Assembly: GCA_000526575.1 (NCBI GenBank) | Contig: JAGI01000002.1 | Location: forward strand, 1,798,001 to 1,862,000 | Length of the DNA: 64,000 nucleotides | DNA from: Clostridium sp. 12(A) | Lineage (GTDB): Bacteria; Bacillota; Clostridia; Lachnospirales; Lachnospiraceae | Direction: 5' to 3' | In this document: positions 1 to 64,000 of the stretch, piece after piece | Layout: each line of letters begins with the position of its first letter | Numbering within the stretch: position 1 is the first letter of the stretch | The notes under the pieces: model-generated | Told to the model about the DNA's origin: nothing | The model's input: only the letters and a program-made list of their open reading frames with translations | Database searches by the model: none | Translations under genes and position numbers: made by a program

Positions 1-50
1 GATGCCGTCTGACGCCTGCTCCCCATAGCATTTTTTCTATGCATAGGATA

Positions 51-134
51 TCAGGTTTCGCCATTGGTACAGCATAAAGAGAGTCTGCACATGACGATTA
101 AATGATTGTTTGATTTCATGTTCCAACACTTCAT
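51..134 (-). CDS. Cys-rich leader peptide ORF, 27 aa
   Basis: This short reading frame starts with ATG at 134, seven bases after an AAAGGAG ribosome site, and stops with TGA at 53-51. It encodes 27 residues including four cysteines (positions 3, 16, 21, 22), two of them adjacent. It points off the left edge, so the gene it would precede is not visible. Its composition and position after the cysK terminator resemble the clearer cysteine leader at 1346-1444, so a cysteine-responsive leader is inferred. No terminator hairpin for it can be confirmed within the window. It could instead be a chance ORF in a 5' leader. Confidence 0.45.
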   Translation of the reverse strand: MKCWNMKSNNHLIVMCRLSLCCTNGET

Positions 135-204
135 TTGAAAACTCCTTTCTGTACTTTCTTTATTCTTTCTTAAATCATACCATTCCTATAGGTTTTTGTA
201 TAAT

Positions 205-251
205 ATATAAAAAATACAGCTGGCAATAAGATTTACTTATAACCAGCTGTA
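205..251 (-). terminator. Terminator of cysK
   Basis: The arms TACAGCTGG and CCAGCTGTA (215-223 and 243-251) pair, with an inner ATAAG/CTTAT pairing. On the minus strand they are followed by a run of T. It lies just after the cysK stop codon. Confidence 0.8.
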
Positions 252-284
252 AATACCACCAGTCACCTTGTATGTCAGATCTCT

Positions 285-1217
285 TTAGCCAAATAATGGG
301 GTGGACAGATAGCGGTCACCGGAATCAGGTAATACCACAACAATGGTTTTTCCCTTGTTTTCAGGTCTTTCTGCTAATATTTTTGCTGCTCTCAATGCTG
401 CACCAGATGAAATACCTACCAGGATTCCCTCGGTAACTGCAAAGGTCTTTCCTTCTGCAAATGAATCTTCATTCTCTACTGTGATGACCTCATCGTAAAT
501 TTTTGTATCCAATACCTCTGGTACGAATCCTGCTCCGATTCCCTGAATCTTATGAGGGCCTGGGTTTCCTCCGGAAAGTACCGGGCTGCTAGCAGGCTCT
601 ACAGCTACGATCTTAATATCCGGATTCTTTTCCTTTAAGTAGGAGCCTGCTCCAGTAATGGTTCCGCCAGTTCCTACGCCTGCGACAAAGATATCTACGC
701 TTCCATCGGTCTGCTCCCAGATCTCTGGTCCGGTGGTAGCTCTGTGCACCTTAGGGTTTGCTGGATTTACGAACTGACCAAGGATGACGGAACCAGGAAT
801 GGACTCCTTTAATTCCTCTGCCTTTGCAATGGCGCCCTTCATGCCCTTGGCTCCTTCTGTCAGTACCAGCTCTGCGCCGTATGCTTTCAATAAGTTTCTT
901 CGTTCCACACTCATGGTATCCGGAAGCGTAAGTATCGTCTTATAGCCCTTTGCCGCTGCAACCGCTGCAAGGCCGATTCCTGTATTGCCGGAGGTTGGCT
1001 CGATTATGGTAGCGCCTTCCTTTAATACGCCGCTTGCTTCTGCATCCTCGATCATGGCAAGCGCGATACGATCTTTTACAGAGCCTGCCGGATTTAAGTA
1101 TTCCAGCTTCGCAAGTATGGTAGCGTCCTTAATTCCTTCCTTTGCACTGTAGCGGTTTAATTTAAGTAACGGTGTTCCTCCAATTAATTCTAATGCACTT
1201 TCTTTGATTGCTCCCAT
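285..1217 (-). CDS. cysK: Cysteine synthase A (O-acetylserine sulfhydrylase)
   Basis: Cytoplasmic PLP enzyme making L-cysteine from O-acetylserine and sulfide. The PLP lysine is K48 in NPAGSVKDR, the substrate loop TSGNTG is at 75-80, and the phosphate-binding GTGGT is at 182-186. The start is set at 1217, because GGAGGAACATATC places the ribosome site correctly for this ATG. The open frame extends five codons further, but that start would overlap the ribosome site. The resulting 310 residues match the usual CysK length. The gene has its own promoter and an attenuator-like leader with Cys codons (1249-1444), and its own terminator. It lies downstream of, but separate from, the cystathionine/MalY pair. 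Confidence 0.95.
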
Positions 1218-1248
1218 GATATGTTCCTCCATTTTTTAGTTTGATTAT

Positions 1249-1285
1249 GAAAAAAGAGCAGCTGCCACTTTGGCACCTGCTCTTT
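1249..1285 (-). terminator. Attenuator terminator in the cysK leader
   Basis: A 15-bp stem with one mismatch (1271-1285 with 1253-1267, 3-base loop) is followed on the minus strand by six T. It stands between the Cys-rich leader peptide and the cysK ribosome site, that is inside the transcript, so it is expected to act conditionally. Confidence 0.8.
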
Positions 1286-1345
1286 GGTGTTTATGAAATA
1301 AACTGCTATTTCATCCCTTTAAGCTGTCAGGCAACGCAAATGGCA

Positions 1346-1444
1346 TTACAATAAAACTGTATCACTCTCCATACATACAGCCTGACAACAACATTTATTA
1401 TTAAAATAGATCCGATTAGAGATAACATTCGTATTATATTTCAT
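1346..1444 (-). CDS. Cysteine leader peptide of cysK, 32 aa
   Basis: The frame starts with ATG at 1444 after an AGAGGTGG ribosome site and stops at 1348-1346. Three consecutive Cys codons (residues 18-20) and a fourth Cys at 24 occur in 32 residues. The third Cys codon and the next bases (TGTCAGGC, 1387-1380) are perfectly complementary to GCCTGACA at 1332-1325, so ribosome position would decide whether this early hairpin forms. A second small hairpin (ATGAAATA/TATTTCAT) and the intrinsic terminator at 1249-1285 follow before cysK. This is the layout of a ribosome-mediated transcription attenuator sensing charged Cys-tRNA. The peptide itself probably has no other role. The exact competing antiterminator could not be resolved by eye. 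Confidence 0.8.
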   Translation of the reverse strand: MKYNTNVISNRIYFNNKCCCQAVCMESDTVLL

Positions 1445-1499
1445 ATGTGACCACCTCTTCTATTTACATACATGTTTAATATGTTTATATGTTATAATT

Positions 1500-1528
1500 A
1501 TATTAATACATGAAAAGGTGTGTGTCAA
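1500..1528 (-). promoter_or_regulatory. Promoter of the cysK leader
   Basis: On the minus strand TTGACA (1528-1523) and TAATAT (1505-1500) are separated by 17 bases. Transcription would begin near 1493, about 50 bases before the leader peptide start. Confidence 0.75.
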
Positions 1529-1546
1529 TAACTTTTTAATATTTTT

Positions 1547-2731
1547 TTAAAGTTCTGCTATGGCAGCCTTCAGCTTATCAAGAGCCTGCTTTAACGTTGA
1601 CTTCGGACATGCAATGTTAATCCGCTCAAACCCTTCTCCGGCTTCTCCGAAAATGGCTCCGCTGTCCAGCCAGAGGCCTGCTTTTGTTACAATCATTGAC
1701 TCCCGCTCTTCTTCTGTGAGTCCAAGCTCCCGAAAATCCAACCATACAAGATAGGTACCCTCTGGCTCGATCAGCTTGATTTGAGGCAAATGTTTCTTTA
1801 GATACTCCCTTACAAAGCCGAGATTTTCTTTTAAGTATTCCATCAGCTCCTCATGCCACGCTTCTCCATGGCGGTAAGCCGCCTCACAAGCCGTAAGTCC
1901 CAGGGTGTTTAGCTGACTGTAGCCTGCGGCTGCAATTTCTTTTTTAAACCTTCTTCTGATATCAGCGTTTGATATAAAAATATTGGAGACCTGAAGACCG
2001 GCCAGGTTAAAGGTCTTGCTGGGAGCCGTGCAGGTAATCGTCCTGTTTTTAAGCTCGTCTCCAATGTTTGCAAATACCTGATGCTTTCCGTCGTAGACAA
2101 AATCCTGATGGATCTCATCGCTGATGACCAGAATGTCGTGGCGGATGCAGATTTCACCCAGCTGCTCTAATTCCTCTCTGGAATAGACTCTTCCCACTGG
2201 ATTATGGGGATTGCATAAGAGGAATAATTTCACCTTGTTTTCCACAGCCTTTTTTTCAAAGTCCGCCAGATCCATTCTGTAAATACCGTCTTCTGAAAGA
2301 ACCAGGGTATTGTCCACAATCCTTCTGCCGTTATCCTCAATCACTTCGCTGAAGGGATAATAAACCGGCTGCTGGATCATGACTCCGTCTCCCGGCTTTG
2401 TAAAGGCTCTCACAGCCATAGCCAGGGCGAACACGACGCCAGGAGTCTTAACAAGCCATCTCCGTTCCACAGACCAGTCATGCCGCTTTTTCATCCAGTC
2501 CCTTACTGCCTCAAAATAATCCTCCTGTACTTCGCTGTAGCCGAAAATACCATGCTGGACCCGTTCCGTTATGGCATCTAAAACCTCCTGGGAGACTCTA
2601 AAATCCATATCTGCGACCCACAAGGGCAGCACATGCTCCGGCTTTCCTCTGCGCAGGGCAAAGTCGTATTTCAGACAGTTGGTATTCCTTCTCTCTATTA
2701 ATTCATCAAAATCGTAATTTCTCTTACTCAT
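1547..2731 (-). CDS. MalY/PatB-type cystathionine beta-lyase (C-S lyase)
   Basis: Fold-type I PLP aminotransferase-like C-S lyase, 394 residues. It is expected to cleave cystathionine (or cysteine and S-conjugates) to a thiol, pyruvate and ammonia. The PLP lysine is K239 in the SKTFNLAG motif, with partner residues N174 (CNPHNPVG) and D205 (SDEIH). The N-terminal part (PLWVADMDF) is typical of MalY/PatB. Its start overlaps the end of the upstream cystathionine-type gene by 8 bases, so the two are co-translated. In a Met/Cys operon, the likely job is converting cystathionine to homocysteine. Other C-S lyase substrates cannot be excluded. Confidence 0.88.
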   Translation of the reverse strand: MSKRNYDFDELIERRNTNCLKYDFALRRGKPEHVLPLWVADMDFRVSQEVLDAITERVQHGIFGYSEVQEDYFEAVRDWMKKRHDWSVERRWLVKTPGVVFALAMAVRAFTKPGDGVMIQQPVYYPFSEVIEDNGRRIVDNTLVLSEDGIYRMDLADFEKKAVENKVKLFLLCNPHNPVGRVYSREELEQLGEICIRHDILVISDEIHQDFVYDGKHQVFANIGDELKNRTITCTAPSKTFNLAGLQVSNIFISNADIRRRFKKEIAAAGYSQLNTLGLTACEAAYRHGEAWHEELMEYLKENLGFVREYLKKHLPQIKLIEPEGTYLVWLDFRELGLTEEERESMIVTKAGLWLDSGAIFGEAGEGFERINIACPKSTLKQALDKLKAAIAEL

Positions 2732-3878
2732 GAAATACCTGCTCCAATTCTTTGATTAAATCTTCTGCGTCTTCTATTCCTACGGATAACCGTAAGATCC
2801 GGTCCGTAACTCCATTTGCCGCCAGAACCTCTTTCGGTACATCGGCATGGGTCTGGGTAATGGGATAAGTAATCAGAGTTTCTACGCCTCCCAGGCTCTC
2901 CGCGAAACGGATCAACCGGACATCCTTTAAAATCTTATGAGCCAGTTCCTTTGATTCCACCTCAAAGGTGACCATGCAGCCAAAGCCTCTCGCCTGCTTT
3001 TTACAGACCTCATGTCCCGGATGATCTTTAAGCCCCGGGTAACAGACCTTTGTTACCTTCTTTTCGTTACAAAGAAAGGAAACCAGCTGCTCTGCATTCT
3101 TCTCAGCCCGGTCCATTCTAAGGGCCAGTGTCTTAATTCCTCTTAAGATCAGCCAGCTGTCAAATGGAGCAAGTCCGGAGCCCACTGTCTTAATAAGAAA
3201 GCGCAGCTTTTCAGAAAGCTCTTTTGTGGAGGCTACTAAAAATCCAGCTATGGTATCGTTATGTCCTCCCAGATATTTGGTTCCGCTGTGAACCACAATA
3301 TCCGCTCCCAGTTTTAAGGGATTCTGAAAATAAGGAGACATAAATGTATTGTCAACAATGAGAAGAAGTCCATGTTTTTTTGATATTTCTGCCAGTCTTT
3401 CAATGTCAATGACATTCATCATTGGATTGGTGGGAGTTTCAATAAAGATGGCTTTTGTATTCTCCCCTACCAGCTTTTCAAATTCTTCCGGAGAACATTT
3501 TGCGCAGTCAACGTTGCTGAATAAGATTCCATTTTTCTTACTCACATTGTCAAAAAGGCGAATGCTTCCTCCATATAAATCGCAATCCGTAATAATATGG
3601 TCACCGGGACGGAATAATTCCATCAAAGCTGTAATGGCAGCCATTCCGCTGGAAAATGCCAGGGCATCCACACCGCTTTCCAATGCTGCCACTACCTTTT
3701 CCAGTTGCTCTCTGGTTGGGTTCTGCAAACGGCTGTAATCGTACCCGGTGCTTTCTCCTACACCTCTATGTGCAAAGGTAGCTGTTTGATAAATAGGGAA
3801 GCTGATTGCCCCTGATTGATCCACCGTTTCCTCTGTTCCATTGCCGTATAAACACTTTGTTGAAATTCCATATTCCAT
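2724..3878 (-). CDS. Cystathionine gamma-lyase/synthase family enzyme
   Basis: PLP enzyme of the Cys/Met metabolism family, 384 residues, with PLP lysine K201 in VVHSGTKYLGGHND and the SSGMAA motif near residue 76. It could be cystathionine gamma-synthase (with the MalY partner, homoserine ester to homocysteine) or gamma-lyase (reverse transsulfuration). The family motifs visible here do not separate these. Overlap with malY, and cysK downstream, place it in transsulfuration. A GGTGG ribosome site precedes the ATG. A promoter-like TATACT and dyad sequences lie upstream at 3912-3990, next to the LysR gene. Confidence 0.85.
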   Translation of the reverse strand: MEYGISTKCLYGNGTEETVDQSGAISFPIYQTATFAHRGVGESTGYDYSRLQNPTREQLEKVVAALESGVDALAFSSGMAAITALMELFRPGDHIITDCDLYGGSIRLFDNVSKKNGILFSNVDCAKCSPEEFEKLVGENTKAIFIETPTNPMMNVIDIERLAEISKKHGLLLIVDNTFMSPYFQNPLKLGADIVVHSGTKYLGGHNDTIAGFLVASTKELSEKLRFLIKTVGSGLAPFDSWLILRGIKTLALRMDRAEKNAEQLVSFLCNEKKVTKVCYPGLKDHPGHEVCKKQARGFGCMVTFEVESKELAHKILKDVRLIRFAESLGGVETLITYPITQTHADVPKEVLAANGVTDRILRLSVGIEDAEDLIKELEQVFHE

Positions 3879-3911
3879 ACTTATCCACCGCTTTCTCGTT
3901 TTCTATTTTGT

Positions 3912-3990
3912 CCTATAAGTATACCCATATGGTAGGTTGAACCGCTAATACTAAAAAACAATAGCCTGCTATAGTTTCTTTCTATGGTTC
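3912..3990 (-). promoter_or_regulatory. Promoter and dyads before the cystathionine gene
   Basis: On the minus strand a TATACT -10-like box (3923-3918) has a poor -35. An ACC-N9-GGT element (3919-3933), which also fits T-N11-A, overlaps the spacer. A second dyad, ATAGC-AG-GCTAT, is centred near 3970, about 60 bp before the inferred start. A TTGAACC/GGTTCAA inverted repeat spans the region. Control by the adjacent LysR protein is inferred. Confidence 0.45.
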
Positions 3991-3999
3991 AATATTTTC

Positions 4000-4908
4000 T
4001 TACAATAGCTGGGCCTCATACTTTTTAAGCTCGTCAATATATTTCGTTCCAAGAACACTTAAGGGCATTTTTTTCTTTTTAATATACCCAATTCTCATCT
4101 TATCCTCTGTATCAAGAGGAATGGCTCGATATTCTCCTCCGTTTAAGTCCTCGCAGATGATACCACAGCAAAGAGTATATCCGTTTAGTCCCACCATCAG
4201 ATTTAATAAGGTGGCCCTGTCGTCAGCCTTAATAATCTGCTTATATTCATAGGTGCTGAATACTTCTTCTGCCAGATAAAAGGAATTGTTATTTCCCTGC
4301 TCAAAGGAAAGACAGGGATAATTTTTAAGGTCTTCAAATCCGATCCGGTCCATGGCCGCAAGGGGATTTCCTTTCCAAAGATACACATAGATTCCGCATC
4401 GAAACAGATCGATGAACTCTAAGTCATTGTCGATAAGAAGTTTTTCCATGGCTTTTTGGTTAAAGTCATTTAAATAAAGAATTCCCACTTCGCTCTTCTG
4501 GTTTTTCACATTTAAAATGACCTCATAGGTCTTTGTTTCATGGACGGCAAATTCGTAATCATCCATACCAAACTCTTTTGCCATATGAATGAAAGCCTGA
4601 ACCGCAAAGGTATAATGCTGCATGGAAACGCTGAACTTCTTTTTGAATTTTTCCTTTTTTACAAACCGTTCTTCCATCTGACGGTACTGCTCCAACATCT
4701 GTCTTGCATATCCTAAAAATTCTTCCCCTTCCGATGTGATCACTATACCACGGTTGGAACGAAGAAATATGGTCAGACCTATCTCCTCCTCTAAATCCCT
4801 TATGGTGCTTGACAGACTTGGCTGGGTAATGAATAGTTCGGCTGCTGCCTTGTTCATGGACTTCTGGTTGGCAATGCAGACGGCATACCGTAACTGTTGT
4901 AATGTCAT
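4000..4908 (-). CDS. LysR-family regulator of sulfur metabolism
   Basis: 302-residue LysR-type regulator. The winged helix-turn-helix lies at residues 1-62 (MTLQQLRYAV, NKAAAELFITQPSLSSTIRDLE), and the remainder is the two-lobed co-inducer domain. GGAAAGGAGTAACT precedes the ATG. It lies between two sulfur-enzyme genes it probably controls: the O-acetylhomoserine sulfhydrylase upstream (73-base gap with a hairpin) and the cystathionine gene downstream. The effector, possibly O-acetylserine, O-acetylhomoserine or a sulfur compound, cannot be read from sequence. Its relatives include CysB/CmbR/YtlI-type regulators, but no orthology is claimed. Confidence 0.85.
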   Translation of the reverse strand: MTLQQLRYAVCIANQKSMNKAAAELFITQPSLSSTIRDLEEEIGLTIFLRSNRGIVITSEGEEFLGYARQMLEQYRQMEERFVKKEKFKKKFSVSMQHYTFAVQAFIHMAKEFGMDDYEFAVHETKTYEVILNVKNQKSEVGILYLNDFNQKAMEKLLIDNDLEFIDLFRCGIYVYLWKGNPLAAMDRIGFEDLKNYPCLSFEQGNNNSFYLAEEVFSTYEYKQIIKADDRATLLNLMVGLNGYTLCCGIICEDLNGGEYRAIPLDTEDKMRIGYIKKKKMPLSVLGTKYIDELKKYEAQLL

Positions 4909-4936
4909 AGTTACTCCTTTCCTGACACGCGCTCAA

Positions 4937-4964
4937 CAGGCTGCCATATGGTAATGGCAGCCTG
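4937..4964 (-). terminator. Intercistronic stem-loop between sulfhydrylase and lysR
   Basis: The 11-bp perfect arms CAGGCTGCCAT and ATGGCAGCCTG surround a 6-base loop, with a possible outer CACGC/GCGTG extension. The following T-tract is poor, so partial attenuation or RNA processing between the two genes is more likely than full termination. Confidence 0.5.
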
Positions 4965-4981
4965 CGTGCGGTTATGTAATC

Positions 4982-6289
4982 CTATTCCACTGCTTTGAAT
5001 GCTTCTGCTAAATCTTCAATGATATCCGCTGCATGCTCCGTACCAATGGAAAGTCGAATGGTGTTCGGCTTAATTCCAGAGCCTAAAAGCTCCTCTTCCG
5101 TCATCTGGGAATGTGTGGTGGAAGCCGGATGGATTACCAGAGACTTTACGTCAGCTACATTTGCCAGTAGAGAAAACAGCTCCAGCTGGTCAATGAAATC
5201 TTTTGCTTTCTTTGCATCTCCTTTAATCTCAAAGGTGAAGATGGAACCGCCTCCATTTGGGAAATACTTCTTATAAAGCTCCTGCTGCTGTGCATCCTCT
5301 GAAATAGATGGGTGATGCACCGTCTCTACCTGAGGATGATTCTTTAAGAAGTCCACTACCTTAATGGCATTTTCCACATGGCGCTCGACTCTTAAGGATA
5401 AGGTCTCAAGTCCCTGTAAGAAAATAAAGGAATGGATGGGGGAAATGGAGGCCCCTGTGTCACGAAGTAAAATCGCCCGAATCTTCGTAATATAGGCTGC
5501 CGCTCCTGCTGCCTTTGTAAAGCAGATTCCGTGATAGCTTGGATTTGGCTCTGTTAAGGTCTCGAATTTACCGGATGCTTCCCAGTCAAATTTTCCGCTG
5601 TCAACAATCACGCCGCCAATGGTGGTTCCGTGGCCACCGATGAATTTGGTTGCTGAATGTACCACGATATCCGCTCCGTATTCAATAGGTCTTACCAAAT
5701 AAGGAGTCGCAAAGGTATTATCCACGATTAACGGAATTTTATGTGCATGAGCGATATGAGCAATTTTCTCAATATCAACGACATCGGAGTTAGGGTTTCC
5801 AAGAGTCTCGATAAAAATAAGCTTTGTATTCTCCTGAACCGCTTTATCTAAGGCATCGTAATCAAAAGGATCCACGAATGTGGTTTCAATACCGTACTCC
5901 GGAAGAGTATGAGCCAGCAGGTTATAGGTTCCGCCGTAAATATTTTTAGCTGCAACAATATGATCGCCATTCTTTGCAAGGTTCTCGACGGAATAGGCTA
6001 CCGCTGCTGCTCCAGAGGCAACGGCAAGGGCTGCGAGTCCCCCCTCCAGTGCTGCAATTCTCCGTTCAAATACATCCTGGGTAGGGTTGGTAAGTCTTCC
6101 GTAAATATTGCCTGCATCCGTCAGATTAAACCTTGCTGCCGCATGCTCGCTGTTATGAAATACATAAGAGGATGTCTGGTAAATAGGGACTGCTCTGGCA
6201 TCGGTAACAGAATCTGCCTGTTCCTGACCAACGTGTAACTGTAATGTTTCAAACTTAAATTCTCTTTCTGCTCTATTCTTCTTTGCCAT
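4982..6289 (-). CDS. O-acetylhomoserine sulfhydrylase
   Basis: 435-residue PLP enzyme of the Cys/Met family, expected to make homocysteine directly from O-acetylhomoserine and sulfide. The PLP lysine is K215 in VVHSATKFIGGHGTT. The length and the GGHGTTIGG segment favour the long sulfhydrylase subgroup over the roughly 385-residue cystathionine enzymes, one of which is encoded at 2724-3878. CAGGAGGAATTCCCC precedes the ATG. It is the first gene of the sulfur cluster. A TATAAT -10 box at 6351-6346 and a LysR-type palindrome at 6397-6413 lie upstream, so activation by the downstream LysR protein is likely. Confidence 0.9.
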   Translation of the reverse strand: MAKKNRAEREFKFETLQLHVGQEQADSVTDARAVPIYQTSSYVFHNSEHAAARFNLTDAGNIYGRLTNPTQDVFERRIAALEGGLAALAVASGAAAVAYSVENLAKNGDHIVAAKNIYGGTYNLLAHTLPEYGIETTFVDPFDYDALDKAVQENTKLIFIETLGNPNSDVVDIEKIAHIAHAHKIPLIVDNTFATPYLVRPIEYGADIVVHSATKFIGGHGTTIGGVIVDSGKFDWEASGKFETLTEPNPSYHGICFTKAAGAAAYITKIRAILLRDTGASISPIHSFIFLQGLETLSLRVERHVENAIKVVDFLKNHPQVETVHHPSISEDAQQQELYKKYFPNGGGSIFTFEIKGDAKKAKDFIDQLELFSLLANVADVKSLVIHPASTTHSQMTEEELLGSGIKPNTIRLSIGTEHAADIIEDLAEAFKAVE

Positions 6290-6345
6290 GGGGAATTCCT
6301 CCTGTTTACATCTTCTCTGGTTTGTTTGATTTCTATCTTGATCGT

Positions 6346-6413
6346 ATTATACCGTGTTTGAAGCGTTAGTGTTAATATGTATAATTACTATCTGGTTATA
6401 GGTAAAACCTATA
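6346..6413 (-). promoter_or_regulatory. Sulfhydrylase promoter with LysR box
   Basis: A -10 TATAAT (6351-6346) has only a weak -35. The 17-base palindrome TATAGGT-AAA-ACCTATA (6397-6413) contains an exact T-N11-A. Its centre is about 66 bp before the inferred start site near 6339, which is the classical position of a LysR activator site. Confidence 0.65.
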
Positions 6414-6567
6414 GCAAACACCCAGAGTCGGTTCCTTGACCATTCACTGTTTCTTTATTATACAACACTCTCTTGCTGCTTACACTATTTTTTTCTTCCT
6501 TGCTTATCCATCATATATCAGATATCCCTGAATATACATATACAAAAATGCAAAAGGATAACAGCCC

Positions 6568-7380
6568 ATGAACGAACATTACCCATTTGTGAATCCTCCG
6601 CTTCCGTACGCCTATGACGCTCTGGAGCCTTATATTGACACACAAACCATGTATCTTCATCATGACAGGCATTTACAGAGGTATGTGGTTGAGCTCAATA
6701 CAATATTAAGAAACTATCCGGAACTGCAAAACTTATCCCTTCCGGAGCTGATATCAAACCCGGAAAACCTTCCTGAAGAAATACGCCAAGGCATTATCAA
6801 TTATGGAGGAGGCGTTTATAATCATATTCTTTATTTTAACGGCATGACCAATGCTCTGAACCGTTCCCAGGCCGAAACTCTCTATCCTGCCATTGTTCGG
6901 GATTTCGGTACTCTGGAAGAGTTCTTTAATGAATATAAACGAAAAGCCTTATCTGTATTTGGATCAGGATTTGCCTGGCTGGTGGTCGCACCCGATGGAA
7001 GCCTTGAAATAGTCACCACCCGGAACCAGGATACCCCTATTGCCGATGGATTCTGCGTGGTAACTGGCATGGATGTATGGGAACACGCTTATTATCTGAA
7101 ACGATTTAACGACCGTGCAGCGTACATCGAAGACTGGTTCCATGTAGTCAACTGGGAGATGGCAGACGAGCTTTATAAACAGTGTATGAATAATCTGGAA
7201 AATCAGAGGGCAAATGCCCCGGAACAGCCCGCTGATACGTTAGGTGCTCCTACTGCTGAAGAAGAGCCTGTTCCAGCTCCTGAGACTTATACAGGGCCTG
7301 GCTCCGGACTGGAAGAGCTTCCGGCCGCAGGTCCAGAGGCGCCTACTGCTCCAGAAGAGGAAGTTGTTCCTACGGTTTAA
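6568..7380 (+). CDS. Fe/Mn superoxide dismutase-like protein with acidic Pro-rich tail
   Basis: Superoxide dismutase-fold protein of 270 residues. All four metal ligands of the family are in place: H31 (LHHDRHL), H86 (GGVYNHILYF), D169 and H173 (GMDVWEHAYYL). The dismutase domain ends near residue 210. The last 60 residues are a Pro/Ala/Glu-rich low-complexity tail absent from ordinary enzymes of about 200 residues. There is no signal peptide, so a cytoplasmic place is inferred. It is one of few plus-strand genes, divergent from the sulfhydrylase gene. Its own terminator follows at 7436. Activity is likely but the replaced outer-sphere positions (V83 for the usual His, for example) leave some doubt. 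Confidence 0.8.
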   Translation: MNEHYPFVNPPLPYAYDALEPYIDTQTMYLHHDRHLQRYVVELNTILRNYPELQNLSLPELISNPENLPEEIRQGIINYGGGVYNHILYFNGMTNALNRSQAETLYPAIVRDFGTLEEFFNEYKRKALSVFGSGFAWLVVAPDGSLEIVTTRNQDTPIADGFCVVTGMDVWEHAYYLKRFNDRAAYIEDWFHVVNWEMADELYKQCMNNLENQRANAPEQPADTLGAPTAEEEPVPAPETYTGPGSGLEELPAAGPEAPTAPEEEVVPTV

Positions 7381-7435
7381 TGCATAGCTTACATATTCGT
7401 TCAGCACGTTTCTTTTGCATATTAGTAAGAAATAC

Positions 7436-7464
7436 GGAGCCGATATCACGGTTCCTTTTCTTTT
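7436..7464 (+). terminator. Terminator of the SOD-like gene
   Basis: Arms GGAGCCG and CGGTTCC (7 pairs with one G-U) and a 6-base loop are followed by TTTTCTTTT. It lies 56 bases after the stop codon. Confidence 0.7.
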
Positions 7465-7587
7465 AGCTTTTAAGCTATATTTTTCTTGTATTAATCAATG
7501 ATATAGATGGAGATATATTGTTTAAAAGTATTACTTATTTTGTACTTTTATAGTAATATAAAATAAAAATATTGAAAGGGAGAGACT

Positions 7588-7761
7588 ATGGACAAGTTTT
7601 TGAAAAATGAATGGAGCTATCTTGAAAAGAAGCTGATTGTATCAACCTTTTTCTTATCAGGAGTTGTTATTGGTTTTTTAATTGCTCCCATTAAAAAAGG
7701 GATTTACTGCGGGAACAATAACCATATTACTATTCATAAAAAAAAGAAGTATCATAATTGA
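7588..7761 (+). CDS. Small single-span membrane protein, 57 aa
   Basis: A 57-codon frame follows a clear AAAGGGAGAGACT ribosome site. The product has a charged N-terminus (residues 1-16), one hydrophobic helix at about 17-34 (TFFLSGVVIGFLIAP) and a basic, His/Lys-rich tail. The helix followed by PIKKG resembles small Gram-positive membrane proteins of the YtxH type, but no family can be assigned. A terminator-like hairpin follows at 7811. Function is unknown. Confidence 0.6.
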   Translation: MDKFLKNEWSYLEKKLIVSTFFLSGVVIGFLIAPIKKGIYCGNNNHITIHKKKKYHN

Positions 7762-7807
7762 AATGATATGATTTCATAACTTTTACATACTTAAATTTAA
7801 TAAATCA

Positions 7808-7943
7808 CTAGAAAAAGGAGCCGCAAAAACGGCTCCCTTATTTTGGGTATTTATTACATTTCATTATAAAAATCAAGTTTTTTTTAGTACTCGCCTACTG
7901 TAACACTTTCCTCAAATCTAACCGCAACCTTAGCGTCTACCAT
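7808..7943 (-). pseudogene. Decayed 3' end of a second GGGtGRT gene, with terminator
   Basis: The minus strand encodes a 19-residue frame (7943-7884) that matches the last residues of the intact GGGtGRT protein: MVDAKVAVRFEESVTVGEY against MVGATVAVAVGIEESATAGKF. Beyond the stop, the 3' untranslated sequence (TTATTACA...AAAATCAAG) and the terminator hairpin GGAGCCGCAAAAACGGCTCC at 7817-7836 also match those at 9811-9830, the hairpin exactly. The rest of the gene is missing. This is a relic of a segmental duplication or of a deletion after duplication, and is not expected to be translated. Confidence 0.75.
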
Positions 7944-7976
7944 TTTTTAAAGTATTACACCTAGCAGTCGCATAAA

Positions 7977-8222
7977 TTATTTCTTTGTATATTCAATAAC
8001 CACGTATGCAGAGGCACCAGAATAAAATCCACCGACATTAACAAAGTAATATTGTAACTCACCTGCTCCCGCATCATAAACCATATTTACTGCTACAGGT
8101 AGCGCATCTGCGCGGTTATAGGATGTCTGCAACACGATCTGACCCGTTTCTGCCTTATTGGTAGCACTACCGTACAAATCAACCAGTCTTTCAATATTAA
8201 GTCCTGAAACATCTGCAAACAC
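7977..8222 (-). CDS. Hypothetical protein, possibly 5'-broken
   Basis: An 81-residue frame with only a GTG as possible start. The same frame continues upstream for 18 further protein-like codons (ITGSLANESGNSL...), then meets TAA. No ATG or good ribosome site exists in that frame. A frame-shifted ATG at about 8272 would join it by a +1 shift. The product has alternating hydrophobic residues suggesting beta-strands and no membrane span. I do not recognise the family. It lies just upstream of the GGGtGRT relic, so this stretch is probably a decaying region. Frame corruption or a sequence error are both possible. Confidence 0.4.
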   Translation of the reverse strand: MFADVSGLNIERLVDLYGSATNKAETGQIVLQTSYNRADALPVAVNMVYDAGAGELQYYFVNVGGFYSGASAYVVIEYTKK

Positions 8223-8372
8223 TAACGAATTACCGCTTTCATTTGCAAGCGATCCTGTAATGACACCGATTCGACGTGAACTTTCTTATCCATCTACAAT
8301 CCAAAATGAATGCTTTTCCTTTCACACTCGCGTAATATCTTATGGCATTTATAAATTATACTTTATGATTAC

Positions 8373-8411
8373 TTGCTATCATATGATTTATTTCGTATAA
8401 TATACGAAATA
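8373..8411 (+). promoter_or_regulatory. Promoter overlapped by a 23-bp perfect palindrome
   Basis: TTGCTA (8373-8378) and TATAAT (8396-8401) are 17 bases apart and face the gene at 8443. The -10 box is inside a perfect inverted repeat with 11-base arms TATTTCGTATA and TATACGAAATA (8389-8399, 8401-8411) around one central base. This is typical of a dimeric repressor site. Confidence 0.6.
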
Positions 8412-8442
8412 TTAAATTACAGATATAAGGGGGAAACGAGAT

Positions 8443-8691
8443 TTGTCAACATATTTTATCATGGGTGCACTTTATTTAGGAACAGGTCTGTATCTAAAAT
8501 CGGTTGAAAAAAGAAGACATGTTCGCAGAAAAAACATCGCTGGTGAAGAGGAATTCAAATCCCACAGGGATTCTAAAATGCAAGGGGCAATTGATTGTGT
8601 AATTAGCATTGCAAGCATTTTTTTTGTTATAGGTGGTGTCACTTCTTTAATGTGTTGGTTTATGATAATATTTCATATATTCTACAAATAA
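8443..8691 (+). CDS. Small membrane protein, 82 aa
   Basis: The frame begins with TTG at 8443 after a strong AAGGGGG ribosome site with 8-base spacing, and encodes 82 residues. Hydrophobic segments lie at about 3-18 and 52-80, with a basic, charged loop between them (EKRRHVRRKN, EEEFKSHRD). The family is not recognised. It has a good promoter with a palindromic operator (8373-8411) and a shared terminator downstream, so it is a regulated single-gene unit. Function is unknown. Confidence 0.6.
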   Translation: MSTYFIMGALYLGTGLYLKSVEKRRHVRRKNIAGEEEFKSHRDSKMQGAIDCVISIASIFFVIGGVTSLMCWFMIIFHIFYK

Positions 8692-8773
8692 ATAGATTTA
8701 CTTCTCTCCAATAAACCATACTGGCTACTGATCTGTTACATATAAAACAAACTCCAGATACTCAATAAAATCT

Positions 8774-8808
8774 AAAAAAAGGTAGCATCCCCATGAATGC
8801 TACCTTTT
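8774..8808. terminator. Bidirectional terminator
   Basis: Perfect arms GGTAGCAT (8781-8788) and ATGCTACC (8797-8804) have A-runs on one side and T on the other, serving the convergent genes at 8443-8691 and 8818-9282. Confidence 0.75.
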
Positions 8809-8817
8809 GTCAAAGTA

Positions 8818-9282
8818 TTAATTATTACATAATTCATTTGAATCTTTTTTCTTAGTACTAAATTGAGCCGTCAGCATTAAACACCCAAAATCTGCTGCTA
8901 ATAATATAAAATATATAGTTCCAAGAGGTGTTGAAGTTTTTGCACTGGCAAGGTCATAATAGATTTCATCATTATAAAGCAATGCATTAAACTTGTGTCC
9001 CTTTAGTCTTACAAATTTATCATAACCTACCGCACCCTTTACTTCATACTCCTTATTTTGATAGGCAGCGGTGACCTTTATGAATTCTTTCGCTTTTTTT
9101 CTAAACATCTTTTTAGCAACGACATTTTTATTTACATCTAAAATTTCTACTTCTACCTTCTCACAGTCCTCTTCCCTTACTCCGTTATTTACTTTCAGGT
9201 TTAACACTACGCAGGCTACAGTTATTATTACAAATAATACTAAAAAAATATTTCTTAATTTCTTTCTCTTTGCATTTTTCAA
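8818..9282 (-). CDS. Two-span membrane protein, DUF3592-like, 154 aa
   Basis: 154-residue protein starting at TTG (AGGGGAT upstream). It has membrane spans at about 11-29 and 119-140, with an extracytoplasmic beta-rich domain between them (YEVKGAVGYDKFVRLKG...). This span-domain-span plan resembles DUF3592-type proteins, but the assignment is tentative. No catalytic motif is visible. It shares a terminator with the convergent small membrane gene. Function is unknown. Confidence 0.55.
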   Translation of the reverse strand: MKNAKRKKLRNIFLVLFVIITVACVVLNLKVNNGVREEDCEKVEVEILDVNKNVVAKKMFRKKAKEFIKVTAAYQNKEYEVKGAVGYDKFVRLKGHKFNALLYNDEIYYDLASAKTSTPLGTIYFILLAADFGCLMLTAQFSTKKKDSNELCNN

Positions 9283-9359
9283 TGACTCGATCCCCTGTTC
9301 GTATTCTAAACTATGATCTGACAGCTAAACAGATTAGATAGTTCGCCTACAATCATCAT

Positions 9360-9686
9360 TTATTGCATCTGTTTCCAGTATTTCGATAGAAAACAAAATG
9401 TAATGATAGGATTTACCAGACCGACCATTGATGATATAATCCCCACACTATGTATAGCCACATTTAGAACCATTATAATGATTGTACAAACAACAATGGC
9501 GTAAAAGGCAATCTTCGTTTTCTTAATTAACAGCAGTACATATGCAGCACAACCAGCTAAACCAATAACAGCCAGATCAAAAAATCCTAACGTACCATTG
9601 ACAATTGCAGCAAGTGCGCTTAAAACGATACAAATAATGCTCCAAATCTTAATTCCTTTTCCAAATACTAATACTTCTTCATTCAT
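9360..9686 (-). CDS. Four-span membrane protein, 108 aa
   Basis: The start is placed at 9686, where GCGAGGGAATGAG precedes ATG. The open frame extends 30 codons upstream without a ribosome site. The 108-residue product consists mainly of four hydrophobic segments (about 10-28, 33-50, 56-74, 80-97) with short loops, ending in a basic KYWKQMQ tail. No family is recognised. It sits between two other small membrane-protein genes and the GGGtGRT operon. Confidence 0.6.
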   Translation of the reverse strand: MNEEVLVFGKGIKIWSIICIVLSALAAIVNGTLGFFDLAVIGLAGCAAYVLLLIKKTKIAFYAIVVCTIIIMVLNVAIHSVGIISSMVGLVNPIITFCFLSKYWKQMQ

Positions 9687-9804
9687 CTCATTCCCTCGCT
9701 TCTCAGTTATAATGTTACATATAAATAATCGTCCTAAATAGTAACTTCTTAATGTTAATAAGGAAATATGTCTCATAATCTCAATTTACCCTCATTTTAT
9801 ACAG

Positions 9805-9830
9805 AAAAAAGGAGCCGCAAAAACGGCTCC
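9805..9830 (-). terminator. Terminator of the GGGtGRT operon
   Basis: The minus strand forms GGAGCCG/CGGCTCC with a 6-base loop followed by six T. The hairpin core is identical in sequence to that at 7817-7836. Confidence 0.8.
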
Positions 9831-9901
9831 TCTTCTTATGATTACTTATGCGTATTTTTTCGTCTATTTATTACAATCCCTAATAAAATCAAGCTTATTT
9901 C

Positions 9902-10939
9902 TTAGAACTTACCAGCAGTAGCGCTCTCTTCAATTCCGACAGCGACAGCTACAGTAGCACCTACCATTGGGTTATTACCCATACCAATAAGACCCATCAT
10001 CTCAACGTGAGCTGGTACGGAAGAAGAACCTGCGAACTGAGCGTCAGAGTGCATACGTCCCATAGTATCTGTCATACCATAGGAAGCTGGGCCTGCGCCC
10101 ATGTTATCTGGGTGAAGGGTACGGCCTGTACCGCCGCCGGAAGCTACGGAGAAGTACTGTTTGCCTTTCTCGTTGCATTCCTTTTTATAGGTACCTGCTA
10201 CTGGATGCTGGAATCTGGTTGGGTTTGTGGAGTTACCGGTGATGGAAACATCTACGCCCTCTTTCCACATGATAGCAACGCCTTCGGTTACGTCGTTGGC
10301 ACCGTAGCAGTTTACTTTTGCTCTTAAGCCTTCAGAATAAGATTTTCTGAAAAGTTCTTTTACTTCGCCTGTGTAGTAATCCATCTCTGTTTCTACATAA
10401 GTAAAGCCGTTGATTCTGGAAATGATCTGAGCAGCATCTTTTCCTAAACCATTTAAAATAACTCTTAAAGGTTTCTGGCGAACTTTGTTTGCCTTCTCAG
10501 CAATACCGATGGCACCTTCTGCAGCTGCGAAGGACTCATGTCCTGCAAGGAAGCAGAAGCAATCTGTACCTTCTTCTAACAGCATCTTTCCTAAGTTTCC
10601 GTGTCCGATACCTACGTTACGCTGATCGGCTACAGATCCAGGAATACAGAAAGCCTGAAGGCCTTCACCAATGGCTGCTGCAGCGTCTGCTGCTTTTCTG
10701 CAATCTTTTTTAATGGCGATTGCTGCACCAACTATGTATGCCCAGCACGCATTTTCAAAACAAATCGGCTGAATCTTCTTTACCTGCTCATATACATCAA
10801 GACCTGCATCTTTTGTAATCTTCTCAGCTTCTTCGATAGAAGCAATCCCATAGCTATTTAATACGGAATTGATTTTTTCAATTCTTCTTTCATATGATTC
10901 AAATAATGCCATTACCTTGTCCTCCTTATTATTGGCCAA
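9902..10939 (-). CDS. GGGtGRT protein
   Basis: 345-residue protein named for its GGGTGRT motif, here near residue 262 (ASGGGTGRTLHPDNMG), followed by a well-conserved C-terminus rich in Gly and Met. The family is common in anaerobic Firmicutes, and its biochemical role is not established as far as I know. The gene lies 22 bases after the NifU-like scaffold gene on the same strand, with AAGGAGGAC before the ATG, so the two form an operon. This suggests a link to Fe-S cluster handling. There is no signal peptide or membrane span. A decayed copy of its 3' end lies at 7808-7943. Confidence 0.85.
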   Translation of the reverse strand: MANNKEDKVMALFESYERRIEKINSVLNSYGIASIEEAEKITKDAGLDVYEQVKKIQPICFENACWAYIVGAAIAIKKDCRKAADAAAAIGEGLQAFCIPGSVADQRNVGIGHGNLGKMLLEEGTDCFCFLAGHESFAAAEGAIGIAEKANKVRQKPLRVILNGLGKDAAQIISRINGFTYVETEMDYYTGEVKELFRKSYSEGLRAKVNCYGANDVTEGVAIMWKEGVDVSITGNSTNPTRFQHPVAGTYKKECNEKGKQYFSVASGGGTGRTLHPDNMGAGPASYGMTDTMGRMHSDAQFAGSSSVPAHVEMMGLIGMGNNPMVGATVAVAVGIEESATAGKF

Positions 10940-10961
10940 TAACTATTTTCCGGTCAGCCGA

Positions 10962-11654
10962 TTATTCATGTCTTGGGTCAATGATCTTAACAGCATCTGC
11001 AACGCGGCCGTACTGTCCTTTTGCCTTTTCCCAAGCGGTATTCGGATCGTCACCCTTCTTAATAAAATCAGTCATCTTGCCAAGACTTACAAACTGATAA
11101 CCAATGATCTGATTTTCCTCATCAAGAGCAATGCCGGTTACATAACCTTCTGCCATCTCTAAATAACGAGGACCTTTCTTTAAGGTTCCGTACATGGTTC
11201 CTACCTGTGAACGAAGTCCTTTTCCTAAGTCTTCCAGGCCCGCACCTACTGGAAGACCGTCTTCGGAAAATGCACTCTGAGTTCTTCCGTAAGCGATCTG
11301 TAAGAATAACTCTCTCATAGCAGTGTTAATAGCGTCACAAACAAGATCTGTATTTAATGCTTCTAAAACAGTTAAACCTGGCAGAATCTCAGCTGCCATA
11401 GCAGCGGAATGAGTCATACCGGAGCAACCGATAGTTTCTACTAATGCTTCCTGAACGATTCCTTCTTTTACGTTAAGAGTCAGCTTGCATGCACCCTGCT
11501 GAGGAGCACACCAACCAACGCCATGTGTTAAACCGGAGATATCTTTAACTTCTTTAGATTTTACCCATTTTGCTTCTTCCGGGATTGGAGCTGCGCCGTG
11601 GTGAACGCCCTGTGCTACTACGCACATCTCTTCTACTTCATGTGAATAAATCAT
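10962..11654 (-). CDS. NifU-like iron-sulfur cluster scaffold-related protein
   Basis: 230-residue protein with an IscU/NifU N-terminal-type core. Candidate cluster ligands are C49 and C56 (GWCAPQQGACKL) and C77 (TIGCSGM). The GCSGMT motif and flanking helix (AAMAAEILPG) resemble the IscU/NifU fold. A C-terminal extension beyond residue 110 is unlike ordinary SufU/IscU. It is the first gene of a two-gene operon with GGGtGRT, and a GAAAGGAG ribosome site precedes the ATG. Fe-S cluster binding or delivery is inferred from fold and pairing, and the client protein is unknown. Confidence 0.75.
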   Translation of the reverse strand: MIYSHEVEEMCVVAQGVHHGAAPIPEEAKWVKSKEVKDISGLTHGVGWCAPQQGACKLTLNVKEGIVQEALVETIGCSGMTHSAAMAAEILPGLTVLEALNTDLVCDAINTAMRELFLQIAYGRTQSAFSEDGLPVGAGLEDLGKGLRSQVGTMYGTLKKGPRYLEMAEGYVTGIALDEENQIIGYQFVSLGKMTDFIKKGDDPNTAWEKAKGQYGRVADAVKIIDPRHE

Positions 11655-11774
11655 GTTAAAACTCCTTTCGAATAAGTAATAATTGTGAAAAGTACTTTGT
11701 TAAATATATCACATCATACTTGATTACATTTTCTCATATTATGTCGATTTCCGCAAGTGTTTTTTATTTTATAC

Positions 11775-11816
11775 AAAAGCCGGAAGGCAGAAATCACGGG
11801 ATTTCTGCCTTCCGGC
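11775..11816 (-). terminator. Terminator of the NlpC/P60 gene
   Basis: A perfect 16-bp stem (GCCGGAAGGCAGAAAT and its complement, 11779-11816) is followed by TTTTG on the minus strand, 20 bases after the stop codon. Confidence 0.9.
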
Positions 11817-11836
11817 ATTCAACTATATTATGTCAT

Positions 11837-13087
11837 TTAAACGATTCTTCTTACAGATAGAATGGTCCGGTAAGTAGCTGTACCTATCTTAATTCCAGTC
11901 CTTGGGCTGCTTGCATGAACAATCTGTCCATTGCCGATGTAAATAGCAATATGGCCTGCATAACATATCAAATCTCCCGGCTGGGCATCTGCATAGGACA
12001 CCTCGCGGCCTGCGGAGCGCTGCTCCGTTGAGCTTCTGGGCAGAGAATAACCGAATTTCCGGTAGACAGCCTGGGTAAAGCCGGAACAGTCCGCTCCGTT
12101 TGTTAAGCTGGTTCCGCCAAAGACATATGGATTTCCAAGGAACTGAAGGCCATAGTCAGCCACAGCTCGTCCCGAGGCGCTGCCGCCGCTGCTCTTTGCT
12201 GCGGTTGGGCCGGAATATGTATTGTTGGCACTTGTGGACTTACCAGAAGTATTCTTTGCGGCTTTCTTTCTTGCATCTTCTTCTGCTTTTTTCCTGGCTT
12301 CCTCAGCGGCTCTCCGTCTGGCTTCTTCTTCCTTCGCCTTACGGATTTCCTCATTCTTCTTCTCTACAGTCTTAGCATAAGCTGCAGCTTCCTGCTTTGC
12401 AACAGCAAGCTGGCCGTCAAAGTTGGAAACCTCTTTTTTCTTTTTGCTGATCAAGGTCTCAAGCTGGCCCTGCTGTTCCTTATATTCAAGCTTCATGCCT
12501 TCCATCTCGGCTTTATCATCTTCCAAGTCAGCCTTGTAATCGGCAACCTTTTGTTTGGTCTCCTGATATGTCTCAAGCATCTTACGGTCATATGTATAAA
12601 TGCCTTCTACATACTCAGCCTTATTAAGAAGATCAGACATGTTCTTTACCTGAAGAAATATATCCAGATATTCTGTATCACCCTTTTCATACATATACTG
12701 GATTCTCTTTTTCATTGCAGAATACTGTTTTTCTTCTTCTTTCTTTGCCTCTTCATAATCCTTTTCGGCCTGTTTGATTTCGGCTTCTTTATTCGCCATA
12801 TCATTTTCCAGTACCTTGATATCAGATAAAAGTTCTGTGAGATTAGAAGTAAGCTTTGATACCTGACTTTGAGCGGCACTCTTTTTATTCTCCGCATCCT
12901 TGGCCTTTTGATTGGCCTCTTCCATCTTTTTTTGCGCTTCCTGTTTCTCTTTTTCTGCTTTCGTAAGAGCATAAGCCGGCACTGTCTGGCTTACGACCAG
13001 GATACCTATGAGCGAACTTAAAAAAAACTTTCGTAGTCCTTTTGCATTCTTATGAATGCTGTTAAATAGTAATTTTCGTTTCATCAT
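11837..13087 (-). CDS. Secreted coiled-coil NlpC/P60 peptidoglycan endopeptidase
   Basis: Cell-wall hydrolase of 416 residues cutting peptide stems of peptidoglycan. The start is set at 13087 (AAAAGGGAACGG before ATG ATG). The open frame runs 48 codons further without support. A signal peptide ends near residue 40 (VPAYA-LTKAE). A Lys/Glu-rich coiled coil spans about 42-275, then an Ala/Lys/Ser linker. The NlpC/P60 domain fills the last 115 residues, with C334 (ADCSGF), H379 (AGHIAIYIG) and H391 (IVHASS). The coiled coil plus NlpC plan matches PcsB/CwlO-like hydrolases, which act with FtsEX in division or elongation; no ftsEX is seen here. Confidence 0.9.
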   Translation of the reverse strand: MMKRKLLFNSIHKNAKGLRKFFLSSLIGILVVSQTVPAYALTKAEKEKQEAQKKMEEANQKAKDAENKKSAAQSQVSKLTSNLTELLSDIKVLENDMANKEAEIKQAEKDYEEAKKEEEKQYSAMKKRIQYMYEKGDTEYLDIFLQVKNMSDLLNKAEYVEGIYTYDRKMLETYQETKQKVADYKADLEDDKAEMEGMKLEYKEQQGQLETLISKKKKEVSNFDGQLAVAKQEAAAYAKTVEKKNEEIRKAKEEEARRRAAEEARKKAEEDARKKAAKNTSGKSTSANNTYSGPTAAKSSGGSASGRAVADYGLQFLGNPYVFGGTSLTNGADCSGFTQAVYRKFGYSLPRSSTEQRSAGREVSYADAQPGDLICYAGHIAIYIGNGQIVHASSPRTGIKIGTATYRTILSVRRIV

Positions 13088-13205
13088 CCGTTCCCTTTTA
13101 CCATATTTTCTACTATATATGTTAACTAAAACAGGAATAAAATTCAAGTCCAAAATTATTAATTTTTTAAATTTGATGTAATAACTTTGTTTTATTTTAC
13201 CATTT

Positions 13206-14552
13206 TTAATCGTTTGGAAGCTTTTTTGCAACCAGCAAAAAGCAGAGGAAGAACAAAATTCCTTTTATAATCGAGGATATGGAGAATGCCCACCAGATAC
13301 CATCAAGTCCCAGAGAGGTACCGCTTAAAAGAATTGCAAGAGGGATTCTTGCGGAGGTAAATATGATGCTTATGATGGAACATAACAATGTTTTCCCAAG
13401 GCCGGATAAAGCTCCAATGGTGGTAAGCTCCAGGCACATGAACATCTGAGAGAATCCCAGTATTACAAGATACTTAACACCAAGGGGAATCACCTCCTGC
13501 TCATGAATAAAAACTCCAAATATCTGGGAGGGAAAGCATATTAAGAGTGCAGAGCAGAAGAACCCCCAGACAGCCATAATACCAATGGCTGTGGAATATC
13601 CCTTTTTCACCCGTTTAAATTGTCTGGCTCCATAGTTTTGTCCAATAAAGGAATTAATGGCAGCCGCGAAACCATCGGCTGTCATCCAGGAAATGGACTC
13701 GATCTGGCCTCCAACCCTTAGCACTGCAACAGCTGTATCTCCAAAACCGGCTACAAAACGGGTCAGGACCATGGAGATGCTGGTGTAGATTAAATTCTGG
13801 ATTGAGGTAGGAAACCCTATTTTAACGATTTCCTTTCTGTAATTCCAGGGAACCTTGTGTAATATATGAACCTTGTCAAAAACATGTTTGTCCTTTCGGA
13901 TGGCTCTTAAGAACATCACAGAAACAATAAATTGCGCCAGCACGGTAGCTGATGCAGAACCAGCCACGCCAAAGCCCTTTAATGGACCAAACCCAAAGAT
14001 TAATAACGGGTTTAAAACAATATTTAAAACGAGACCGACTACATTTGCATATAAAGGCGTTCTGCTGTCTCCCGTTGCAGTCATAATTCCAGTTATAATT
14101 CCATTAAAAAAGGAGAAAAAAATAAGCCCGCAGGTGATTTTTAAATATACCTGGGCATTTAGAATAATGGATTCATGATTCAATCCAAAAAATCCAATCA
14201 ATAAGCTTGCTCCAAAATAGCAAACCGCTCCAAATAAAACAGCAAATAACATTCCCATCTGTAAGGCAGCCGTAACATATTTCCCAGCTTCCTCCGGCTC
14301 TTTCCGGCCTAAGGAGTGAGCCACTTTAACCTGTCCGCCCATTTTGGCCATTGCTACCACTCCCTGGGACAGCCATACATACATTCCCGCTGCACCTACG
14401 GCAGCAACTGCTTCAGACCCTACCAGTCCAAGCCAAGCCATATCCGTTAAGTTATAGGCCATCTGAAGCATGGCTGTTCCCATAATAGGCAGTGCCAGGC
14501 CAGTTAAGGCTTTAAATATTTTTCCATTTAATAAATCAATTTTTCTGTTCAT
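13206..14552 (-). CDS. MATE-family multidrug/metabolite exporter
   Basis: 448-residue membrane protein with about 12 hydrophobic spans in two homologous halves, of the NorM/DinF-like MATE type driven by Na+ or H+. The N-terminal segment (LTGLALPIMGTAMLQMAYNLTDMAWLG) and the conserved GQNYGA motif near residue 300 fit the family. The exported compound cannot be deduced. It lies 118 bases upstream of the NlpC gene, and its own start follows an ACGGAG site. A bidirectional terminator separates it from the NfnB gene. Confidence 0.88.
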   Translation of the reverse strand: MNRKIDLLNGKIFKALTGLALPIMGTAMLQMAYNLTDMAWLGLVGSEAVAAVGAAGMYVWLSQGVVAMAKMGGQVKVAHSLGRKEPEEAGKYVTAALQMGMLFAVLFGAVCYFGASLLIGFFGLNHESIILNAQVYLKITCGLIFFSFFNGIITGIMTATGDSRTPLYANVVGLVLNIVLNPLLIFGFGPLKGFGVAGSASATVLAQFIVSVMFLRAIRKDKHVFDKVHILHKVPWNYRKEIVKIGFPTSIQNLIYTSISMVLTRFVAGFGDTAVAVLRVGGQIESISWMTADGFAAAINSFIGQNYGARQFKRVKKGYSTAIGIMAVWGFFCSALLICFPSQIFGVFIHEQEVIPLGVKYLVILGFSQMFMCLELTTIGALSGLGKTLLCSIISIIFTSARIPLAILLSGTSLGLDGIWWAFSISSIIKGILFFLCFLLVAKKLPND

Positions 14553-14571
14553 ACATCAATTACTCCGTTTC

Positions 14572-14599
14572 AAAAGGGCTGCCACACGGCAGCCCTTTT
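14572..14599. terminator. Bidirectional terminator after nfnB
   Basis: Perfect 12-base arms AAAAGGGCTGCC and GGCAGCCCTTTT around a 4-base loop, located 11 bases after the 14611 stop. Confidence 0.85.
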
Positions 14600-14610
14600 C
14601 TATCTACGGA

Positions 14611-15999
14611 TCAATCCTTGGCAGAAAGAAATTCGTGAATTCCTCTGGCACCGGCACGGCCGGCTTCCATGGCAAGAATTACGGTCGCAGCACCTGTTAC
14701 TGCATCTCCGCCGGCATAAACGCCTTCCTTGCTGGTCTTTCCAGTCTCCTCTTCCGCAATAATACATCTGCGCTTATTGATATCCAATCCCTTAGTCGTA
14801 TTGGAAATCAGAGGATTTGGTGAGGTACCAAGAGACATAATGACGGTATCTACGTCAATGACAAATTCAGAATCCTTAACCTCTACCGGTTTTCTTCTGC
14901 CGGATGCATCCGGTTCTCCAAGTTCCATTCTAATGCATTTCATTCCATTGACCCAGCCTTTTTCATCAGTTAAGATTTCAGTCGGATTGGTCAGCAGGTC
15001 AAAAATAATACCTTCTTCTTTTGCGTGATGAACTTCTTCTGCTCTGGCAGGAAGCTCTGCTTCACTTCTTCTATAAACAACATGAACCTCTGCACCAAGA
15101 CGAAGCGCTGTTCTGGCTGCATCCATGGCAACGTTTCCGCCGCCTACGACTGCTACCTTCTTGCCTGCTGCAATCGGTGTGTCATAATCATCGCGGAATG
15201 CTTTCATCAGGTTGCTTCTGGTTAAATATTCATTGGCTGAGAATACGCCGTTGGCATTCTCACCTGGTATTCCCATAAACATGGGGAGTCCGGCACCGGA
15301 ACCGATGAATACGGCCTGAAAACCTTCCTCATCGAAAAGCTGATCAATGGTTACAGATTTACCAATGATTACATTGGTCTCAATGGTTACGCCAAGCTTT
15401 CTTACGTTGTCAATCTCAGGCTGAACCACGCGTTCCTTGGGAAGACGGAACTCTGGGATACCATAGGTCAAAACTCCGCCTGGCTCATGAAGAGCTTCGA
15501 AAATGGTCACTTCATAACCAAGCTTTGCAAGGTCCCCCGCACAGGTAAGGCCAGAGGGGCCGGAACCAATGACAGCTACCTTTTTTCCGTTGGTCTTTTC
15601 TGGAGCCTGAGGTACGATACCGTGTTCTCTGGACCAATCCGCTACGAAACGCTCCAGCTTTCCGATGGAAACCGGCTCTCCCTTGATTCCACGGATACAT
15701 ACGCCTTCACACTGACTTTCCTGGGGGCATACACGGCCGCATACCGCAGGAAGGGCAGAAGACAATGCAATGATCTTTGATGCTTCTTCAATATTACCGT
15801 CTTCCACTTCTTTAATAAATCCTGGAATATTTATGGAAACAGGACAGCCGCCCACACATCTTGGGTTTTTACACTTGATGCAGCGGGAAGCTTCCTCTCT
15901 TGCTTCTTCTTCATTGTATCCAAGGCAGACTTCCTCGAAATTAGTTGCTCTTACCTTTGGATCCTGTTCTCTTACTGGTACTTTCTTTAAAACGTCCAT
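14611..15999 (-). CDS. NfnB-type large subunit (GltD-like flavoprotein)
   Basis: 462-residue FAD protein of the glutamate-synthase small-subunit family. N-terminal cysteines C40, C43, C48, C52 and C87, C91, C97, C101 can bind two [4Fe-4S] clusters. FAD and NADPH dinucleotide-binding folds follow (VIGSGPSGLTCAG near 144, VVGGGNVAMDAA near 285). Its ATG shares one base with the stop of the FNR-like partner (TAATG). The pair matches NfnAB, the electron-bifurcating NADH-dependent ferredoxin:NADP oxidoreductase, rather than glutamate synthase, because no large GltB subunit is nearby and the partner is NfnA-like. A role in anaerobic redox balance is inferred. Confidence 0.8.
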   Translation of the reverse strand: MDVLKKVPVREQDPKVRATNFEEVCLGYNEEEAREEASRCIKCKNPRCVGGCPVSINIPGFIKEVEDGNIEEASKIIALSSALPAVCGRVCPQESQCEGVCIRGIKGEPVSIGKLERFVADWSREHGIVPQAPEKTNGKKVAVIGSGPSGLTCAGDLAKLGYEVTIFEALHEPGGVLTYGIPEFRLPKERVVQPEIDNVRKLGVTIETNVIIGKSVTIDQLFDEEGFQAVFIGSGAGLPMFMGIPGENANGVFSANEYLTRSNLMKAFRDDYDTPIAAGKKVAVVGGGNVAMDAARTALRLGAEVHVVYRRSEAELPARAEEVHHAKEEGIIFDLLTNPTEILTDEKGWVNGMKCIRMELGEPDASGRRKPVEVKDSEFVIDVDTVIMSLGTSPNPLISNTTKGLDINKRRCIIAEEETGKTSKEGVYAGGDAVTGAATVILAMEAGRAGARGIHEFLSAKD

Positions 16000-16889
16000 T
16001 ACTCGTCACCTCCACACTGTCCGCATCCACCGTGATGGGTATCGCCTTCACTTTCCTTTAAAACCGCACGTCCTTCTTCTGACTTGTACATCATCTGACG
16101 CTTCATGGCTTCATCAAAGTTTACCAGATGGCCGTCAAATTCTGGTCCATCTACACAGGCGAATTTCACTTCACCGCCAACAGTAATACGACAGGCACCG
16201 CACATGCCGGTTCCGTCTACCATAACCGGATTTAAACTTACAATGGTTGGAATCTCAAGCTCTTTTGTTAAAAGGCAGACAAACTTCATCATAATCATAG
16301 GACCGATGGCTACACAAACATCGTATTTCTTCCCTTGATTATGTACCAGATCCTTGATCACTTCTGTTACCATTCCTTTTCTTTCATAGGAACCGTCATC
16401 CGTTGTAACATAGAGATTGCCGGCCTGTTCTCTCATGGCATCCTCAAGAATCAAAAGATTCTTAGTCTTGGAACCAACGATTACATCCACATCAATGCCA
16501 TGCTCTCTCATCCATTTTACCTGAGGATAAACCGGTGCTGTACCCACGCCTCCGGCCACAAATAAGAACTTTTTCTTCTTTAACTCCTCGATATCTTCAT
16601 GAACGAATTCAGAGGGATTTCCTAATGGTCCCACCACATCCTCAAAGCTGTCTCCGGCCTTTAAAACCGCCATCTTCTGGGTGCTGGAGCCAACAGTCTG
16701 AAATACAATTGTAATCGAACCTTTTTCCCGATTATAGTCACAAATGGTGAGAGGAATTCTCTCCCCTTTGTCATCCATCTTAACGATAACAAACTCTCCT
16801 GGCTGACAGGCTTTTGCGATCCGGGGTGCTTCCACATCCATCAGATAGATCTTGTCGGCCAACAATTCTGCTTTTAGAATCCTATACAT
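15999..16889 (-). CDS. NfnA-type small subunit (FNR/PyrK-like)
   Basis: 296-residue ferredoxin-NADP reductase-like protein with FAD- and NAD-binding domains (IPLTICDY near 45, VAGGVGTAPVYPQ at 111-123). A C-terminal [2Fe-2S] site has C230, C233 and C245, with D225 in place of the fourth Cys, which agrees with the Asp-plus-three-Cys cluster known for NfnA. The start is set at 16889 (TTAGGAGGATAAAG). The frame extends 19 codons without a ribosome site. The extreme C-terminus (HHGGCGQCGGDE) is an extra His/Cys-rich tail of unknown use. The gene is first in a two-gene operon with NfnB. Confidence 0.8.
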   Translation of the reverse strand: MYRILKAELLADKIYLMDVEAPRIAKACQPGEFVIVKMDDKGERIPLTICDYNREKGSITIVFQTVGSSTQKMAVLKAGDSFEDVVGPLGNPSEFVHEDIEELKKKKFLFVAGGVGTAPVYPQVKWMREHGIDVDVIVGSKTKNLLILEDAMREQAGNLYVTTDDGSYERKGMVTEVIKDLVHNQGKKYDVCVAIGPMIMMKFVCLLTKELEIPTIVSLNPVMVDGTGMCGACRITVGGEVKFACVDGPEFDGHLVNFDEAMKRQMMYKSEEGRAVLKESEGDTHHGGCGQCGGDE

Positions 16890-17055
16890 CTTTATCCTCC
16901 TAATGTCTTCGTGAATATACCTGAGCACCGTTCCTGAAATCGACAAAATCCTTCAGGAGAATGCCATCAGTACCATCTTACCACCTTTGAAGGACCATGA
17001 CAACATTTATAGAAAATATCAATAAAATTTTAACAAAGTTTTTTTTCCAGGAGGC

Positions 17056-17553
17056 TTAATCAGTATTTTTTTTCTGATATAACCGAAAGGTATAGCAAAG
17101 ATTAAAGTAGGTCTGCTCATCGCTTTCCCCTGTCATCTCCCATTCCGGGTCCTTATCCAGATTTGGAAAATGGGTATCAGCACTGTATAAATAATCGATA
17201 TATGTCACATGTGCTGTATGACAGTGGGGCAGGAATTGTTCGTAAATACTCTGACCTCCAATGATGAAACAATCATTTTCATCGTGTTTTTCCAGTTCTT
17301 CCATGGCTTCTTCAAAGCTATGGCAGACAATGGCTCCTTTTACTTTATAATCAGGATTCTTAGTAAGCACTATATTCGTTCGTCCGTACAGGGGCTGCTT
17401 CCCTGGAAGGCTTTCCAGCGTTTTCCTGCCCATTACAATCACTTTTCCCAGAGTCTCTTCCCGAAACAGTCTCTTATCTTCGGGAATGGATACGAGAAGC
17501 TGGCCCTGATTGCCGATGGACCAGTTTTTATCCACTGCAACAATTAGATTCAT
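17056..17553 (-). CDS. folA: Dihydrofolate reductase
   Basis: 165-residue NADPH-dependent enzyme regenerating tetrahydrofolate in the cytoplasm. The family signature is clear: MNLIVAVDKNWSIGNQGQLL at the start, VIVMGRKTLESLPG near 38-51, and FIIGGQSIYEQFLP near 95-108. The acidic active-site residue of the family maps near the PEDKRLFRE segment. The gene lies 24 bases after a ThyX-like gene on the same strand, with AAAGGG before its ATG, so the two are co-transcribed. The pairing suggests thymidylate/folate metabolism. Confidence 0.93.
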   Translation of the reverse strand: MNLIVAVDKNWSIGNQGQLLVSIPEDKRLFREETLGKVIVMGRKTLESLPGKQPLYGRTNIVLTKNPDYKVKGAIVCHSFEEAMEELEKHDENDCFIIGGQSIYEQFLPHCHTAHVTYIDYLYSADTHFPNLDKDPEWEMTGESDEQTYFNLCYTFRLYQKKNTD

Positions 17554-17577
17554 AATTAACCCTTTCCTTTTCCTGTC

Positions 17578-18198
17578 TTAATCCTCTAAAAGAATCAGTT
17601 CCTTCCCATAAGGAAGGCTCTCCACCCATTGGCAGAAGGTATGCCATTCCACCAGCTTGTGGTTCTTTCTGGCAAAATACATATTGATCAGCGTTTCATA
17701 GTTTAAGGTGCATGTCCGCATCTGGTTGTAGCTGGATGGAAGAAGCTGGATCATATCATACCAGTCGTCCTTATTCTTATTCTCCAGATAACGAAGGCGG
17801 ATCTTTTCAAGCTCGGCCACTACAGATTCCATAAAGACAAGTGTCTGTTCTGTCATATGATCATGACTGAAATCAGACAGCTCAAACGGCTTACTGTGAA
17901 TCTTATGCATGGTACTTGTGGAATTGGCTACGGTCGATACTTTGTAGGTATCGTATTCCTTCCACCAGTAAAGGGGAGCGGTAATATCTACGGATACAAA
18001 AATCTGACGAATGTATTTCCGGTGATCACCTCCTGCTTTTCTAAGACGTTTTGCCAGTCCTAAATCATTAGGCCCTAATATGTATTCCCCATCCTCGTTG
18101 TAGCTGCTGTCCATCCGGTCCCAGCTGTTCATTGGATTTCTTGCACCGCGAATGGCATTTTCTATATTCATTACACTTGTTCTTTCACATTTTAACAT
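17578..18198 (-). CDS. ThyX-like protein of unknown activity
   Basis: 206-residue protein, start at 18198 after GGAAAGGAACG. The central part (LAKRLRKAGGDHRKYIRQ, then APLYWWKEYDTYKV, then TVANSTSTMHKI) follows the order of flavin-dependent thymidylate synthase, whose signature is RHR-x7-S. Here the RHR is not present (DTYKV at that place), while the downstream N-x-x-S pattern is kept. It is followed by folA, a natural partner of thymidylate synthesis. It may be a divergent ThyX or a paralogue that lost catalysis and kept folate or nucleotide binding. The assignment is inferred from motif order and neighbourhood only. Confidence 0.5.
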   Translation of the reverse strand: MLKCERTSVMNIENAIRGARNPMNSWDRMDSSYNEDGEYILGPNDLGLAKRLRKAGGDHRKYIRQIFVSVDITAPLYWWKEYDTYKVSTVANSTSTMHKIHSKPFELSDFSHDHMTEQTLVFMESVVAELEKIRLRYLENKNKDDWYDMIQLLPSSYNQMRTCTLNYETLINMYFARKNHKLVEWHTFCQWVESLPYGKELILLED

Positions 18199-18397
18199 GG
18201 TATCGTTCCTTTCCAGCAAAAACTATTGTTTGATTCAACGTTTATTATAGAACATATTATCGATTTCGTCCATTTCTTTGTCATAGGAATCCCACTTTAG
18301 AAAATAAATGCTTCTCTATTGATTCCTCTCCCATCCTCTCTTATAATGACTCTTGAGAACAAAATATCCAATATATGGAAAAAGGAGGTCAAATAAA

Positions 18398-18736
18398 TTG
18401 AATCAAAAATTTATATCGGAGAGACTGGTTCTTTTGCGCACTCAAATGGGTATCTCAGCAAAAGATATGAGCCTTTCTCTTGGACAAAGGGAAACATATG
18501 TGGAAGAAATAGAGCAAAGCCGTTTTACCCCCTGCATGGAGGACTTCCTGTCCATTTGTGAGTTTTTTAAGATTACTCCAGGAGAGTTTTTCGATGAAGA
18601 AAATCTAAATCCAACGCTTCTCAATCAGCTGCTGCAAAAGCTGCTTCCACTAAGCGGGGCTGATTTAGAGGATCTGCTATCCCGCTTATCGGAAGTCAGA
18701 AACAGTGTGAAAAGAGAGACAAAAAAGTTTTCCTGA
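18398..18736 (+). CDS. XRE-family transcriptional regulator
   Basis: 112-residue DNA-binding protein with a helix-turn-helix at about residues 6-62 (ISERLVLLRTQMGISAKDMS, LGQRETYVEEIEQSR). The C-terminal 45 residues form helices (LLNQLLQKLLPLSGADLEDLLSRL) likely used for dimerisation. The start is TTG at 18398, nine bases after AAGGAGGTC. A longer ATG-started frame from 18353 is less well placed. It is divergent from the ThyX-like/folA operon and convergent with sbcC, seven bases away. Its targets are unknown; autoregulation or control of the divergent operon is possible. Confidence 0.8.
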   Translation: MNQKFISERLVLLRTQMGISAKDMSLSLGQRETYVEEIEQSRFTPCMEDFLSICEFFKITPGEFFDEENLNPTLLNQLLQKLLPLSGADLEDLLSRLSEVRNSVKRETKKFS

Positions 18737-18743
18737 TGTAATC

Positions 18744-21700
18744 CTATGACTCAGGAGAAAACTGGTCAATATCCCAGCGTATTTTGCTTCCTCTTTCACT
18801 TTTCTCCACAAGAAGCTTTTTCCCAATCTGTTCTTTTAATTCTGTTACGTGTGAAATAATACCGATCAGGCGACGTTCCCCGGCCAGTTCTTTCAGTATG
18901 CGAACAGACTTCATTCTGGAATCCTCATCAAGGGAGCCAAAGCCTTCATCTATAAAAAGAGCATCCATGGATACATTCCCTGCCGTGCTCTGTATGATAT
19001 CTGACATACCAAGAGCCATGGCAAGAGCCGCCATAAAGGATTCTCCGCCGGAAAGCGTTTTTACATCCCGTACCTTTCCGGCTGTCATACTGTAAACATC
19101 CAGATCAAGCCCAACCTCTCCCTGCCTTCCAAGGGCGTCAAGCTCCCTGCATTTAAGGAGAAATTGACCGTCAGTCATATCTTTTAGCCGCTTATTGGCT
19201 GCCTGGATCATCTGATTGAAATACTGGCGCTGTACAAAGGTCTGAAAATCCAGACTGACGGAAAGCTTTCCATTGGCAGTCTGAAAAAGATCGTGGTAAA
19301 GCTTATATTCCTCCTCCAGTACTTCCCTCTCCTTCCAGAGACGGTTAAGGGTTTCATAGGATTGTTTCAATCTGCTTAAGATGCCGGACGTTATCGCCTC
19401 TTCTTTCTGAAGTTCTTTCTGCCTTTCCGTTAATACCTGTTCTTTTTCTCTAAATGGCTCTGAATCGATTCTTTCCCTTCCTTTTATCTGCTCCTTTAAC
19501 TGGCTGCATATGGTACGGGACTTTAAAAGCTCTTTTTCGTAAGCATCCAGATCCTTCTCCCATTGTTCCATAATTTCAGGAGTCTTCCTGGCCTCTAAGT
19601 ATGATTCCTTTGTGTCAAATCCCATTGCTTTTAATCCTTCCAGGAATTTCTTTTCCGCCTGCTCTGCCGACAGCCTTCTCCATTCCAGATTCTCAAGTTC
19701 TGATGCCAGACGTCCCTTCTTTTCTCTTGTTTCTTCCGAAAGACGACGGACGTTATCATTTGAGATATTTAAAGATTGTTTTCGGTGCTCCAACTGGTTT
19801 AATATTCTTTCTCTATGAGCGTTTGCAGCTTCCTCCTCTGGAAATGGCAAACGCTCCTCCAATTGTTTGATTCTCTCCGTAAAAGCAGAGGCTTTTATCT
19901 CTTTCTCCTGCAGACTGACTCTTGCCTCTTCCCTGTCAGACTCCAGTTTCTCCAGAGTCGTGCGGTCTGTTCTGATTGTCTCAAGCATTTCCTTCCGGCC
20001 TTTTTCTGCTTCTTTTGCTTCCTCTTCCTGTTCCATGGCTTTAGAAAGGAGAGTTTCATTCTTTTTGATTTCTTCTCCCAGGCATTCCTTTAGTTGCGCA
20101 AGGGTTAAGGGAGCATGAAACCACTGTTTTAGATCTTTTCTGATTTGTTCCTCCTGATGCTTTACACGCTCTTCAGCAGCAATGCTTTCTTTTGTCGCCT
20201 GAGCAAGTCCATCTTCTGCCTGGCTGCGCTGAATTTTTGCCTGCTCCACTATATCCTGCGTAACGGCATCATGGGAAAGACTTGCCTTTAATGGGTGGTG
20301 GGTGGAGCCACACACCGGGCAGGCTTCTCCTTCGGACAGCTTCTCTGCCAGAATACCTGCCTGATGAACCAGGAACAGATCGTATCGTTCATTGTAAATA
20401 TGGTCTGCTTCTATATATTTTTTTCGGGCTCTTAAAGTACTTTCCTGACTCTTTTCTTTATGAGCCTGCTCTATTTCAAGCAGAGATAATCCATTTTTTA
20501 AGAGCTCTAATCCTTGTTTCCGCTCCTTAAGTTCGTTTGTTTCCTGAATCAAAACGGGTAGATGCTCCGCCTTTTTTTCAAACTCCTTCTGTTTTAACTC
20601 CCTTAGTAAGAGCGTTGCTTTTCGGTCATGTATTTGGGAGTCAAGCTTTTCTAATCTGGCTTTTTCCTCTTGCTCTGAATGCTTTAACTCTTTCCAGATT
20701 TTTTTCTCCTGGTTCCATGTGGCATACAGTGGCATCGCCTCATTTAGCCGGTTAAGCTCTGACTGAAGACGTGGAAGCTCCTCATCTGCTATCTTCTTTT
20801 CATCTTCCGCTGCCCGCTCAGCCTCTGAAAGAGACTGATTCAATGCTTCAAGCTCATTTTTCAGGATATCAGACAGGAGGAGAGCCTCTTTATATGCACT
20901 TTCTTTTTCCAGGCGCTGATCGGCAGCTGACTCCAGCTTTTCAGCTAGCCTGGCTTTTTTTAAATGCTCCTCTTTTTTCTTCCATGTCTCCTGTTCCTCT
21001 TTCAGCTGCTCCATATGTTTCTCTGCTTCTGTAAGGCTGTCAAAAATCCGGTTGACCTCCTCCGCCAGGCTCAGCCGGCTCTTCACCTCAAAAAGCAGGG
21101 CCGTGCTTTCTTCCTGCTGTTCATGAAGTGTTTCCGTTCTTTCTCTTAATTCGTCCATTGCCTGATATAAAACCAGCTGAATATCTTCTGTTCTTGTCTC
21201 TTTAAACCTCAAAAGCTCCTGCCAGTCTGTGATGTATTTACTATCTTCTAATAGCTCCATATGGCTTAGCTCGTGAAAACAAAGCTTTCGGTTATCCTCT
21301 AACTTCTCAAGGCAAAGACTGTTCTTTTCTTTTAATTTCATCTGGATACGTTGGAAAACTCCAGTATTAAAAATCTTTGAAAAGATCTCTTTTCGTTCTT
21401 TGGAGGAAGCGTGGAGGAGCCGTAAATAATCTCCCTGGGCAATCATTGCAATCTGGGAAAACTGGTTCTGGTCAACACCTATGATTTCCTGTATTTTAAC
21501 ATTTATATCTTTAAGATTACCAGGATATTCAGACCCGTCAGGAAGAAATAAAGAGGCCTTTGCAGGCACTTGAACGCCGGTATACTCACCGCTTTTATTC
21601 TTTCGTTTGCTCATTCTTATATAGGAAGGGCTCCTTTTTATTTCATACACTTCCCCATGCTCTAAAAAAGTCAAAGTCACATAGGTTTCCTCATCCTCGG

Positions 21701-21911
21701 GAGCATATTGGCTCCTCATCATGGCAGGTTCCCGCTTCTGTCCGCTTGTCTCACCAAAAAGCGCAAAGGATACTGCATCAAATATGGTGGTCTTTCCTGC
21801 TCCCGTATCTCCGGTAATGAGAAATATTCCATGTCCGATTCGATTAAAATCTATGGTCTGGGTGGTGCCGTAGGAACCAAATGCTGACAACGTTAATGTA
21901 AGAGGCTTCAT
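18744..21911 (-). CDS. sbcC: Exonuclease SbcC (SMC-like ATPase)
   Basis: 1055-residue Rad50-type ATPase of the SbcCD nuclease, which cleaves DNA hairpins and processes double-strand ends. The Walker A motif GDTGAGKTTIFDA is at about 34-46. Two long coiled-coil arms surround the zinc hook CPVC (EGEACPVCGSTHHP, mid-protein). The C-terminal ABC signature LSGGESFMAALA and Walker B LFIDEGFGSLDE complete the ATPase head. Its ATG overlaps the sbcD stop by four bases, so the two subunits are translationally coupled. Length is normal for the family. Confidence 0.96.
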   Translation of the reverse strand: MKPLTLTLSAFGSYGTTQTIDFNRIGHGIFLITGDTGAGKTTIFDAVSFALFGETSGQKREPAMMRSQYAPEDEETYVTLTFLEHGEVYEIKRSPSYIRMSKRKNKSGEYTGVQVPAKASLFLPDGSEYPGNLKDINVKIQEIIGVDQNQFSQIAMIAQGDYLRLLHASSKERKEIFSKIFNTGVFQRIQMKLKEKNSLCLEKLEDNRKLCFHELSHMELLEDSKYITDWQELLRFKETRTEDIQLVLYQAMDELRERTETLHEQQEESTALLFEVKSRLSLAEEVNRIFDSLTEAEKHMEQLKEEQETWKKKEEHLKKARLAEKLESAADQRLEKESAYKEALLLSDILKNELEALNQSLSEAERAAEDEKKIADEELPRLQSELNRLNEAMPLYATWNQEKKIWKELKHSEQEEKARLEKLDSQIHDRKATLLLRELKQKEFEKKAEHLPVLIQETNELKERKQGLELLKNGLSLLEIEQAHKEKSQESTLRARKKYIEADHIYNERYDLFLVHQAGILAEKLSEGEACPVCGSTHHPLKASLSHDAVTQDIVEQAKIQRSQAEDGLAQATKESIAAEERVKHQEEQIRKDLKQWFHAPLTLAQLKECLGEEIKKNETLLSKAMEQEEEAKEAEKGRKEMLETIRTDRTTLEKLESDREEARVSLQEKEIKASAFTERIKQLEERLPFPEEEAANAHRERILNQLEHRKQSLNISNDNVRRLSEETREKKGRLASELENLEWRRLSAEQAEKKFLEGLKAMGFDTKESYLEARKTPEIMEQWEKDLDAYEKELLKSRTICSQLKEQIKGRERIDSEPFREKEQVLTERQKELQKEEAITSGILSRLKQSYETLNRLWKEREVLEEEYKLYHDLFQTANGKLSVSLDFQTFVQRQYFNQMIQAANKRLKDMTDGQFLLKCRELDALGRQGEVGLDLDVYSMTAGKVRDVKTLSGGESFMAALAMALGMSDIIQSTAGNVSMDALFIDEGFGSLDEDSRMKSVRILKELAGERRLIGIISHVTELKEQIGKKLLVEKSERGSKIRWDIDQFSPES

Positions 21912-23077
21912 AATCCTTCCTCCTCCTTTGCTTCCTGTATGATTTTCTCCATGACCTTTCTGGCCCTTTCACTCATCTCATCATTTCTTACTGTCTGATA
22001 AAACTGAAGGAATGCTTCCATGGGATTTAAGACAGGTACCGGCTCTCCCTGATCTAAAAACATGCTCCTGGTCCGTTCATTGTCTATCCGAAGCTCTAAT
22101 AGGTGATCAAAAACCTCCTCCAGCTGCTCTCTGATGCGATATGGCTCTTCCTCATCCGTTATGGTCACGCTGACAAAATCATGACGGCTCTCTTCCGTCG
22201 CTCTGGAAAGAATCTCGTCTAATTTCCCCCGTTCTCTCCTTACATCCTGAATGCCGGAAAGAGGGAGAAATTCCAGTTGTAAAGTCTGTCCCTTTTCTTT
22301 CATGGTCACATACGAAATGGACTTTTTATGGTACTCTTCGCTGACGGAATACTTATATGGAGTTCCGCAGTATCGAATCGTCTCTTTTAAAACCTTTTGG
22401 GAACCATGAATATGGCCAAGGGCTGCATAATCAAAGCCGGTGAGCAAAGAGGCATCCACCCGGTCCAGTCCCCCTGTCATAATAACTGCCTGTTCTGATT
22501 CACAAGTTTCAGGGTCTTTTCCGCCGCCCGCGTAAAACTGGTGAGATAAAATGACGTTGCGCTCCCTGTCATCTATATTCTCCCGTTTAAGAACCGCCCG
22601 GACGGCTTCTTCATAGCCTTCCGGCTGATTGTCCTTAAAAAGTGTTCGGACATATCCAGGCTTAAAGAAAGGCATAAGATAGAAATTCACAGGTCCAAAC
22701 TCATCTAGCAGCACAACTTTTTTTAGGTACTCATCTTGATTTTTAGGAGGAAATACAGACAAATGAATGTGGTGCTTCTCTAAAAATGATCCAGCATAGG
22801 AAAGACGTTCTGGTGAATCGTGGTTTCCTGCTATAATAAGTACAGTGATTTTGGGGCTGATTTCAGAAAGAGCACCAAGAAAGTCTCCAAACATGGTGTA
22901 AGCTTCTCCTGAAGGAACTGTTTTATCGTAGACATCACCGCAAATTAATATGGCATCAGGATGGAGTTTTTTTGCATATTCCACAACCTGACTTAGAACT
23001 GCTTCCTGATTTTCCTTTAAGCTTCGCCCATTTAACTGTTTTCCTATATGTAAATCAGACAAATGAAAAAATTTCAT
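21908..23077 (-). CDS. sbcD: Exonuclease SbcD (Mre11-like nuclease)
   Basis: 389-residue metallophosphoesterase-type nuclease subunit. The phosphoesterase motifs are all present: SDLHIGKQLNG at 7-17, CGDVYDKTVPS near 46-56, AGNHDSPERLS near 83-93, and GHIHGSQ near 220. The C-terminal third is the cap and SbcC-contact region. It is first in a two-gene operon with sbcC (4-base overlap). Together they form the hairpin-cleaving, end-processing nuclease in the cytoplasm. Confidence 0.96.
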   Translation of the reverse strand: MKFFHLSDLHIGKQLNGRSLKENQEAVLSQVVEYAKKLHPDAILICGDVYDKTVPSGEAYTMFGDFLGALSEISPKITVLIIAGNHDSPERLSYAGSFLEKHHIHLSVFPPKNQDEYLKKVVLLDEFGPVNFYLMPFFKPGYVRTLFKDNQPEGYEEAVRAVLKRENIDDRERNVILSHQFYAGGGKDPETCESEQAVIMTGGLDRVDASLLTGFDYAALGHIHGSQKVLKETIRYCGTPYKYSVSEEYHKKSISYVTMKEKGQTLQLEFLPLSGIQDVRRERGKLDEILSRATEESRHDFVSVTITDEEEPYRIREQLEEVFDHLLELRIDNERTRSMFLDQGEPVPVLNPMEAFLQFYQTVRNDEMSERARKVMEKIIQEAKEEEGL

Positions 23078-23157
23078 AGTTTCTTCCTTATCTTTTTTTC
23101 TTCATAATATCATAGTTGTCCCTAATTGAACAGGGACTGTAAAGGACCATATGTAAA

Positions 23158-23262
23158 TAGAAGGGTATTGCAACATGAAATACATCATCAAGATATAATA
23201 ACTGGCTGTTTGATTTACAACCGTATCTTGTATGAAATCTTCATTTTACAACACCCTCTTAA
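23158..23262. repeat. Imperfect long inverted repeat
   Basis: The left arm (GGGTATTGCAACATGAA...CAAGATA) and right arm (TATCTTG...TTTTACAACACCC) pair imperfectly over about 40 bases each, including an exact CAAGATA/TATCTTG. It fills the gap between the TRAP protein gene and sbcD. A terminator-like structure or a small palindromic mobile repeat are both possible. Confidence 0.4.
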
Positions 23263-24363
23263 TTATTTCTGGATTTCGATGATTCTCGCCAGGTAGTCTT
23301 CCAGACCTGGCGTAAAACTGACTCTTACAATTTCTTCTAAATTACGGGCTTTTTCCATATCCTCTTGAGATAGATTGGTAACAGTCACGCCCTCGCTCTC
23401 CAGCTGCTGATATATCTTTGCTTCCTCCTGCTCAATGGCTGACCGATTCCATTGAGATGCCATACGTCCAGCTTCCAAAAGTATATTTTTATCTTCCTCA
23501 TTAAGCATGTTCCATTTATCTTCCGCCATGAGAACGATTCCGGGGCTGAAGACATGTCCGCTTAATAAATAGTAGGGTGCGACTTCAAATAAGCGATTGG
23601 ACTGGTAGGCAGTGACCGGATTTTCTCCCCCTTCAATGACGCCGCTTTTCAATGCTTCTGAAACATCAGCATAAGGAAGAGGAATCGGGCGTGCCTGGAG
23701 AGCGGAAAAAGTGTCCATCATAAGGACCGATTCCGGAACACGGATCTTCATCCCTTTTAAGTCATCTAAATTACGAATCCTTTTGGTAGAGAATATATTT
23801 CGTGCACCTTCATCGGTATAAAAAAGCCCTACCATATTGGCACCTACTTCCGTGCCCTCTGACAAAAATGCCTGCCCAAGCTGCTCATCCTCCAGGACTT
23901 TCCACATTCCTTCCCTGCTCTCAAAAATATAAGGAAGACCAAACAAGCTTAGCTTCTTAAAGCCGTAGCCAGTCAGAGCGTTTGTATTCCCCCGGTACAT
24001 GTCAATATTTCTTCCACCCCTTCGTAGATCTCTTAGGGAAGTTCTTTCGTCTCCCAGGGAATGGTTTGGATAGATTTCAATTTTTATGCGGCCATTTGAT
24101 AATTGATCCACATATTCTGCAAACTTATGTCCTGTCTGCGTTACAATATTATCTTCTCCATTCACTTCCCCATATCGAAACACATATTGGGGCGTTGTTG
24201 ATGGAGTGGCTGCCTTGGCAGTAGCCTGTGCAGCCTGTGCATCATTTGTTTCCGAAGATGATTCTGCTGCTGCCTTTGTATTTTCTGAGCCAAATCTATG
24301 ACTGCATCCTGTAAGACTTACTGTTAGGGAAGCCACAAGCATTAATATCAGTGAACGTTTCAT
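23263..24363 (-). CDS. TRAP transporter solute-binding lipoprotein (DctP-like)
   Basis: 366-residue extracytoplasmic binding protein for organic acids. The start is at 24363, seven bases after AGGAGG. The signal peptide carries a lipobox (SLTGC), so it is membrane-anchored, and a Ser/Ala/Thr-rich linker follows. The DctP core includes FAEYVDQLSNGRIKIEIYP and the conserved Arg segment MKIRVPES near 200, used to bind the substrate carboxylate. Membrane subunits DctQ and DctM are absent on both sides (sbcD upstream, recQ downstream), so it is an orphan that must use permeases encoded elsewhere or act as a sensor. Confidence 0.88.
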   Translation of the reverse strand: MKRSLILMLVASLTVSLTGCSHRFGSENTKAAAESSSETNDAQAAQATAKAATPSTTPQYVFRYGEVNGEDNIVTQTGHKFAEYVDQLSNGRIKIEIYPNHSLGDERTSLRDLRRGGRNIDMYRGNTNALTGYGFKKLSLFGLPYIFESREGMWKVLEDEQLGQAFLSEGTEVGANMVGLFYTDEGARNIFSTKRIRNLDDLKGMKIRVPESVLMMDTFSALQARPIPLPYADVSEALKSGVIEGGENPVTAYQSNRLFEVAPYYLLSGHVFSPGIVLMAEDKWNMLNEEDKNILLEAGRMASQWNRSAIEQEEAKIYQQLESEGVTVTNLSQEDMEKARNLEEIVRVSFTPGLEDYLARIIEIQK

Positions 24364-24436
24364 GATCATTCCTCCTGTATGCTAATACAGGTAGTCTTTC
24401 CATGTATCCATTCATTTATTTGCATTTTTCAATCAT

Positions 24437-26269
24437 TTATTCTTTAAATATTTGAAGAAACCGACTGCCGTACTTATCGACTTTAAATTCTCCCACTCCG
24501 GATACAGAAAGCATCTCTTCTTTTGACCCAGGTTTTATGATAGCCATATGCGAAAGAGTCTTATCTGAAAATACAATATAAGGCGGAACCTTTTCTTCCT
24601 TTGCAATGGAAAGGCGAAGCGCTTTCAGCTTTTCAAAAATCAGTTCCTCTTCACCGGAAAGCTGGGAAGCTGCACTTGATTTCCTTATTTTTTTCGCAGA
24701 CTTTTCCCTGGTGCCGGATTCCTGTTCCTTTGCCATCTTCATGGTGATTGTCACAGGCTCTTCCATAACACGTTTTGATTTTTCTGTCAGCTTCACAATG
24801 GCATACTCATCATTGGTGACCGCCAGATAATCGTTTAGCAGAAGGTAATTCATGACCTGCCTCAGCTTATAGAGAGGAGTTTTTGAAAGGGTGCTGTAAT
24901 GGGGATTTTCATCCATCCGGTAGTTTCTAATTTTGACTGTACTTGCCCCATGTACGGTATCCAGTATAACTGTGGTTCCATAACGCTGTCTGCTCGTCTC
25001 CACACATCCGATAAGATGTTCTGAAATCTCCGTCACATCCACTGTCTCAAACTGAGTCAGGCAGTTGGAACAGTTGCCGCAGTAATTTTTTCCGTATTCC
25101 CCAAAATAGCGCAATATGTAATCCCTCAGACACTCATTGGTATAAGAGTAAAAAGTCATCTTTTTCAGTCTTTCCCGGTCCAGCTCCATAACAAGATCCT
25201 TCGTCAGTGGGTCCAGCTCCTGGTTATCCTGATTGTTTTCTACAAACATCTGGTTGGTGATTACATCCTGACCATTGTATAAAAGAATGCATTCTCCTGG
25301 TTCTCCGTCTCTCGAACAGCGGCCAATCTCCTGATAATAGGATTCCAGATTTTTTGGCATATTATAGTGAATGACATATCTTACATTTGATTTATCAATT
25401 CCCATTCCAAATGCATTGGTCGCTACCATAATGGTGCTTTTATCATAAATAAAATCATCCTGGTTCTTTCTTCGCTCTGCATCACTAAGTCCGGCATGAT
25501 ATCTCGTTACGGAGAATCCATCTCCTCTCAGCCGGTCACTGACCTCTTCCACCAGCTTTCTGGTCAGGCAGTAAATAATCCCGCACTGGTCTTTGTGCAG
25601 TTCAACGAAGTTTTTTAGCGTGCCGTATTTATCCTTTGGCGCCTGTACCCCCAGATAGAGATTGGGCCTGTCGTAACCGGTTGATACGATCACAGGCTCC
25701 CGAAGCATAAGAATGTCTATCACATCTTCACGGACTTCTTTCGTTGCCGTTGCCGTAAATGCACTGACGACAGGACGGACTGGAAGCTTCTCTATAAAAT
25801 CTACAATTTTTAAATAACTGGGCCTGAAATCCTGTCCCCATTGGGAAACACAGTGAGCCTCATCAACGGCTACCATGGAAATCCTGGCATGAAGGGCGAA
25901 ATCTAAAAATTCTTCTGTTAAAAGACGTTCGGGTGCTACATAAATAATGGGATATCGCCCCTCCCGAGCATAGGACAGGGCCTTGTAATACTGACTGGCC
26001 GTCAGAGAACTGTTAAGATATGCGGCGTGAATTCCTGCCTGGTTAAGTGTTGATACCTGATCTTTCATAAGAGATATCAAAGGGGATATGACTAGCGTGA
26101 TTCCTTCCATCATAAGAGCTGGAATTTGAAAGCAAAGGGATTTGCCAGAGCCGGTAGGCATGATGCCAAGGGCATCTCTTCCCTCCAGAATCCCATCCAT
26201 CAAAGGCTCCTGCCCTTCCCGGAAGGTGTCATAGCCGAAATAATGCTTTAATACCTGAGATTTGTCCAT
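24437..26269 (-). CDS. recQ: ATP-dependent DNA helicase RecQ
   Basis: 610-residue superfamily 2 helicase unwinding DNA 3' to 5' in repair and recombination. In order: helicase core with Walker [15 protein letters not shown] and the [18 protein letters not shown] motif, motif VI region [17 protein letters not shown] zinc site (C-x-N-C type, YCGNCSNCL with an upstream Cys), winged helix, and C-terminal HRDC domain. The start at 26269 is chosen because [13 protein letters not shown] is the family's normal beginning. The open frame extends 33 codons to 26368, right beside a terminator, leaving no room for a promoter. Confidence 0.93.
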
Positions 26270-26368
26270 ATTCTGTTGTTTGTGCTCCTTATCATTTGCT
26301 GGTTTTATTATATCATACAGCAACAGGTTTTTCCACCAATGTTCCTTTTTGTATTTATAAAATACCAC

Positions 26369-26410
26369 AAAAAGCCCTGCCAGACTTCTTTTTAAGAGAT
26401 ACTGGCAGGG
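26369..26410 (-). terminator. Terminator of the cell-wall-binding gene
   Basis: Arms CCCTGCCAG and CTGGCAGGG (26375-26383, 26402-26410) with further pairing in the loop are followed by CTTTTTG on the minus strand. Confidence 0.75.
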
Positions 26411-26435
26411 TGTAACTGAATTCTATGACAATATT

Positions 26436-28043
26436 CTATTTAAACATTGGCTGATCAAAGTGTATCGTCCGGTCTGCATCATCTGCTTGAAGAAGGGTTC
26501 CTTCTTTTACCCCTTTTTCCATCAGAAGGACCTGATATCCACTCTTTTTCGATTTGCCGCCCTTGATCCGATATTTGTTTCCATCCGAAAACTCTGGCGT
26601 TGTACCGCTGGTTTTCACCTTCCCATTTTCATCTATTACAAACAGTCCGGTGCCTTTTTCACCTGCAAGATCTGGAACATATACCAGTTCATACTCGTAA
26701 TTATCGTCTGCGGTAACACAAAGACCCTTATAGTAGAGCTTTCCGTCGTATACACCGGTCACTCCCTGTCCCAGAGAGTATCCATCCTCATTTTTCTTTG
26801 AAAAATAGTAATCATAATTGATTCCAGCTTCTTCCTTCTTTGCTTTGCCGGTTCTTCTGGCTCCATCCGCACTAAAATCGTAATAGCCTTCCTTTAATGG
26901 ATTTTTTCCTTCCTTATTATATACGTATAAAAGGCCATCTACCATCTGTCCCTTGTTATCAAACAGATAGTATTTATCGTTAAACTGTCTTAGCAAAACT
27001 TTAAGTAAGTCTCCGTCGCCTCCTTTCACCTTGTATTCTCCAGTGGTATCAACTTTTCTGATTTCAATCACTCGGCTCGCTCTGGACGGTGTAGCTTCTG
27101 AAGGTGAGGCCTCTGAAGGCGTGGCTGTTGACTCAGTATCAGGCATAGCCATAAATCCCTTTTTGTCAAAATAATACCATTTGTCACCCTCGTCCGGATC
27201 TCCTTCTTTTCCAGGAGGAACGACTTTCAGCCAGATATTCTTTTGAACGACCCCAACTCCCTCTGCTCCGCAATAATAGTATCTGCTGGAATCGTCATTG
27301 TACTCGTTTACGGCTTCTGTGTTTTCATCTACCTTGACAAAGGAATTATCTAGTGTCTTATAAGCCCAGCCATCAATCATTCTGCCTTGAGTATCAAAGC
27401 AAAATTCGTAATCGCCCACCTTATTCTTTTTATTTCTCCGGATTTTGCCGTTTCCTTCAAAATTATACCAGTAGGTTTCACCCTTATTATCTTCATCTGC
27501 CGGAGGAGCCAGTTCAAACCAGCCGCTGGCTCTTTCGCCATCTTCAAGACAATAATAAGTATCGTCAAGACTGATATCATCGGTAAGATTTTCCGCTGTC
27601 CCATTGGTATAAGTGACCCAACCAGTGAGCATCCTGCCTTCCTCAGAAAAGAAATACTTCTTATCCTTAATCTTTTGTTTTCCAGTCAGCATTTCCCCGT
27701 TTGCGTTAAAATAATACCAGTATTCCGTGCTGTCTTCCGCGTCATCCCAGGATTTTGTGTTAATCCACTGATTTTTCACCCGTAGTCCTTCGGAGTCCAC
27801 ATAATACTTTTTATCTCCGTCAGCAACCCATGAATCCGTAAGCAATTTACCAGTTTCACTTAGATAATAATAACCTTTATCAGCTTTTTTCCAGACAGAC
27901 TTTTGATAATCCCCGTTTTCTTCAAAATACCATCCGTCTGTCTTTTCTGTCCAACCAGCAGCTCTTGCTATCATACTGGTATCAATCACCATAATTGCTG
28001 AGAGCATAACGATTCCTAAATTTTTTTTCCAGTCCCTTCTCAT
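26436..28043 (-). CDS. Secreted cell-wall-binding repeat protein
   Basis: 535-residue exported protein. A signal peptide ends near residue 29 (SMIARA-AGW). The mature protein is made of aromatic, Gly-rich repeats of about 20 residues (GWYFEENGDY, YYYLSETGKLL, KYYVDSEGLR, YYFNANGEML, KYFFSEEGRMLTGW) of the choline/cell-wall-binding type. Repeats continue to about 300, then a Thr/Pro/Ser/Glu/Ala linker (TPSEASPSEATPSRAS) and more repeats. No catalytic domain is seen, so it is probably a wall-bound surface protein. It begins 30 bases after the GH43 gene of the sugar operon, so read-through expression is possible. Confidence 0.85.
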   Translation of the reverse strand: MRRDWKKNLGIVMLSAIMVIDTSMIARAAGWTEKTDGWYFEENGDYQKSVWKKADKGYYYLSETGKLLTDSWVADGDKKYYVDSEGLRVKNQWINTKSWDDAEDSTEYWYYFNANGEMLTGKQKIKDKKYFFSEEGRMLTGWVTYTNGTAENLTDDISLDDTYYCLEDGERASGWFELAPPADEDNKGETYWYNFEGNGKIRRNKKNKVGDYEFCFDTQGRMIDGWAYKTLDNSFVKVDENTEAVNEYNDDSSRYYYCGAEGVGVVQKNIWLKVVPPGKEGDPDEGDKWYYFDKKGFMAMPDTESTATPSEASPSEATPSRASRVIEIRKVDTTGEYKVKGGDGDLLKVLLRQFNDKYYLFDNKGQMVDGLLYVYNKEGKNPLKEGYYDFSADGARRTGKAKKEEAGINYDYYFSKKNEDGYSLGQGVTGVYDGKLYYKGLCVTADDNYEYELVYVPDLAGEKGTGLFVIDENGKVKTSGTTPEFSDGNKYRIKGGKSKKSGYQVLLMEKGVKEGTLLQADDADRTIHFDQPMFK

Positions 28044-28073
28044 GTTTGTGACCCCCTGATCCCCATATTTATT

Positions 28074-29627
28074 TTATTTTTCATATAAGAGCCATGCAAA
28101 ATCCCCATAATTTGCACTCTCATTCCCATTTGCTGAAGCATACATTCCCATCGTGCAGCCCACAAAACCTCCGGCCCGTTCTGTTGTATAAGGAAGTAAA
28201 TCTACGTTTCTGGCCACCTGGGTACGGATATCCCCCTCCGTAATCCCGATATCTGCCTCTTGTACATTCGCCCTTATATTGATTTCCACTAAGCCAACGG
28301 GCTCAAGCTTTCTTTCAGCAATCATCTGTTTTATTCCATGAATATTAGTTGTGACAATGAAATATCGTCCATTTCCCTTTTTGGCAATTTCCATGAGCAG
28401 ATGATTTTCATGATTCTGGTATAGAACCAAACCTGCTGTCTCCCCCTCTTTTGAAGGATTAAACTCCACCCCTGCAGACAGCCGGAATTGATAACTTTTT
28501 TGACGGATCCCTAGATAAGAGGCATCCGCTTTATCACTGATTTTCTCTTTTCTGGTGTAGAGCCGTAAAAATCCTGGTCGTTCTGTAAGGGAATACATGG
28601 TTTCCCTGCACCTGTGTATGCTGACAAATCTTTCATCCAGTTTTTTACCATAAAAATGAAAGCTGTCATGCTCCAGGACCTCTTTTCCAAAGCGGCAGGG
28701 AGGAAATGGCAGCTCCACCTGGGACTCCAGTTTGCCGGTTTCTGCATTGATGACCGGCCAGTCATTTTCCCAGGTCACTTTTGCCAGGAACGTCTCACGT
28801 CCCATACTGCTATGTCCCTTACATAATCTTGAAGCCAGCATGATGACATACCAGCCCCCATTGCCATCATCAACCAAATCCCCATGTCCTGTATATACGA
28901 CCGGATAATTCCTCCCCAGGTTGCGGTGAGTGAAAACAGGATTACGTGGACAGCCTTCAAACCAATTCCACAACTCCCTGCTTCTTGCCACACTGATTGC
29001 ATGATCCGGCCCGGTGCCTCCTTCTGCGTGAATCAGATAATAATAATCTCCGATTTTGTAAATATGCGGTCCTTCCGGCCAGATGGCATCCTTTAAGGCG
29101 CCTTTCCAAATTGCCATACTTTTGCCCACTAGTTTCATTTCTGTGAGACTGAGCTCCTGAATCCATATCTCCCAGTCTCCGTTATGGCGGACTCCTTCCG
29201 GATTTGGCCTTGTTCCTACATAATAACATTTCCCATCCTCATCAAAAAAAAGACTCGGATCGATTCCCTGTGCCTCCTTTCCTAAATAATGTGGGTCAGA
29301 CCATGGACCTTCCGGGTTTTCGGCGGTTACGATAAAGTTTCCGCCATGGTTGATGTTGGTAGTGATCATATAAAACACGCCATTATGATGGCGGATTGTG
29401 GGTGCAAAAATCCCCTGGGATATTTCACTGTCCTCCAGAGGAAGCTGTTCCTCCCTGTTTAGAATGTTGCCGATCTGTTCCCAATGAGCTAAATCTCTGC
29501 TATGAAAAATAGGCACACCTGGAAAATAGGCAAAGCTTGAATTTACCAGATAAAAGTCCTGCCCTACCCTGCAAATGGAGGGATCTGGATAAAATCCAGA
29601 TAAAATTGGATTGTTTGCTGTTACCAT
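28074..29627 (-). CDS. GH43 beta-xylosidase/arabinofuranosidase with C-terminal sandwich domain
   Basis: 517-residue glycosidase with a five-bladed propeller (residues about 5-310). The three acidic residues of the family are present: base D15 (FYPDPS), pKa modulator D123 (GIDPSLFFDEDG) and acid E185 (WPEGPHIYK). The C-terminal beta-sandwich (about 325-515) is that of XynB-like enzymes. There is no signal peptide, so it acts on imported xylo- or arabino-oligosaccharides in the cytoplasm. CAAGGAGAACTGT precedes the ATG. It is the last enzyme gene of the long sugar-transport operon. Exact specificity between xylose and arabinose cannot be read. Confidence 0.9.
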   Translation of the reverse strand: MVTANNPILSGFYPDPSICRVGQDFYLVNSSFAYFPGVPIFHSRDLAHWEQIGNILNREEQLPLEDSEISQGIFAPTIRHHNGVFYMITTNINHGGNFIVTAENPEGPWSDPHYLGKEAQGIDPSLFFDEDGKCYYVGTRPNPEGVRHNGDWEIWIQELSLTEMKLVGKSMAIWKGALKDAIWPEGPHIYKIGDYYYLIHAEGGTGPDHAISVARSRELWNWFEGCPRNPVFTHRNLGRNYPVVYTGHGDLVDDGNGGWYVIMLASRLCKGHSSMGRETFLAKVTWENDWPVINAETGKLESQVELPFPPCRFGKEVLEHDSFHFYGKKLDERFVSIHRCRETMYSLTERPGFLRLYTRKEKISDKADASYLGIRQKSYQFRLSAGVEFNPSKEGETAGLVLYQNHENHLLMEIAKKGNGRYFIVTTNIHGIKQMIAERKLEPVGLVEINIRANVQEADIGITEGDIRTQVARNVDLLPYTTERAGGFVGCTMGMYASANGNESANYGDFAWLLYEK

Positions 29628-29673
29628 ACAGTTCTCCTTGTAGTGTTTAATAAGTGTCTGATGTTACAAAATA

Positions 29674-31380
29674 CTAACTTACATATCCAAATCCCAGTAT
29701 GGTGAATTTTTTATTTTCGTCACCCTGGGACATTTTTATATGTAGAATATGTTCCTGTGAATGCTTATCGTTACAAACAATAACTGGATTGCAGTGCACC
29801 CAGCCAACGATACGGGGATCGGCTGTTAAAACCTTTCTGCCATCCAAATACACGTCTGCTTTTCCTACGTCATTGGCTCCGGAATCTTTGTAGATCAGGA
29901 GCAAGGCACGACATGTTATCGTTAGCTCAAAGGTTGGATCACCTAAAGCCTTCGTACCATCATACATCCAGTTATATGGAAACTCAGGGGTGCCAAAAAG
30001 ATCTTCATCCATCTCGACCCGCTGCAGCTCTGTATCTGTTTCTGTAAAGCCTCCGCACCAAATATTCACTGCCTTATTATGATTCTTTTTATCCAACAGC
30101 TTCACAGAAACAAAATCATCACCAATTGCCGGATTCTTTAAGAGCAGTTTTGGGGTATGGTCTACCACCTCTTTCTCCTGTTCTGTTTGTTCAAGCAAAT
30201 ATGTAATGCAATCTGCCATAATCGTATGACCTGCATTGGTAGGATGAAAAATATCATAAAAAAATTGATTTTTTGATATCACCCGACCAGTCTCTTTTGT
30301 CAATGGAAACTGTGGAGATACGGCATCTAAGACACTAACCATGGGAAGCTCATAAAGCCTGCCCACCGGAGATAGCCGCTTTTGTAAGTTCCAATCATTG
30401 GCAAATACTGCAAACAACAGAATCACTGCCGGCTGATTAGGGAACATGAGAACTTTTTTTACCAGACTCTCATAACAATTTCCCTTTGTTTCATCTCCTT
30501 CGTCATTGACGCCAAACTCAATTACAACCACATCCGGATAGCTTCCTTCACGCAGTACATCCCGGTCAAACCGCAGCATTCCAAGCTCAGAAGGCGTTCC
30601 GCCCACTCCTGCTTTGATAAAATGTACATTGTTTCCATTCCCGTAGCGATCTGCAAAGGCCTTATAAGACTTATAGGCATAGCATCCCGTATTGATGGGT
30701 GTGGCCCCCGCTCCCTGGGTAATGGAACCACCGATATAGGCCAGGGTCACATCCTTTCCTTCTTTGGCACGTTTGATTGCTCTTGCCAATCGATTGGAAT
30801 TTCCCAGCTGCATCAAGGAACGGGTGATCATCGTATGATAGGCTTCCGATGAAACATCGACCTCACTCTCTTCAGAAACCTCTGGTGCGGAAAACCCTTC
30901 GTTTAAGTACAAACGGACATTTGCTCTTCCAAGAATCTCAGGGGTATCAAATTCAAAACGTATTTGCCCAGGCTCTTTGTCATCCTCACTCCACTCAATA
31001 TCACATAAGTTAATTTTTTCTTCGATTCCGTCTCCAGTCAGGGACCTCTTTAAGTTGGTGCCCCCACCATAGATATCTTTATTCCCATACATCTGAAAGA
31101 TAAATTCTACTTTACTTGAGGAGTCTTCCGTCTCGACAGATACGCCGATACTATGTACTAACGTTCGAAATCCCTGAGTCGTCTTTAAGAGCTCCAGGAT
31201 ATTAGGATCTGATATATTCCCTGTAATCTGAGCACTGCTTATGAGCCTTCCGTCATTTTCATAAATAAACTGAACCCCTTTTTCCTCTTCAAGCTTTGCT
31301 CCAAATATCTCTTTTTCTCTTATGATATAAAAGTATGGTTTTTTCTTTTCCGGATCTTTGGGTGCGGTAGGTCCTTTCAT
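29674..31380 (-). CDS. SGNH/GDSL hydrolase, probable carbohydrate esterase
   Basis: 568-residue protein, start at 31380 after GAGGAGGAATAAC. The N-terminal 190 residues are beta-rich and unassigned. An SGNH domain follows: nucleophile S219 in YIGGSITQG, the Asn block EFGVNDEG, and the D376/H379 pair in YDIFHPTNAGH. The C-terminal 150 residues are again beta-rich (carbohydrate-binding-like). There is no signal peptide, so it is cytoplasmic. By context it would remove acetyl or similar esters from imported oligosaccharides. One base separates it from the DUF624 gene. The ester removed is unproven. Confidence 0.82.
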   Translation of the reverse strand: MKGPTAPKDPEKKKPYFYIIREKEIFGAKLEEEKGVQFIYENDGRLISSAQITGNISDPNILELLKTTQGFRTLVHSIGVSVETEDSSSKVEFIFQMYGNKDIYGGGTNLKRSLTGDGIEEKINLCDIEWSEDDKEPGQIRFEFDTPEILGRANVRLYLNEGFSAPEVSEESEVDVSSEAYHTMITRSLMQLGNSNRLARAIKRAKEGKDVTLAYIGGSITQGAGATPINTGCYAYKSYKAFADRYGNGNNVHFIKAGVGGTPSELGMLRFDRDVLREGSYPDVVVIEFGVNDEGDETKGNCYESLVKKVLMFPNQPAVILLFAVFANDWNLQKRLSPVGRLYELPMVSVLDAVSPQFPLTKETGRVISKNQFFYDIFHPTNAGHTIMADCITYLLEQTEQEKEVVDHTPKLLLKNPAIGDDFVSVKLLDKKNHNKAVNIWCGGFTETDTELQRVEMDEDLFGTPEFPYNWMYDGTKALGDPTFELTITCRALLLIYKDSGANDVGKADVYLDGRKVLTADPRIVGWVHCNPVIVCNDKHSQEHILHIKMSQGDENKKFTILGFGYVS

Positions 31381-31381
31381 G

Positions 31382-32029
31382 TTATTCCTCCTCTCCATCC
31401 CACTGTATTTTCATCTCTTCTGTCATGTATTTTCTTAAAACAGGCTCCATAATCAGGCCGTACAGATACAAACATATTCCCGGCATAAAGATAATCCCCA
31501 CCGGTAACAGTACCATAGCACCAAATGACGCTACAAAGACTGCAATGAGTAATATTGTAATTGGCAGATGACGGCACATGGCAACAAATGAAAATTGAAT
31601 CAATTCGTTTCTTTTCATTGAAAATCTGGAAAGTGCCGGATACGTATAAATACCTGCTGTCATCACCAGTAATAAAAATGCTGCATATATAAAAAGTTGA
31701 TTGAGAGCCACGGCAGAATCTCTGGATTCTAACGACTGATATGCTTGATAGATGTTAAAAACCAAAAAAACCTCTATGACTAGATAGAAACAATGAATCA
31801 TAACGGAATCTTTAAAGTTCTTTTTCAATGCTTGAATAAATTCCCGGGACAGAGTCCCCCGCTGTCTTTTTACCACTTTAATGATCGTATAATAGGCCGC
31901 AGTCGTGGAAGCCCCGAAGGTAACAATGGGCAGACAGCATATAAGCCAAAGGATACCAATGATACAGATATCCGATGCCTTTGACAGAAATCGCACCAAA
32001 CCGCCGTCTATGCTAAAATAATCTCCCAT
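31382..32029 (-). CDS. YesL-like DUF624 membrane protein
   Basis: 215-residue protein, start at 32029 after GGAGGAGACA. About five membrane spans are seen (LWLICCLPIVTFGASTTAAYY near 27-47, then near 75-95, 105-130, 150-180). The N-terminal segment is diagnostic of the DUF624/YesL family, which almost always accompanies oligosaccharide ABC transporter genes. Its function is unknown, with a transport accessory role inferred from context. It sits between the solute-binding protein and the SGNH hydrolase. Confidence 0.85.
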   Translation of the reverse strand: MGDYFSIDGGLVRFLSKASDICIIGILWLICCLPIVTFGASTTAAYYTIIKVVKRQRGTLSREFIQALKKNFKDSVMIHCFYLVIEVFLVFNIYQAYQSLESRDSAVALNQLFIYAAFLLLVMTAGIYTYPALSRFSMKRNELIQFSFVAMCRHLPITILLIAVFVASFGAMVLLPVGIIFMPGICLYLYGLIMEPVLRKYMTEEMKIQWDGEEE

Positions 32030-32059
32030 TGTCTCCTCCATGAAAAGGGCTGTAACCTT

Positions 32060-33508
32060 TTATTGTTTTCCGTTAGCATTATCTATATAAGACTGCCACG
32101 TATTTCGAATTGCTTCTGCCTGCTGTGCCGGAGTATTATCCTTGTTGATCTTCCAGTACAGATCCTTTCCTGTATCAATACCGTTCACGGCCTGCTCATA
32201 CCTTGGAACACCGCTGTTAATCATAAGAGCAATGGTCTGATCCACTGATTCTGTATCGCGGAAGGATTTATAGTAACCATCTTTCCAGGATTCGTAATCT
32301 TCATATCCAGGGACCGGATCCGTATAAAGATTGTAGGCAAAAGCCAGCTTCCATGCTTTCTCCTTATCATAGCAGGAAGGAATTACGACAAGAGTATCCT
32401 GGGCATAGTTTACATAATGATCCATTTTAGGTCCCATAGGAAAACAGACAAATCCAAAGTCATCCTCCATTTTTGACCAGTCACCTGCACTATAAGACTC
32501 TGCACAGGTAAATGCAGCTTCCCCGTTCGCAAAGGCCGTATAGGTATAATCCCATTTGGAATCCTTTGGGTATACCATTTCATACTTGGAAATCATATCA
32601 ATAGACCAGTTTAATGCTTCCATGGTCTCATCAGACTCCAGAGTGTTATAAAAACGGCCATTCTCATCCTTTTTAATGAGACCTCCTCCATTGGAAGCCA
32701 TTGCTGCAGGGTAGAAGGTACTTGAAAAGTTTGTCATTGCATACTGGTCAATAATGCCATCGTTATTCGTATCCTTTTGAACCTGTTTGCATAATTCCTC
32801 AAACTTTGCCCAGGTCCACTCCTTATTTGCCTGCATTTCGTAGAGGGAATCCGGTTTGATTCCTGCTTCCTCCAGCAATCTCTTATTGAAGAAAATACCG
32901 GCAGTAGCCTGATGAGGAATACCTCTCATTCCATAGACCGAGTTTCCTTTTTTCATTAATTCCATAATAGAAGGAACCCATTTGGAATCGGAAAAATCCA
33001 GGCAATCCAAGGTGGACAAATCATACATGAGTCCACTGTTCACAGCAGAGCTTAAAGCCGTTCCCTGATACAGGGTGAAAAGGTAGTTTTCACTTCCGCC
33101 TGTAGTGGCATAATTTACATAATCCTCTGGAGAGTCTCCCCAGGTCGTAATCGCCTTTTGTTTAATTTTAAAATTGTAGGTTTCCTGGATCCAGTCAATA
33201 TACTCTTGTCGTGCCTCTTCATAAGCACTTGCCGGTATTTCTTCATCGCCGGAAGAATACCAGTCTGCGATTGTTATTTCCATTCCTCCAAGATCATAAG
33301 GCTTTCCGGTGTCATCCTTAAGTACGGTATACGTTCCCTCCTGTTCAGAAGATTCTGCACCCTTAGCCTCATCCCCTTCGGAGGTTTTATCCTCTGTGCT
33401 ATCGGATACTTTTACATCTGCAGCCTTACCTGTTCCCCCACAAGCAGTCAAACCGCTTACCATTGCAGATGCCATCATCAGAGCCATTGCTCTTTTCCAC
33501 TTTTTCAT
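32060..33508 (-). CDS. ABC sugar transporter solute-binding lipoprotein
   Basis: 482-residue extracellular binding protein of the family 1 type. Lipobox GLTACGG around residue 23 anchors it to the membrane. An acidic linker follows, then the two-lobed domain (YVNYATTGGSENYLFTLYQG, RLLEEAGIKPDSLYEM, FANGEAAFTCAESYSAGDW). It is followed by DUF624 and preceded by two permease genes at 33540 and 34537, its probable partners. It likely delivers plant oligosaccharides. The ligand cannot be deduced from sequence. Confidence 0.9.
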   Translation of the reverse strand: MKKWKRAMALMMASAMVSGLTACGGTGKAADVKVSDSTEDKTSEGDEAKGAESSEQEGTYTVLKDDTGKPYDLGGMEITIADWYSSGDEEIPASAYEEARQEYIDWIQETYNFKIKQKAITTWGDSPEDYVNYATTGGSENYLFTLYQGTALSSAVNSGLMYDLSTLDCLDFSDSKWVPSIMELMKKGNSVYGMRGIPHQATAGIFFNKRLLEEAGIKPDSLYEMQANKEWTWAKFEELCKQVQKDTNNDGIIDQYAMTNFSSTFYPAAMASNGGGLIKKDENGRFYNTLESDETMEALNWSIDMISKYEMVYPKDSKWDYTYTAFANGEAAFTCAESYSAGDWSKMEDDFGFVCFPMGPKMDHYVNYAQDTLVVIPSCYDKEKAWKLAFAYNLYTDPVPGYEDYESWKDGYYKSFRDTESVDQTIALMINSGVPRYEQAVNGIDTGKDLYWKINKDNTPAQQAEAIRNTWQSYIDNANGKQ

Positions 33509-33539
33509 ACTTCATCTTCTCCTCTATTTTTTATTATTT

Positions 33540-34544
33540 TTACATTTTAATGCCGGAACTGCTAAGGCTCTCTACGAATCCCTTCTGCGCAAACAGATAA
33601 AGCAGCAGAAGAGGAAATATTACCATCAGAGTGCCTGTGGATACAATACATTGGGTGTATCCCACGGAGGCACCTGTGGCCTGGTTTAAGGTATGAATCA
33701 TGTAGTTGCCAAGCCTTTCGCCAATCTGCTGGAGCTGAACGGAAAGAAGCTTTATATTTCCCAAAAACATCTTGGAATAAAATCCGTCCGTCCACTGCCA
33801 CACAAAGGCAAACAAAAAACAGGATGTCAGGATGGGCTTTGCCCCTGGCAGCATGATCTGGACAAAGGTTTTAAAGGTTCCGCAGCCATCCACATAGGCC
33901 GCCTCCTCTGTCTCCTTTGGAACATTTCGAAAGAACTGACGGATCATATAGATATATAATCCATTTTTAAGTCCCATACAGCCAGCACTCATCAGATAGT
34001 AAGGCAATGCAGAGCCTCTTAAATTGATGGTGCTGCCGGTAAGCATCTTAGCGATACCAAACAAATCAAAGAATCTAAAATGCAAATGCAGTGAAGTGGA
34101 TATGGTCTGGGGCGGAATGATAATTACCAGCATCACACAGGCAAACCAGAACTTTTTAAGAGGAAACTCAAATCTGGCAAAGCCATACCCTACGATGGTA
34201 CAGACAGCAATTTGTAACATAGCAATCGTGAGGGACACAAATACTGTATTTGCCATGGTTTTCCAATAATCCATAAACTGCCCCGCCAATTGGTAATTAG
34301 CTGTAGTAAAATGCTCCGGAACCGTAATAACCATTGCATTGTATAAATCTTCTTCTGCCATGATACTAATGGATATCTTGTTAAAGATCGGCTGCAGGAT
34401 TAAAAAGCACATTCCAAAAAGCATAAAAAAACGGATGATGCGATAAGCGAAATTCTTTATACTTTTTCTTAGTAGATAACCACCGGATTTTAAGTTTCTT
34501 CCCCAGTAGTTATCCCATCTATTATTTGCCGCTGTCTTATTCAT
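33540..34544 (-). CDS. ABC sugar permease (MalG-like), set 1
   Basis: 334-residue inner-membrane permease with about six spans. The EAA-loop (EEAAYVDGCGTFKTFVQIMLPGAKP) near residue 217 contacts the ATPase. It overlaps the upstream permease by 8 bases and forms its heterodimer partner. AAGGGGGTTTATTACT precedes the ATG. An unusually long basic N-terminus (about 35 residues) precedes the first span. The ATPase is not encoded nearby, so a shared MsmX-type ATPase is expected. Confidence 0.9.
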   Translation of the reverse strand: MNKTAANNRWDNYWGRNLKSGGYLLRKSIKNFAYRIIRFFMLFGMCFLILQPIFNKISISIMAEEDLYNAMVITVPEHFTTANYQLAGQFMDYWKTMANTVFVSLTIAMLQIAVCTIVGYGFARFEFPLKKFWFACVMLVIIIPPQTISTSLHLHFRFFDLFGIAKMLTGSTINLRGSALPYYLMSAGCMGLKNGLYIYMIRQFFRNVPKETEEAAYVDGCGTFKTFVQIMLPGAKPILTSCFLFAFVWQWTDGFYSKMFLGNIKLLSVQLQQIGERLGNYMIHTLNQATGASVGYTQCIVSTGTLMVIFPLLLLYLFAQKGFVESLSSSGIKM

Positions 34545-35442
34545 AGTAATAAACCCCCTTGGATATAATCAATGAGCTTATGGCTATAATGACAATTACG
34601 ATTCCAAAATAAACCCATGCCATGGAAGAAGCAAACCCATAATTCAAATCTACGATCATGGTCTTACTGATTTTTTCCATGACCTTGTTATCGGATCTCA
34701 TACAAAAATCAATGATGGTGTAAATCCAGTTTACCAAAAACAGGGGACTGATCATGGGAAACGTAATCTTCCAGAGACTTTCCCAACGGGTGCAGCCTTC
34801 GATTGCCGCTGCTTCGTACATATTACTGGAGATGGTCTGTAACCCGGATAAAAAGATGATAATCTGGATACCCGATGCGATTGCCACATCATAGACTCCA
34901 TCTACAATCTTAAAAACAAGCTCAAATAAACTGCTTCCTATTCCGTTTATGGTGAGTATGTTCTGGATGGCAGACGTAATAGAGGTGCCTCCGGCCGATC
35001 GCTGGATTTCATCTTGCATCCCAGCCAGCAGGGTATTGTTATACTCAATCCCCAAGACAACACCGGAAGATAAAATCACCGGAAGAAAGAAGATAGCTCT
35101 TACAAACGCCCGTCCTTTAAACTCCTGATTCAGTATCATTGCTGCAAAGAAACTGAACACCATGATTGCCACGGAATTATATGACATTCGAGTAATTTCT
35201 GTTGTTAAAAGCTTGTTGTATTCAATGTCTACGGTAAAGGCTCTTAAATAGTTTACAATTCCACCATATATAAGTTCAAATCCGCTGCTTCCAACTTTCA
35301 CGTTGCAGAAGCTCATATAGAGAGACTGGAAGAATGGCTTTACCATAAACACCAGAAAGCCGATAATGAAAGGCATAATAAACAGATATCCTGATATTGC
35401 TTTTCTTTTTTGAAGACCTTTGAATTTCTTACGCTTCATCAT
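34537..35442 (-). CDS. ABC sugar permease (UgpA/LplB-like), set 1
   Basis: 301-residue permease with about six spans. The first is IMPFIIGFLVFMVKPFFQSLY, and the EAA-loop is YEAAAIEGCTRWESLWKITFPMISP near 208. It pairs with the product of the overlapping gene at 33540. An insertion between spans 3 and 4 (QDEIQRSAGGTSITSAIQ...) makes the central periplasmic part longer than usual. It follows the DUF5696 gene by 17 bases in the operon. Confidence 0.9.
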   Translation of the reverse strand: MMKRKKFKGLQKRKAISGYLFIMPFIIGFLVFMVKPFFQSLYMSFCNVKVGSSGFELIYGGIVNYLRAFTVDIEYNKLLTTEITRMSYNSVAIMVFSFFAAMILNQEFKGRAFVRAIFFLPVILSSGVVLGIEYNNTLLAGMQDEIQRSAGGTSITSAIQNILTINGIGSSLFELVFKIVDGVYDVAIASGIQIIIFLSGLQTISSNMYEAAAIEGCTRWESLWKITFPMISPLFLVNWIYTIIDFCMRSDNKVMEKISKTMIVDLNYGFASSMAWVYFGIVIVIIAISSLIISKGVYYYE

Positions 35443-35459
35443 ATATCTATTTTCCTTTC

Positions 35460-38018
35460 CTAGTGAACTACCAGATAGTCTCTGGCCGGCAGTAATGTTC
35501 CATCTTGCGTGGTATAGTCCTCATAATTATAGTTGACATATACCTTTGTTCCATCCTCGTAAGCAGTAAGTGTGACCCCCTTGTCTAATTTGGCATGGTC
35601 TGTGATCCGCTGATTGAAGGTACCATTTAAGCTTTTTTCATATCTTTGGTAGATCGTAAGCATGGTGTCCTTCCATGCTTCGTATCCTGCTCCGAAATAC
35701 TGAGTATAGTATGTATTCTGCAGTTTCTTTGAATCCGCCGCCATAAATGTGAAGGAAAGACCAGCCCCATATTCTGCTGATTGAAGCAATTCCTCCCTAT
35801 AATCTCTGGCTAGATTCAGGGCTTCTCCCGTATAGTTGACATAACCGTGAACAGCTATTTGATAAAAGGGAACGGCTTCGTCAATGATTGTATAGCCAGA
35901 GCCAGCCAAGTCCATGTTGGTAATGAAATCCGTAACTCCCAGCGTATAATCATTTCCCATATTGGTCATGATTCCCATTCCAGAATTATGGATGGCATTT
36001 AAGATTTCCATCTGCTGTTCTTTTGCTCCCTGGCGGGTGACAAACCTTCTGGGATTATAATCTGCGGAAAGCTGATATCCCACATCTTGAAAGGATACTC
36101 CAGCTGCGTTGTAGGTTTTTGCAGCTTCCCATAGATTTTCCATGGCCATAGTGATTCCTTTTACATTTAGCAGATAGTATGGATCCCGATAATCCTGTTT
36201 CCCATAATAGACCGGATCAAAGGAATAAAGTTTTACGATTACTTTGCTGGCCATTGTTGCTGCATCCCTGGACAGAAGAAAATCATCGATTTTTTTGTTG
36301 TATGCGTAATTCGTCACGCCATCTAAGTAAAGCTTCATTCCATTTTCAGACGCATAGGAAGTTAAAGCCTTTAAATCTTTTTTACTGCCAAGCCTGGAAA
36401 CCAGATCAACCTTTGATAAAATTGTCTGTTTCATTCCTCCATTCATGAAGCCGCAGAGCTTTACCGACAGATTCTTTACTCCGTTTTCATTTAACTCCTC
36501 CAAGATATTCCTTGCTTCCTGAAAGGTGGTAAGGGAAAGAGGTCTTGAGACAGGCACCCCCATCACCTGTTCCATCTTATCCACCGCTCCAATGAAGCTT
36601 ACTAAAACCGGCACCGTCAAATCATTATTTGCCGTAAAACTATCCCCATAGGTCTCTCCCAGATAGTCATGATAGGAATTTGCCATCTCCACATAACTGC
36701 CGGAATCCACAAAACGGTATCGTTCTACCAGCTTTTCTTTTGGTATGCTATCTTCATACACAAACATGGCACCATTATACTTATCCGCTACGTCACACTG
36801 TTCCCGGTGTAAGATACTAAAGCTTGCACTGGCATAATTATAACTGTTGCTTCTGCCGCTGATATCCGCACCAATGGAGGCATATGGTGCCCCGTCCTCC
36901 AGCATGCAGAGAAAGGAACTGTCTCCTTTCGAGATTCCAAATACCCCAAAATAGTTGCGGGTTTCATGTACTAAGGATTCTCTGCCCTGCGCCATATCCC
37001 AACCGTATACATTGGAATAATAGCTGCTTTGGGCAGTCTTTCCGTTATTGAAATTTATAATGGAGCCGCCGCCCTCCGGTACGAATAAATATCCTTCCTC
37101 CAAAGAAGTACCTGCTCCAAAATAAGGCAGTACATTTAAAGTCAGAAGTGGATATTTTTTCTTGTATTCAATTTCCTCCATGGGAACTTCAACCTTTAAG
37201 TCATTTCCCTCCAGCCGATAAATAACGCTGACATTAAACACTGGTTTATCCGTAGATTGATCCGCCGTATATAACTCTTTCCCCTTGACATAGTCCTGAG
37301 TGGTATAACCAGCTTCCTTAAAATAGTCTTCAAACTTGGTTTTTATATTGTTTTTTACCCCATCACGCAGAACATAAATCACTTCATCTGCAAGAATTGG
37401 ATATTTGGCAAGCAGGGCATCTTTGTCTTCCTTTTTTTCCATATGGTTGATGTCATACATCTTGTAGTATTGTTTCACCATGCTGGCATTGGATTTGCTC
37501 ATCTGAGAAAGAAATTTCTCAAACTCATCTTTCAATATAACGTTAGGAACGATAAATTCCTTCTCCACCTCTCCAATCGAGTAATTTACCTTAATGGAAT
37601 CTTTGGTTGCCTCTATATCATAGATTTTACTGGCTATGCTGTATTTGTAATTGTTATAAAGAGTGTCCACCCCATTGATGGTGCTGTAGGTCAAAAGTAG
37701 GGTTGACTTTAAATTCTCAATATCTGTGGAAAGCGCCACTTTATCCTCATCGGCATCCTGTGGATTGGAGTACCACACCTTACCTGTGGATTTCACCTTA
37801 ATCATAAACTGTGTCGTTTCAGAATCCATGGTCAGCTTTAACTTATCATTTTCCAGTATAATTTCCTGTTCTTTTCCCTCAAAAGCATTTACCTTGATTA
37901 TGCTTTCCGGTTCCGGTTCTTTTTTGGTAAGTATTAGTATCATAGCCACCACAAAAATCACCAATATAAGAAGAGCAGGAGCCAGGAGATTTTTCAGCTT
38001 ATCTTTTATCATTCTCAT
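35460..38018 (-). CDS. Membrane-anchored DUF5696 protein
   Basis: 852-residue protein with an N-terminal membrane anchor (about 12-31, LAPALLILVIFVVAMILILT) and a large extracytoplasmic part. The first 400 residues are beta-rich, like the sandwich domains of glycosidases. The region 480-800 looks like a TIM-barrel (VSFIGAVDKM, GVKNLSVKLCGFMNGG, MKLYLDGVTNY, GVSFQDVGYQLSADYN, GMGIMTNMGNDY). The family function is not established; a surface glycosidase or glycan-binding role is inferred from fold impression and operon. No catalytic pair is assigned. It lies between the Yip1-like gene and permease set 1. Confidence 0.75.
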   Translation of the reverse strand: MRMIKDKLKNLLAPALLILVIFVVAMILILTKKEPEPESIIKVNAFEGKEQEIILENDKLKLTMDSETTQFMIKVKSTGKVWYSNPQDADEDKVALSTDIENLKSTLLLTYSTINGVDTLYNNYKYSIASKIYDIEATKDSIKVNYSIGEVEKEFIVPNVILKDEFEKFLSQMSKSNASMVKQYYKMYDINHMEKKEDKDALLAKYPILADEVIYVLRDGVKNNIKTKFEDYFKEAGYTTQDYVKGKELYTADQSTDKPVFNVSVIYRLEGNDLKVEVPMEEIEYKKKYPLLTLNVLPYFGAGTSLEEGYLFVPEGGGSIINFNNGKTAQSSYYSNVYGWDMAQGRESLVHETRNYFGVFGISKGDSSFLCMLEDGAPYASIGADISGRSNSYNYASASFSILHREQCDVADKYNGAMFVYEDSIPKEKLVERYRFVDSGSYVEMANSYHDYLGETYGDSFTANNDLTVPVLVSFIGAVDKMEQVMGVPVSRPLSLTTFQEARNILEELNENGVKNLSVKLCGFMNGGMKQTILSKVDLVSRLGSKKDLKALTSYASENGMKLYLDGVTNYAYNKKIDDFLLSRDAATMASKVIVKLYSFDPVYYGKQDYRDPYYLLNVKGITMAMENLWEAAKTYNAAGVSFQDVGYQLSADYNPRRFVTRQGAKEQQMEILNAIHNSGMGIMTNMGNDYTLGVTDFITNMDLAGSGYTIIDEAVPFYQIAVHGYVNYTGEALNLARDYREELLQSAEYGAGLSFTFMAADSKKLQNTYYTQYFGAGYEAWKDTMLTIYQRYEKSLNGTFNQRITDHAKLDKGVTLTAYEDGTKVYVNYNYEDYTTQDGTLLPARDYLVVH

Positions 38019-38033
38019 TTACCCTCCCACCCG

Positions 38034-38666
38034 TCACATTCGGAACATGATTTCTTTTACGATGGAAACAAAATACGAGATTCCCTGGCTGATCATGCTA
38101 AAGAACAGCAATAAGATAAATATCATGACCAGCATGGCAAACACGGATGCAATCATAAACAAGATGGTTTTCGTCATGCTGTATTCATGGATCTCCATCA
38201 TGGCACAAATCATTAATACTGCGATCCAGCCCATCATAAACACCAGTGCAAAGTTGTAAAATGCGCCTTCTTCTACCGTAATGAGATTGCTCAGTATAAT
38301 CATTGGAAACCGTATGAGGGGATAAGGTGCCAGTGCATAACCGACCCCCATACAGATCTGAGACAGTTTCCCTTTTCCATCAAACAACGTAGTAAGCCCC
38401 CAGTTTCCCACACAGAACAATACCAGGGGGAACAGGATGCTGGCAATGTAGACAAAGATATTAATTCCTTCCCGGTAAACCTGCATAAACTGGAAACTGG
38501 TATATTGCAGCGACATGATTCTCGCAAGCAGGGTCAGTAATACGATTGTATTTGCTGCCGCAAGGGAACCCCTTTTTTCATGGGTTAAGTCCCAGAAGCC
38601 ATCCAGCGGATGGGTAATCACATACAATGAATATTTTAATGATGATACGTAACGATTGGCCGTCAT
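38034..38666 (-). CDS. Yip1-family membrane protein
   Basis: 210-residue protein with five or so membrane spans covering residues 30-200. The N-terminal soluble segment (YSLYVITHPLDGFWDLTHEKRG) is characteristic of the bacterial Yip1-domain proteins found with DUF5696 and sugar ABC genes. No catalytic residues are visible. ACGGAGGAAGGT precedes the ATG. It is 19 bases from the NHL/TPR gene and 15 from the DUF5696 gene, so the three are probably one membrane complex. That is an inference. Confidence 0.75.
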   Translation of the reverse strand: MTANRYVSSLKYSLYVITHPLDGFWDLTHEKRGSLAAANTIVLLTLLARIMSLQYTSFQFMQVYREGINIFVYIASILFPLVLFCVGNWGLTTLFDGKGKLSQICMGVGYALAPYPLIRFPMIILSNLITVEEGAFYNFALVFMMGWIAVLMICAMMEIHEYSMTKTILFMIASVFAMLVMIFILLLFFSMISQGISYFVSIVKEIMFRM

Positions 38667-38685
38667 ACCTTCCTCCGTTTCTGAA

Positions 38686-40197
38686 TTACTCTTTAAAAAT
38701 CTCCGCAGTATCGATTTGGTACTTGATTTTCTTTCCTCGTTCTATGAGCGTCGGGAGAACAAATAAGAGGATTACTCCTGTAAATAGTAAGCCTATATGT
38801 TCTTCCACCCACGCCTTCCGATACTGCTTAAATGCCTTGGAGTAATTCTTTGTATCCCATTTTAATTCAAAGTACTTCATGGCTTCTTTATATTTTTCCT
38901 GGCTCATGAGTGAGGTTCCGATTCCCACATATGCCAAATCATAATTTCCATTTTGCGCCTTTACCTTTTCCCAGGTTTTCCCGGAAGCCTCGTAATCTCC
39001 TGCATCGTATTCTGTTATGGCCTGATATATTAAATTTCCATATTCCGTTGGGGTAAATACGGTAAGGCTGGCATCCTGTGAATCCAAAACAAGAAGATCA
39101 TTTCCCATATGATCAATGGCAGATGGAAGCTTAAAGCTGCCGTTTAAGTTGCCATTTCCGCCAAAGGCATATAGCATATGGCCTTGCTTGTCATAACCGA
39201 ACATTCTTCCTCTCACCTTGTCAATTGCAAAATAGATCCCATGATCAAGTGCTGTTATATCAGTAATTAAGGATGGGCCCTTGTAACCACCGCCAAGACC
39301 CCAATAGAGGTCACCCATAACACGATAATTCCCATTTTGAATGAGAATGTTCTGCCCCATTAGATTCAATCTTCGAATGGGCACATCGGAACCGGTATCC
39401 ATGCCCCTTTCGCTTACATTGGTGGTACATGCAAAGATAAAGCCTTCGGTATCCATATAAATATTGTCATACTCCGTGGGCACAAAGGATTCCATCGCTG
39501 CTCTCTGCGCCTTTGAGGCAAACTTTTTCCACATATAGTCTGAGAAATTATAGGTTACCTGGCTGGCGCCGTAAAAACCAGTAAAGGTTCCGTCTGCATC
39601 GTATTTTATCATTCCTTTGTTGATATTGTCGGCAATGCAGTATACCCTTCCAGCTGCATCCACCTCCAGCTTATTCGGCAGAAATTCAGCGGATTGGTCA
39701 AAGACCACATTGTCCGGCTTTTGAAACATCATCACAAAATTTAAGTCATCATCTAATTTTAAAATCCGGTTGTTTCCTTTATCACAGATGTAGAGATTTC
39801 CATCCTTAGTGACACAAATATCCGTGGGATTTAAAAATGTTCTGACCTCCACATCTCCTTTTATTTCATCAATGACACGGATTAGTTTAAAAACATTCTT
39901 GTTTTCTCGTTTCAACTGTACGATCCGGTTGTTACCGGTATCGCAGATATAAACATCATCTCCTTGAACATACAATCCTGCCGGTGCGTTAAAGCCTTTA
40001 TTTACCCCCAGATCCGCTGCGGTATAAACGTCTATGGTGCTATAGGCATCAGGGGAATACTGTACGTCACCCCAATAATCATAGTTATAGGTATACCCCC
40101 TTTCCGAGCCGTCATCTGCATAGGCCGCAACTGTGGAACCCGCCAGGAGGCTTACCGAAAAAATCAATGCTGCAAGGCAATTCATGCTCCTTTTCAT
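38686..40197 (-). CDS. Secreted NHL-repeat/TPR membrane protein
   Basis: 503-residue exported protein. A signal peptide ends near residue 27 (AAYA-DDGS). NHL propeller repeats cover about 60-390 (YVQGDDVYICDTGNNRIVQL, VTKDGNLYICDKGNNRILKL, GNDLLVLDSQDASLTVF). TPR-like helices lie at about 395-455 (YDAGDYEASGKTWEKV, SQEKYKEAMKYFELKW). One C-terminal membrane span (about 466-484) leaves a short cytoplasmic tail. This is a scaffold or binding protein on the outer face of the membrane. It is conserved in position with the Yip1 and DUF5696 genes here. The ligand is unknown. Confidence 0.8.
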   Translation of the reverse strand: MKRSMNCLAALIFSVSLLAGSTVAAYADDGSERGYTYNYDYWGDVQYSPDAYSTIDVYTAADLGVNKGFNAPAGLYVQGDDVYICDTGNNRIVQLKRENKNVFKLIRVIDEIKGDVEVRTFLNPTDICVTKDGNLYICDKGNNRILKLDDDLNFVMMFQKPDNVVFDQSAEFLPNKLEVDAAGRVYCIADNINKGMIKYDADGTFTGFYGASQVTYNFSDYMWKKFASKAQRAAMESFVPTEYDNIYMDTEGFIFACTTNVSERGMDTGSDVPIRRLNLMGQNILIQNGNYRVMGDLYWGLGGGYKGPSLITDITALDHGIYFAIDKVRGRMFGYDKQGHMLYAFGGNGNLNGSFKLPSAIDHMGNDLLVLDSQDASLTVFTPTEYGNLIYQAITEYDAGDYEASGKTWEKVKAQNGNYDLAYVGIGTSLMSQEKYKEAMKYFELKWDTKNYSKAFKQYRKAWVEEHIGLLFTGVILLFVLPTLIERGKKIKYQIDTAEIFKE

Positions 40198-40240
40198 ATC
40201 CTGTTTTCCTCCCTCTCCTTACTTCACAGTTCCTTTCGTA

Positions 40241-41113
40241 TCATTCCTTCAGACCGGAACTTGCCATGGTTTCAAGGATACGGCTTTCCGACAGGATGAA
40301 GATTGTAATTGGAACAATCATAACGACCACCGTTACCGCTGCCGCCTGACCGGTTCTTGCAATTCCACCGCTTTGTATCTGCTGCAGTGCATAGACCAGA
40401 GTCTTCTTTTGTTCCGAATAAATGAAGGTTGCCGCTTTGTTATTCCATAGGCTTTGAACGGAAAAGATGATTAATGTCAGCCACGCCGGCTTTACATTAG
40501 GCATTACAATCTGAAGAAATATCTTGCCAAGACCGGCACCGTCAATCATAGCTGCTTCGATTAATGACATGGGAATTCCTTCCATAAACTGCTTCATCAG
40601 GAATAGTCCCATAGGTGCCGCAAATGCCGGTATAATAACAGCCCAGTAAGTATCAATCCAGCCCAGCTTGCTGATAATCAGGTAATTGGGGATTGCCGTT
40701 ACATATCCATTGAACATTAGTGCCGTCACAACAATGGTAAAGAACAGCTTACTGCCCGGAAACTCATATTTTGAGAGCACAAAGGCTCCAAGGGAAGCAA
40801 TGATTAAATGTCCTGCCGTACCTGCTGCCGTAATAAACACGGTATTGAATATGTATCTGGAAAAGGTGACCCAGGATTTTCCCATGGTGACGAATAAATC
40901 CTGGAAGTTATCCAGAGTCGGATTCTGTGCAAATACCTTAGGGGGAAACAAAAACAATTCATCAAGAGGCTTTAGTGAACTGCTGACAGCAAATACAAGG
41001 GGAAACACCATAGCGATTGCAACCAAAAACAGCATGAAATAAATCAGGAAGTCTCCGGTTCTGGATCGGTTTGGTTTTCTTTTTTTGATTTTAAATAATT
41101 TACGATTTATCAT
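40241..41113 (-). CDS. ABC sugar permease (MalG-like), set 2
   Basis: 290-residue permease with about six spans. The EAA-loop (IEAAMIDGAGLGKIFLQIVMPNVKP) is near residue 184. The C-terminus ILESRILETMASSGLKE is family-typical. It is separated by one base from its partner at 41115 and follows the giant binding protein, forming transporter set 2. No ATPase gene is present. Confidence 0.9.
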   Translation of the reverse strand: MINRKLFKIKKRKPNRSRTGDFLIYFMLFLVAIAMVFPLVFAVSSSLKPLDELFLFPPKVFAQNPTLDNFQDLFVTMGKSWVTFSRYIFNTVFITAAGTAGHLIIASLGAFVLSKYEFPGSKLFFTIVVTALMFNGYVTAIPNYLIISKLGWIDTYWAVIIPAFAAPMGLFLMKQFMEGIPMSLIEAAMIDGAGLGKIFLQIVMPNVKPAWLTLIIFSVQSLWNNKAATFIYSEQKKTLVYALQQIQSGGIARTGQAAAVTVVVMIVPITIFILSESRILETMASSGLKE

Positions 41114-41114
41114 A

Positions 41115-42053
41115 TCAGGTCCCTACTCTTCTTAACAGACTCTGGATTGCCTTGTTACATAAGATCATGATTAAAAACAGCAAGGTAGCAATCGCCGATG
41201 CATACCCCATCTCAAATCTTGAAAAACCATAATCAAACAAATGGGTCACAACGGTACGTGCTGCATAATCCGTACTTGGATACCCGCAAAGTGCCATGGT
41301 AACATCACAGACCCCAAATGCTTGTGTAATCGACATGACCGCACCAAACATCAGCATTGGCTTCATATTGGGAAGGGTAATATACCACAACTCCTGCCAC
41401 CGGTTTTTAACTCCGTCCATGTATCCTGCTTCAAACTGAGACCGGTCTACCCCCTGAAGGCCTGCTACAAAGGAAAGGAATCCGGTTCCCAGACTCATCC
41501 AAAGGATAACAATCATACATACCGTTAGCATATACTTGGGGTTGGTCAGCCACAGGATAGGAGCATCGATAAGACCTGCATTCATTAAAAATGCATTGAC
41601 ATAGCCATAGGCATCCCCTCGAAAAAAGATGGAAAAAATAACAAATACATTGCCTGCTATGGACGGCGCGTAAAATATGATAACTGCAATGGTCCGAATC
41701 CACCTTGGCAGCTCATTGATGAGCCATGCGAAAAGAAAAGACATGATATATCCCAATGGCCCGGTAATTACGGCAATCATAAACGTATTTTTAACCGCTG
41801 TTAAAAAGATATCATCCTGTAAAATCAGACTGATATAATTTTGCAACCCGATAAACTTCGGAGGCTCCAGTATGTTGTAATAAGTAAAGCTGAAAAAAAT
41901 GGAGGAGCAAACTGGCAGAATGTAAAACATGGTAAATAATATTGCATAGGGTGCAAGAAACAGGTAGCACGCTTTGCTTTTCTTTGCCTTTTTCACCATG
42001 ATTCCAAACTCATGACGGCGCAGCGTAACATATTTTTTTAAATACTCTCTCAT
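41115..42053 (-). CDS. ABC sugar permease (UgpA/LplB-like), set 2
   Basis: 312-residue permease with six or so spans (LFLAPYAILFTMFYILPVCSS is the first). The EAA-loop is FEAGYMDGVKNRWQELWYITLPNMKP near residue 215. GTAGCAGGAGGATGGG precedes the ATG. It lies 12 bases after the giant solute-binding protein gene and pairs with the 40241 permease. Confidence 0.9.
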   Translation of the reverse strand: MREYLKKYVTLRRHEFGIMVKKAKKSKACYLFLAPYAILFTMFYILPVCSSIFFSFTYYNILEPPKFIGLQNYISLILQDDIFLTAVKNTFMIAVITGPLGYIMSFLFAWLINELPRWIRTIAVIIFYAPSIAGNVFVIFSIFFRGDAYGYVNAFLMNAGLIDAPILWLTNPKYMLTVCMIVILWMSLGTGFLSFVAGLQGVDRSQFEAGYMDGVKNRWQELWYITLPNMKPMLMFGAVMSITQAFGVCDVTMALCGYPSTDYAARTVVTHLFDYGFSRFEMGYASAIATLLFLIMILCNKAIQSLLRRVGT

Positions 42054-42065
42054 CCCATCCTCCTG

Positions 42066-44984
42066 CTACTCGTTCGGAAGTCCAAATTCAATTCGTTTCT
42101 TCTTTAACTCCTCATTAATTGTCATCGAATACTCAAGAATCGTTTCTCTTGGATCCTCTCCTTTATTGATTACCTTTCGGACTGCGTTGGTGATATGCCT
42201 TCCAGTATAATAGCCTCCTGCGACCTCACGGAATCCAACCGTTGATTTCCACTGCTCTCCCAGCACTTCTACATTATCTGCACTCCATGCCAGTTGACGA
42301 AACGCATCTTTGTTTGCTGTTGCATATCTTGCAGAAGATCCAAGAAGTGCTTCTAACTCACGGCCAAATCTCACCTGAGTGTCTGGCTGGGCCCACCATT
42401 TCATGAATTGCCATGCATTCTGCTTCACGTTTTCATCCTTTGTTTTTATCATCATGGTGCAGGTTCCTGTGGAGTAATCAGAACGGTCGATTATCCTGTT
42501 CCCGGCTGTATCCTTTTTCTCTGTGCCTGGAATCAGGGTAAAATCCCATAAGCCTCTGATTTCCGGCGCTGAAACCATTAAGGTATTGTAGCTGCTGTAG
42601 TTTGCAATTCCTAAGGGCATCTGACCGGACCTGAAACGGCTGACAAAGTCATAATCTTTCGGCATTCCATAGTCCGTAAAAAAACTGGTATATGTGTTAA
42701 ATGCTTTAACTCCAGCCTCATTATCTATGATGGTTTTTAAGGCTTTTTCATCATACACATCGCTGCCATTTTGGTATAACAAGGTATAAAAGACTGATAA
42801 GTCCGGCGCGGTTGTACTCGCAGTTGTTGGAATTCCTACCTCCATATTGTTTCCCTGGATGGTGGGCAGCATATGAATCAGCTCCTCCCAGGTATTTGGC
42901 ACCTCTAGATTTAATTCCTTCATAATATCTTTTCTGTAAAACATTACATTGTAGGTCTGGGTTTCAGGAATCGCATACAGGCCGTCGTTAAACTCATACG
43001 CTCTGTAGGCGCTTTTGTAAAACGAGTTAAGTACTTCTTTATGGTCCTCAAACTGAGTTAAATCCTCGACTGCATTTCTAAGGGCGTAATTAACCGGTTG
43101 ATCAGCCCCTACGGACAGCACAACATTCGGCCCACGACCTGCTACCACCGCATTTAAAAGGGCTCCAGCTTCTACGATTTCTACGTTGACCTTGATTCCG
43201 CTTTCTAAGGTAAAGGTATCATCCACCATAGTTTTTAGAATCGTTCCCTGGTCACGTCCGGTTGCGATCCATACTTTTACCACCGAGTCCTTATCTTCAT
43301 CCTTACTGTAAACGTTTCCCACGGCATTATAATCCACGAAGAAAGAGGCAGCAAAGGATTTTACTTCATGCCAGGCTTTATCAAGAATACCAGCTTTATC
43401 GGCGGATATGCTAACATTCCCACTGCTTACCATGAGATAATCCACATCTAGTTTTGTCTCCCTCATGTTCAATATTGCAGTTCCCAATGAAGTAATATTG
43501 TTTTTAAAATCTATAAAATTTACTGTTATCTTATCTGGTCGCTCTTCAAACATCTCAAGCTGCTGTGCCAGTGTTTGTGCCGTCGCAATCTTTTCTGCCT
43601 TTTGTCCCGTATAGGCCACCACATCATCAATAATTTTGTAGAGTCTTTTTGACTCTAAGCCCATCGCTTTTATTACATCCGGATATAACTGCCCCAGATT
43701 ATAGTCACGGTACTTATCCGGAGCTGCGCCTGTATAAACTAAAAGTTTACGATAAATCTGATTCAATCGATAGGTAGACTCCTCTAACTCCTTTAATATG
43801 TTGCCCATGCCTCCAAGGGTCGCTTCCAGACGAATGGTATGGCTGCCTGCTTTTAAGTAGAATTCATAGGGGTTTCCTTCCTGATCGGATAACGTCTTCA
43901 CATCCCAGTCATTTTCATAATCAAAGGAGATTGTCTTAACCTCCTTAAATGGAATTTCACCATCAATCAAAAGGCTTCTGCTGGAAATGCTGCCTCTGGA
44001 ATAATTCTGCCGTCCCTTGACTGTAATATGATAATACCCGTCCTCGGGTACCCTAAAGTTCCACTCGATCCATTGTCCTGCCCCATTCCATGCTTCTCCT
44101 CCCGTATAGTTAAGCACGGTTTTTGTTACACTGTTTGGCTCTGTCGTTGGAGAAGACCGGTCATATTTGGCATAGAGGGATGGTTCAGATCTCATCGAAG
44201 AGTCCTCTCCCTGGATTTTTAGCTGAAAGCCTGTGAGAGGCTTTTTCATTTCAGGCTGACTTTTCCTGTATTCTATGTAGGTCTTCTCCTCCTTTACTGC
44301 CGTAAGAGCCAGTTTACGAAGCACCATGGGCTCATTGACTGCGGCAAGGGTAAGAGCATTATTTCCTTTTTTAAAATAAAATTGATATGGCTCCTGCATG
44401 TATCCCATATCATCTTTACAGTAGGCACTCTGCCATTTGTAAACTTCAATCTGAGACGGTCGAATCTGATTGCCCTGATTATCCGTAATGACCTTTCCTT
44501 TGTCTGTCCATTGTCTTTTAAACGTCAGATTGGCTGCACTCGTAAAAGGACTCTCACCATTAATGTAGATGGCACGTTCTACGGCAACACCTCTGGATTC
44601 TATGGTCATATATTCCAGATACACATTGTAAAATCCTGCCTCTGGTACTTCCACATTCCACGTCACCGTTGATCCATCTCCAGTATAAAGCGCTTCTGCC
44701 TCTCCTTCATACTTTTGATACACGGAAATATTTTTGCCTGATGCATAGCTGCATACATTAATATCCACGTCTGTCGCTGGATGACCAGCATCAGAGTAAC
44801 TGGCTATATACTGAGAATAGGTTCCTTCGCGGTCAAGCCCATCGACCTCTGCTAAAAGATCAACGCCTGCATACTTATCCGCATAGCTCTCTACTCCGGT
44901 CATCCGATTCATCAAATAAATCAGAAGTACGAATACTGCAATCACACCTAATATCACACCTGTTTTTTTAGCAGTGCTTTTCAT
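42066..44984 (-). CDS. Giant membrane-anchored solute-binding protein with CBM-like modules
   Basis: 972-residue extracytoplasmic protein, about twice the usual binding-protein length. An uncleaved-type anchor lies at about 8-26. Two beta-sandwich modules (about 70-230 and 255-410) repeat the same plan, WNVEVPEAGFYNVYLEY and WNFRVPEDGYYHITVKG, typical of CBM6/35-like domains. A helical linker (about 420-500) leads to a family 1 solute-binding domain in the last 390 residues (LLNAVVAGRGPNVVLSVG, MFYRKDIMKELNLEVPNTWEEL, FMKWWAQPDTQVRFG). It heads the operon, probably capturing polymer-attached glycan for permease set 2. GGATGGAGGAACT precedes the ATG. Confidence 0.88.
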   Translation of the reverse strand: MKSTAKKTGVILGVIAVFVLLIYLMNRMTGVESYADKYAGVDLLAEVDGLDREGTYSQYIASYSDAGHPATDVDINVCSYASGKNISVYQKYEGEAEALYTGDGSTVTWNVEVPEAGFYNVYLEYMTIESRGVAVERAIYINGESPFTSAANLTFKRQWTDKGKVITDNQGNQIRPSQIEVYKWQSAYCKDDMGYMQEPYQFYFKKGNNALTLAAVNEPMVLRKLALTAVKEEKTYIEYRKSQPEMKKPLTGFQLKIQGEDSSMRSEPSLYAKYDRSSPTTEPNSVTKTVLNYTGGEAWNGAGQWIEWNFRVPEDGYYHITVKGRQNYSRGSISSRSLLIDGEIPFKEVKTISFDYENDWDVKTLSDQEGNPYEFYLKAGSHTIRLEATLGGMGNILKELEESTYRLNQIYRKLLVYTGAAPDKYRDYNLGQLYPDVIKAMGLESKRLYKIIDDVVAYTGQKAEKIATAQTLAQQLEMFEERPDKITVNFIDFKNNITSLGTAILNMRETKLDVDYLMVSSGNVSISADKAGILDKAWHEVKSFAASFFVDYNAVGNVYSKDEDKDSVVKVWIATGRDQGTILKTMVDDTFTLESGIKVNVEIVEAGALLNAVVAGRGPNVVLSVGADQPVNYALRNAVEDLTQFEDHKEVLNSFYKSAYRAYEFNDGLYAIPETQTYNVMFYRKDIMKELNLEVPNTWEELIHMLPTIQGNNMEVGIPTTASTTAPDLSVFYTLLYQNGSDVYDEKALKTIIDNEAGVKAFNTYTSFFTDYGMPKDYDFVSRFRSGQMPLGIANYSSYNTLMVSAPEIRGLWDFTLIPGTEKKDTAGNRIIDRSDYSTGTCTMMIKTKDENVKQNAWQFMKWWAQPDTQVRFGRELEALLGSSARYATANKDAFRQLAWSADNVEVLGEQWKSTVGFREVAGGYYTGRHITNAVRKVINKGEDPRETILEYSMTINEELKKKRIEFGLPNE

Positions 44985-45057
44985 AGTTCCTCCATCCCCT
45001 TGCCCGACATCTATCTTACTATTATTTTATCAAGTTAAACGACTATCGCTTATCAGT

Positions 45058-45090
45058 TATTGCTAGTTACTCTTCACATATTGCCTAGTT
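45058..45090. promoter_or_regulatory. Direct repeat, candidate AraC-family site
   Basis: TATTGCTAGTT (45058) and TATTGCCTAGTT (45079) are 21 bases apart, two helical turns, between the divergent AraC gene and the giant binding-protein gene. This spacing is typical of AraC/XylS operators. A TATAAT at 45182-45187 may serve the regulator gene. Confidence 0.55.
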
Positions 45091-45221
45091 TTCGCTTTAT
45101 TTTTTCAATTTTGTTGTGCAATATTTACCTTTTTGTCGTATCGTGCTAGAATTATTTTAGTAAGAGTGTTAAACTTATTATTATAATATAAGCACACTGA
45201 ATATTAGCAAATGGAGGAATC

Positions 45222-46145
45222 ATGGTAGGAGATCAGATTAAATGTTCTTATTTAGACTTTTACACTCAGAACAGTGATTGGAAAGAACGTACCGTAGATG
45301 ATAACTATGAGACAATAAACTTCCAAAATGGATCTACGATCCGAATCTGGTACAACTGTCAAGCGAGTAATTTCGCTCCCCACTGGCATACTGCACTTGA
45401 GATCATCATGCCAGTGGAAAATTATTATGATGCAGTATCTTCTAATAAAAAGTATCATATTCTTCCAGGTGAGATTCTTATCCTTCCTCCTGGTGAAATT
45501 CATTATTTGATTGCTCCTGATTACGGAAAGCGGTTTATCTTTCAGTTTGATATCTCAAACATTACCAAATTGAAAGGATTTGCAGGACTTCAATCTCTGC
45601 TGAGCAGTTCCTTACATATTACAAATACCAGCTATCCCCAAATTTATGAAGATGTCCTGCAATTGCTCATGCAGATGCGTAATGAATATTTTGGTACCAA
45701 TGAATATCGGGAATTGGTAATTTACTCTCTTCTACTCAATCTTTTTGTTACCCTTGGACGAAACCGATTAAACAATATTAATCTTTTTCCAAACGTCCGT
45801 ATTTACAAGCAAAAAGAATACATGCAGAAATTTAATACGGTAATTAACTACATTGATGCTCATTACAGGGAAGAGCTTTCCTTAGATGATATTGCAGATT
45901 TCAGCGGCTTTTCCAAGTATCATTTTACCCGGTTATTTAAGCAGTACACGGACTCAACCTTTTATGATTATCTCAGTTTTAAACGAATTAAGGCTGCGGA
46001 AACACTTTTGGCTCAGCCAAACCTGTCCATTACGGAAATCGCTTTGTCCACAGGTTTTTCCAGCATCTCCACATTCAACCGTATTTTTAAACAGCAAAAA
46101 AACTGTACCCCAAGCGAGTACAGATCTTTTTGCAATCATAATTAA
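45222..46145 (+). CDS. AraC-family transcriptional regulator of the sugar operon
   Basis: 307-residue regulator. An N-terminal cupin-like sensor (about 30-130, with HWHTALEIIMP and LPPGEIHYL motifs) is expected to bind a sugar. The C-terminal domain (about 205-305) has two helix-turn-helices (LSLDDIADFSGFSKYHFTRLFKQ and LSITEIALSTGFSSISTFNRIFKQ). AATGGAGGAATC precedes the ATG. It is divergent from the 12-gene sugar operon and convergent with the exporter operon (14 bases). It most likely activates the divergent operon through the repeat at 45058-45090. Confidence 0.9.
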   Translation: MVGDQIKCSYLDFYTQNSDWKERTVDDNYETINFQNGSTIRIWYNCQASNFAPHWHTALEIIMPVENYYDAVSSNKKYHILPGEILILPPGEIHYLIAPDYGKRFIFQFDISNITKLKGFAGLQSLLSSSLHITNTSYPQIYEDVLQLLMQMRNEYFGTNEYRELVIYSLLLNLFVTLGRNRLNNINLFPNVRIYKQKEYMQKFNTVINYIDAHYREELSLDDIADFSGFSKYHFTRLFKQYTDSTFYDYLSFKRIKAAETLLAQPNLSITEIALSTGFSSISTFNRIFKQQKNCTPSEYRSFCNHN

Positions 46146-46159
46146 TCTACATTAAAAAT

Positions 46160-48343
46160 TTAGTTCTTCTGCATCATCAGCTGTGCAGTAACCAGATTGT
46201 AATAGATGCCTTTCTTTTTCATCAATTCCATATGGGTGCCGGATTCTGCAATCCGGTGCCTGTCTATGACAATTAATCTGTCTGCATCCTTTAGTGTGGA
46301 TAGCCTGTGAGCAATGGCAAAGGTGGTTCTGCCGCTGGTCAGTCTTTTAAGTGCCTTTTGAATGAGATATTCACTTTCCGTATCCAGGCTTGCTGTCGCC
46401 TCATCCAAAATTAAAATCTTAGGATCATTTAAAATTGCCCTTGCAATTGCCACCCTCTGCCTTTCTCCTCCGGAAAGATTGTGACCCTTTTCTCCCACAT
46501 AAGTTTGATAGCCATCAGGAAGACCACAGATGAAATCATGAGCATTTGCCATTTTGGCAGCCCGGATAATTTCTTCATAAGAAGCCTCTGGTCTTGCAAA
46601 TCGGATATTATTTAAAATGGTACCGGAAAAAAGAAAGGTCTCCTGCAAAACAACTCCAATTTGAGAATGGTAATGGGAAAGGCGTATATCCATAATATTT
46701 TCCCCATCCACTCGTATTTCTCCGTCGTCCACCTCATAAAGATGCATCACAAGATTGATGAGTGTGGATTTTCCTGTGCCTGAGGCCCCTACGATTCCAA
46801 TCATCTCTCCCTGCTTTACCTTAAAATCAATCTGCTCGATGACTGGTTCGTATGATTTGTAACCAAAGGATGCATGATGAAATTCCACGTTTCCCTTTAT
46901 TTCATGATATTTAGCATTTTCATGGTCAAAAATCTGAGGCTCCTGCTTTAAGACATCTCCGATTCGTTCCATACTTGTAACCATATTCATGAGCATTCGC
47001 GGCATATTGGCCAGCCATCCTATGTACGTATACAAAAGAGTGGTGTAAATGATAAACTGAAACAGCCTGCCTGGAGTCATTCGTCCATGTAATACGGATA
47101 TTCCTCCAAAATAAACAACAAGGTAAACACCTGCTTCAAGGACAAAACCAATGAAGGGATACACCGTTGCAAAAAATACTTCATTGCTTCTTTGCACCTT
47201 AACATACTCCTCTGTATTCCTGTCGAAATACTCTGCCTCCCGTTCCTCCTGTCCATAGGACTTTACCACTGCCATTCCGGAAATCACATCCTGAAGCCCG
47301 CTGTTTACTTTGTCAGCTTTTTCCCCCTGCATGTGAAATCTTGTTCTGATATATTTTCGCAACGACAGGGAAAACAACATGGCAGCCGGAGCAAATAAAA
47401 ATGCCATCAATGCCAGTTTCCAGTCCAGAATCAGCATCAGCAGGACATCTGCGATAAAAAGTATAATGATCGTGAACAAATTACAGAAGGTTTCCCCCAT
47501 GAAGTCTCTTACTCTTCCTGTATCATAAAGAATTCGATTCATCAGTTCCCCCGGACTTCTTTCATTGATAAAGGATAGGGACAAAAGCTGTATTTTAACA
47601 TAAAGCTTTTCTCGAAGTCCGGCACTGATTCTTGAGCCAAGCTTTGAGCAAAGATAGGATTTCCCTGCATTGATAAATACAATACCAACGCTCATGATAA
47701 ACATAAGGCTTAAGCAAAGCACTGCCTGTTTTACATTGCCTTTGTTCCCAATTAGAACATCATCCATCAGGCGCTGCTGAATGGCAGGATTTCCCAGAGT
47801 TACTGCCATTGCAGAAAACATAAGAAGAACAATAACTCCAAAAAGTCTCCATTGCGGCTTTATAAGCATTAAAAAATCAGACACCAGACTTTCTTTTTTT
47901 CCTGTGCACTTAGGACATTCCCTGGTTCCCGGTAATGCTCTTTTACACGTCAGACAGGCGGTCTCGTATTCGCGGCTGACCACCCGTTCCTTTTCCCCTC
48001 GCTGCAAAAGCAGACAGCCTCTGGTGATATAGGAATACCTGGTCAGATGCTTTGCGGAATACCTGCCCAGAAATTCCTCTACTCCATTCTTTACTACATA
48101 GAGAATACCACTTGAAATCTGAGGCTCACCTACTACTTTCTCAACCTCCGAAAGCCGGTACGCTTTGGTACAGCAGCCCTCCTCTAATAGAAGTATCCTT
48201 TGATTGGTCACTACCGTATAGGAATTATCTCTTAAACTCCCCTCCCGGTCTAAATCCAGGGGAAAGCAATAATAGATTTCTTCCCCACGGGACAATCCAA
48301 GGAGCTCTTTGTTTTTATCTGTTAATTGATACAAAAGTTCCAA
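46160..48343 (-). CDS. ABC half-transporter with N-terminal zinc ribbon (B)
   Basis: 727-residue exporter half-molecule starting at TTG (GAGGAGGCTGCC upstream). The N-terminal 110 residues form a beta-rich PH-like domain (SYTVVTNQRILLLEEG). A Cx2C-x10-Cx2C zinc ribbon follows (ACLTCKRALPGTRECPKC, about 128-145). The six-span type IV exporter region is at about 160-460. The nucleotide-binding domain has Walker A GIVGASGTGKST, signature LSGGERQR, LDEAT and the AHRLST H-loop, all intact. It is last in an operon with DUF1854 and a second half-transporter, forming a heterodimer. The substrate is unknown. The zinc ribbon and PH-like head are unusual for exporters. Confidence 0.88.
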   Translation of the reverse strand: MELLYQLTDKNKELLGLSRGEEIYYCFPLDLDREGSLRDNSYTVVTNQRILLLEEGCCTKAYRLSEVEKVVGEPQISSGILYVVKNGVEEFLGRYSAKHLTRYSYITRGCLLLQRGEKERVVSREYETACLTCKRALPGTRECPKCTGKKESLVSDFLMLIKPQWRLFGVIVLLMFSAMAVTLGNPAIQQRLMDDVLIGNKGNVKQAVLCLSLMFIMSVGIVFINAGKSYLCSKLGSRISAGLREKLYVKIQLLSLSFINERSPGELMNRILYDTGRVRDFMGETFCNLFTIIILFIADVLLMLILDWKLALMAFLFAPAAMLFSLSLRKYIRTRFHMQGEKADKVNSGLQDVISGMAVVKSYGQEEREAEYFDRNTEEYVKVQRSNEVFFATVYPFIGFVLEAGVYLVVYFGGISVLHGRMTPGRLFQFIIYTTLLYTYIGWLANMPRMLMNMVTSMERIGDVLKQEPQIFDHENAKYHEIKGNVEFHHASFGYKSYEPVIEQIDFKVKQGEMIGIVGASGTGKSTLINLVMHLYEVDDGEIRVDGENIMDIRLSHYHSQIGVVLQETFLFSGTILNNIRFARPEASYEEIIRAAKMANAHDFICGLPDGYQTYVGEKGHNLSGGERQRVAIARAILNDPKILILDEATASLDTESEYLIQKALKRLTSGRTTFAIAHRLSTLKDADRLIVIDRHRIAESGTHMELMKKKGIYYNLVTAQLMMQKN

Positions 48344-48354
48344 GGCAGCCTCCT

Positions 48355-48897
48355 CTATAAAAACAGATCCAGTTTTCTGCGCTCTGCGGGTGTAAGCCGC
48401 CCTACATCCGGTATTTCAAAGCGGTTCTCATCAATATCTGAGAGAAGAATCCGTTCTTCCGTCAGATGAACCACTGCATTTCCTCCCATTTGGATTGTGA
48501 ATCTGCACTCTCCGTGATCCGTGATGACGTCCCAGTAAGCAAACCCATATTCTTCCTTAACCGATCGGATTTTAGTGATAACAGGTGTAAAATACCGCAG
48601 GTTCAGCTGCTCCCTTAAAAGCTTAATCGTATCCTCTTCCATATCCTTTAAATTTTCTATTATTCCAATTTCTTTTGACTTATCTCCTACGGAGCGGACG
48701 GACAAAAACCGGTCCTTCTCCATAAATGGGAACATTCGCATCACCTGGATTCTGGAATAGAATTCCTCTCCCACGTAAAGACTTACAAATCCTCCCTCTG
48801 TCCTTTTAAATACAGTATTATGTTTTGTCAGGTAACGGATCTTTAGCATCTCTTCTGTTTCCCGTTCCATCTGACTCAAGTTAAACTCTTCTGGCAT
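48355..48897 (-). CDS. DUF1854 protein between two ABC half-transporters
   Basis: 180-residue soluble protein, beta-rich, no membrane span or signal. The central and C-terminal segments (YFTPVITKIRSVKEEYGFAY, WDVITDHGECRFTI, ILLSDIDENRFEIPDVGRL) match the DUF1854 type, a family seen next to ABC exporters, including ones named for cyanophycin metabolism in proteobacteria. Here no cyanophycin genes are nearby. The gene lies 7 bases after one half-transporter and 11 before the other, so it is probably a regulatory or adaptor subunit. Function is not established. Confidence 0.78.
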   Translation of the reverse strand: MPEEFNLSQMERETEEMLKIRYLTKHNTVFKRTEGGFVSLYVGEEFYSRIQVMRMFPFMEKDRFLSVRSVGDKSKEIGIIENLKDMEEDTIKLLREQLNLRYFTPVITKIRSVKEEYGFAYWDVITDHGECRFTIQMGGNAVVHLTEERILLSDIDENRFEIPDVGRLTPAERRKLDLFL

Positions 48898-48904
48898 TTT
48901 TCTC

Positions 48905-51211
48905 TCATCCCTCCGAACATGGCAAGTGTTCTATTGCTAATGCTTTTGTTTGTAATTCCAACAGCTTATAATAGGTCCCATGCAGTTTAAAAAGTTCGTC
49001 TCTGGTCCCCTGCTCCGTTATTTTCCCCTGTTCAATCACCACCAAATAATCTGCATCCCGCAGTGTGGAAAGCCGGTGAGCAATAGAAATTGTAGTTCTG
49101 CCCTTTACCAGGTAGTTGATAGATTTTTGAATCAGGCGTTCCGTTTCCGTATCAACGGAAGCAGTGGCCTCATCCAAAATAAGAATCTTCGGATTTGCAA
49201 GTATTGCTCTTGCAATGGATATCCGCTGCCGTTCCCCGCCGGAAAGTTCCCGTCCGGACGCACCGATTCTCGTATCGTAAGCATCCGGCATCCCCATGAT
49301 GAACTCATGAGCTCCCGCAAGCTTTGCTGCACGGAATATTTCCATCCGTCCTGCCTCTGGATTTCCATATGCGATGTTATCTGCTACCGTTCCCATAAAT
49401 ATATACGTTTCCTGTGATACCATAGCCACGTTCTTACGCAGATCATGAAAGCAGATTTTTTTAATGTCAATTCCATCAATTGTAATCTGTCCTTCCACAG
49501 GATCATAAAGTCTGGAAATCAGATTTACAATTGTAGTTTTTCCAGCTCCAGAGCGTCCCACGATTCCCAGCATGCTGCCTGCTGGAATTTTAAGCGTAAT
49601 ATCCTTTAATACCGTTTTGTTTTCTGTATATCCAAACGTGACATTTTGAAGGGAAATCTCTCCTTCTGGTTTCTCCAGCCGCAGGGCATCCGGAGCCTCT
49701 TTTACCTCCGGTATGGCATCCATGATCTCAAACATTCTCTTTGCACTATTCATACTATCTGCCCATTGGTTATACACCCTCGCAAAAAATCCCATAGGAC
49801 CACGAAGCTGTCCCACGTAGCCTGTAAATGTAATCAGCGTTCCCAGGTTCATATTTTTACCGCTCATCAGAAAGTACACCCCAAGCCCCCAGACTGCAAA
49901 GGAGGCGATCTCCTGGGCTCCGCCATAGATAAGATGAAACACATTTTGCTGACGGGAAATGGCAATTTCTGCATTTAATAGCCCCTTGTTCGGTACCTGA
50001 AAGCGTTCTGCTTCCAACCGTTCCTGACCAAAGGATTTGATGACCCTTGCCCCAGTCAGATTATCATTTACAGTACTATTTACGGATCTCTCAGTCCGAT
50101 GTCTTTTGCCAAACAACACCCAGATCCTGGGTCTAAGATACCAACTGATTGCAAAAAGGGCGGGAAACAAAAGAATGGTCACGATGGTCATCTGCCAGTT
50201 AATTCGAACCATAACCGTGACAGAAGCAAGGATGATAAAACCATTGATGAGAATATATGGCGCACAGTCAAAATAGAACCCGGTGACCCGATCCGCGTCG
50301 CTCATGACGCGTGTCATCAGTCCGCCGGTCTGTCTGTTTTTATAAAAACTAATGGAAAGCTTTCCCATAATACGAAAAATATCTTTCTCCATATTCCGGA
50401 CGACGCTCGTTACCATTTGTGCCGTAAAAACCCCCTGAATAATTTGAAGCAACAGGAGCGTTATTTTTACAGCCAGCATAGTAATCACAGCCAAAAACAG
50501 GGCAGTTACAAAATCTCCATGTGCGATTCCAAGCCGTATTAAGAAATCCTGGTTTTTTGCAAGAATCCGGTCGTATAAAATCATACCAGTTAAGTAAGGC
50601 CATACCAGGTTAAGCCCGGCCCCTGCCAGAATGCAGATCAGCATTATCACCAGTTTAAAACGATATGGCTTAAAATATTTTGTCGCCCGAATGAAGGCGG
50701 TCTTCCGGTTGGTACATCTGGGACATAACCTGGTGGCAGAATCCGGATACATTTTTCCGCATTTGGGGCAGTAGATATCCTCCTCCACCTCAAAAGGGCG
50801 TCCCTCCCAGGTCATAATCAGCCGGTGGACCTGATGCTTGCAGAAATTAGAAAAAGCGGCGATGCAGTAATCAATTCCCCGATACCGTATTGTCAATGTG
50901 CTGCATGCCACCTGGGGTTCTATAAACATATTTTCTATATCCAGTACCTTATACTGGCTGACTGTCCAATCTCTTTCCCAGTCTGCATACATTTCCCTGG
51001 TGGAGCCATAGCCTTTAAAGTAATGTACACGGTCTGCTCTTTTTATCTCCTGAAAGAAAAAAAGTATCTGCTCCGTAAGAATCACAAGCCCATCCCGGTA
51101 GCTGCCTTCTGGATCCATATCCGTTTCAGCCTTATATAATATCTGGCTTTCCGTGATTTCCTCCCGCAAAAGAATTGCTTTTATTCCTTCTGGAATCTTT
51201 AATTGCTTCAT
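48905..51211 (-). CDS. ABC half-transporter with N-terminal zinc ribbon (A)
   Basis: 768-residue exporter half-molecule. The N-terminal 150 residues are a PH-like domain (GLVILTEQILFFFQEIKRA), followed by a zinc ribbon (YCPKCGKMYPDSATRLCPRC). A six-span exporter domain (about 190-480) and an intact nucleotide-binding domain follow (GIVGRSGAGKTT, LSGGERQR, LDEATAS, AHRLST). Its ATG overlaps the stop of the GH43 gene by four bases, so it is translated with the glycosidase operon. It pairs with the product of 46160. Both ATP sites appear competent. The substrate is unknown. Confidence 0.88.
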   Translation of the reverse strand: MKQLKIPEGIKAILLREEITESQILYKAETDMDPEGSYRDGLVILTEQILFFFQEIKRADRVHYFKGYGSTREMYADWERDWTVSQYKVLDIENMFIEPQVACSTLTIRYRGIDYCIAAFSNFCKHQVHRLIMTWEGRPFEVEEDIYCPKCGKMYPDSATRLCPRCTNRKTAFIRATKYFKPYRFKLVIMLICILAGAGLNLVWPYLTGMILYDRILAKNQDFLIRLGIAHGDFVTALFLAVITMLAVKITLLLLQIIQGVFTAQMVTSVVRNMEKDIFRIMGKLSISFYKNRQTGGLMTRVMSDADRVTGFYFDCAPYILINGFIILASVTVMVRINWQMTIVTILLFPALFAISWYLRPRIWVLFGKRHRTERSVNSTVNDNLTGARVIKSFGQERLEAERFQVPNKGLLNAEIAISRQQNVFHLIYGGAQEIASFAVWGLGVYFLMSGKNMNLGTLITFTGYVGQLRGPMGFFARVYNQWADSMNSAKRMFEIMDAIPEVKEAPDALRLEKPEGEISLQNVTFGYTENKTVLKDITLKIPAGSMLGIVGRSGAGKTTIVNLISRLYDPVEGQITIDGIDIKKICFHDLRKNVAMVSQETYIFMGTVADNIAYGNPEAGRMEIFRAAKLAGAHEFIMGMPDAYDTRIGASGRELSGGERQRISIARAILANPKILILDEATASVDTETERLIQKSINYLVKGRTTISIAHRLSTLRDADYLVVIEQGKITEQGTRDELFKLHGTYYKLLELQTKALAIEHLPCSEG

Positions 51212-52752
51212 AGCTGTTCTCCGTTATAATATTTGAAATCATGAAATACGGCAGTTCCACCTGTATTACTTGTGGAATATAAAAACAAACCGTATCGGCA
51301 GCCTGTAAAATGGTCCAGTTTAAAGACCAGATGTTGATTTCCAGCAAGAATCCACTGGTTGTTCTGCTTATAATAAAATTCCGCCATATCCTTCATATCC
51401 CGGAAATCTGCTTTTATTTTCAATGTAACAGAATCTCCTTCCATAGGAACCCGGTAGCATTCCATTCCCGGCATGCAATCCAGTGAAAGATCGCTAAGTG
51501 AGGTATCTTCCATTCTTCTGCTCCACATCACCAGATAATAGCATCCGGTCGCTCTGGTAACGCCCACCAGACCATAACACCCCTGCAGGGCACATAGCCC
51601 TGCATAATCTCCATTCTGTAATTCACTCACATCCAAGGTCACTTCTGCACTGCTGACAGGATACATCATCCTTTGAGTCAGGGTATTGACCGCCTGTGTC
51701 AAATTGATACTGATTTTTCCCGTCTTTATTGCCAACCCGTTGTTATCGGTTCTCCACCACAGGCTGTCATTAGGTTCATGATTCCACTGCCACACATTTA
51801 TAAGCTCTGGCTTTCCATATTCATCTTTTTTCCCCGTAAAAAATCCGGATGCATACAAAGGTTTATACTCATAATCAGGCCTTGTGCTTTCAATGTTAAA
51901 GTGTTGAGGCATCTTTTTGCAGTCTCCGAAAACCGGCCAGTCATGGTCCCAGGTAACAGGGACCAGAACAGGAATTCTACCCACAGCCCCATGATCCTGA
52001 AACAGCACTCCAAACCATTCTCCTTTTGGCGTACTTACAATTCCGCCCTGGGCGACCCCCTGGTTATAAAAACCAATGTCATCGTCAAAAATGTCTCCGC
52101 CTGTGAATTCTCCCTCCAAATGATCCGACAGAAAGCAGGCCTGGGTTCTGCGCGCCATTCCATATTTCGGCCAGTGTATAACAAAAAGATAATATTTATC
52201 ATGAATCCGATAAAAATGAGAACCCTCATAGCCCAGGTAAACATCTGCCTGCTCCTCAATCAGGATTCTGCACAATCCGTTCTTTTTAGGGGCTGTCAGC
52301 TCTTCATTCATCTCTGTCATATGAATCTGGTTCATCCCCCATATGATATAAGTTTTTCCACGATCAAAAAACAATGAACCATGATGGTAAACTCCCTGTA
52401 CACCATGCCTCTCCCAAGGCCCTTCTGCTTGATTGGCCGTAAAAAGGTAAGTCCTTCCTGTGTCATAGGCCGAAAAGCAGATATAGAATCTTCCTTCATG
52501 AAAACGTAGACTGGCTGCCCACATCCCTCTTCCGTAGATATTTTGCTCCCCCTCCAGACACTGTGCCGGCGTACTGTCTAATCGGCGAAATACATAGGTG
52601 ACGATTTCCCAATTTACAAGATCATAGGATCTTAAAATCACACCTCCTGGAAAAAAGTGCATGGTCGTACTCACCATATAATAGGTATGACCCACTCTGA
52701 TTACATCAGGGTCTGGATAATCCGTTTTTATAATAGGATTTATTTGGTCCAT
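51208..52752 (-). CDS. GH43 protein lacking the pKa-modulating Asp
   Basis: 514-residue GH43 protein with propeller and C-terminal beta-sandwich, closely related to the 506-residue protein at 55002. The catalytic base D14 (YPDPDV) and acid E176 (LGYEGSHFY) are present. The third acidic residue, D129 of the paralogue (YHDCSLFFD), is replaced by H124 (YHHGSLFFD). Activity may be lost or altered. There is no signal peptide. It is encoded between the alpha-galactosidase and the ABC exporter, overlapping the latter by four bases. Arabinofuranosidase/xylosidase ancestry is clear, but present function is uncertain. Confidence 0.85.
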   Translation of the reverse strand: MDQINPIIKTDYPDPDVIRVGHTYYMVSTTMHFFPGGVILRSYDLVNWEIVTYVFRRLDSTPAQCLEGEQNIYGRGMWAASLRFHEGRFYICFSAYDTGRTYLFTANQAEGPWERHGVQGVYHHGSLFFDRGKTYIIWGMNQIHMTEMNEELTAPKKNGLCRILIEEQADVYLGYEGSHFYRIHDKYYLFVIHWPKYGMARRTQACFLSDHLEGEFTGGDIFDDDIGFYNQGVAQGGIVSTPKGEWFGVLFQDHGAVGRIPVLVPVTWDHDWPVFGDCKKMPQHFNIESTRPDYEYKPLYASGFFTGKKDEYGKPELINVWQWNHEPNDSLWWRTDNNGLAIKTGKISINLTQAVNTLTQRMMYPVSSAEVTLDVSELQNGDYAGLCALQGCYGLVGVTRATGCYYLVMWSRRMEDTSLSDLSLDCMPGMECYRVPMEGDSVTLKIKADFRDMKDMAEFYYKQNNQWILAGNQHLVFKLDHFTGCRYGLFLYSTSNTGGTAVFHDFKYYNGEQL

Positions 52753-52770
52753 ATGTTCTCCCTTTATCAG

Positions 52771-54966
52771 CTAGCTCTGGGCGGTCAGATGAATCAGTCT
52801 TCCAAAACAGTCTCCACCGGCCCATGGTGTATGAATGCGATAGCCTCCATACATCAGTTCTTCTCCCGTATAGGAACGTTCGCCCTCAATCTCATAGTTT
52901 CTATCCGGATGCAAACCTTTGAATCGAATCGTATGTACAAATTCTCCCGGATGAAGCAATACATGCACAAAGGAAATAATTGCTTCTTCTTTATCCTTTG
53001 ACACTACCATGTAACAATCATATACGCCATTTGCGGCATAAGAAGCGATACGGTAATAATCCCCCTGCCGCACCAAATCATGATATCTATGATACATTGC
53101 AATTTGCTCCGGAATCTGGATACGATCCTCCTTGGAGAGCTTTGTCACATCAAGCTCATATCCAAAGGTGCCTGCAAGCGCTATCTGCCCTCTTGTTTTA
53201 AACGGTGTCACGCGCCCCGTAATATGATTGGGGCAGTCACTGACATGAGCTCCCATAGAGGACAATGGATACAGCAATGCAGTTCCTTCCTGGATCATCA
53301 GGCGTTCCAGGGCATCTGTATTATCGGAAGTCCATACCTGTGGTCCATAATACAGCATTCCCGGATCAAAACGTCCGCCCCCACTGGAGCAGTTCTCAAG
53401 AAGCAGATATGGAAATTCCTTTAATAGGCGATTCTGCAGCTGATATACTCCGAGAACATACCGGTGCAGCAGTTCTCCCTGTCGATCCGCGGAGAGACCA
53501 TAGCTTCCGATATCCGCCAGTGTCCGGTTCATATCCCATTTTACATATTCAATATGAGCGCTGCGCAGTACCTTTGCGATCATATCATAAACAGCGTCCA
53601 CAACTTCCTGTCTTGATAAATCCAGCACATACTGACTTCTTCGAAGAGACGGTTTTCTCCCTGGTACAGCGATGGCCCAGTCAGGATGGGCACGGTATAA
53701 TTCTGAATCCAGAGACACCATCTCCGGTTCCATCCATATTCCAAATTTCATGCCCAGAGCATGAACCTCACTTACCAGATGGGAGAGTCCTCCCGGCAGC
53801 TTTTCTTCATTCACAAACCAGTCCCCCAAAGAACTGGTATCATCATTCCGTACTCCAAACCAGCCATCGTCCACAACCAGCATCTCGATACCATCTGCTG
53901 CCGCTTCTTTCGCAATGGAAAGGAGCTTTTCTGTATTAAAATTAAAATACGTTGCCTCCCAATTATTTAAAAGAATGGGACTTTTTTTATCCCGATACTC
54001 TCCCCGGATCAAGTGTTTCCGGTATAAGTCATGGAATGTTCGGGTCATGCCGCCAATTCCCTGCCTGCTGTAGACAAGCACTGCCTCCGGTGCCTGAAAA
54101 TCCTCCCCGGGGTTAAGCCTCCATAAAAAGTCCTCTGGGTGAATCCCCATGATAAAGCGCAGTCCTCCTGACGGTTCCAGAGAGGTCTGGGCTAAAAAAT
54201 TACCTGAATATACAAAATTCATCCCATAGACTTCTCCCTGATCTTCCTCTGCCCCATGTGATGCAAGAGCCATAAAAGGCTGCGACTGATGCCCTGTTTT
54301 CCCGCAGATAGAATGTACCCGATGAGTTCCCATACGAAGAGGATACCGATTAATTCTGCACTCTCTGGCCCAATCCCCGTGAAGCGTGATGAGATCAAAA
54401 TCCCTATTATCCATATCAAGGGATGCGCTAAGCACCTTGGTTAAGAAGATTTCCTCCTCCCCCATATTCACAATTCGAACACTCCTGGTCATTGCATCCG
54501 CATCTTCAAATACCGTGTAGAGCAAAATGACTTGCAGCTTCAAAAACGAGTCTTCGCACACCAGCTCCAGAGTAAAGCATTCATCCTTTTCGCCAAAGGT
54601 TGCAGGCAGACCGTTTAGCTCCGGCTTCCCTGAATAAATCCGATGCTTTATGTAGGAAAGCTTCAGAGCTGTATGTCCGCTCTTTGTCCGTATCCCAACT
54701 GCCGATTCCCGATAATCACCGATTCCTCCAGTAGGATATTCCTTTGGAAATCCCCCCAGAAAGTTCAGTCGGTCTGCAGCCATCTCATCTGCTGCATATG
54801 CTGGCTCTCCTAACCCCATTAAATAAACCAGTCTATGACTTTTCATCTTTCTTCCATAATAAATGTGAGTCACAAACTTTTCTTCCCCGATAATACCAAT
54901 CATATAGCTGGTATTTGGAGTATCCAGTTTAAAAAGCTGATCCTCCTCAAAATACTCAATTGCCAC
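52771..54966 (-). CDS. GH36 alpha-galactosidase
   Basis: 731-residue cytoplasmic alpha-galactosidase. A beta-sandwich N-terminal domain (about 1-320) precedes the TIM barrel and a C-terminal beta domain. The nucleophile is D478 (VKWDMNR) and the acid/base D548 (WTSDNTDA). The conserved DDGWFG (366-371) and NCSSGGGRFDPG motifs are present. Length and catalytic spacing match tetrameric Gram-positive AgaN/RafA-type enzymes. The start is GTG after GAGGAGGGAATCAA. It removes terminal alpha-galactose, as in raffinose-type or galactosylated hemicellulose oligosaccharides. It is flanked by two GH43 genes in one operon. Confidence 0.95.
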   Translation of the reverse strand: MAIEYFEEDQLFKLDTPNTSYMIGIIGEEKFVTHIYYGRKMKSHRLVYLMGLGEPAYAADEMAADRLNFLGGFPKEYPTGGIGDYRESAVGIRTKSGHTALKLSYIKHRIYSGKPELNGLPATFGEKDECFTLELVCEDSFLKLQVILLYTVFEDADAMTRSVRIVNMGEEEIFLTKVLSASLDMDNRDFDLITLHGDWARECRINRYPLRMGTHRVHSICGKTGHQSQPFMALASHGAEEDQGEVYGMNFVYSGNFLAQTSLEPSGGLRFIMGIHPEDFLWRLNPGEDFQAPEAVLVYSRQGIGGMTRTFHDLYRKHLIRGEYRDKKSPILLNNWEATYFNFNTEKLLSIAKEAAADGIEMLVVDDGWFGVRNDDTSSLGDWFVNEEKLPGGLSHLVSEVHALGMKFGIWMEPEMVSLDSELYRAHPDWAIAVPGRKPSLRRSQYVLDLSRQEVVDAVYDMIAKVLRSAHIEYVKWDMNRTLADIGSYGLSADRQGELLHRYVLGVYQLQNRLLKEFPYLLLENCSSGGGRFDPGMLYYGPQVWTSDNTDALERLMIQEGTALLYPLSSMGAHVSDCPNHITGRVTPFKTRGQIALAGTFGYELDVTKLSKEDRIQIPEQIAMYHRYHDLVRQGDYYRIASYAANGVYDCYMVVSKDKEEAIISFVHVLLHPGEFVHTIRFKGLHPDRNYEIEGERSYTGEELMYGGYRIHTPWAGGDCFGRLIHLTAQS

Positions 54967-55001
54967 TTGATTCCCTCCTCACTCATTTAAATCCCCATTT
55001 G

Positions 55002-56522
55002 TTATGAATTACATTCATAGTTAAATTTCATGAAATCAGCTGCCCCTCCAATTTCATCGGTGGAATAATAGAACAGTCCAAACCGGCATCCTGTGAAATG
55101 ATCTAATTGAAAAATAAGCTTGTGGGGAACCCCAACAGGTACCCATACGCCCTCTTCTTCATAAAAAAATAAAGCCTCATCTTTTTCATCTCTGTAATCC
55201 ACCTGACATCTTAAGGTGACAAGTGGTTTTTCTACCGGAAGCTTCTTATGAATGACTTCTTCCTGCCCCTTATAAAACATCACGATGAAGTAATTTCCCA
55301 ATTCTCTGGTAATTGCCACGGCCCCATATCGCCCCTGTAATGCTGAAATCCCAGCAAAATCGCCATCTTTAATTGCACTGGCATCAATTGTTACACTGGC
55401 CGCGCTGCTATTTTCCATTGTCCTTTGAGTCAATGTATTATAGGACTGGGTGAGATTTTTACAAATTTTCCCGGAATGGAGACGTAGAGCTCCTTTCCGT
55501 TCGGTTACGGACCATAAATCATTTCTAGGGGTATGATTCCATTGCCATGCCATATTCAAATGGAGCTTTCCATTCTCATCCGGCTCATAGATAAAATCAT
55601 CGGACACATATAAAGGCTTATATATATAACCTGACCTGGTAGCTACTGTCTCTACTTCGGTGGGAACCTTCCCATTTATACCAAATACGGGAGTTTCTCT
55701 CCTCCAGATGACAGGCACCAACACAGGAATTCTCCCCACTGCACCACGGTCCTGAAATAAAACTGCATACCATTTTCCTTCCGGTGTGTCTACGATTCCG
55801 CCTTGAGCCACACCTGAACCACGAAATCTCATATCATCGCTAAGTACATCTCCACCTGTAAACTCTCCCTCCAAGGAATCGGAAGAAAAACAGGCCTCCG
55901 TGCGAAACCAATGTTCTCTTAAGCTGTGAATAAAAAAAGCATAATATCTGCCGTTTATTTTGTAAAAATGACTGCCCTCATATCCCAATCCTGGATGGTC
56001 ATTATCTTCAACAAGAATACGGTCAAGGCCGCCTTTCTTGGGTCCGGTTAATGCTTCATTCAGCTCTGTCAGCCGAATCGTTTTATTTCCATAAATAATA
56101 TAAACTCTGTCGTCTTCATCAAAAAACAGAGAGCAGTCATGATAAAAACCTTCTATTCTCCGCTTTTTCCATGGCCCCTCCACCCGTTCCGATTCATATA
56201 AATAGGTCTTATGGGTGTCATTGCATACAAAGCATACGTAAAATATTCCCTTATGATACCTTAAAGAGGCTGCCCACATCCCCTGGCCATAAATATTCAA
56301 CTCTCCCTCAAGCATCTGAGCTGGCGTATTATCAAGGGTTTCATATACGTAACCAGCCAGCTCCCAGTGAATCAAATCATAAGAACGCATAATTGCACCA
56401 CCTGGCATGAAATGCATCGTGGTGCTGATCATATAATAGGTGTCCTCTACACGAATTACATCAGGATCTGGATAATCCTGTTTCAATAATGGATTCTGTC
56501 CTCTTATTAGATTATTTGCCAT
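55002..56522 (-). CDS. GH43 arabinofuranosidase/xylosidase
   Basis: 506-residue GH43 enzyme with all three acidic residues: base D19 (DYPDPD), modulator D129 (FYHDCSLFFDEDD) and acid E182 (GYEGSHFYK). A five-bladed propeller (to about 310) is followed by a beta-sandwich. There is no signal peptide. It heads the GH43-GH36-GH43-exporter operon, with AAGGGGAGGGACAA before the ATG. It likely trims arabinofuranosyl or xylosyl residues from imported oligosaccharides. Specificity cannot be fixed from sequence. The paralogue at 51208 has lost D129. Confidence 0.9.
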   Translation of the reverse strand: MANNLIRGQNPLLKQDYPDPDVIRVEDTYYMISTTMHFMPGGAIMRSYDLIHWELAGYVYETLDNTPAQMLEGELNIYGQGMWAASLRYHKGIFYVCFVCNDTHKTYLYESERVEGPWKKRRIEGFYHDCSLFFDEDDRVYIIYGNKTIRLTELNEALTGPKKGGLDRILVEDNDHPGLGYEGSHFYKINGRYYAFFIHSLREHWFRTEACFSSDSLEGEFTGGDVLSDDMRFRGSGVAQGGIVDTPEGKWYAVLFQDRGAVGRIPVLVPVIWRRETPVFGINGKVPTEVETVATRSGYIYKPLYVSDDFIYEPDENGKLHLNMAWQWNHTPRNDLWSVTERKGALRLHSGKICKNLTQSYNTLTQRTMENSSAASVTIDASAIKDGDFAGISALQGRYGAVAITRELGNYFIVMFYKGQEEVIHKKLPVEKPLVTLRCQVDYRDEKDEALFFYEEEGVWVPVGVPHKLIFQLDHFTGCRFGLFYYSTDEIGGAADFMKFNYECNS

Positions 56523-57316
56523 TTGTCCCTCCCCTTAAGTACATAAGAAAAGCTGTATATATTGATTCCCATGAAACCATTGCATGCCCCCTTCTCATCT
56601 TAACGGGGATTTGCTTAATTTTCTCACTACTTTCTGCTATGTTCTATTCAGATATTGCTAAATTTTATGATTCGATTCTATCAAGTAGAGGTTTCCTCTG
56701 TTCTGGCTCTTCTTTGCTTTTTATTATTATATATGAGCTGTGACACCACTTAGGTTGTTGATATATTTATAAAAAGAATTGAATCACTGATTGCTGCTTC
56801 TAATTGCGGTATACCTGCGTTTTCAATTTTTCTAATTTTATAAGCTAGTCAAATTATACAATTATTCGAGTTAGTAAACCATATAATCTCGACTACATTT
56901 AACGCATTATTCGACATTTTGTTAATTTTCTAACTTTTGAAGTTCTCCAGGCGTGGCTGATTTCCAGCTCAAAAAATAGTTGAACACTTTTTATTCCACA
57001 ACCTTCCTTATAGACAGTTGCTCATATATGAATAAGAAACTATATTGATTAAAATAAAAAATCCCTGCCTGAATTCGTTTTAATGAATTCAAGCAAGGTA
57101 AAAACGTACTTAATGACATTTGAATGAACCGATGAAGACTATCATACTATAGGTAATCCAGCACCCATAACATCATATCTGTAGGTTGTTACTCCAAACC
57201 TAATCTCCAGCGGTAGGTTAAACTACTGTTTAATTCTACCACCTACTCAATTTCACCTTCAATCAGTCAGAAAGGTGATAATAGACAGATGCAAACAGAT
57301 ATATTTAATCTTACCT
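56523..57316. other. Long intergenic region, no gene
   Basis: About 790 bases with no supported gene. The right part of the region next to 56522 must hold the GH43 operon promoter (AT-rich, with a TATTGCTA at 56653 resembling the half-site at 45058). A terminator lies at 57053-57098. On the minus strand near 57150-57205, an 18-codon piece (FGVTTYRYDVMGAG...) resembles an Rhs YD repeat, perhaps a relic. Confidence 0.5.
57053..57098 (-). terminator. Terminator of the immunity-like gene unit
   Basis: A 14-bp stem with two G-U pairs (57085-57098 with 57063-57076) is followed on the minus strand by ATTTTTTATTTT. It lies about 220 bases after the 57317 stop. Confidence 0.75.
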
Positions 57317-57808
57317 TTATAATTCCAACTTTTCTAGAATAATATTTCCTTTTATTTCGTAACGTTCTGAATCTATATCTATACTTTCAAGGATAAGTTT
57401 TTTAATTTCATTTTTAAATGTTCTGGGGCAACTAATTAAAAGATTAGCAAATTGTAAAATATCCTTTTCGCTATAACTATTAAACATCATTCTCAAGTAC
57501 ATTCCTATTAAAAATCCCTTTATTTCTATAATTTTTTCGAATCCCTTTATTAATTCAGGAAAACCTGCACTTACCCCATATTCATTAATAACATAATAAA
57601 CTATTTCCATAATCTTGGATTCCTGATGTGGTTCCATATATGGATAATTTTGTATTTGCAACTCACATAAAGAAACAATATCTTCTAAACGAAATGTGTA
57701 TTCTTCGTCAGTAACACCATAGTAAATCATATCGAATTTTTCCAAATCTTCACTTGTTTCATTTTTAGCATATTGATAAAGGCTTTTAATATCAACTAAT
57801 TCTTTCAT
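57317..57808 (-). CDS. Immunity-like hypothetical protein, 163 aa
   Basis: 163-residue soluble, acidic, helix-rich protein with no signal or membrane span. AAGGAAGGTAGAGTTAA precedes the ATG. The family is not recognised with certainty. Small size, acidic composition and location 30 bases after an orphan toxin-tail-like frame in an Rhs locus suggest an immunity protein for a displaced toxin tip. The base composition here is much more AT-rich than in the sugar genes, supporting acquisition by transfer. Confidence 0.5.
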   Translation of the reverse strand: MKELVDIKSLYQYAKNETSEDLEKFDMIYYGVTDEEYTFRLEDIVSLCELQIQNYPYMEPHQESKIMEIVYYVINEYGVSAGFPELIKGFEKIIEIKGFLIGMYLRMMFNSYSEKDILQFANLLISCPRTFKNEIKKLILESIDIDSERYEIKGNIILEKLEL

Positions 57809-57837
57809 TTAACTCTACCTTCCTTAAATAATAGATT

Positions 57838-58086
57838 TTAACATTTACCATCATCACTTATTATATTCTCGACATCCGCATCTTTTTTTGTACGCATAGC
57901 AAGATCATACTGTTCTTGTAACCTTTTTTCCAAAATATCCTCAGGAACATTAGGACGTGTTCTTTTATAAATATCTTCAATATCAGCTCTATCAAATATT
58001 GTTCTATTAGAACTTCCATATATACCATTAATAGGATTATTCCACTCTTCTGAAATAATCTTTGATTCAAAAAGATGTAAGTTTCT
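57838..58086 (-). pseudogene. Orphan toxin-tail-like fragment, 82 codons without start
   Basis: This open frame of 82 codons begins right after an in-frame TAA and has no usable start. Its translation looks like true protein (FDRADIEDIYKRTRPNVPED, ILEKRLQEQYDLAMRTKKDA) with balanced charge and helix pattern, unlike the overlapping frame starting at 58097, which is Ile/Leu-skewed and shadow-like. It is followed at 30 bases by an immunity-like gene. It is probably the C-terminal tip of a former Rhs toxin, cut from its core. The toxin type is unknown. Confidence 0.55.
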
Positions 58087-58191
58087 TTAAGAATCACTCA
58101 TCGCATTACTTTTTCTTAATAATCTAACAATGCCATCCTTGATCATTTCATCATCCCTTGCAATTATCGGTTTTTTCTTGCTTAGCTTCAT
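58087..58191 (-). pseudogene. Short ORF remnant, 34 aa
   Basis: ATG at 58191 to TAA at 58089-58087 encodes 34 charged residues (MKLSKKKPIIARDDEMIKDG...). No clear ribosome site precedes it. It lies between the Rhs relic and the toxin-tail fragment and could be the end of a former gene. It may not be expressed. Confidence 0.3.
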
Positions 58192-58249
58192 ATTTATGCG
58201 ATATAATTTAGGGTTTTTAGTGGCATAATTTTCTGCATTACAAGTACAT

Positions 58250-58820
58250 TTTCATGTTTCAAAATAAGTATAGAAAACAAGCATCCAGCCCGAAGATGAT
58301 TTCTTAATCATTTTTCGGGCTGGACGAAATTCATATGTGTAGCAGAAGCTACCCGCTACTGCCTTTTTTATTTACAATATCAACATATTCCCATGTACGA
58401 TTGCTTCATTCCCGTCAAACAGCCATAGACTTGTTCCTGTACTGAATTCCTATCCATGTTATAGGCAGTCTTTACCTGGCTTTTATACGATTAGTCATTC
58501 ATAACGACATTGGCGTCCGCGGTACTAGTAGCATCCCTGCGAAGTCATATGTATAGGTCTTCCCCCTTTCGTTATTACGACCTTACGTACTATTCCATAG
58601 AAATCCAAGGTATATACTGTCTGGTTCTGATTTCGGTGATTCTTCCACTGGCATCATAGGTATATTCCTGAAATAACTGACCGTTCTACAGTTCCTTGAA
58701 GTATGGATTACCTGCTTTCGTCCATTCATGCCAGCGCATTTCAATCTTCTATCCACAAGCCGTTTCTTAACTAGACTTCCATCTGGATAATAAATATATT
58801 CAGATGGTTGTGTATAACTT
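58250..58820 (-). pseudogene. Decayed Rhs/YD-repeat core fragment
   Basis: Translation of the minus strand with stops and frame changes recovers text matching the intact Rhs gene near 60990-61150: KKAVAGSFCYTYEFRP and KKSSSG against KKAVAGGFCYTYEYRP and KKSSSG. The nucleotide sequence CGAAGATGATTTCTT is also shared. Further pieces up to 58820 keep YD-repeat flavour (plus-strand GGCATCATAGGTATATTCCTG) but are broken. It is a non-functional duplicate of part of the Rhs core, situated after the SUKH immunity gene. Confidence 0.8.
58285..58323 (-). terminator. Strong hairpin inside the Rhs relic
   Basis: Perfect 10-base arms CCAGCCCGAA and TTCGGGCTGG enclose a further AATGATT/AATCAT pairing. The minus strand continues with GCTTGTTTTCT. 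It might stop transcription from the Rhs-immunity unit. It arose within former coding sequence. Confidence 0.5.
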
Positions 58821-58822
58821 TA

Positions 58823-59278
58823 TTATCGCATTTCTAAGATATCAATTCCCTTCCCCTCAATAAAAAAGTCTTCAAATGTGTCTGCAAATTTAGTGGCTTC
58901 TTCATAAAAGTTTCCATCTCCCGCTCCAACAATATACAACCCTACTCCTTCTTGTCCCTTGCCATAATAATACACATTACCACCTAAATCTGTAGCAAAA
59001 ATCAGTCCTTCCTTAATGTCTTCTTTAAAATATGGATAATTGTCATCAACATTGATAATATCTTCAACATAAATAAAGTTAATTATTATTGATGTACCCT
59101 TAATTTTAAATCCATATATTATCCCTTCTTCCAAAATGTCTACTAACATTTTAGGTAGAGGTATTTGGGCTAATTCATCGATTTTTTGCATATCTTCTGG
59201 CGACACCTTAATCCGTTGCATCTCACTTTCATGATATAAATTTTCAAATTTACTGCTAACTTTAGATAATAAATTCAT
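58823..59278 (-). CDS. SUKH (SMI1/KNR4)-type immunity protein
   Basis: 151-residue soluble protein, start at 59278 after AAGGAGGCCAAAA. The pattern (IDELAQIPLPKMLVDIL, IIYGFKIKGTSIIINFIYVED, LIFATDLGGNVYYYGKG, GVGLYIVGAGDG, ATKFADTFEDFFIEGKG) is that of the SMI1/KNR4 SUKH family, the most common immunity family for Rhs nuclease toxins. It starts 12 bases after the Rhs stop codon, so it is co-expressed. It would bind and neutralise the Tox-SHH tip of the Rhs protein. Confidence 0.82.
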   Translation of the reverse strand: MNLLSKVSSKFENLYHESEMQRIKVSPEDMQKIDELAQIPLPKMLVDILEEGIIYGFKIKGTSIIINFIYVEDIINVDDNYPYFKEDIKEGLIFATDLGGNVYYYGKGQEGVGLYIVGAGDGNFYEEATKFADTFEDFFIEGKGIDILEMR

Positions 59279-59289
59279 TTTTGGCCTCC

Positions 59290-62200
59290 TTATGGACACT
59301 TTTCTGATTTTGGTTTATCATTATGCCCTTCTATACTACTTTCTATTTCTTTTCTTGAATAGGTGAGTGATTCTAAATTTCCGCTTGCAATTTTATCTGC
59401 ATTGTTCCTATTTAGTTTGTCTATCATTTTATAATTATTTTCTAAATCCTGCATGACAACATCTTTTGATACCCCTGCTTTTATCTGTTGTTGTGCCCCT
59501 AATACCAATCGTTCCTGTAACGTTCCTGATGTCGAACCATTTTCTCTATTATAGGAATTTTGCTGATTGGTGATTAAGGTATGAGGGAGATTTTTCACAC
59601 CATTAGCATTAGTTTCCAATGTTATTGTTGGTGCTAAATCAGGATTATATCCATAGGCACTTAGATTACTAGATGCCCATTTTTGCTGCAGTCCATGATG
59701 CGATTGTAGTGTGCCAGAAAAATCATCAGGGCTAGTGTAACCATATTTTATCGCAGTATCATGGTCATGATTCAGTACATACCTATTGCCATTAGAATCT
59801 GTTTTTAGGGCACTTAAAACATCATTTAATGAATAAGCAAATCCACTTGGGTCACAATAAATCATCGGATTATTATGACAGTAGGCATAGAGATTCAATC
59901 CGTCCCCCCGGTACACATCTTCTTGCATGAACCTTCCAACCACTGGATTATAATACCTGGCTCTTAAATAATACTGTCCTGTTACCTCGTCATACTGCTG
60001 TCCTGTATAAAAAATCCTACTATGAATTTTTTCATTATTACTCCGGATTCCTCCAAATGCATCATATTGATAGCTGTTCTTTATCCTCTGTCCTAAATCT
60101 GATATATAAGCAGTACTATTCTGCTCGTCCAGATGATATGAATGGTATCCTTCATTTACATAATTCCAACCAGCCGCGACTCCGTATCCCAACAAATAAC
60201 GGTTCGTCACAGTTTCATCCTGATCGGATTCTGTCAGAAGTTCTCCGTTGAAGTACGATAACCTAGATACCCGACCATTCTCAATTACACCGGCTCTCAA
60301 ATATTCCGCATCATAGTGATTTTCCTGAACTTGTCCATCTTTTTTTAAAACAGCAGTCTGCTGATTAAACGCATTATAATTGTACTCCGTCTTTCCCTCA
60401 GAACTAATTTCTTCCAGGTTATTCCCTTGCTGATCATAATGCCAGGTTATTTTTTCTGCGCCATGCTGCCTGTTTATCAGTTGGTTCTTCCTATTATAAT
60501 TATACACCTCTTTTCCTGTTATATCCAGTTTTTCCAATCGATTTCCACATCTGTCATAGATATAACGAATGGGTTCGTCATGATATCGTTCTTCCAACAG
60601 GCGGTTCATACTGTCATATTGATAACAAGCCCTCTGCTCCCTCAGGTTTTCTTCTCCTGGCAGAATGCATTTCCCTGACTTTAAAGTCCGGTTTCCATTC
60701 AAATCATACTCATAGCAAAAATCAGAGATAAGAGATCCATCCTCTTTTTTCAAAGTCAGTCTTACGATATTGTTATCTGTATCATATTCATAGATAGTAT
60801 GCATACCGTTTCCATGATGGATTTCCTTTAGTTTTCCTCCCGGAGTGTGACAGTAGCGGACTATTTCAGTCCCATTCTTATCACAAATGCTCTCTAATTG
60901 TCCCAGTCTGTCATATCCATATATTACCGTATGACCAGATACATCTGTTAAAGTCTCTAAGTTTCCGTCTTTATAATAAGTACAGGATACAAGCAGCCGT
61001 CCCGAAGATGATTTCTTCATCAGTTTTCCATCCGGACGATATTCATATGTATAGCAGAAACCTCCTGCTACAGCCTTTTTCTTATTTCCAATTTCATCAT
61101 ATTCCCAGGAACGGATTACTTCATTCCCTCCGTTACAGTCACAGGCGCGTTCCATTACCGGATTCCCATCTATGTTATAGACAGTCTTTACTCGGTTTCC
61201 GTTCCGGTCCACATGAAGTATCATACGCCCTTCCCTGTCATACCGGAAGGTCTCGCTGTTTCCATCTTGATCAATGATTTCACAGACCTTTCCCTGGCTA
61301 TTATACCGGTAAGTGATAACACCTCCATTGGCATCTGTGGTGCTAGTCACAAGGCCCATGCTGTTATAGGTATAACTTTCGTTCCCACCATCTGCGTTTT
61401 GTACGCTTCGAATTCGGCCCCAGCTGTCTGTGTCCATGTCTGTATAGTTCTGGTTGCCGTCTACAATTCCAGTCATTCGGCCATTGGAATCATAACGGTA
61501 AGATTGTGCAGCTTTTCCCTCTTTCCTGCTTCTGGAGGTGTACACCTCTGTTTCTAGTCCATGGATTCCATACTGGTAAGTAAGTTCATTCCCATCTGCA
61601 GTTCTTTTTTGGTATATATGGCCGTCTGTGTGATACTGGTTCTGCTCCAGTATTGTTCCAGCTCCATTTGTTTTTAAAATAATGTTTCCGTATAAATCAT
61701 AGGAATATTGGAAACTGTTTTCTTTTTCTGCCTCTTGTTCTCCTTTAACCAGGTTCTCTTTTTCCAAACGGTCATTCAAATCATACTCATAACGGAAAAC
61801 CGGACCTAGACAGTCTTTTACATGGGTGATTCGATTCTTCAAATCGTATTGATAATCTAGTTTCCAAACTTCACTTCCCTTTCCCTGTTTGACAATCTTT
61901 GTGATATTTCCTGCATAATCATAAGAAACTTGCACGGTACGGTCAACGCCATTTTGCTTGTCCAGAGTTCGTTCTAAACTCAAACGATCACAGGAATCAT
62001 ACTCCCGGAAAATTTCATATCCTTCCGGCGTCTGTATTCGGGTCCGGTTGCCATTTTCATCATAATAATATCTTGTTATCGCTGCTTTTGCTTCTCCTTT
62101 CATTGCAGGCAAACCGCTGTCAAGTTCTTCTTTTTTCTCTATCAACCTTCCAGCTTTGTCATAATTGTAATGAATTACCTGACTGATCTCATCAGATATT

Positions 62201-64000
62201 GTTTTTTCCTCATAAATCCTTTTTCCCTGAACATCATAGCGATACTGAATTACTGCTCCTAAGCCATCCTCTACGCGTATCAGACGATCCCTTTTGTCAT
62301 ACGAAAACTTCAGATGGAGCCCGTTTCCTCCTTCTTCCCTTATCTGCCCGTCCAAACTCCAATATCCACCAAAACGTTGTTCGCTTATTTTGTTACCATT
62401 GGCATCATAGGTATAGGCAGCTCTTTGGTAAAGTATTTCCTGGTCTTTTTCCTTAAATGGACGGTATACTTCGCAAAGTTGGCCTTTTAAGTCATAGGTA
62501 TACCAAGTCGTACGACCTAAAGCATCTTTTTTTCTGGTTGGATTTCCTAGCAAATCATAGGTATATTCTGCCTGTTGGCTTCCGTCAGGACCTATTACCC
62601 GTTCCAGGTGCCCTCCGTCATCATAAGTATACTGCCAGCCTTCTCCATCATCCTTTATGGCATTGTATGATTCGGGCATAACGTGTTTAATCCGGTTTCC
62701 ATTGGCATCGTAAAAGATTCGTTCGCAGCCTCCGTCTGGATGATGAATCCGGATTTGGTTTCCATCACTGTCATAATCATAGACAATTCCTTCTCCGTTT
62801 TCCATATCGTTTGCATAAGAATTTGGATGTATCCTTTTTAAGATATTTCCCTCTCCGTCCAGTATCTGTCTCTCGTGACTGCCATCCGGCCTAATTGTAT
62901 CTATGCGGCGATCTAGAAAATCGTATTGGTATGTATATTCTCCTTCTTGCTGTTTCCATGCTTTTGGGGGATACATGGCTAAAAGTCTTCCCATTCCATC
63001 ATACAAATAGCGGGATTCATTCCCTTCTCCATCTCGCACCATTGTTCTGTGATTTCTGGCATTATATCCATATTCAAGGCGGCTGCAAACGTCCTCTTCT
63101 GCCATCATTCGCCCCATGGCATCGTATTCAAAATGGACCTCCTCCCCGTCTGGGTAGGTAATCACTGATGGTTTACCCTCATACTCATTATAATGATATC
63201 TCGTTGTCTTTCCTAAGGGATCTGTCTCTTCTATAAGCCTTCCTTTTCTGTCATAAAGGTAGATTGTAGAGAACCATTCATCTGGAGAAGAAACTTTTTC
63301 CTTTTCTTTTATTAAGTTGTGATTATCATCATATTCATAAATAAATCTCCGGCCTGCATTGTCTTTCTTCTCTATTAAATCTCCAGTTTCACTATATTGA
63401 TAGATCGTAGTCAGCCAATTCTTCTGCTTCTCTTCTGTGATAAGCCCGTTACAGTCATAGGACCAGTACGTTTCATGCCCCTGTCGATTTTTCTTACAGA
63501 TACGGTAGCCCGTCTCACTGTATTTGTAGGATTCATAAGTCCCGTCTTCATAATAAACGGAAAGAATCTGCATTTCCTTCCCATACTGGTAAGTAACGTT
63601 TTTATTACCAACACTGCTAAACACATGAACTTTCCGATCTTCGTCCATGTATTCTGCCTGATAAATATCTCCGTTCGCAAGGGTCTGATGGACCATTCTT
63701 CCATTTGCATCATACCGGTTTTCCAGATATGCTACCTTTGCCTGATCTACCGCCTTTGTCAGATATCCATTTGCATCGTACTCGTAATGGGTTATCCCCT
63801 GATCCATATGAACCACATCAGACAACCGCCCATCCTCATACCGGTACTGCATAGTTCTTCCAAGAGTATCTGTTAACTGAATGAGACGTCCTTCTCTCAT
63901 GGTAACGTTAATTTCATAGTTAAGAGCCGTTGTGATTTTTTCTAAATTTTCGCCGTGATATGTAAATGACATGGCCTGACCGTTTTTGTCTGTTATGGAC
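59290..64000 (-). CDS. Rhs/YD-repeat polymorphic toxin, 5' partial, Tox-SHH-like tip
   Basis: At least 1569 codons, open past the right edge. The frame continues upstream of the ATG at 63972 (ITDKNGQAM), so the N-terminus is outside. Tens of YD repeats (YEYDANGYLTKAVD and similar) form the shell domain. The core ends with RYYNPVVGRFMQEDVYRGD, GLNLYAYCHNNP and IYCDPSG, the conserved boundary. The final 183 residues (59293-59841) are the variable tip. They hold SHHGLQQKWA, the signature of the HNH/EndoVII-type Tox-SHH nuclease, with a downstream LPHTLITNQQN. A SUKH immunity gene follows. Contact-dependent killing of competitors is inferred. The secretion route is not visible. Confidence 0.88.
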   Translation of the reverse strand, partial: SITDKNGQAMSFTYHGENLEKITTALNYEINVTMREGRLIQLTDTLGRTMQYRYEDGRLSDVVHMDQGITHYEYDANGYLTKAVDQAKVAYLENRYDANGRMVHQTLANGDIYQAEYMDEDRKVHVFSSVGNKNVTYQYGKEMQILSVYYEDGTYESYKYSETGYRICKKNRQGHETYWSYDCNGLITEEKQKNWLTTIYQYSETGDLIEKKDNAGRRFIYEYDDNHNLIKEKEKVSSPDEWFSTIYLYDRKGRLIEETDPLGKTTRYHYNEYEGKPSVITYPDGEEVHFEYDAMGRMMAEEDVCSRLEYGYNARNHRTMVRDGEGNESRYLYDGMGRLLAMYPPKAWKQQEGEYTYQYDFLDRRIDTIRPDGSHERQILDGEGNILKRIHPNSYANDMENGEGIVYDYDSDGNQIRIHHPDGGCERIFYDANGNRIKHVMPESYNAIKDDGEGWQYTYDDGGHLERVIGPDGSQQAEYTYDLLGNPTRKKDALGRTTWYTYDLKGQLCEVYRPFKEKDQEILYQRAAYTYDANGNKISEQRFGGYWSLDGQIREEGGNGLHLKFSYDKRDRLIRVEDGLGAVIQYRYDVQGKRIYEEKTISDEISQVIHYNYDKAGRLIEKKEELDSGLPAMKGEAKAAITRYYYDENGNRTRIQTPEGYEIFREYDSCDRLSLERTLDKQNGVDRTVQVSYDYAGNITKIVKQGKGSEVWKLDYQYDLKNRITHVKDCLGPVFRYEYDLNDRLEKENLVKGEQEAEKENSFQYSYDLYGNIILKTNGAGTILEQNQYHTDGHIYQKRTADGNELTYQYGIHGLETEVYTSRSRKEGKAAQSYRYDSNGRMTGIVDGNQNYTDMDTDSWGRIRSVQNADGGNESYTYNSMGLVTSTTDANGGVITYRYNSQGKVCEIIDQDGNSETFRYDREGRMILHVDRNGNRVKTVYNIDGNPVMERACDCNGGNEVIRSWEYDEIGNKKKAVAGGFCYTYEYRPDGKLMKKSSSGRLLVSCTYYKDGNLETLTDVSGHTVIYGYDRLGQLESICDKNGTEIVRYCHTPGGKLKEIHHGNGMHTIYEYDTDNNIVRLTLKKEDGSLISDFCYEYDLNGNRTLKSGKCILPGEENLREQRACYQYDSMNRLLEERYHDEPIRYIYDRCGNRLEKLDITGKEVYNYNRKNQLINRQHGAEKITWHYDQQGNNLEEISSEGKTEYNYNAFNQQTAVLKKDGQVQENHYDAEYLRAGVIENGRVSRLSYFNGELLTESDQDETVTNRYLLGYGVAAGWNYVNEGYHSYHLDEQNSTAYISDLGQRIKNSYQYDAFGGIRSNNEKIHSRIFYTGQQYDEVTGQYYLRARYYNPVVGRFMQEDVYRGDGLNLYAYCHNNPMIYCDPSGFAYSLNDVLSALKTDSNGNRYVLNHDHDTAIKYGYTSPDDFSGTLQSHHGLQQKWASSNLSAYGYNPDLAPTITLETNANGVKNLPHTLITNQQNSYNRENGSTSGTLQERLVLGAQQQIKAGVSKDVVMQDLENNYKMIDKLNRNNADKIASGNLESLTYSRKEIESSIEGHNDKPKSEKCP

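Follow-up and report, generated by a model that had tools for sequence, protein, structure and literature searches.

A predicted ribosome-mediated cysteine attenuator upstream of cysK in Clostridium sp. 12(A) and its relatives

We analyzed a 64,000-nucleotide stretch of the Clostridium sp. 12(A) genome (hereafter the window, whose numbering is used throughout). Near its start, the minus strand carries cysK, which codes for cysteine synthase A (285–1217; TIGR01139, 452.1 bits against a cut-off of 350.95; PF00291). The longest ORF begins at 1232, and the gene has two in-frame ATGs (1217 and 1232). A ribosome-binding site (GGAGG, 1230–1226) lies between them, and therefore the ATG at 1217 is most likely the start. 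The closest named cysK was that of [Clostridium] aerotolerans DSM 5434 (99% identity), followed by that of L. algidixylanolytica (94%), and the L. celerecrescens gene had 89%; judged by sequence, the host groups with Lacrimispora. Upstream of cysK, the segment 1547–6289 on the same strand contains genes of the types PatB-type C-S lyase, Cys/Met-metabolism PLP enzyme, LysR regulator and O-acetylhomoserine sulfhydrylase, and read-through out of these genes would meet the cysK terminator too. On the 3' side of cysK, just outside the start of the window (genome C2:1794001–1798400, L189), translations revealed a glutathione-transferase-like reductase gene and an amino-acid-type ABC transporter (binding protein, permease and ATPase), whose substrate is perhaps cystine.

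The whole leader region before cysK lies on the minus strand between 1528 and 1250. It begins with a sigma-70-type promoter (1528–1500), composed of TTGACA (1528–1523), a 17-bp spacer and TAATAT (1505–1500). The 10/12 consensus matches found by a promoter scan are weak evidence by themselves because the scan returned four promoter-like sites where 2.9 were expected for the region; by eye, a closely similar promoter was present in the 23 genus orthologues described below. A conserved palindrome at the transcription start (1491–1465) separates the promoter from the leader. The leader ORF, preceded by the ribosome-binding site AGAGGTGG (1458–1451), starts with ATG, has 32 codons (1444–1346, stop codon 1348–1346) and encodes the peptide MKYNTNVISNRIYFNNKCCCQAVCMESDTVLL, in which Cys18-Cys19-Cys20 are specified by three consecutive TGT codons (1393–1385).

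Several alternative pairings were identified downstream of the ORF start. The segments TGTCAGGC and GCCTGACA form an exact 8-base pairing which, counting a G-U, extends to 10 pairs between 1389–1380 and 1332–1323 (the protector helix). Its second segment (1332–1323) is also the inner part of the 5' arm of a putative antiterminator, which begins directly after the leader stop codon (1345–1321) and can pair with 1283–1263, that is, with the 5' arm, the loop and the beginning of the 3' arm of an intrinsic terminator (1285–1250). The terminator sits between the leader ORF and cysK and consists of a hairpin (1285–1253; 14 pairs and one G.G mismatch, −21.9 kcal/mol) and a run of six U at 1255–1250. 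Folding of the leader region was more stable than that of shuffled sequences (z −3.55; 1/200 shuffles equally good), and the stretches between the named parts are variable in sequence. The original prediction had been made from the DNA letters alone. Its promoter (TTGACA/TAATAT, 17-bp spacing, also kept in relatives), its 32-codon ORF with a ribosome site and three consecutive Cys codons, and its 8-base pairing of the third Cys codon region with a downstream segment were all borne out by this analysis. The terminator it had placed before cysK exists as well, with 14 pairs and a mismatch in place of the 15 bp described. The attenuator layout it had proposed was largely right, except that the antiterminator was not listed.

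To find out how far this leader extends, we used a genome search, in which cysK matches were detected in all 25 genomes of the genus, 23 of them with a direct orthologue (≥85% identity) and two (G410 and G413) with a more distant match only. A leader with the Cys run preceded 21 of the 23 orthologues. In the remaining two (L121 and L125), the cysK ribosome site comes almost immediately after the promoter and palindrome. The conservation of the ORF and its Cys codons in relatives, which the original prediction had put forward as its check, was thus seen throughout most of the genus, and patchily in other genera. Leaders of the same type, though diverged, were found before cysK outside the genus in L007/L092, L017, L025, L085/L155, L091 and L173, and no leader was present upstream of seven more distant cysK-like genes (L126–L132, 71–73% identity). 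In another genus (L090), a member of the same Cys leader family with its terminator precedes not cysK but a gene for an SBP_bac_5 ABC solute-binding protein. This gene may serve the import of cysteine or peptides and be controlled in the same way. A second terminator-like hairpin follows the first one in L090.

The exact DNA pattern of the Cys run occurred in 11 of the 25 genus genomes; this pattern is stricter than the count by reading, hence the lower number beside 21/23. It also occurred in 10 of 397 family genomes, of which six represented true leaders by reading frame and four (L084, L086, L087 and L093) were judged to be chance matches, and in 4 of 291 class genomes, where the only true leader was that of the own genome and the other three matches (L190–L192) were again judged chance from their reading frames. 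When the own genome was set aside, four of the 29 best orthologues in a family sample (L155, L163, L170 and L173) had a Cys-run leader. From the genus, pattern and family-sample counts, therefore, nearly every member of the genus carries this leader type, and its distribution in the family is patchy. A search with the leader peptide found no second copy in the own genome, returning only itself and matches with E values of 2.3 and 2.83.

We then examined what evolution keeps in the leader, using 20 aligned genus leaders (alignment A1, from which the same-species copy L103 was excluded). Nineteen of these had three or more consecutive Cys, L109 having two, and the third Cys codon was TGC in 7 of the 20. 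The start codon, the Cys run in frame with it and, by eye, a purine-rich site before the ORF were maintained in all 20 leaders, and the sole frameshift found (L117) falls 3' of the Cys run. Over the whole ORF, the within-group pairs together gave 514 non-synonymous and 71 synonymous codon differences, a total in which shared changes are counted repeatedly, and codon positions 1, 2 and 3 contributed 223, 313 and 270 differences, respectively. Purifying selection on the leader peptide was not seen in these counts. A peptide that drifts while its start, Cys run and RNA pairings are kept is as expected of an attenuator; on this comparison the leader evolves as attenuator leaders should, unlike functional peptides.

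Conservation of the pairings was assessed in the same alignment. The protector (1389–1380 with 1332–1323) was paired in 95.0% of 200 cells, compared with 20–58% when slid by 1–3 columns; the antiterminator (1345–1321 with 1283–1263) in 82.1% of 347 cells in an 18-pair register, compared with 26–54%, one of the 18 pairs forming in no row; and the terminator in 90.4% of 240 cells, compared with 32–69%. The antiterminator and terminator are mutually exclusive, and both pairings are kept in relatives. Covariation within the genus was weak, as the terminator score was reached in 84/500 column shuffles and that of the antiterminator in 85/500. For the protector, five measures were compared with 500 column shuffles; on three of them no shuffle came up to it, on the other two 370 and 499 did, and the signal rests mainly on one clade. 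It showed a single change from U-A to C-G (7 rows, one clade) and, in L108, an A-to-G change (Gln to Arg) that still pairs as G-U.

The stronger test was a comparison of cognate pairs between lineages. It included 11 hand-chosen leaders, representing four subgroups of the genus (the window, L108, L100 and L115), other members of the family (L007, L017, L025, L085, L090 and L173) and, as an unrelated leader, L042. Being close relatives of chosen rows, L091 and the remaining genus rows were omitted, and L051 was prepared but not scored. In all 11, the segment pairing best with the 5' part of the terminator lay between −20 and +30 nt relative to the leader stop (combined Fisher p = 5e-6 against dinucleotide shuffles, with rows taken as independent, although this is only partly true of the genus rows). 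Cognate arm/terminator pairs were stronger than swapped ones, with 23 of 20,000 permutations equally good; the cognate arm ranked first of 11 for two terminators and in the top three for seven. Single leaders gave duplex p values from 0.0055 (L100) to 0.42 (L115, not significant), and the duplex of the window leader was weak alone (0.076; 12/300 in a separate shuffle test).

The position of the antiterminator arm relative to the stop codon differed among lineages. In most genus rows, including the window, it extends beyond the footprint of a ribosome at the stop, and what the footprint leaves free can be taken up by the protector helix; in L114-type rows and non-genus leaders it lies at about −20 to +14 of the stop, with the exception of L117 (+4 to +24). 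When non-genus leaders were folded with the ribosome at the stop, protector pairing was weak or absent (0 in L007, L085 and L090, at most 0.18 in L017), with the exception of L025, where it reached up to 0.57. These differences suggest that the labor of blocking the arm may be split between the ribosome footprint and the protector helix.

Folding with ribosome states was carried out on 27 rows from 26 genomes (L101 and L112 are from the same genome), with an assumed footprint of −15 to +12 around the A-site held unpaired. Terminators were set by hand in L090, for which the automatic picker gave a second hairpin, and in eight other rows (L014, L114, L115, L117, L119, L120, L122 and L123), for which it gave over-long hairpins. 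At 8 nt before the terminator was complete, the 5' arm of the window terminator was paired upstream at 0.40 with a stalled ribosome and at 0.08 with the ribosome at the stop. At this point the antiterminator was higher by at least 0.1 in the stalled state in 16 of the 27 rows, including the window; the two states were nearly equal in eight rows and reversed in three (L007, L085 and L090, all non-genus). With the full terminator, equilibrium favored the terminator of the window leader in every ribosome state (when stalled, 0.94 in one folding, and 0.85 versus 0.04 in another), and equilibrium folding was therefore dropped as proof of the window switch. Three rows (L014, L102 and L122) switched even at equilibrium. 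Because the window leader folds into the terminator at equilibrium also in the stalled state, the model requires kinetic antitermination there, and the same would have to be true of most rows. In classical attenuators, antitermination is also held to be kinetic.

The leader parts that we observed and their conservation, together with pairings that exclude one another and arms that fit their own terminators when lineages are compared, suggest that cysK transcription very probably depends on how much charged Cys-tRNA is available, through a ribosome-mediated transcription attenuator. With enough cysteine, the ribosome would pass the Cys codons, reach the stop and cover the antiterminator arm from 1345 to about 1336, and the freed Cys-codon region would pair with the remaining arm (1389–1380 with 1332–1323), so that the terminator could form and transcription would halt before cysK. 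When cysteine is short, the ribosome would stall at Cys18–20 and cover the Cys-codon region; the arm 1345–1321 would then pair with the emerging 5' arm and loop of the terminator (1283–1263) before the 3' arm is out, and the polymerase would continue into cysK. Translation of the ORF, stalling, its timing and the cysteine response are steps that we infer from this arrangement.

A further layer of control is suggested by the conserved palindrome, a candidate CymR/IscR-type operator. It reads ACATA...TATGT in the window and ACCTAT...ATAGGT or CCTACT...AGTAGG in relatives, and five sites with at most three mismatches, including its own, were found in the genome (control, 0). One of the five lies before another cysK-like gene (L186) and one before a lipoprotein gene (L187) whose product, by its translation, looks like an ABC solute-binding protein. 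Seven Rrf2-family proteins were detected above the Pfam cut-off and one below. Two of the seven were compared with PDB entries: L148 scored 79.9 bits with CymR and 79.8 with IscR and L147 scored 88.7 and 72.7, the best match of both being an unnamed Rrf2 entry. The palindrome probably adds repression of initiation by such a CymR/IscR-like protein. It is retained in orthologues in which the leader is missing (L121, L125, L156, L176 and L180), and therefore it is probably older than the leader.

The conserved palindrome with its counterpart before L186, its persistence in these five leaderless orthologues and the CymR-related Rrf2 proteins of the genome would also suit another explanation, in which a CymR/IscR-like repressor at the palindrome alone controls cysK, the terminator is constitutive or belongs to the upstream gene, and the ORF is incidental. 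CymR control was predicted for cysK of C. acetobutylicum in the available part of PMC3828012. The CymR regulon may be similar to the present case in that an Rrf2-family protein controls cysK by cysteine status, with the palindrome as candidate operator here, but it is protein control of initiation and leaves the leader ORF and terminator unexplained. The hairpin is located downstream of cysK's own promoter and leader ORF, and the leader's Cys run and start codon, as well as the alternative pairings, are retained in 21/23 genus orthologues and in other genera, which makes control by the repressor alone quite unlikely. More improbable still is a stall that does not come from uncharged Cys-tRNA, for example arrest by a nascent peptide Cys-Cys-Cys-Gln-(Ala/Thr)-Val that senses thiol redox state or a metabolite. 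The Gln-(Ala/Thr)-Val following the Cys run is indeed kept in the genus, with synonymous changes of Val (GTA/GTC/GTT) and Thr (ACA/ACT), and a similar stretch is present in other-genus leaders found without the DNA pattern (L007, L017, L025 and L173). However, in the genus the protector helix also constrains this stretch, L108 has Arg in place of Gln with the pairing retained, the remaining peptide drifts, and dissimilar leaders before cysK have only Cys codons in common.

Finally, a structured leader with a terminator before an amino-acid gene of Firmicutes is often a T-box, and the terminator could be governed by a cysteine T-box or an undescribed metabolite riboswitch. The window contained no Rfam match at the gathering cut-off, in agreement with the earlier statement that no T-box is visible at the cysK leader; three sub-threshold matches within 1180–1560 were all on the other strand, and the sequence between the named leader parts is variable. 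We consider this explanation the least probable of the three, hardly to be expected at this locus. The genome is otherwise rich in T-boxes: at least 14 matches to RF00230 were found, at least 12 of them over the cut-off, when 150 of 195 first-look candidates were scored. None of these precedes a cysteine gene according to the downstream translations, which we take to be synthetases for Leu, Val, Phe, Tyr (two), Met (two), Pro, Thr, Ile and Asp, as well as an aminotransferase, trpE and a transporter.

Cys-rich leaders of other kinds were also detected before cysK. A short ORF preceded by a Shine-Dalgarno sequence and containing at least three Cys in six codons was present in the sense direction in 10 of 80 cysK upstream regions, compared with 1/80 antisense and 4/1600 shuffled regions; as related rows are not independent, 10/80 does not represent ten events. 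The rule overlooked two further leaders (L014 and L025). The ORFs detected belong partly to the family described above and partly to several dissimilar leaders, namely MRHRKRMCCCSKGRC (L006 and L008), those of L016 and L021, and CCMCCMC (L042 and L051). The leaders of L042 and L051 have a terminator, and L042 also has an antiterminator-like pairing; by eye, no terminator was visible after the Cys-rich leaders of L006, L008, L016, L021 and L170, which may act translationally, through Rho or in some other way. It is conceivable, if somewhat short of probable, that in Lachnospiraceae and neighboring Clostridia Cys-tRNA-sensing leaders (the CCC-Q-(A/T)-V family and at least four dissimilar ones) were recruited to cysK repeatedly. 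Such leaders, only some of them with a visible terminator, would have been inserted ahead of cysK, downstream of a CymR/IscR-type operator that was there before them, and some species would later have lost them.

The classical ribosome-mediated attenuators are the trp, his and leu leaders of enterobacteria. The cysK leader resembles them in its run of codons for the regulated amino acid, its protector, antiterminator and terminator, and a stop adjoining the antiterminator arm; it differs in that the codons are for Cys, the gene is a Firmicute cysK, a candidate Rrf2-type operator is present too, and the antiterminator arm moves relative to the stop between lineages. In the available text of PMC13236596, mycobacterial polycysteine leaderless ORFs (Canestrari 2020) are cited as a case of translation attenuation, in which a Cys codon run likewise senses the cysteine supply for cysteine genes, and the accessible part of PMC1262725 describes Actinobacterial candidate Cys leaders without obvious terminators; unlike these, the leader described here has both a ribosome site and an intrinsic terminator. 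Another example is the uORFC-8-2 motif before cysS in Rhodobacterales, a predicted transcription attenuator which, according to the available sections of PMC8632094, also combines Cys codons with an intrinsic terminator, but belongs to Alphaproteobacteria, precedes cysS rather than cysK, has two Cys codons and is itself a prediction. His leader peptides before hisS/hisZ of bacilli (PMC2965389, available part) are similar as leader peptides of Firmicutes that replace a T-box with ribosome-mediated control, but involve histidine and other genes, and the only mention of cysteine in that paper is in the title of one reference. The available part of PMC4833913 contains nothing further on cysteine. 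Among the open-access papers listed by our searches and judged by title and the beginning of the abstract, none appeared to deal with a cysteine leader peptide before cysK of Firmicutes. The leader is very probably a true cysteine attenuator; its principle is ordinary and, as far as these searches reach, it is undescribed in this group.

Across the lineages compared, the terminator/antiterminator pair was rebuilt while the Cys codons stayed, and the natural absences of the leader module allow comparison. Control of cysteine genes in Firmicutes is usually described in terms of CymR and T-boxes. The leader would offer a well-conserved, directly testable ribosome-sensing alternative on the cysteine synthase gene of an anaerobe genus and, if repeated recruitment of such leaders is true, cysteine would be an amino acid that these bacteria, rich in T-boxes, sense with ribosomes instead.
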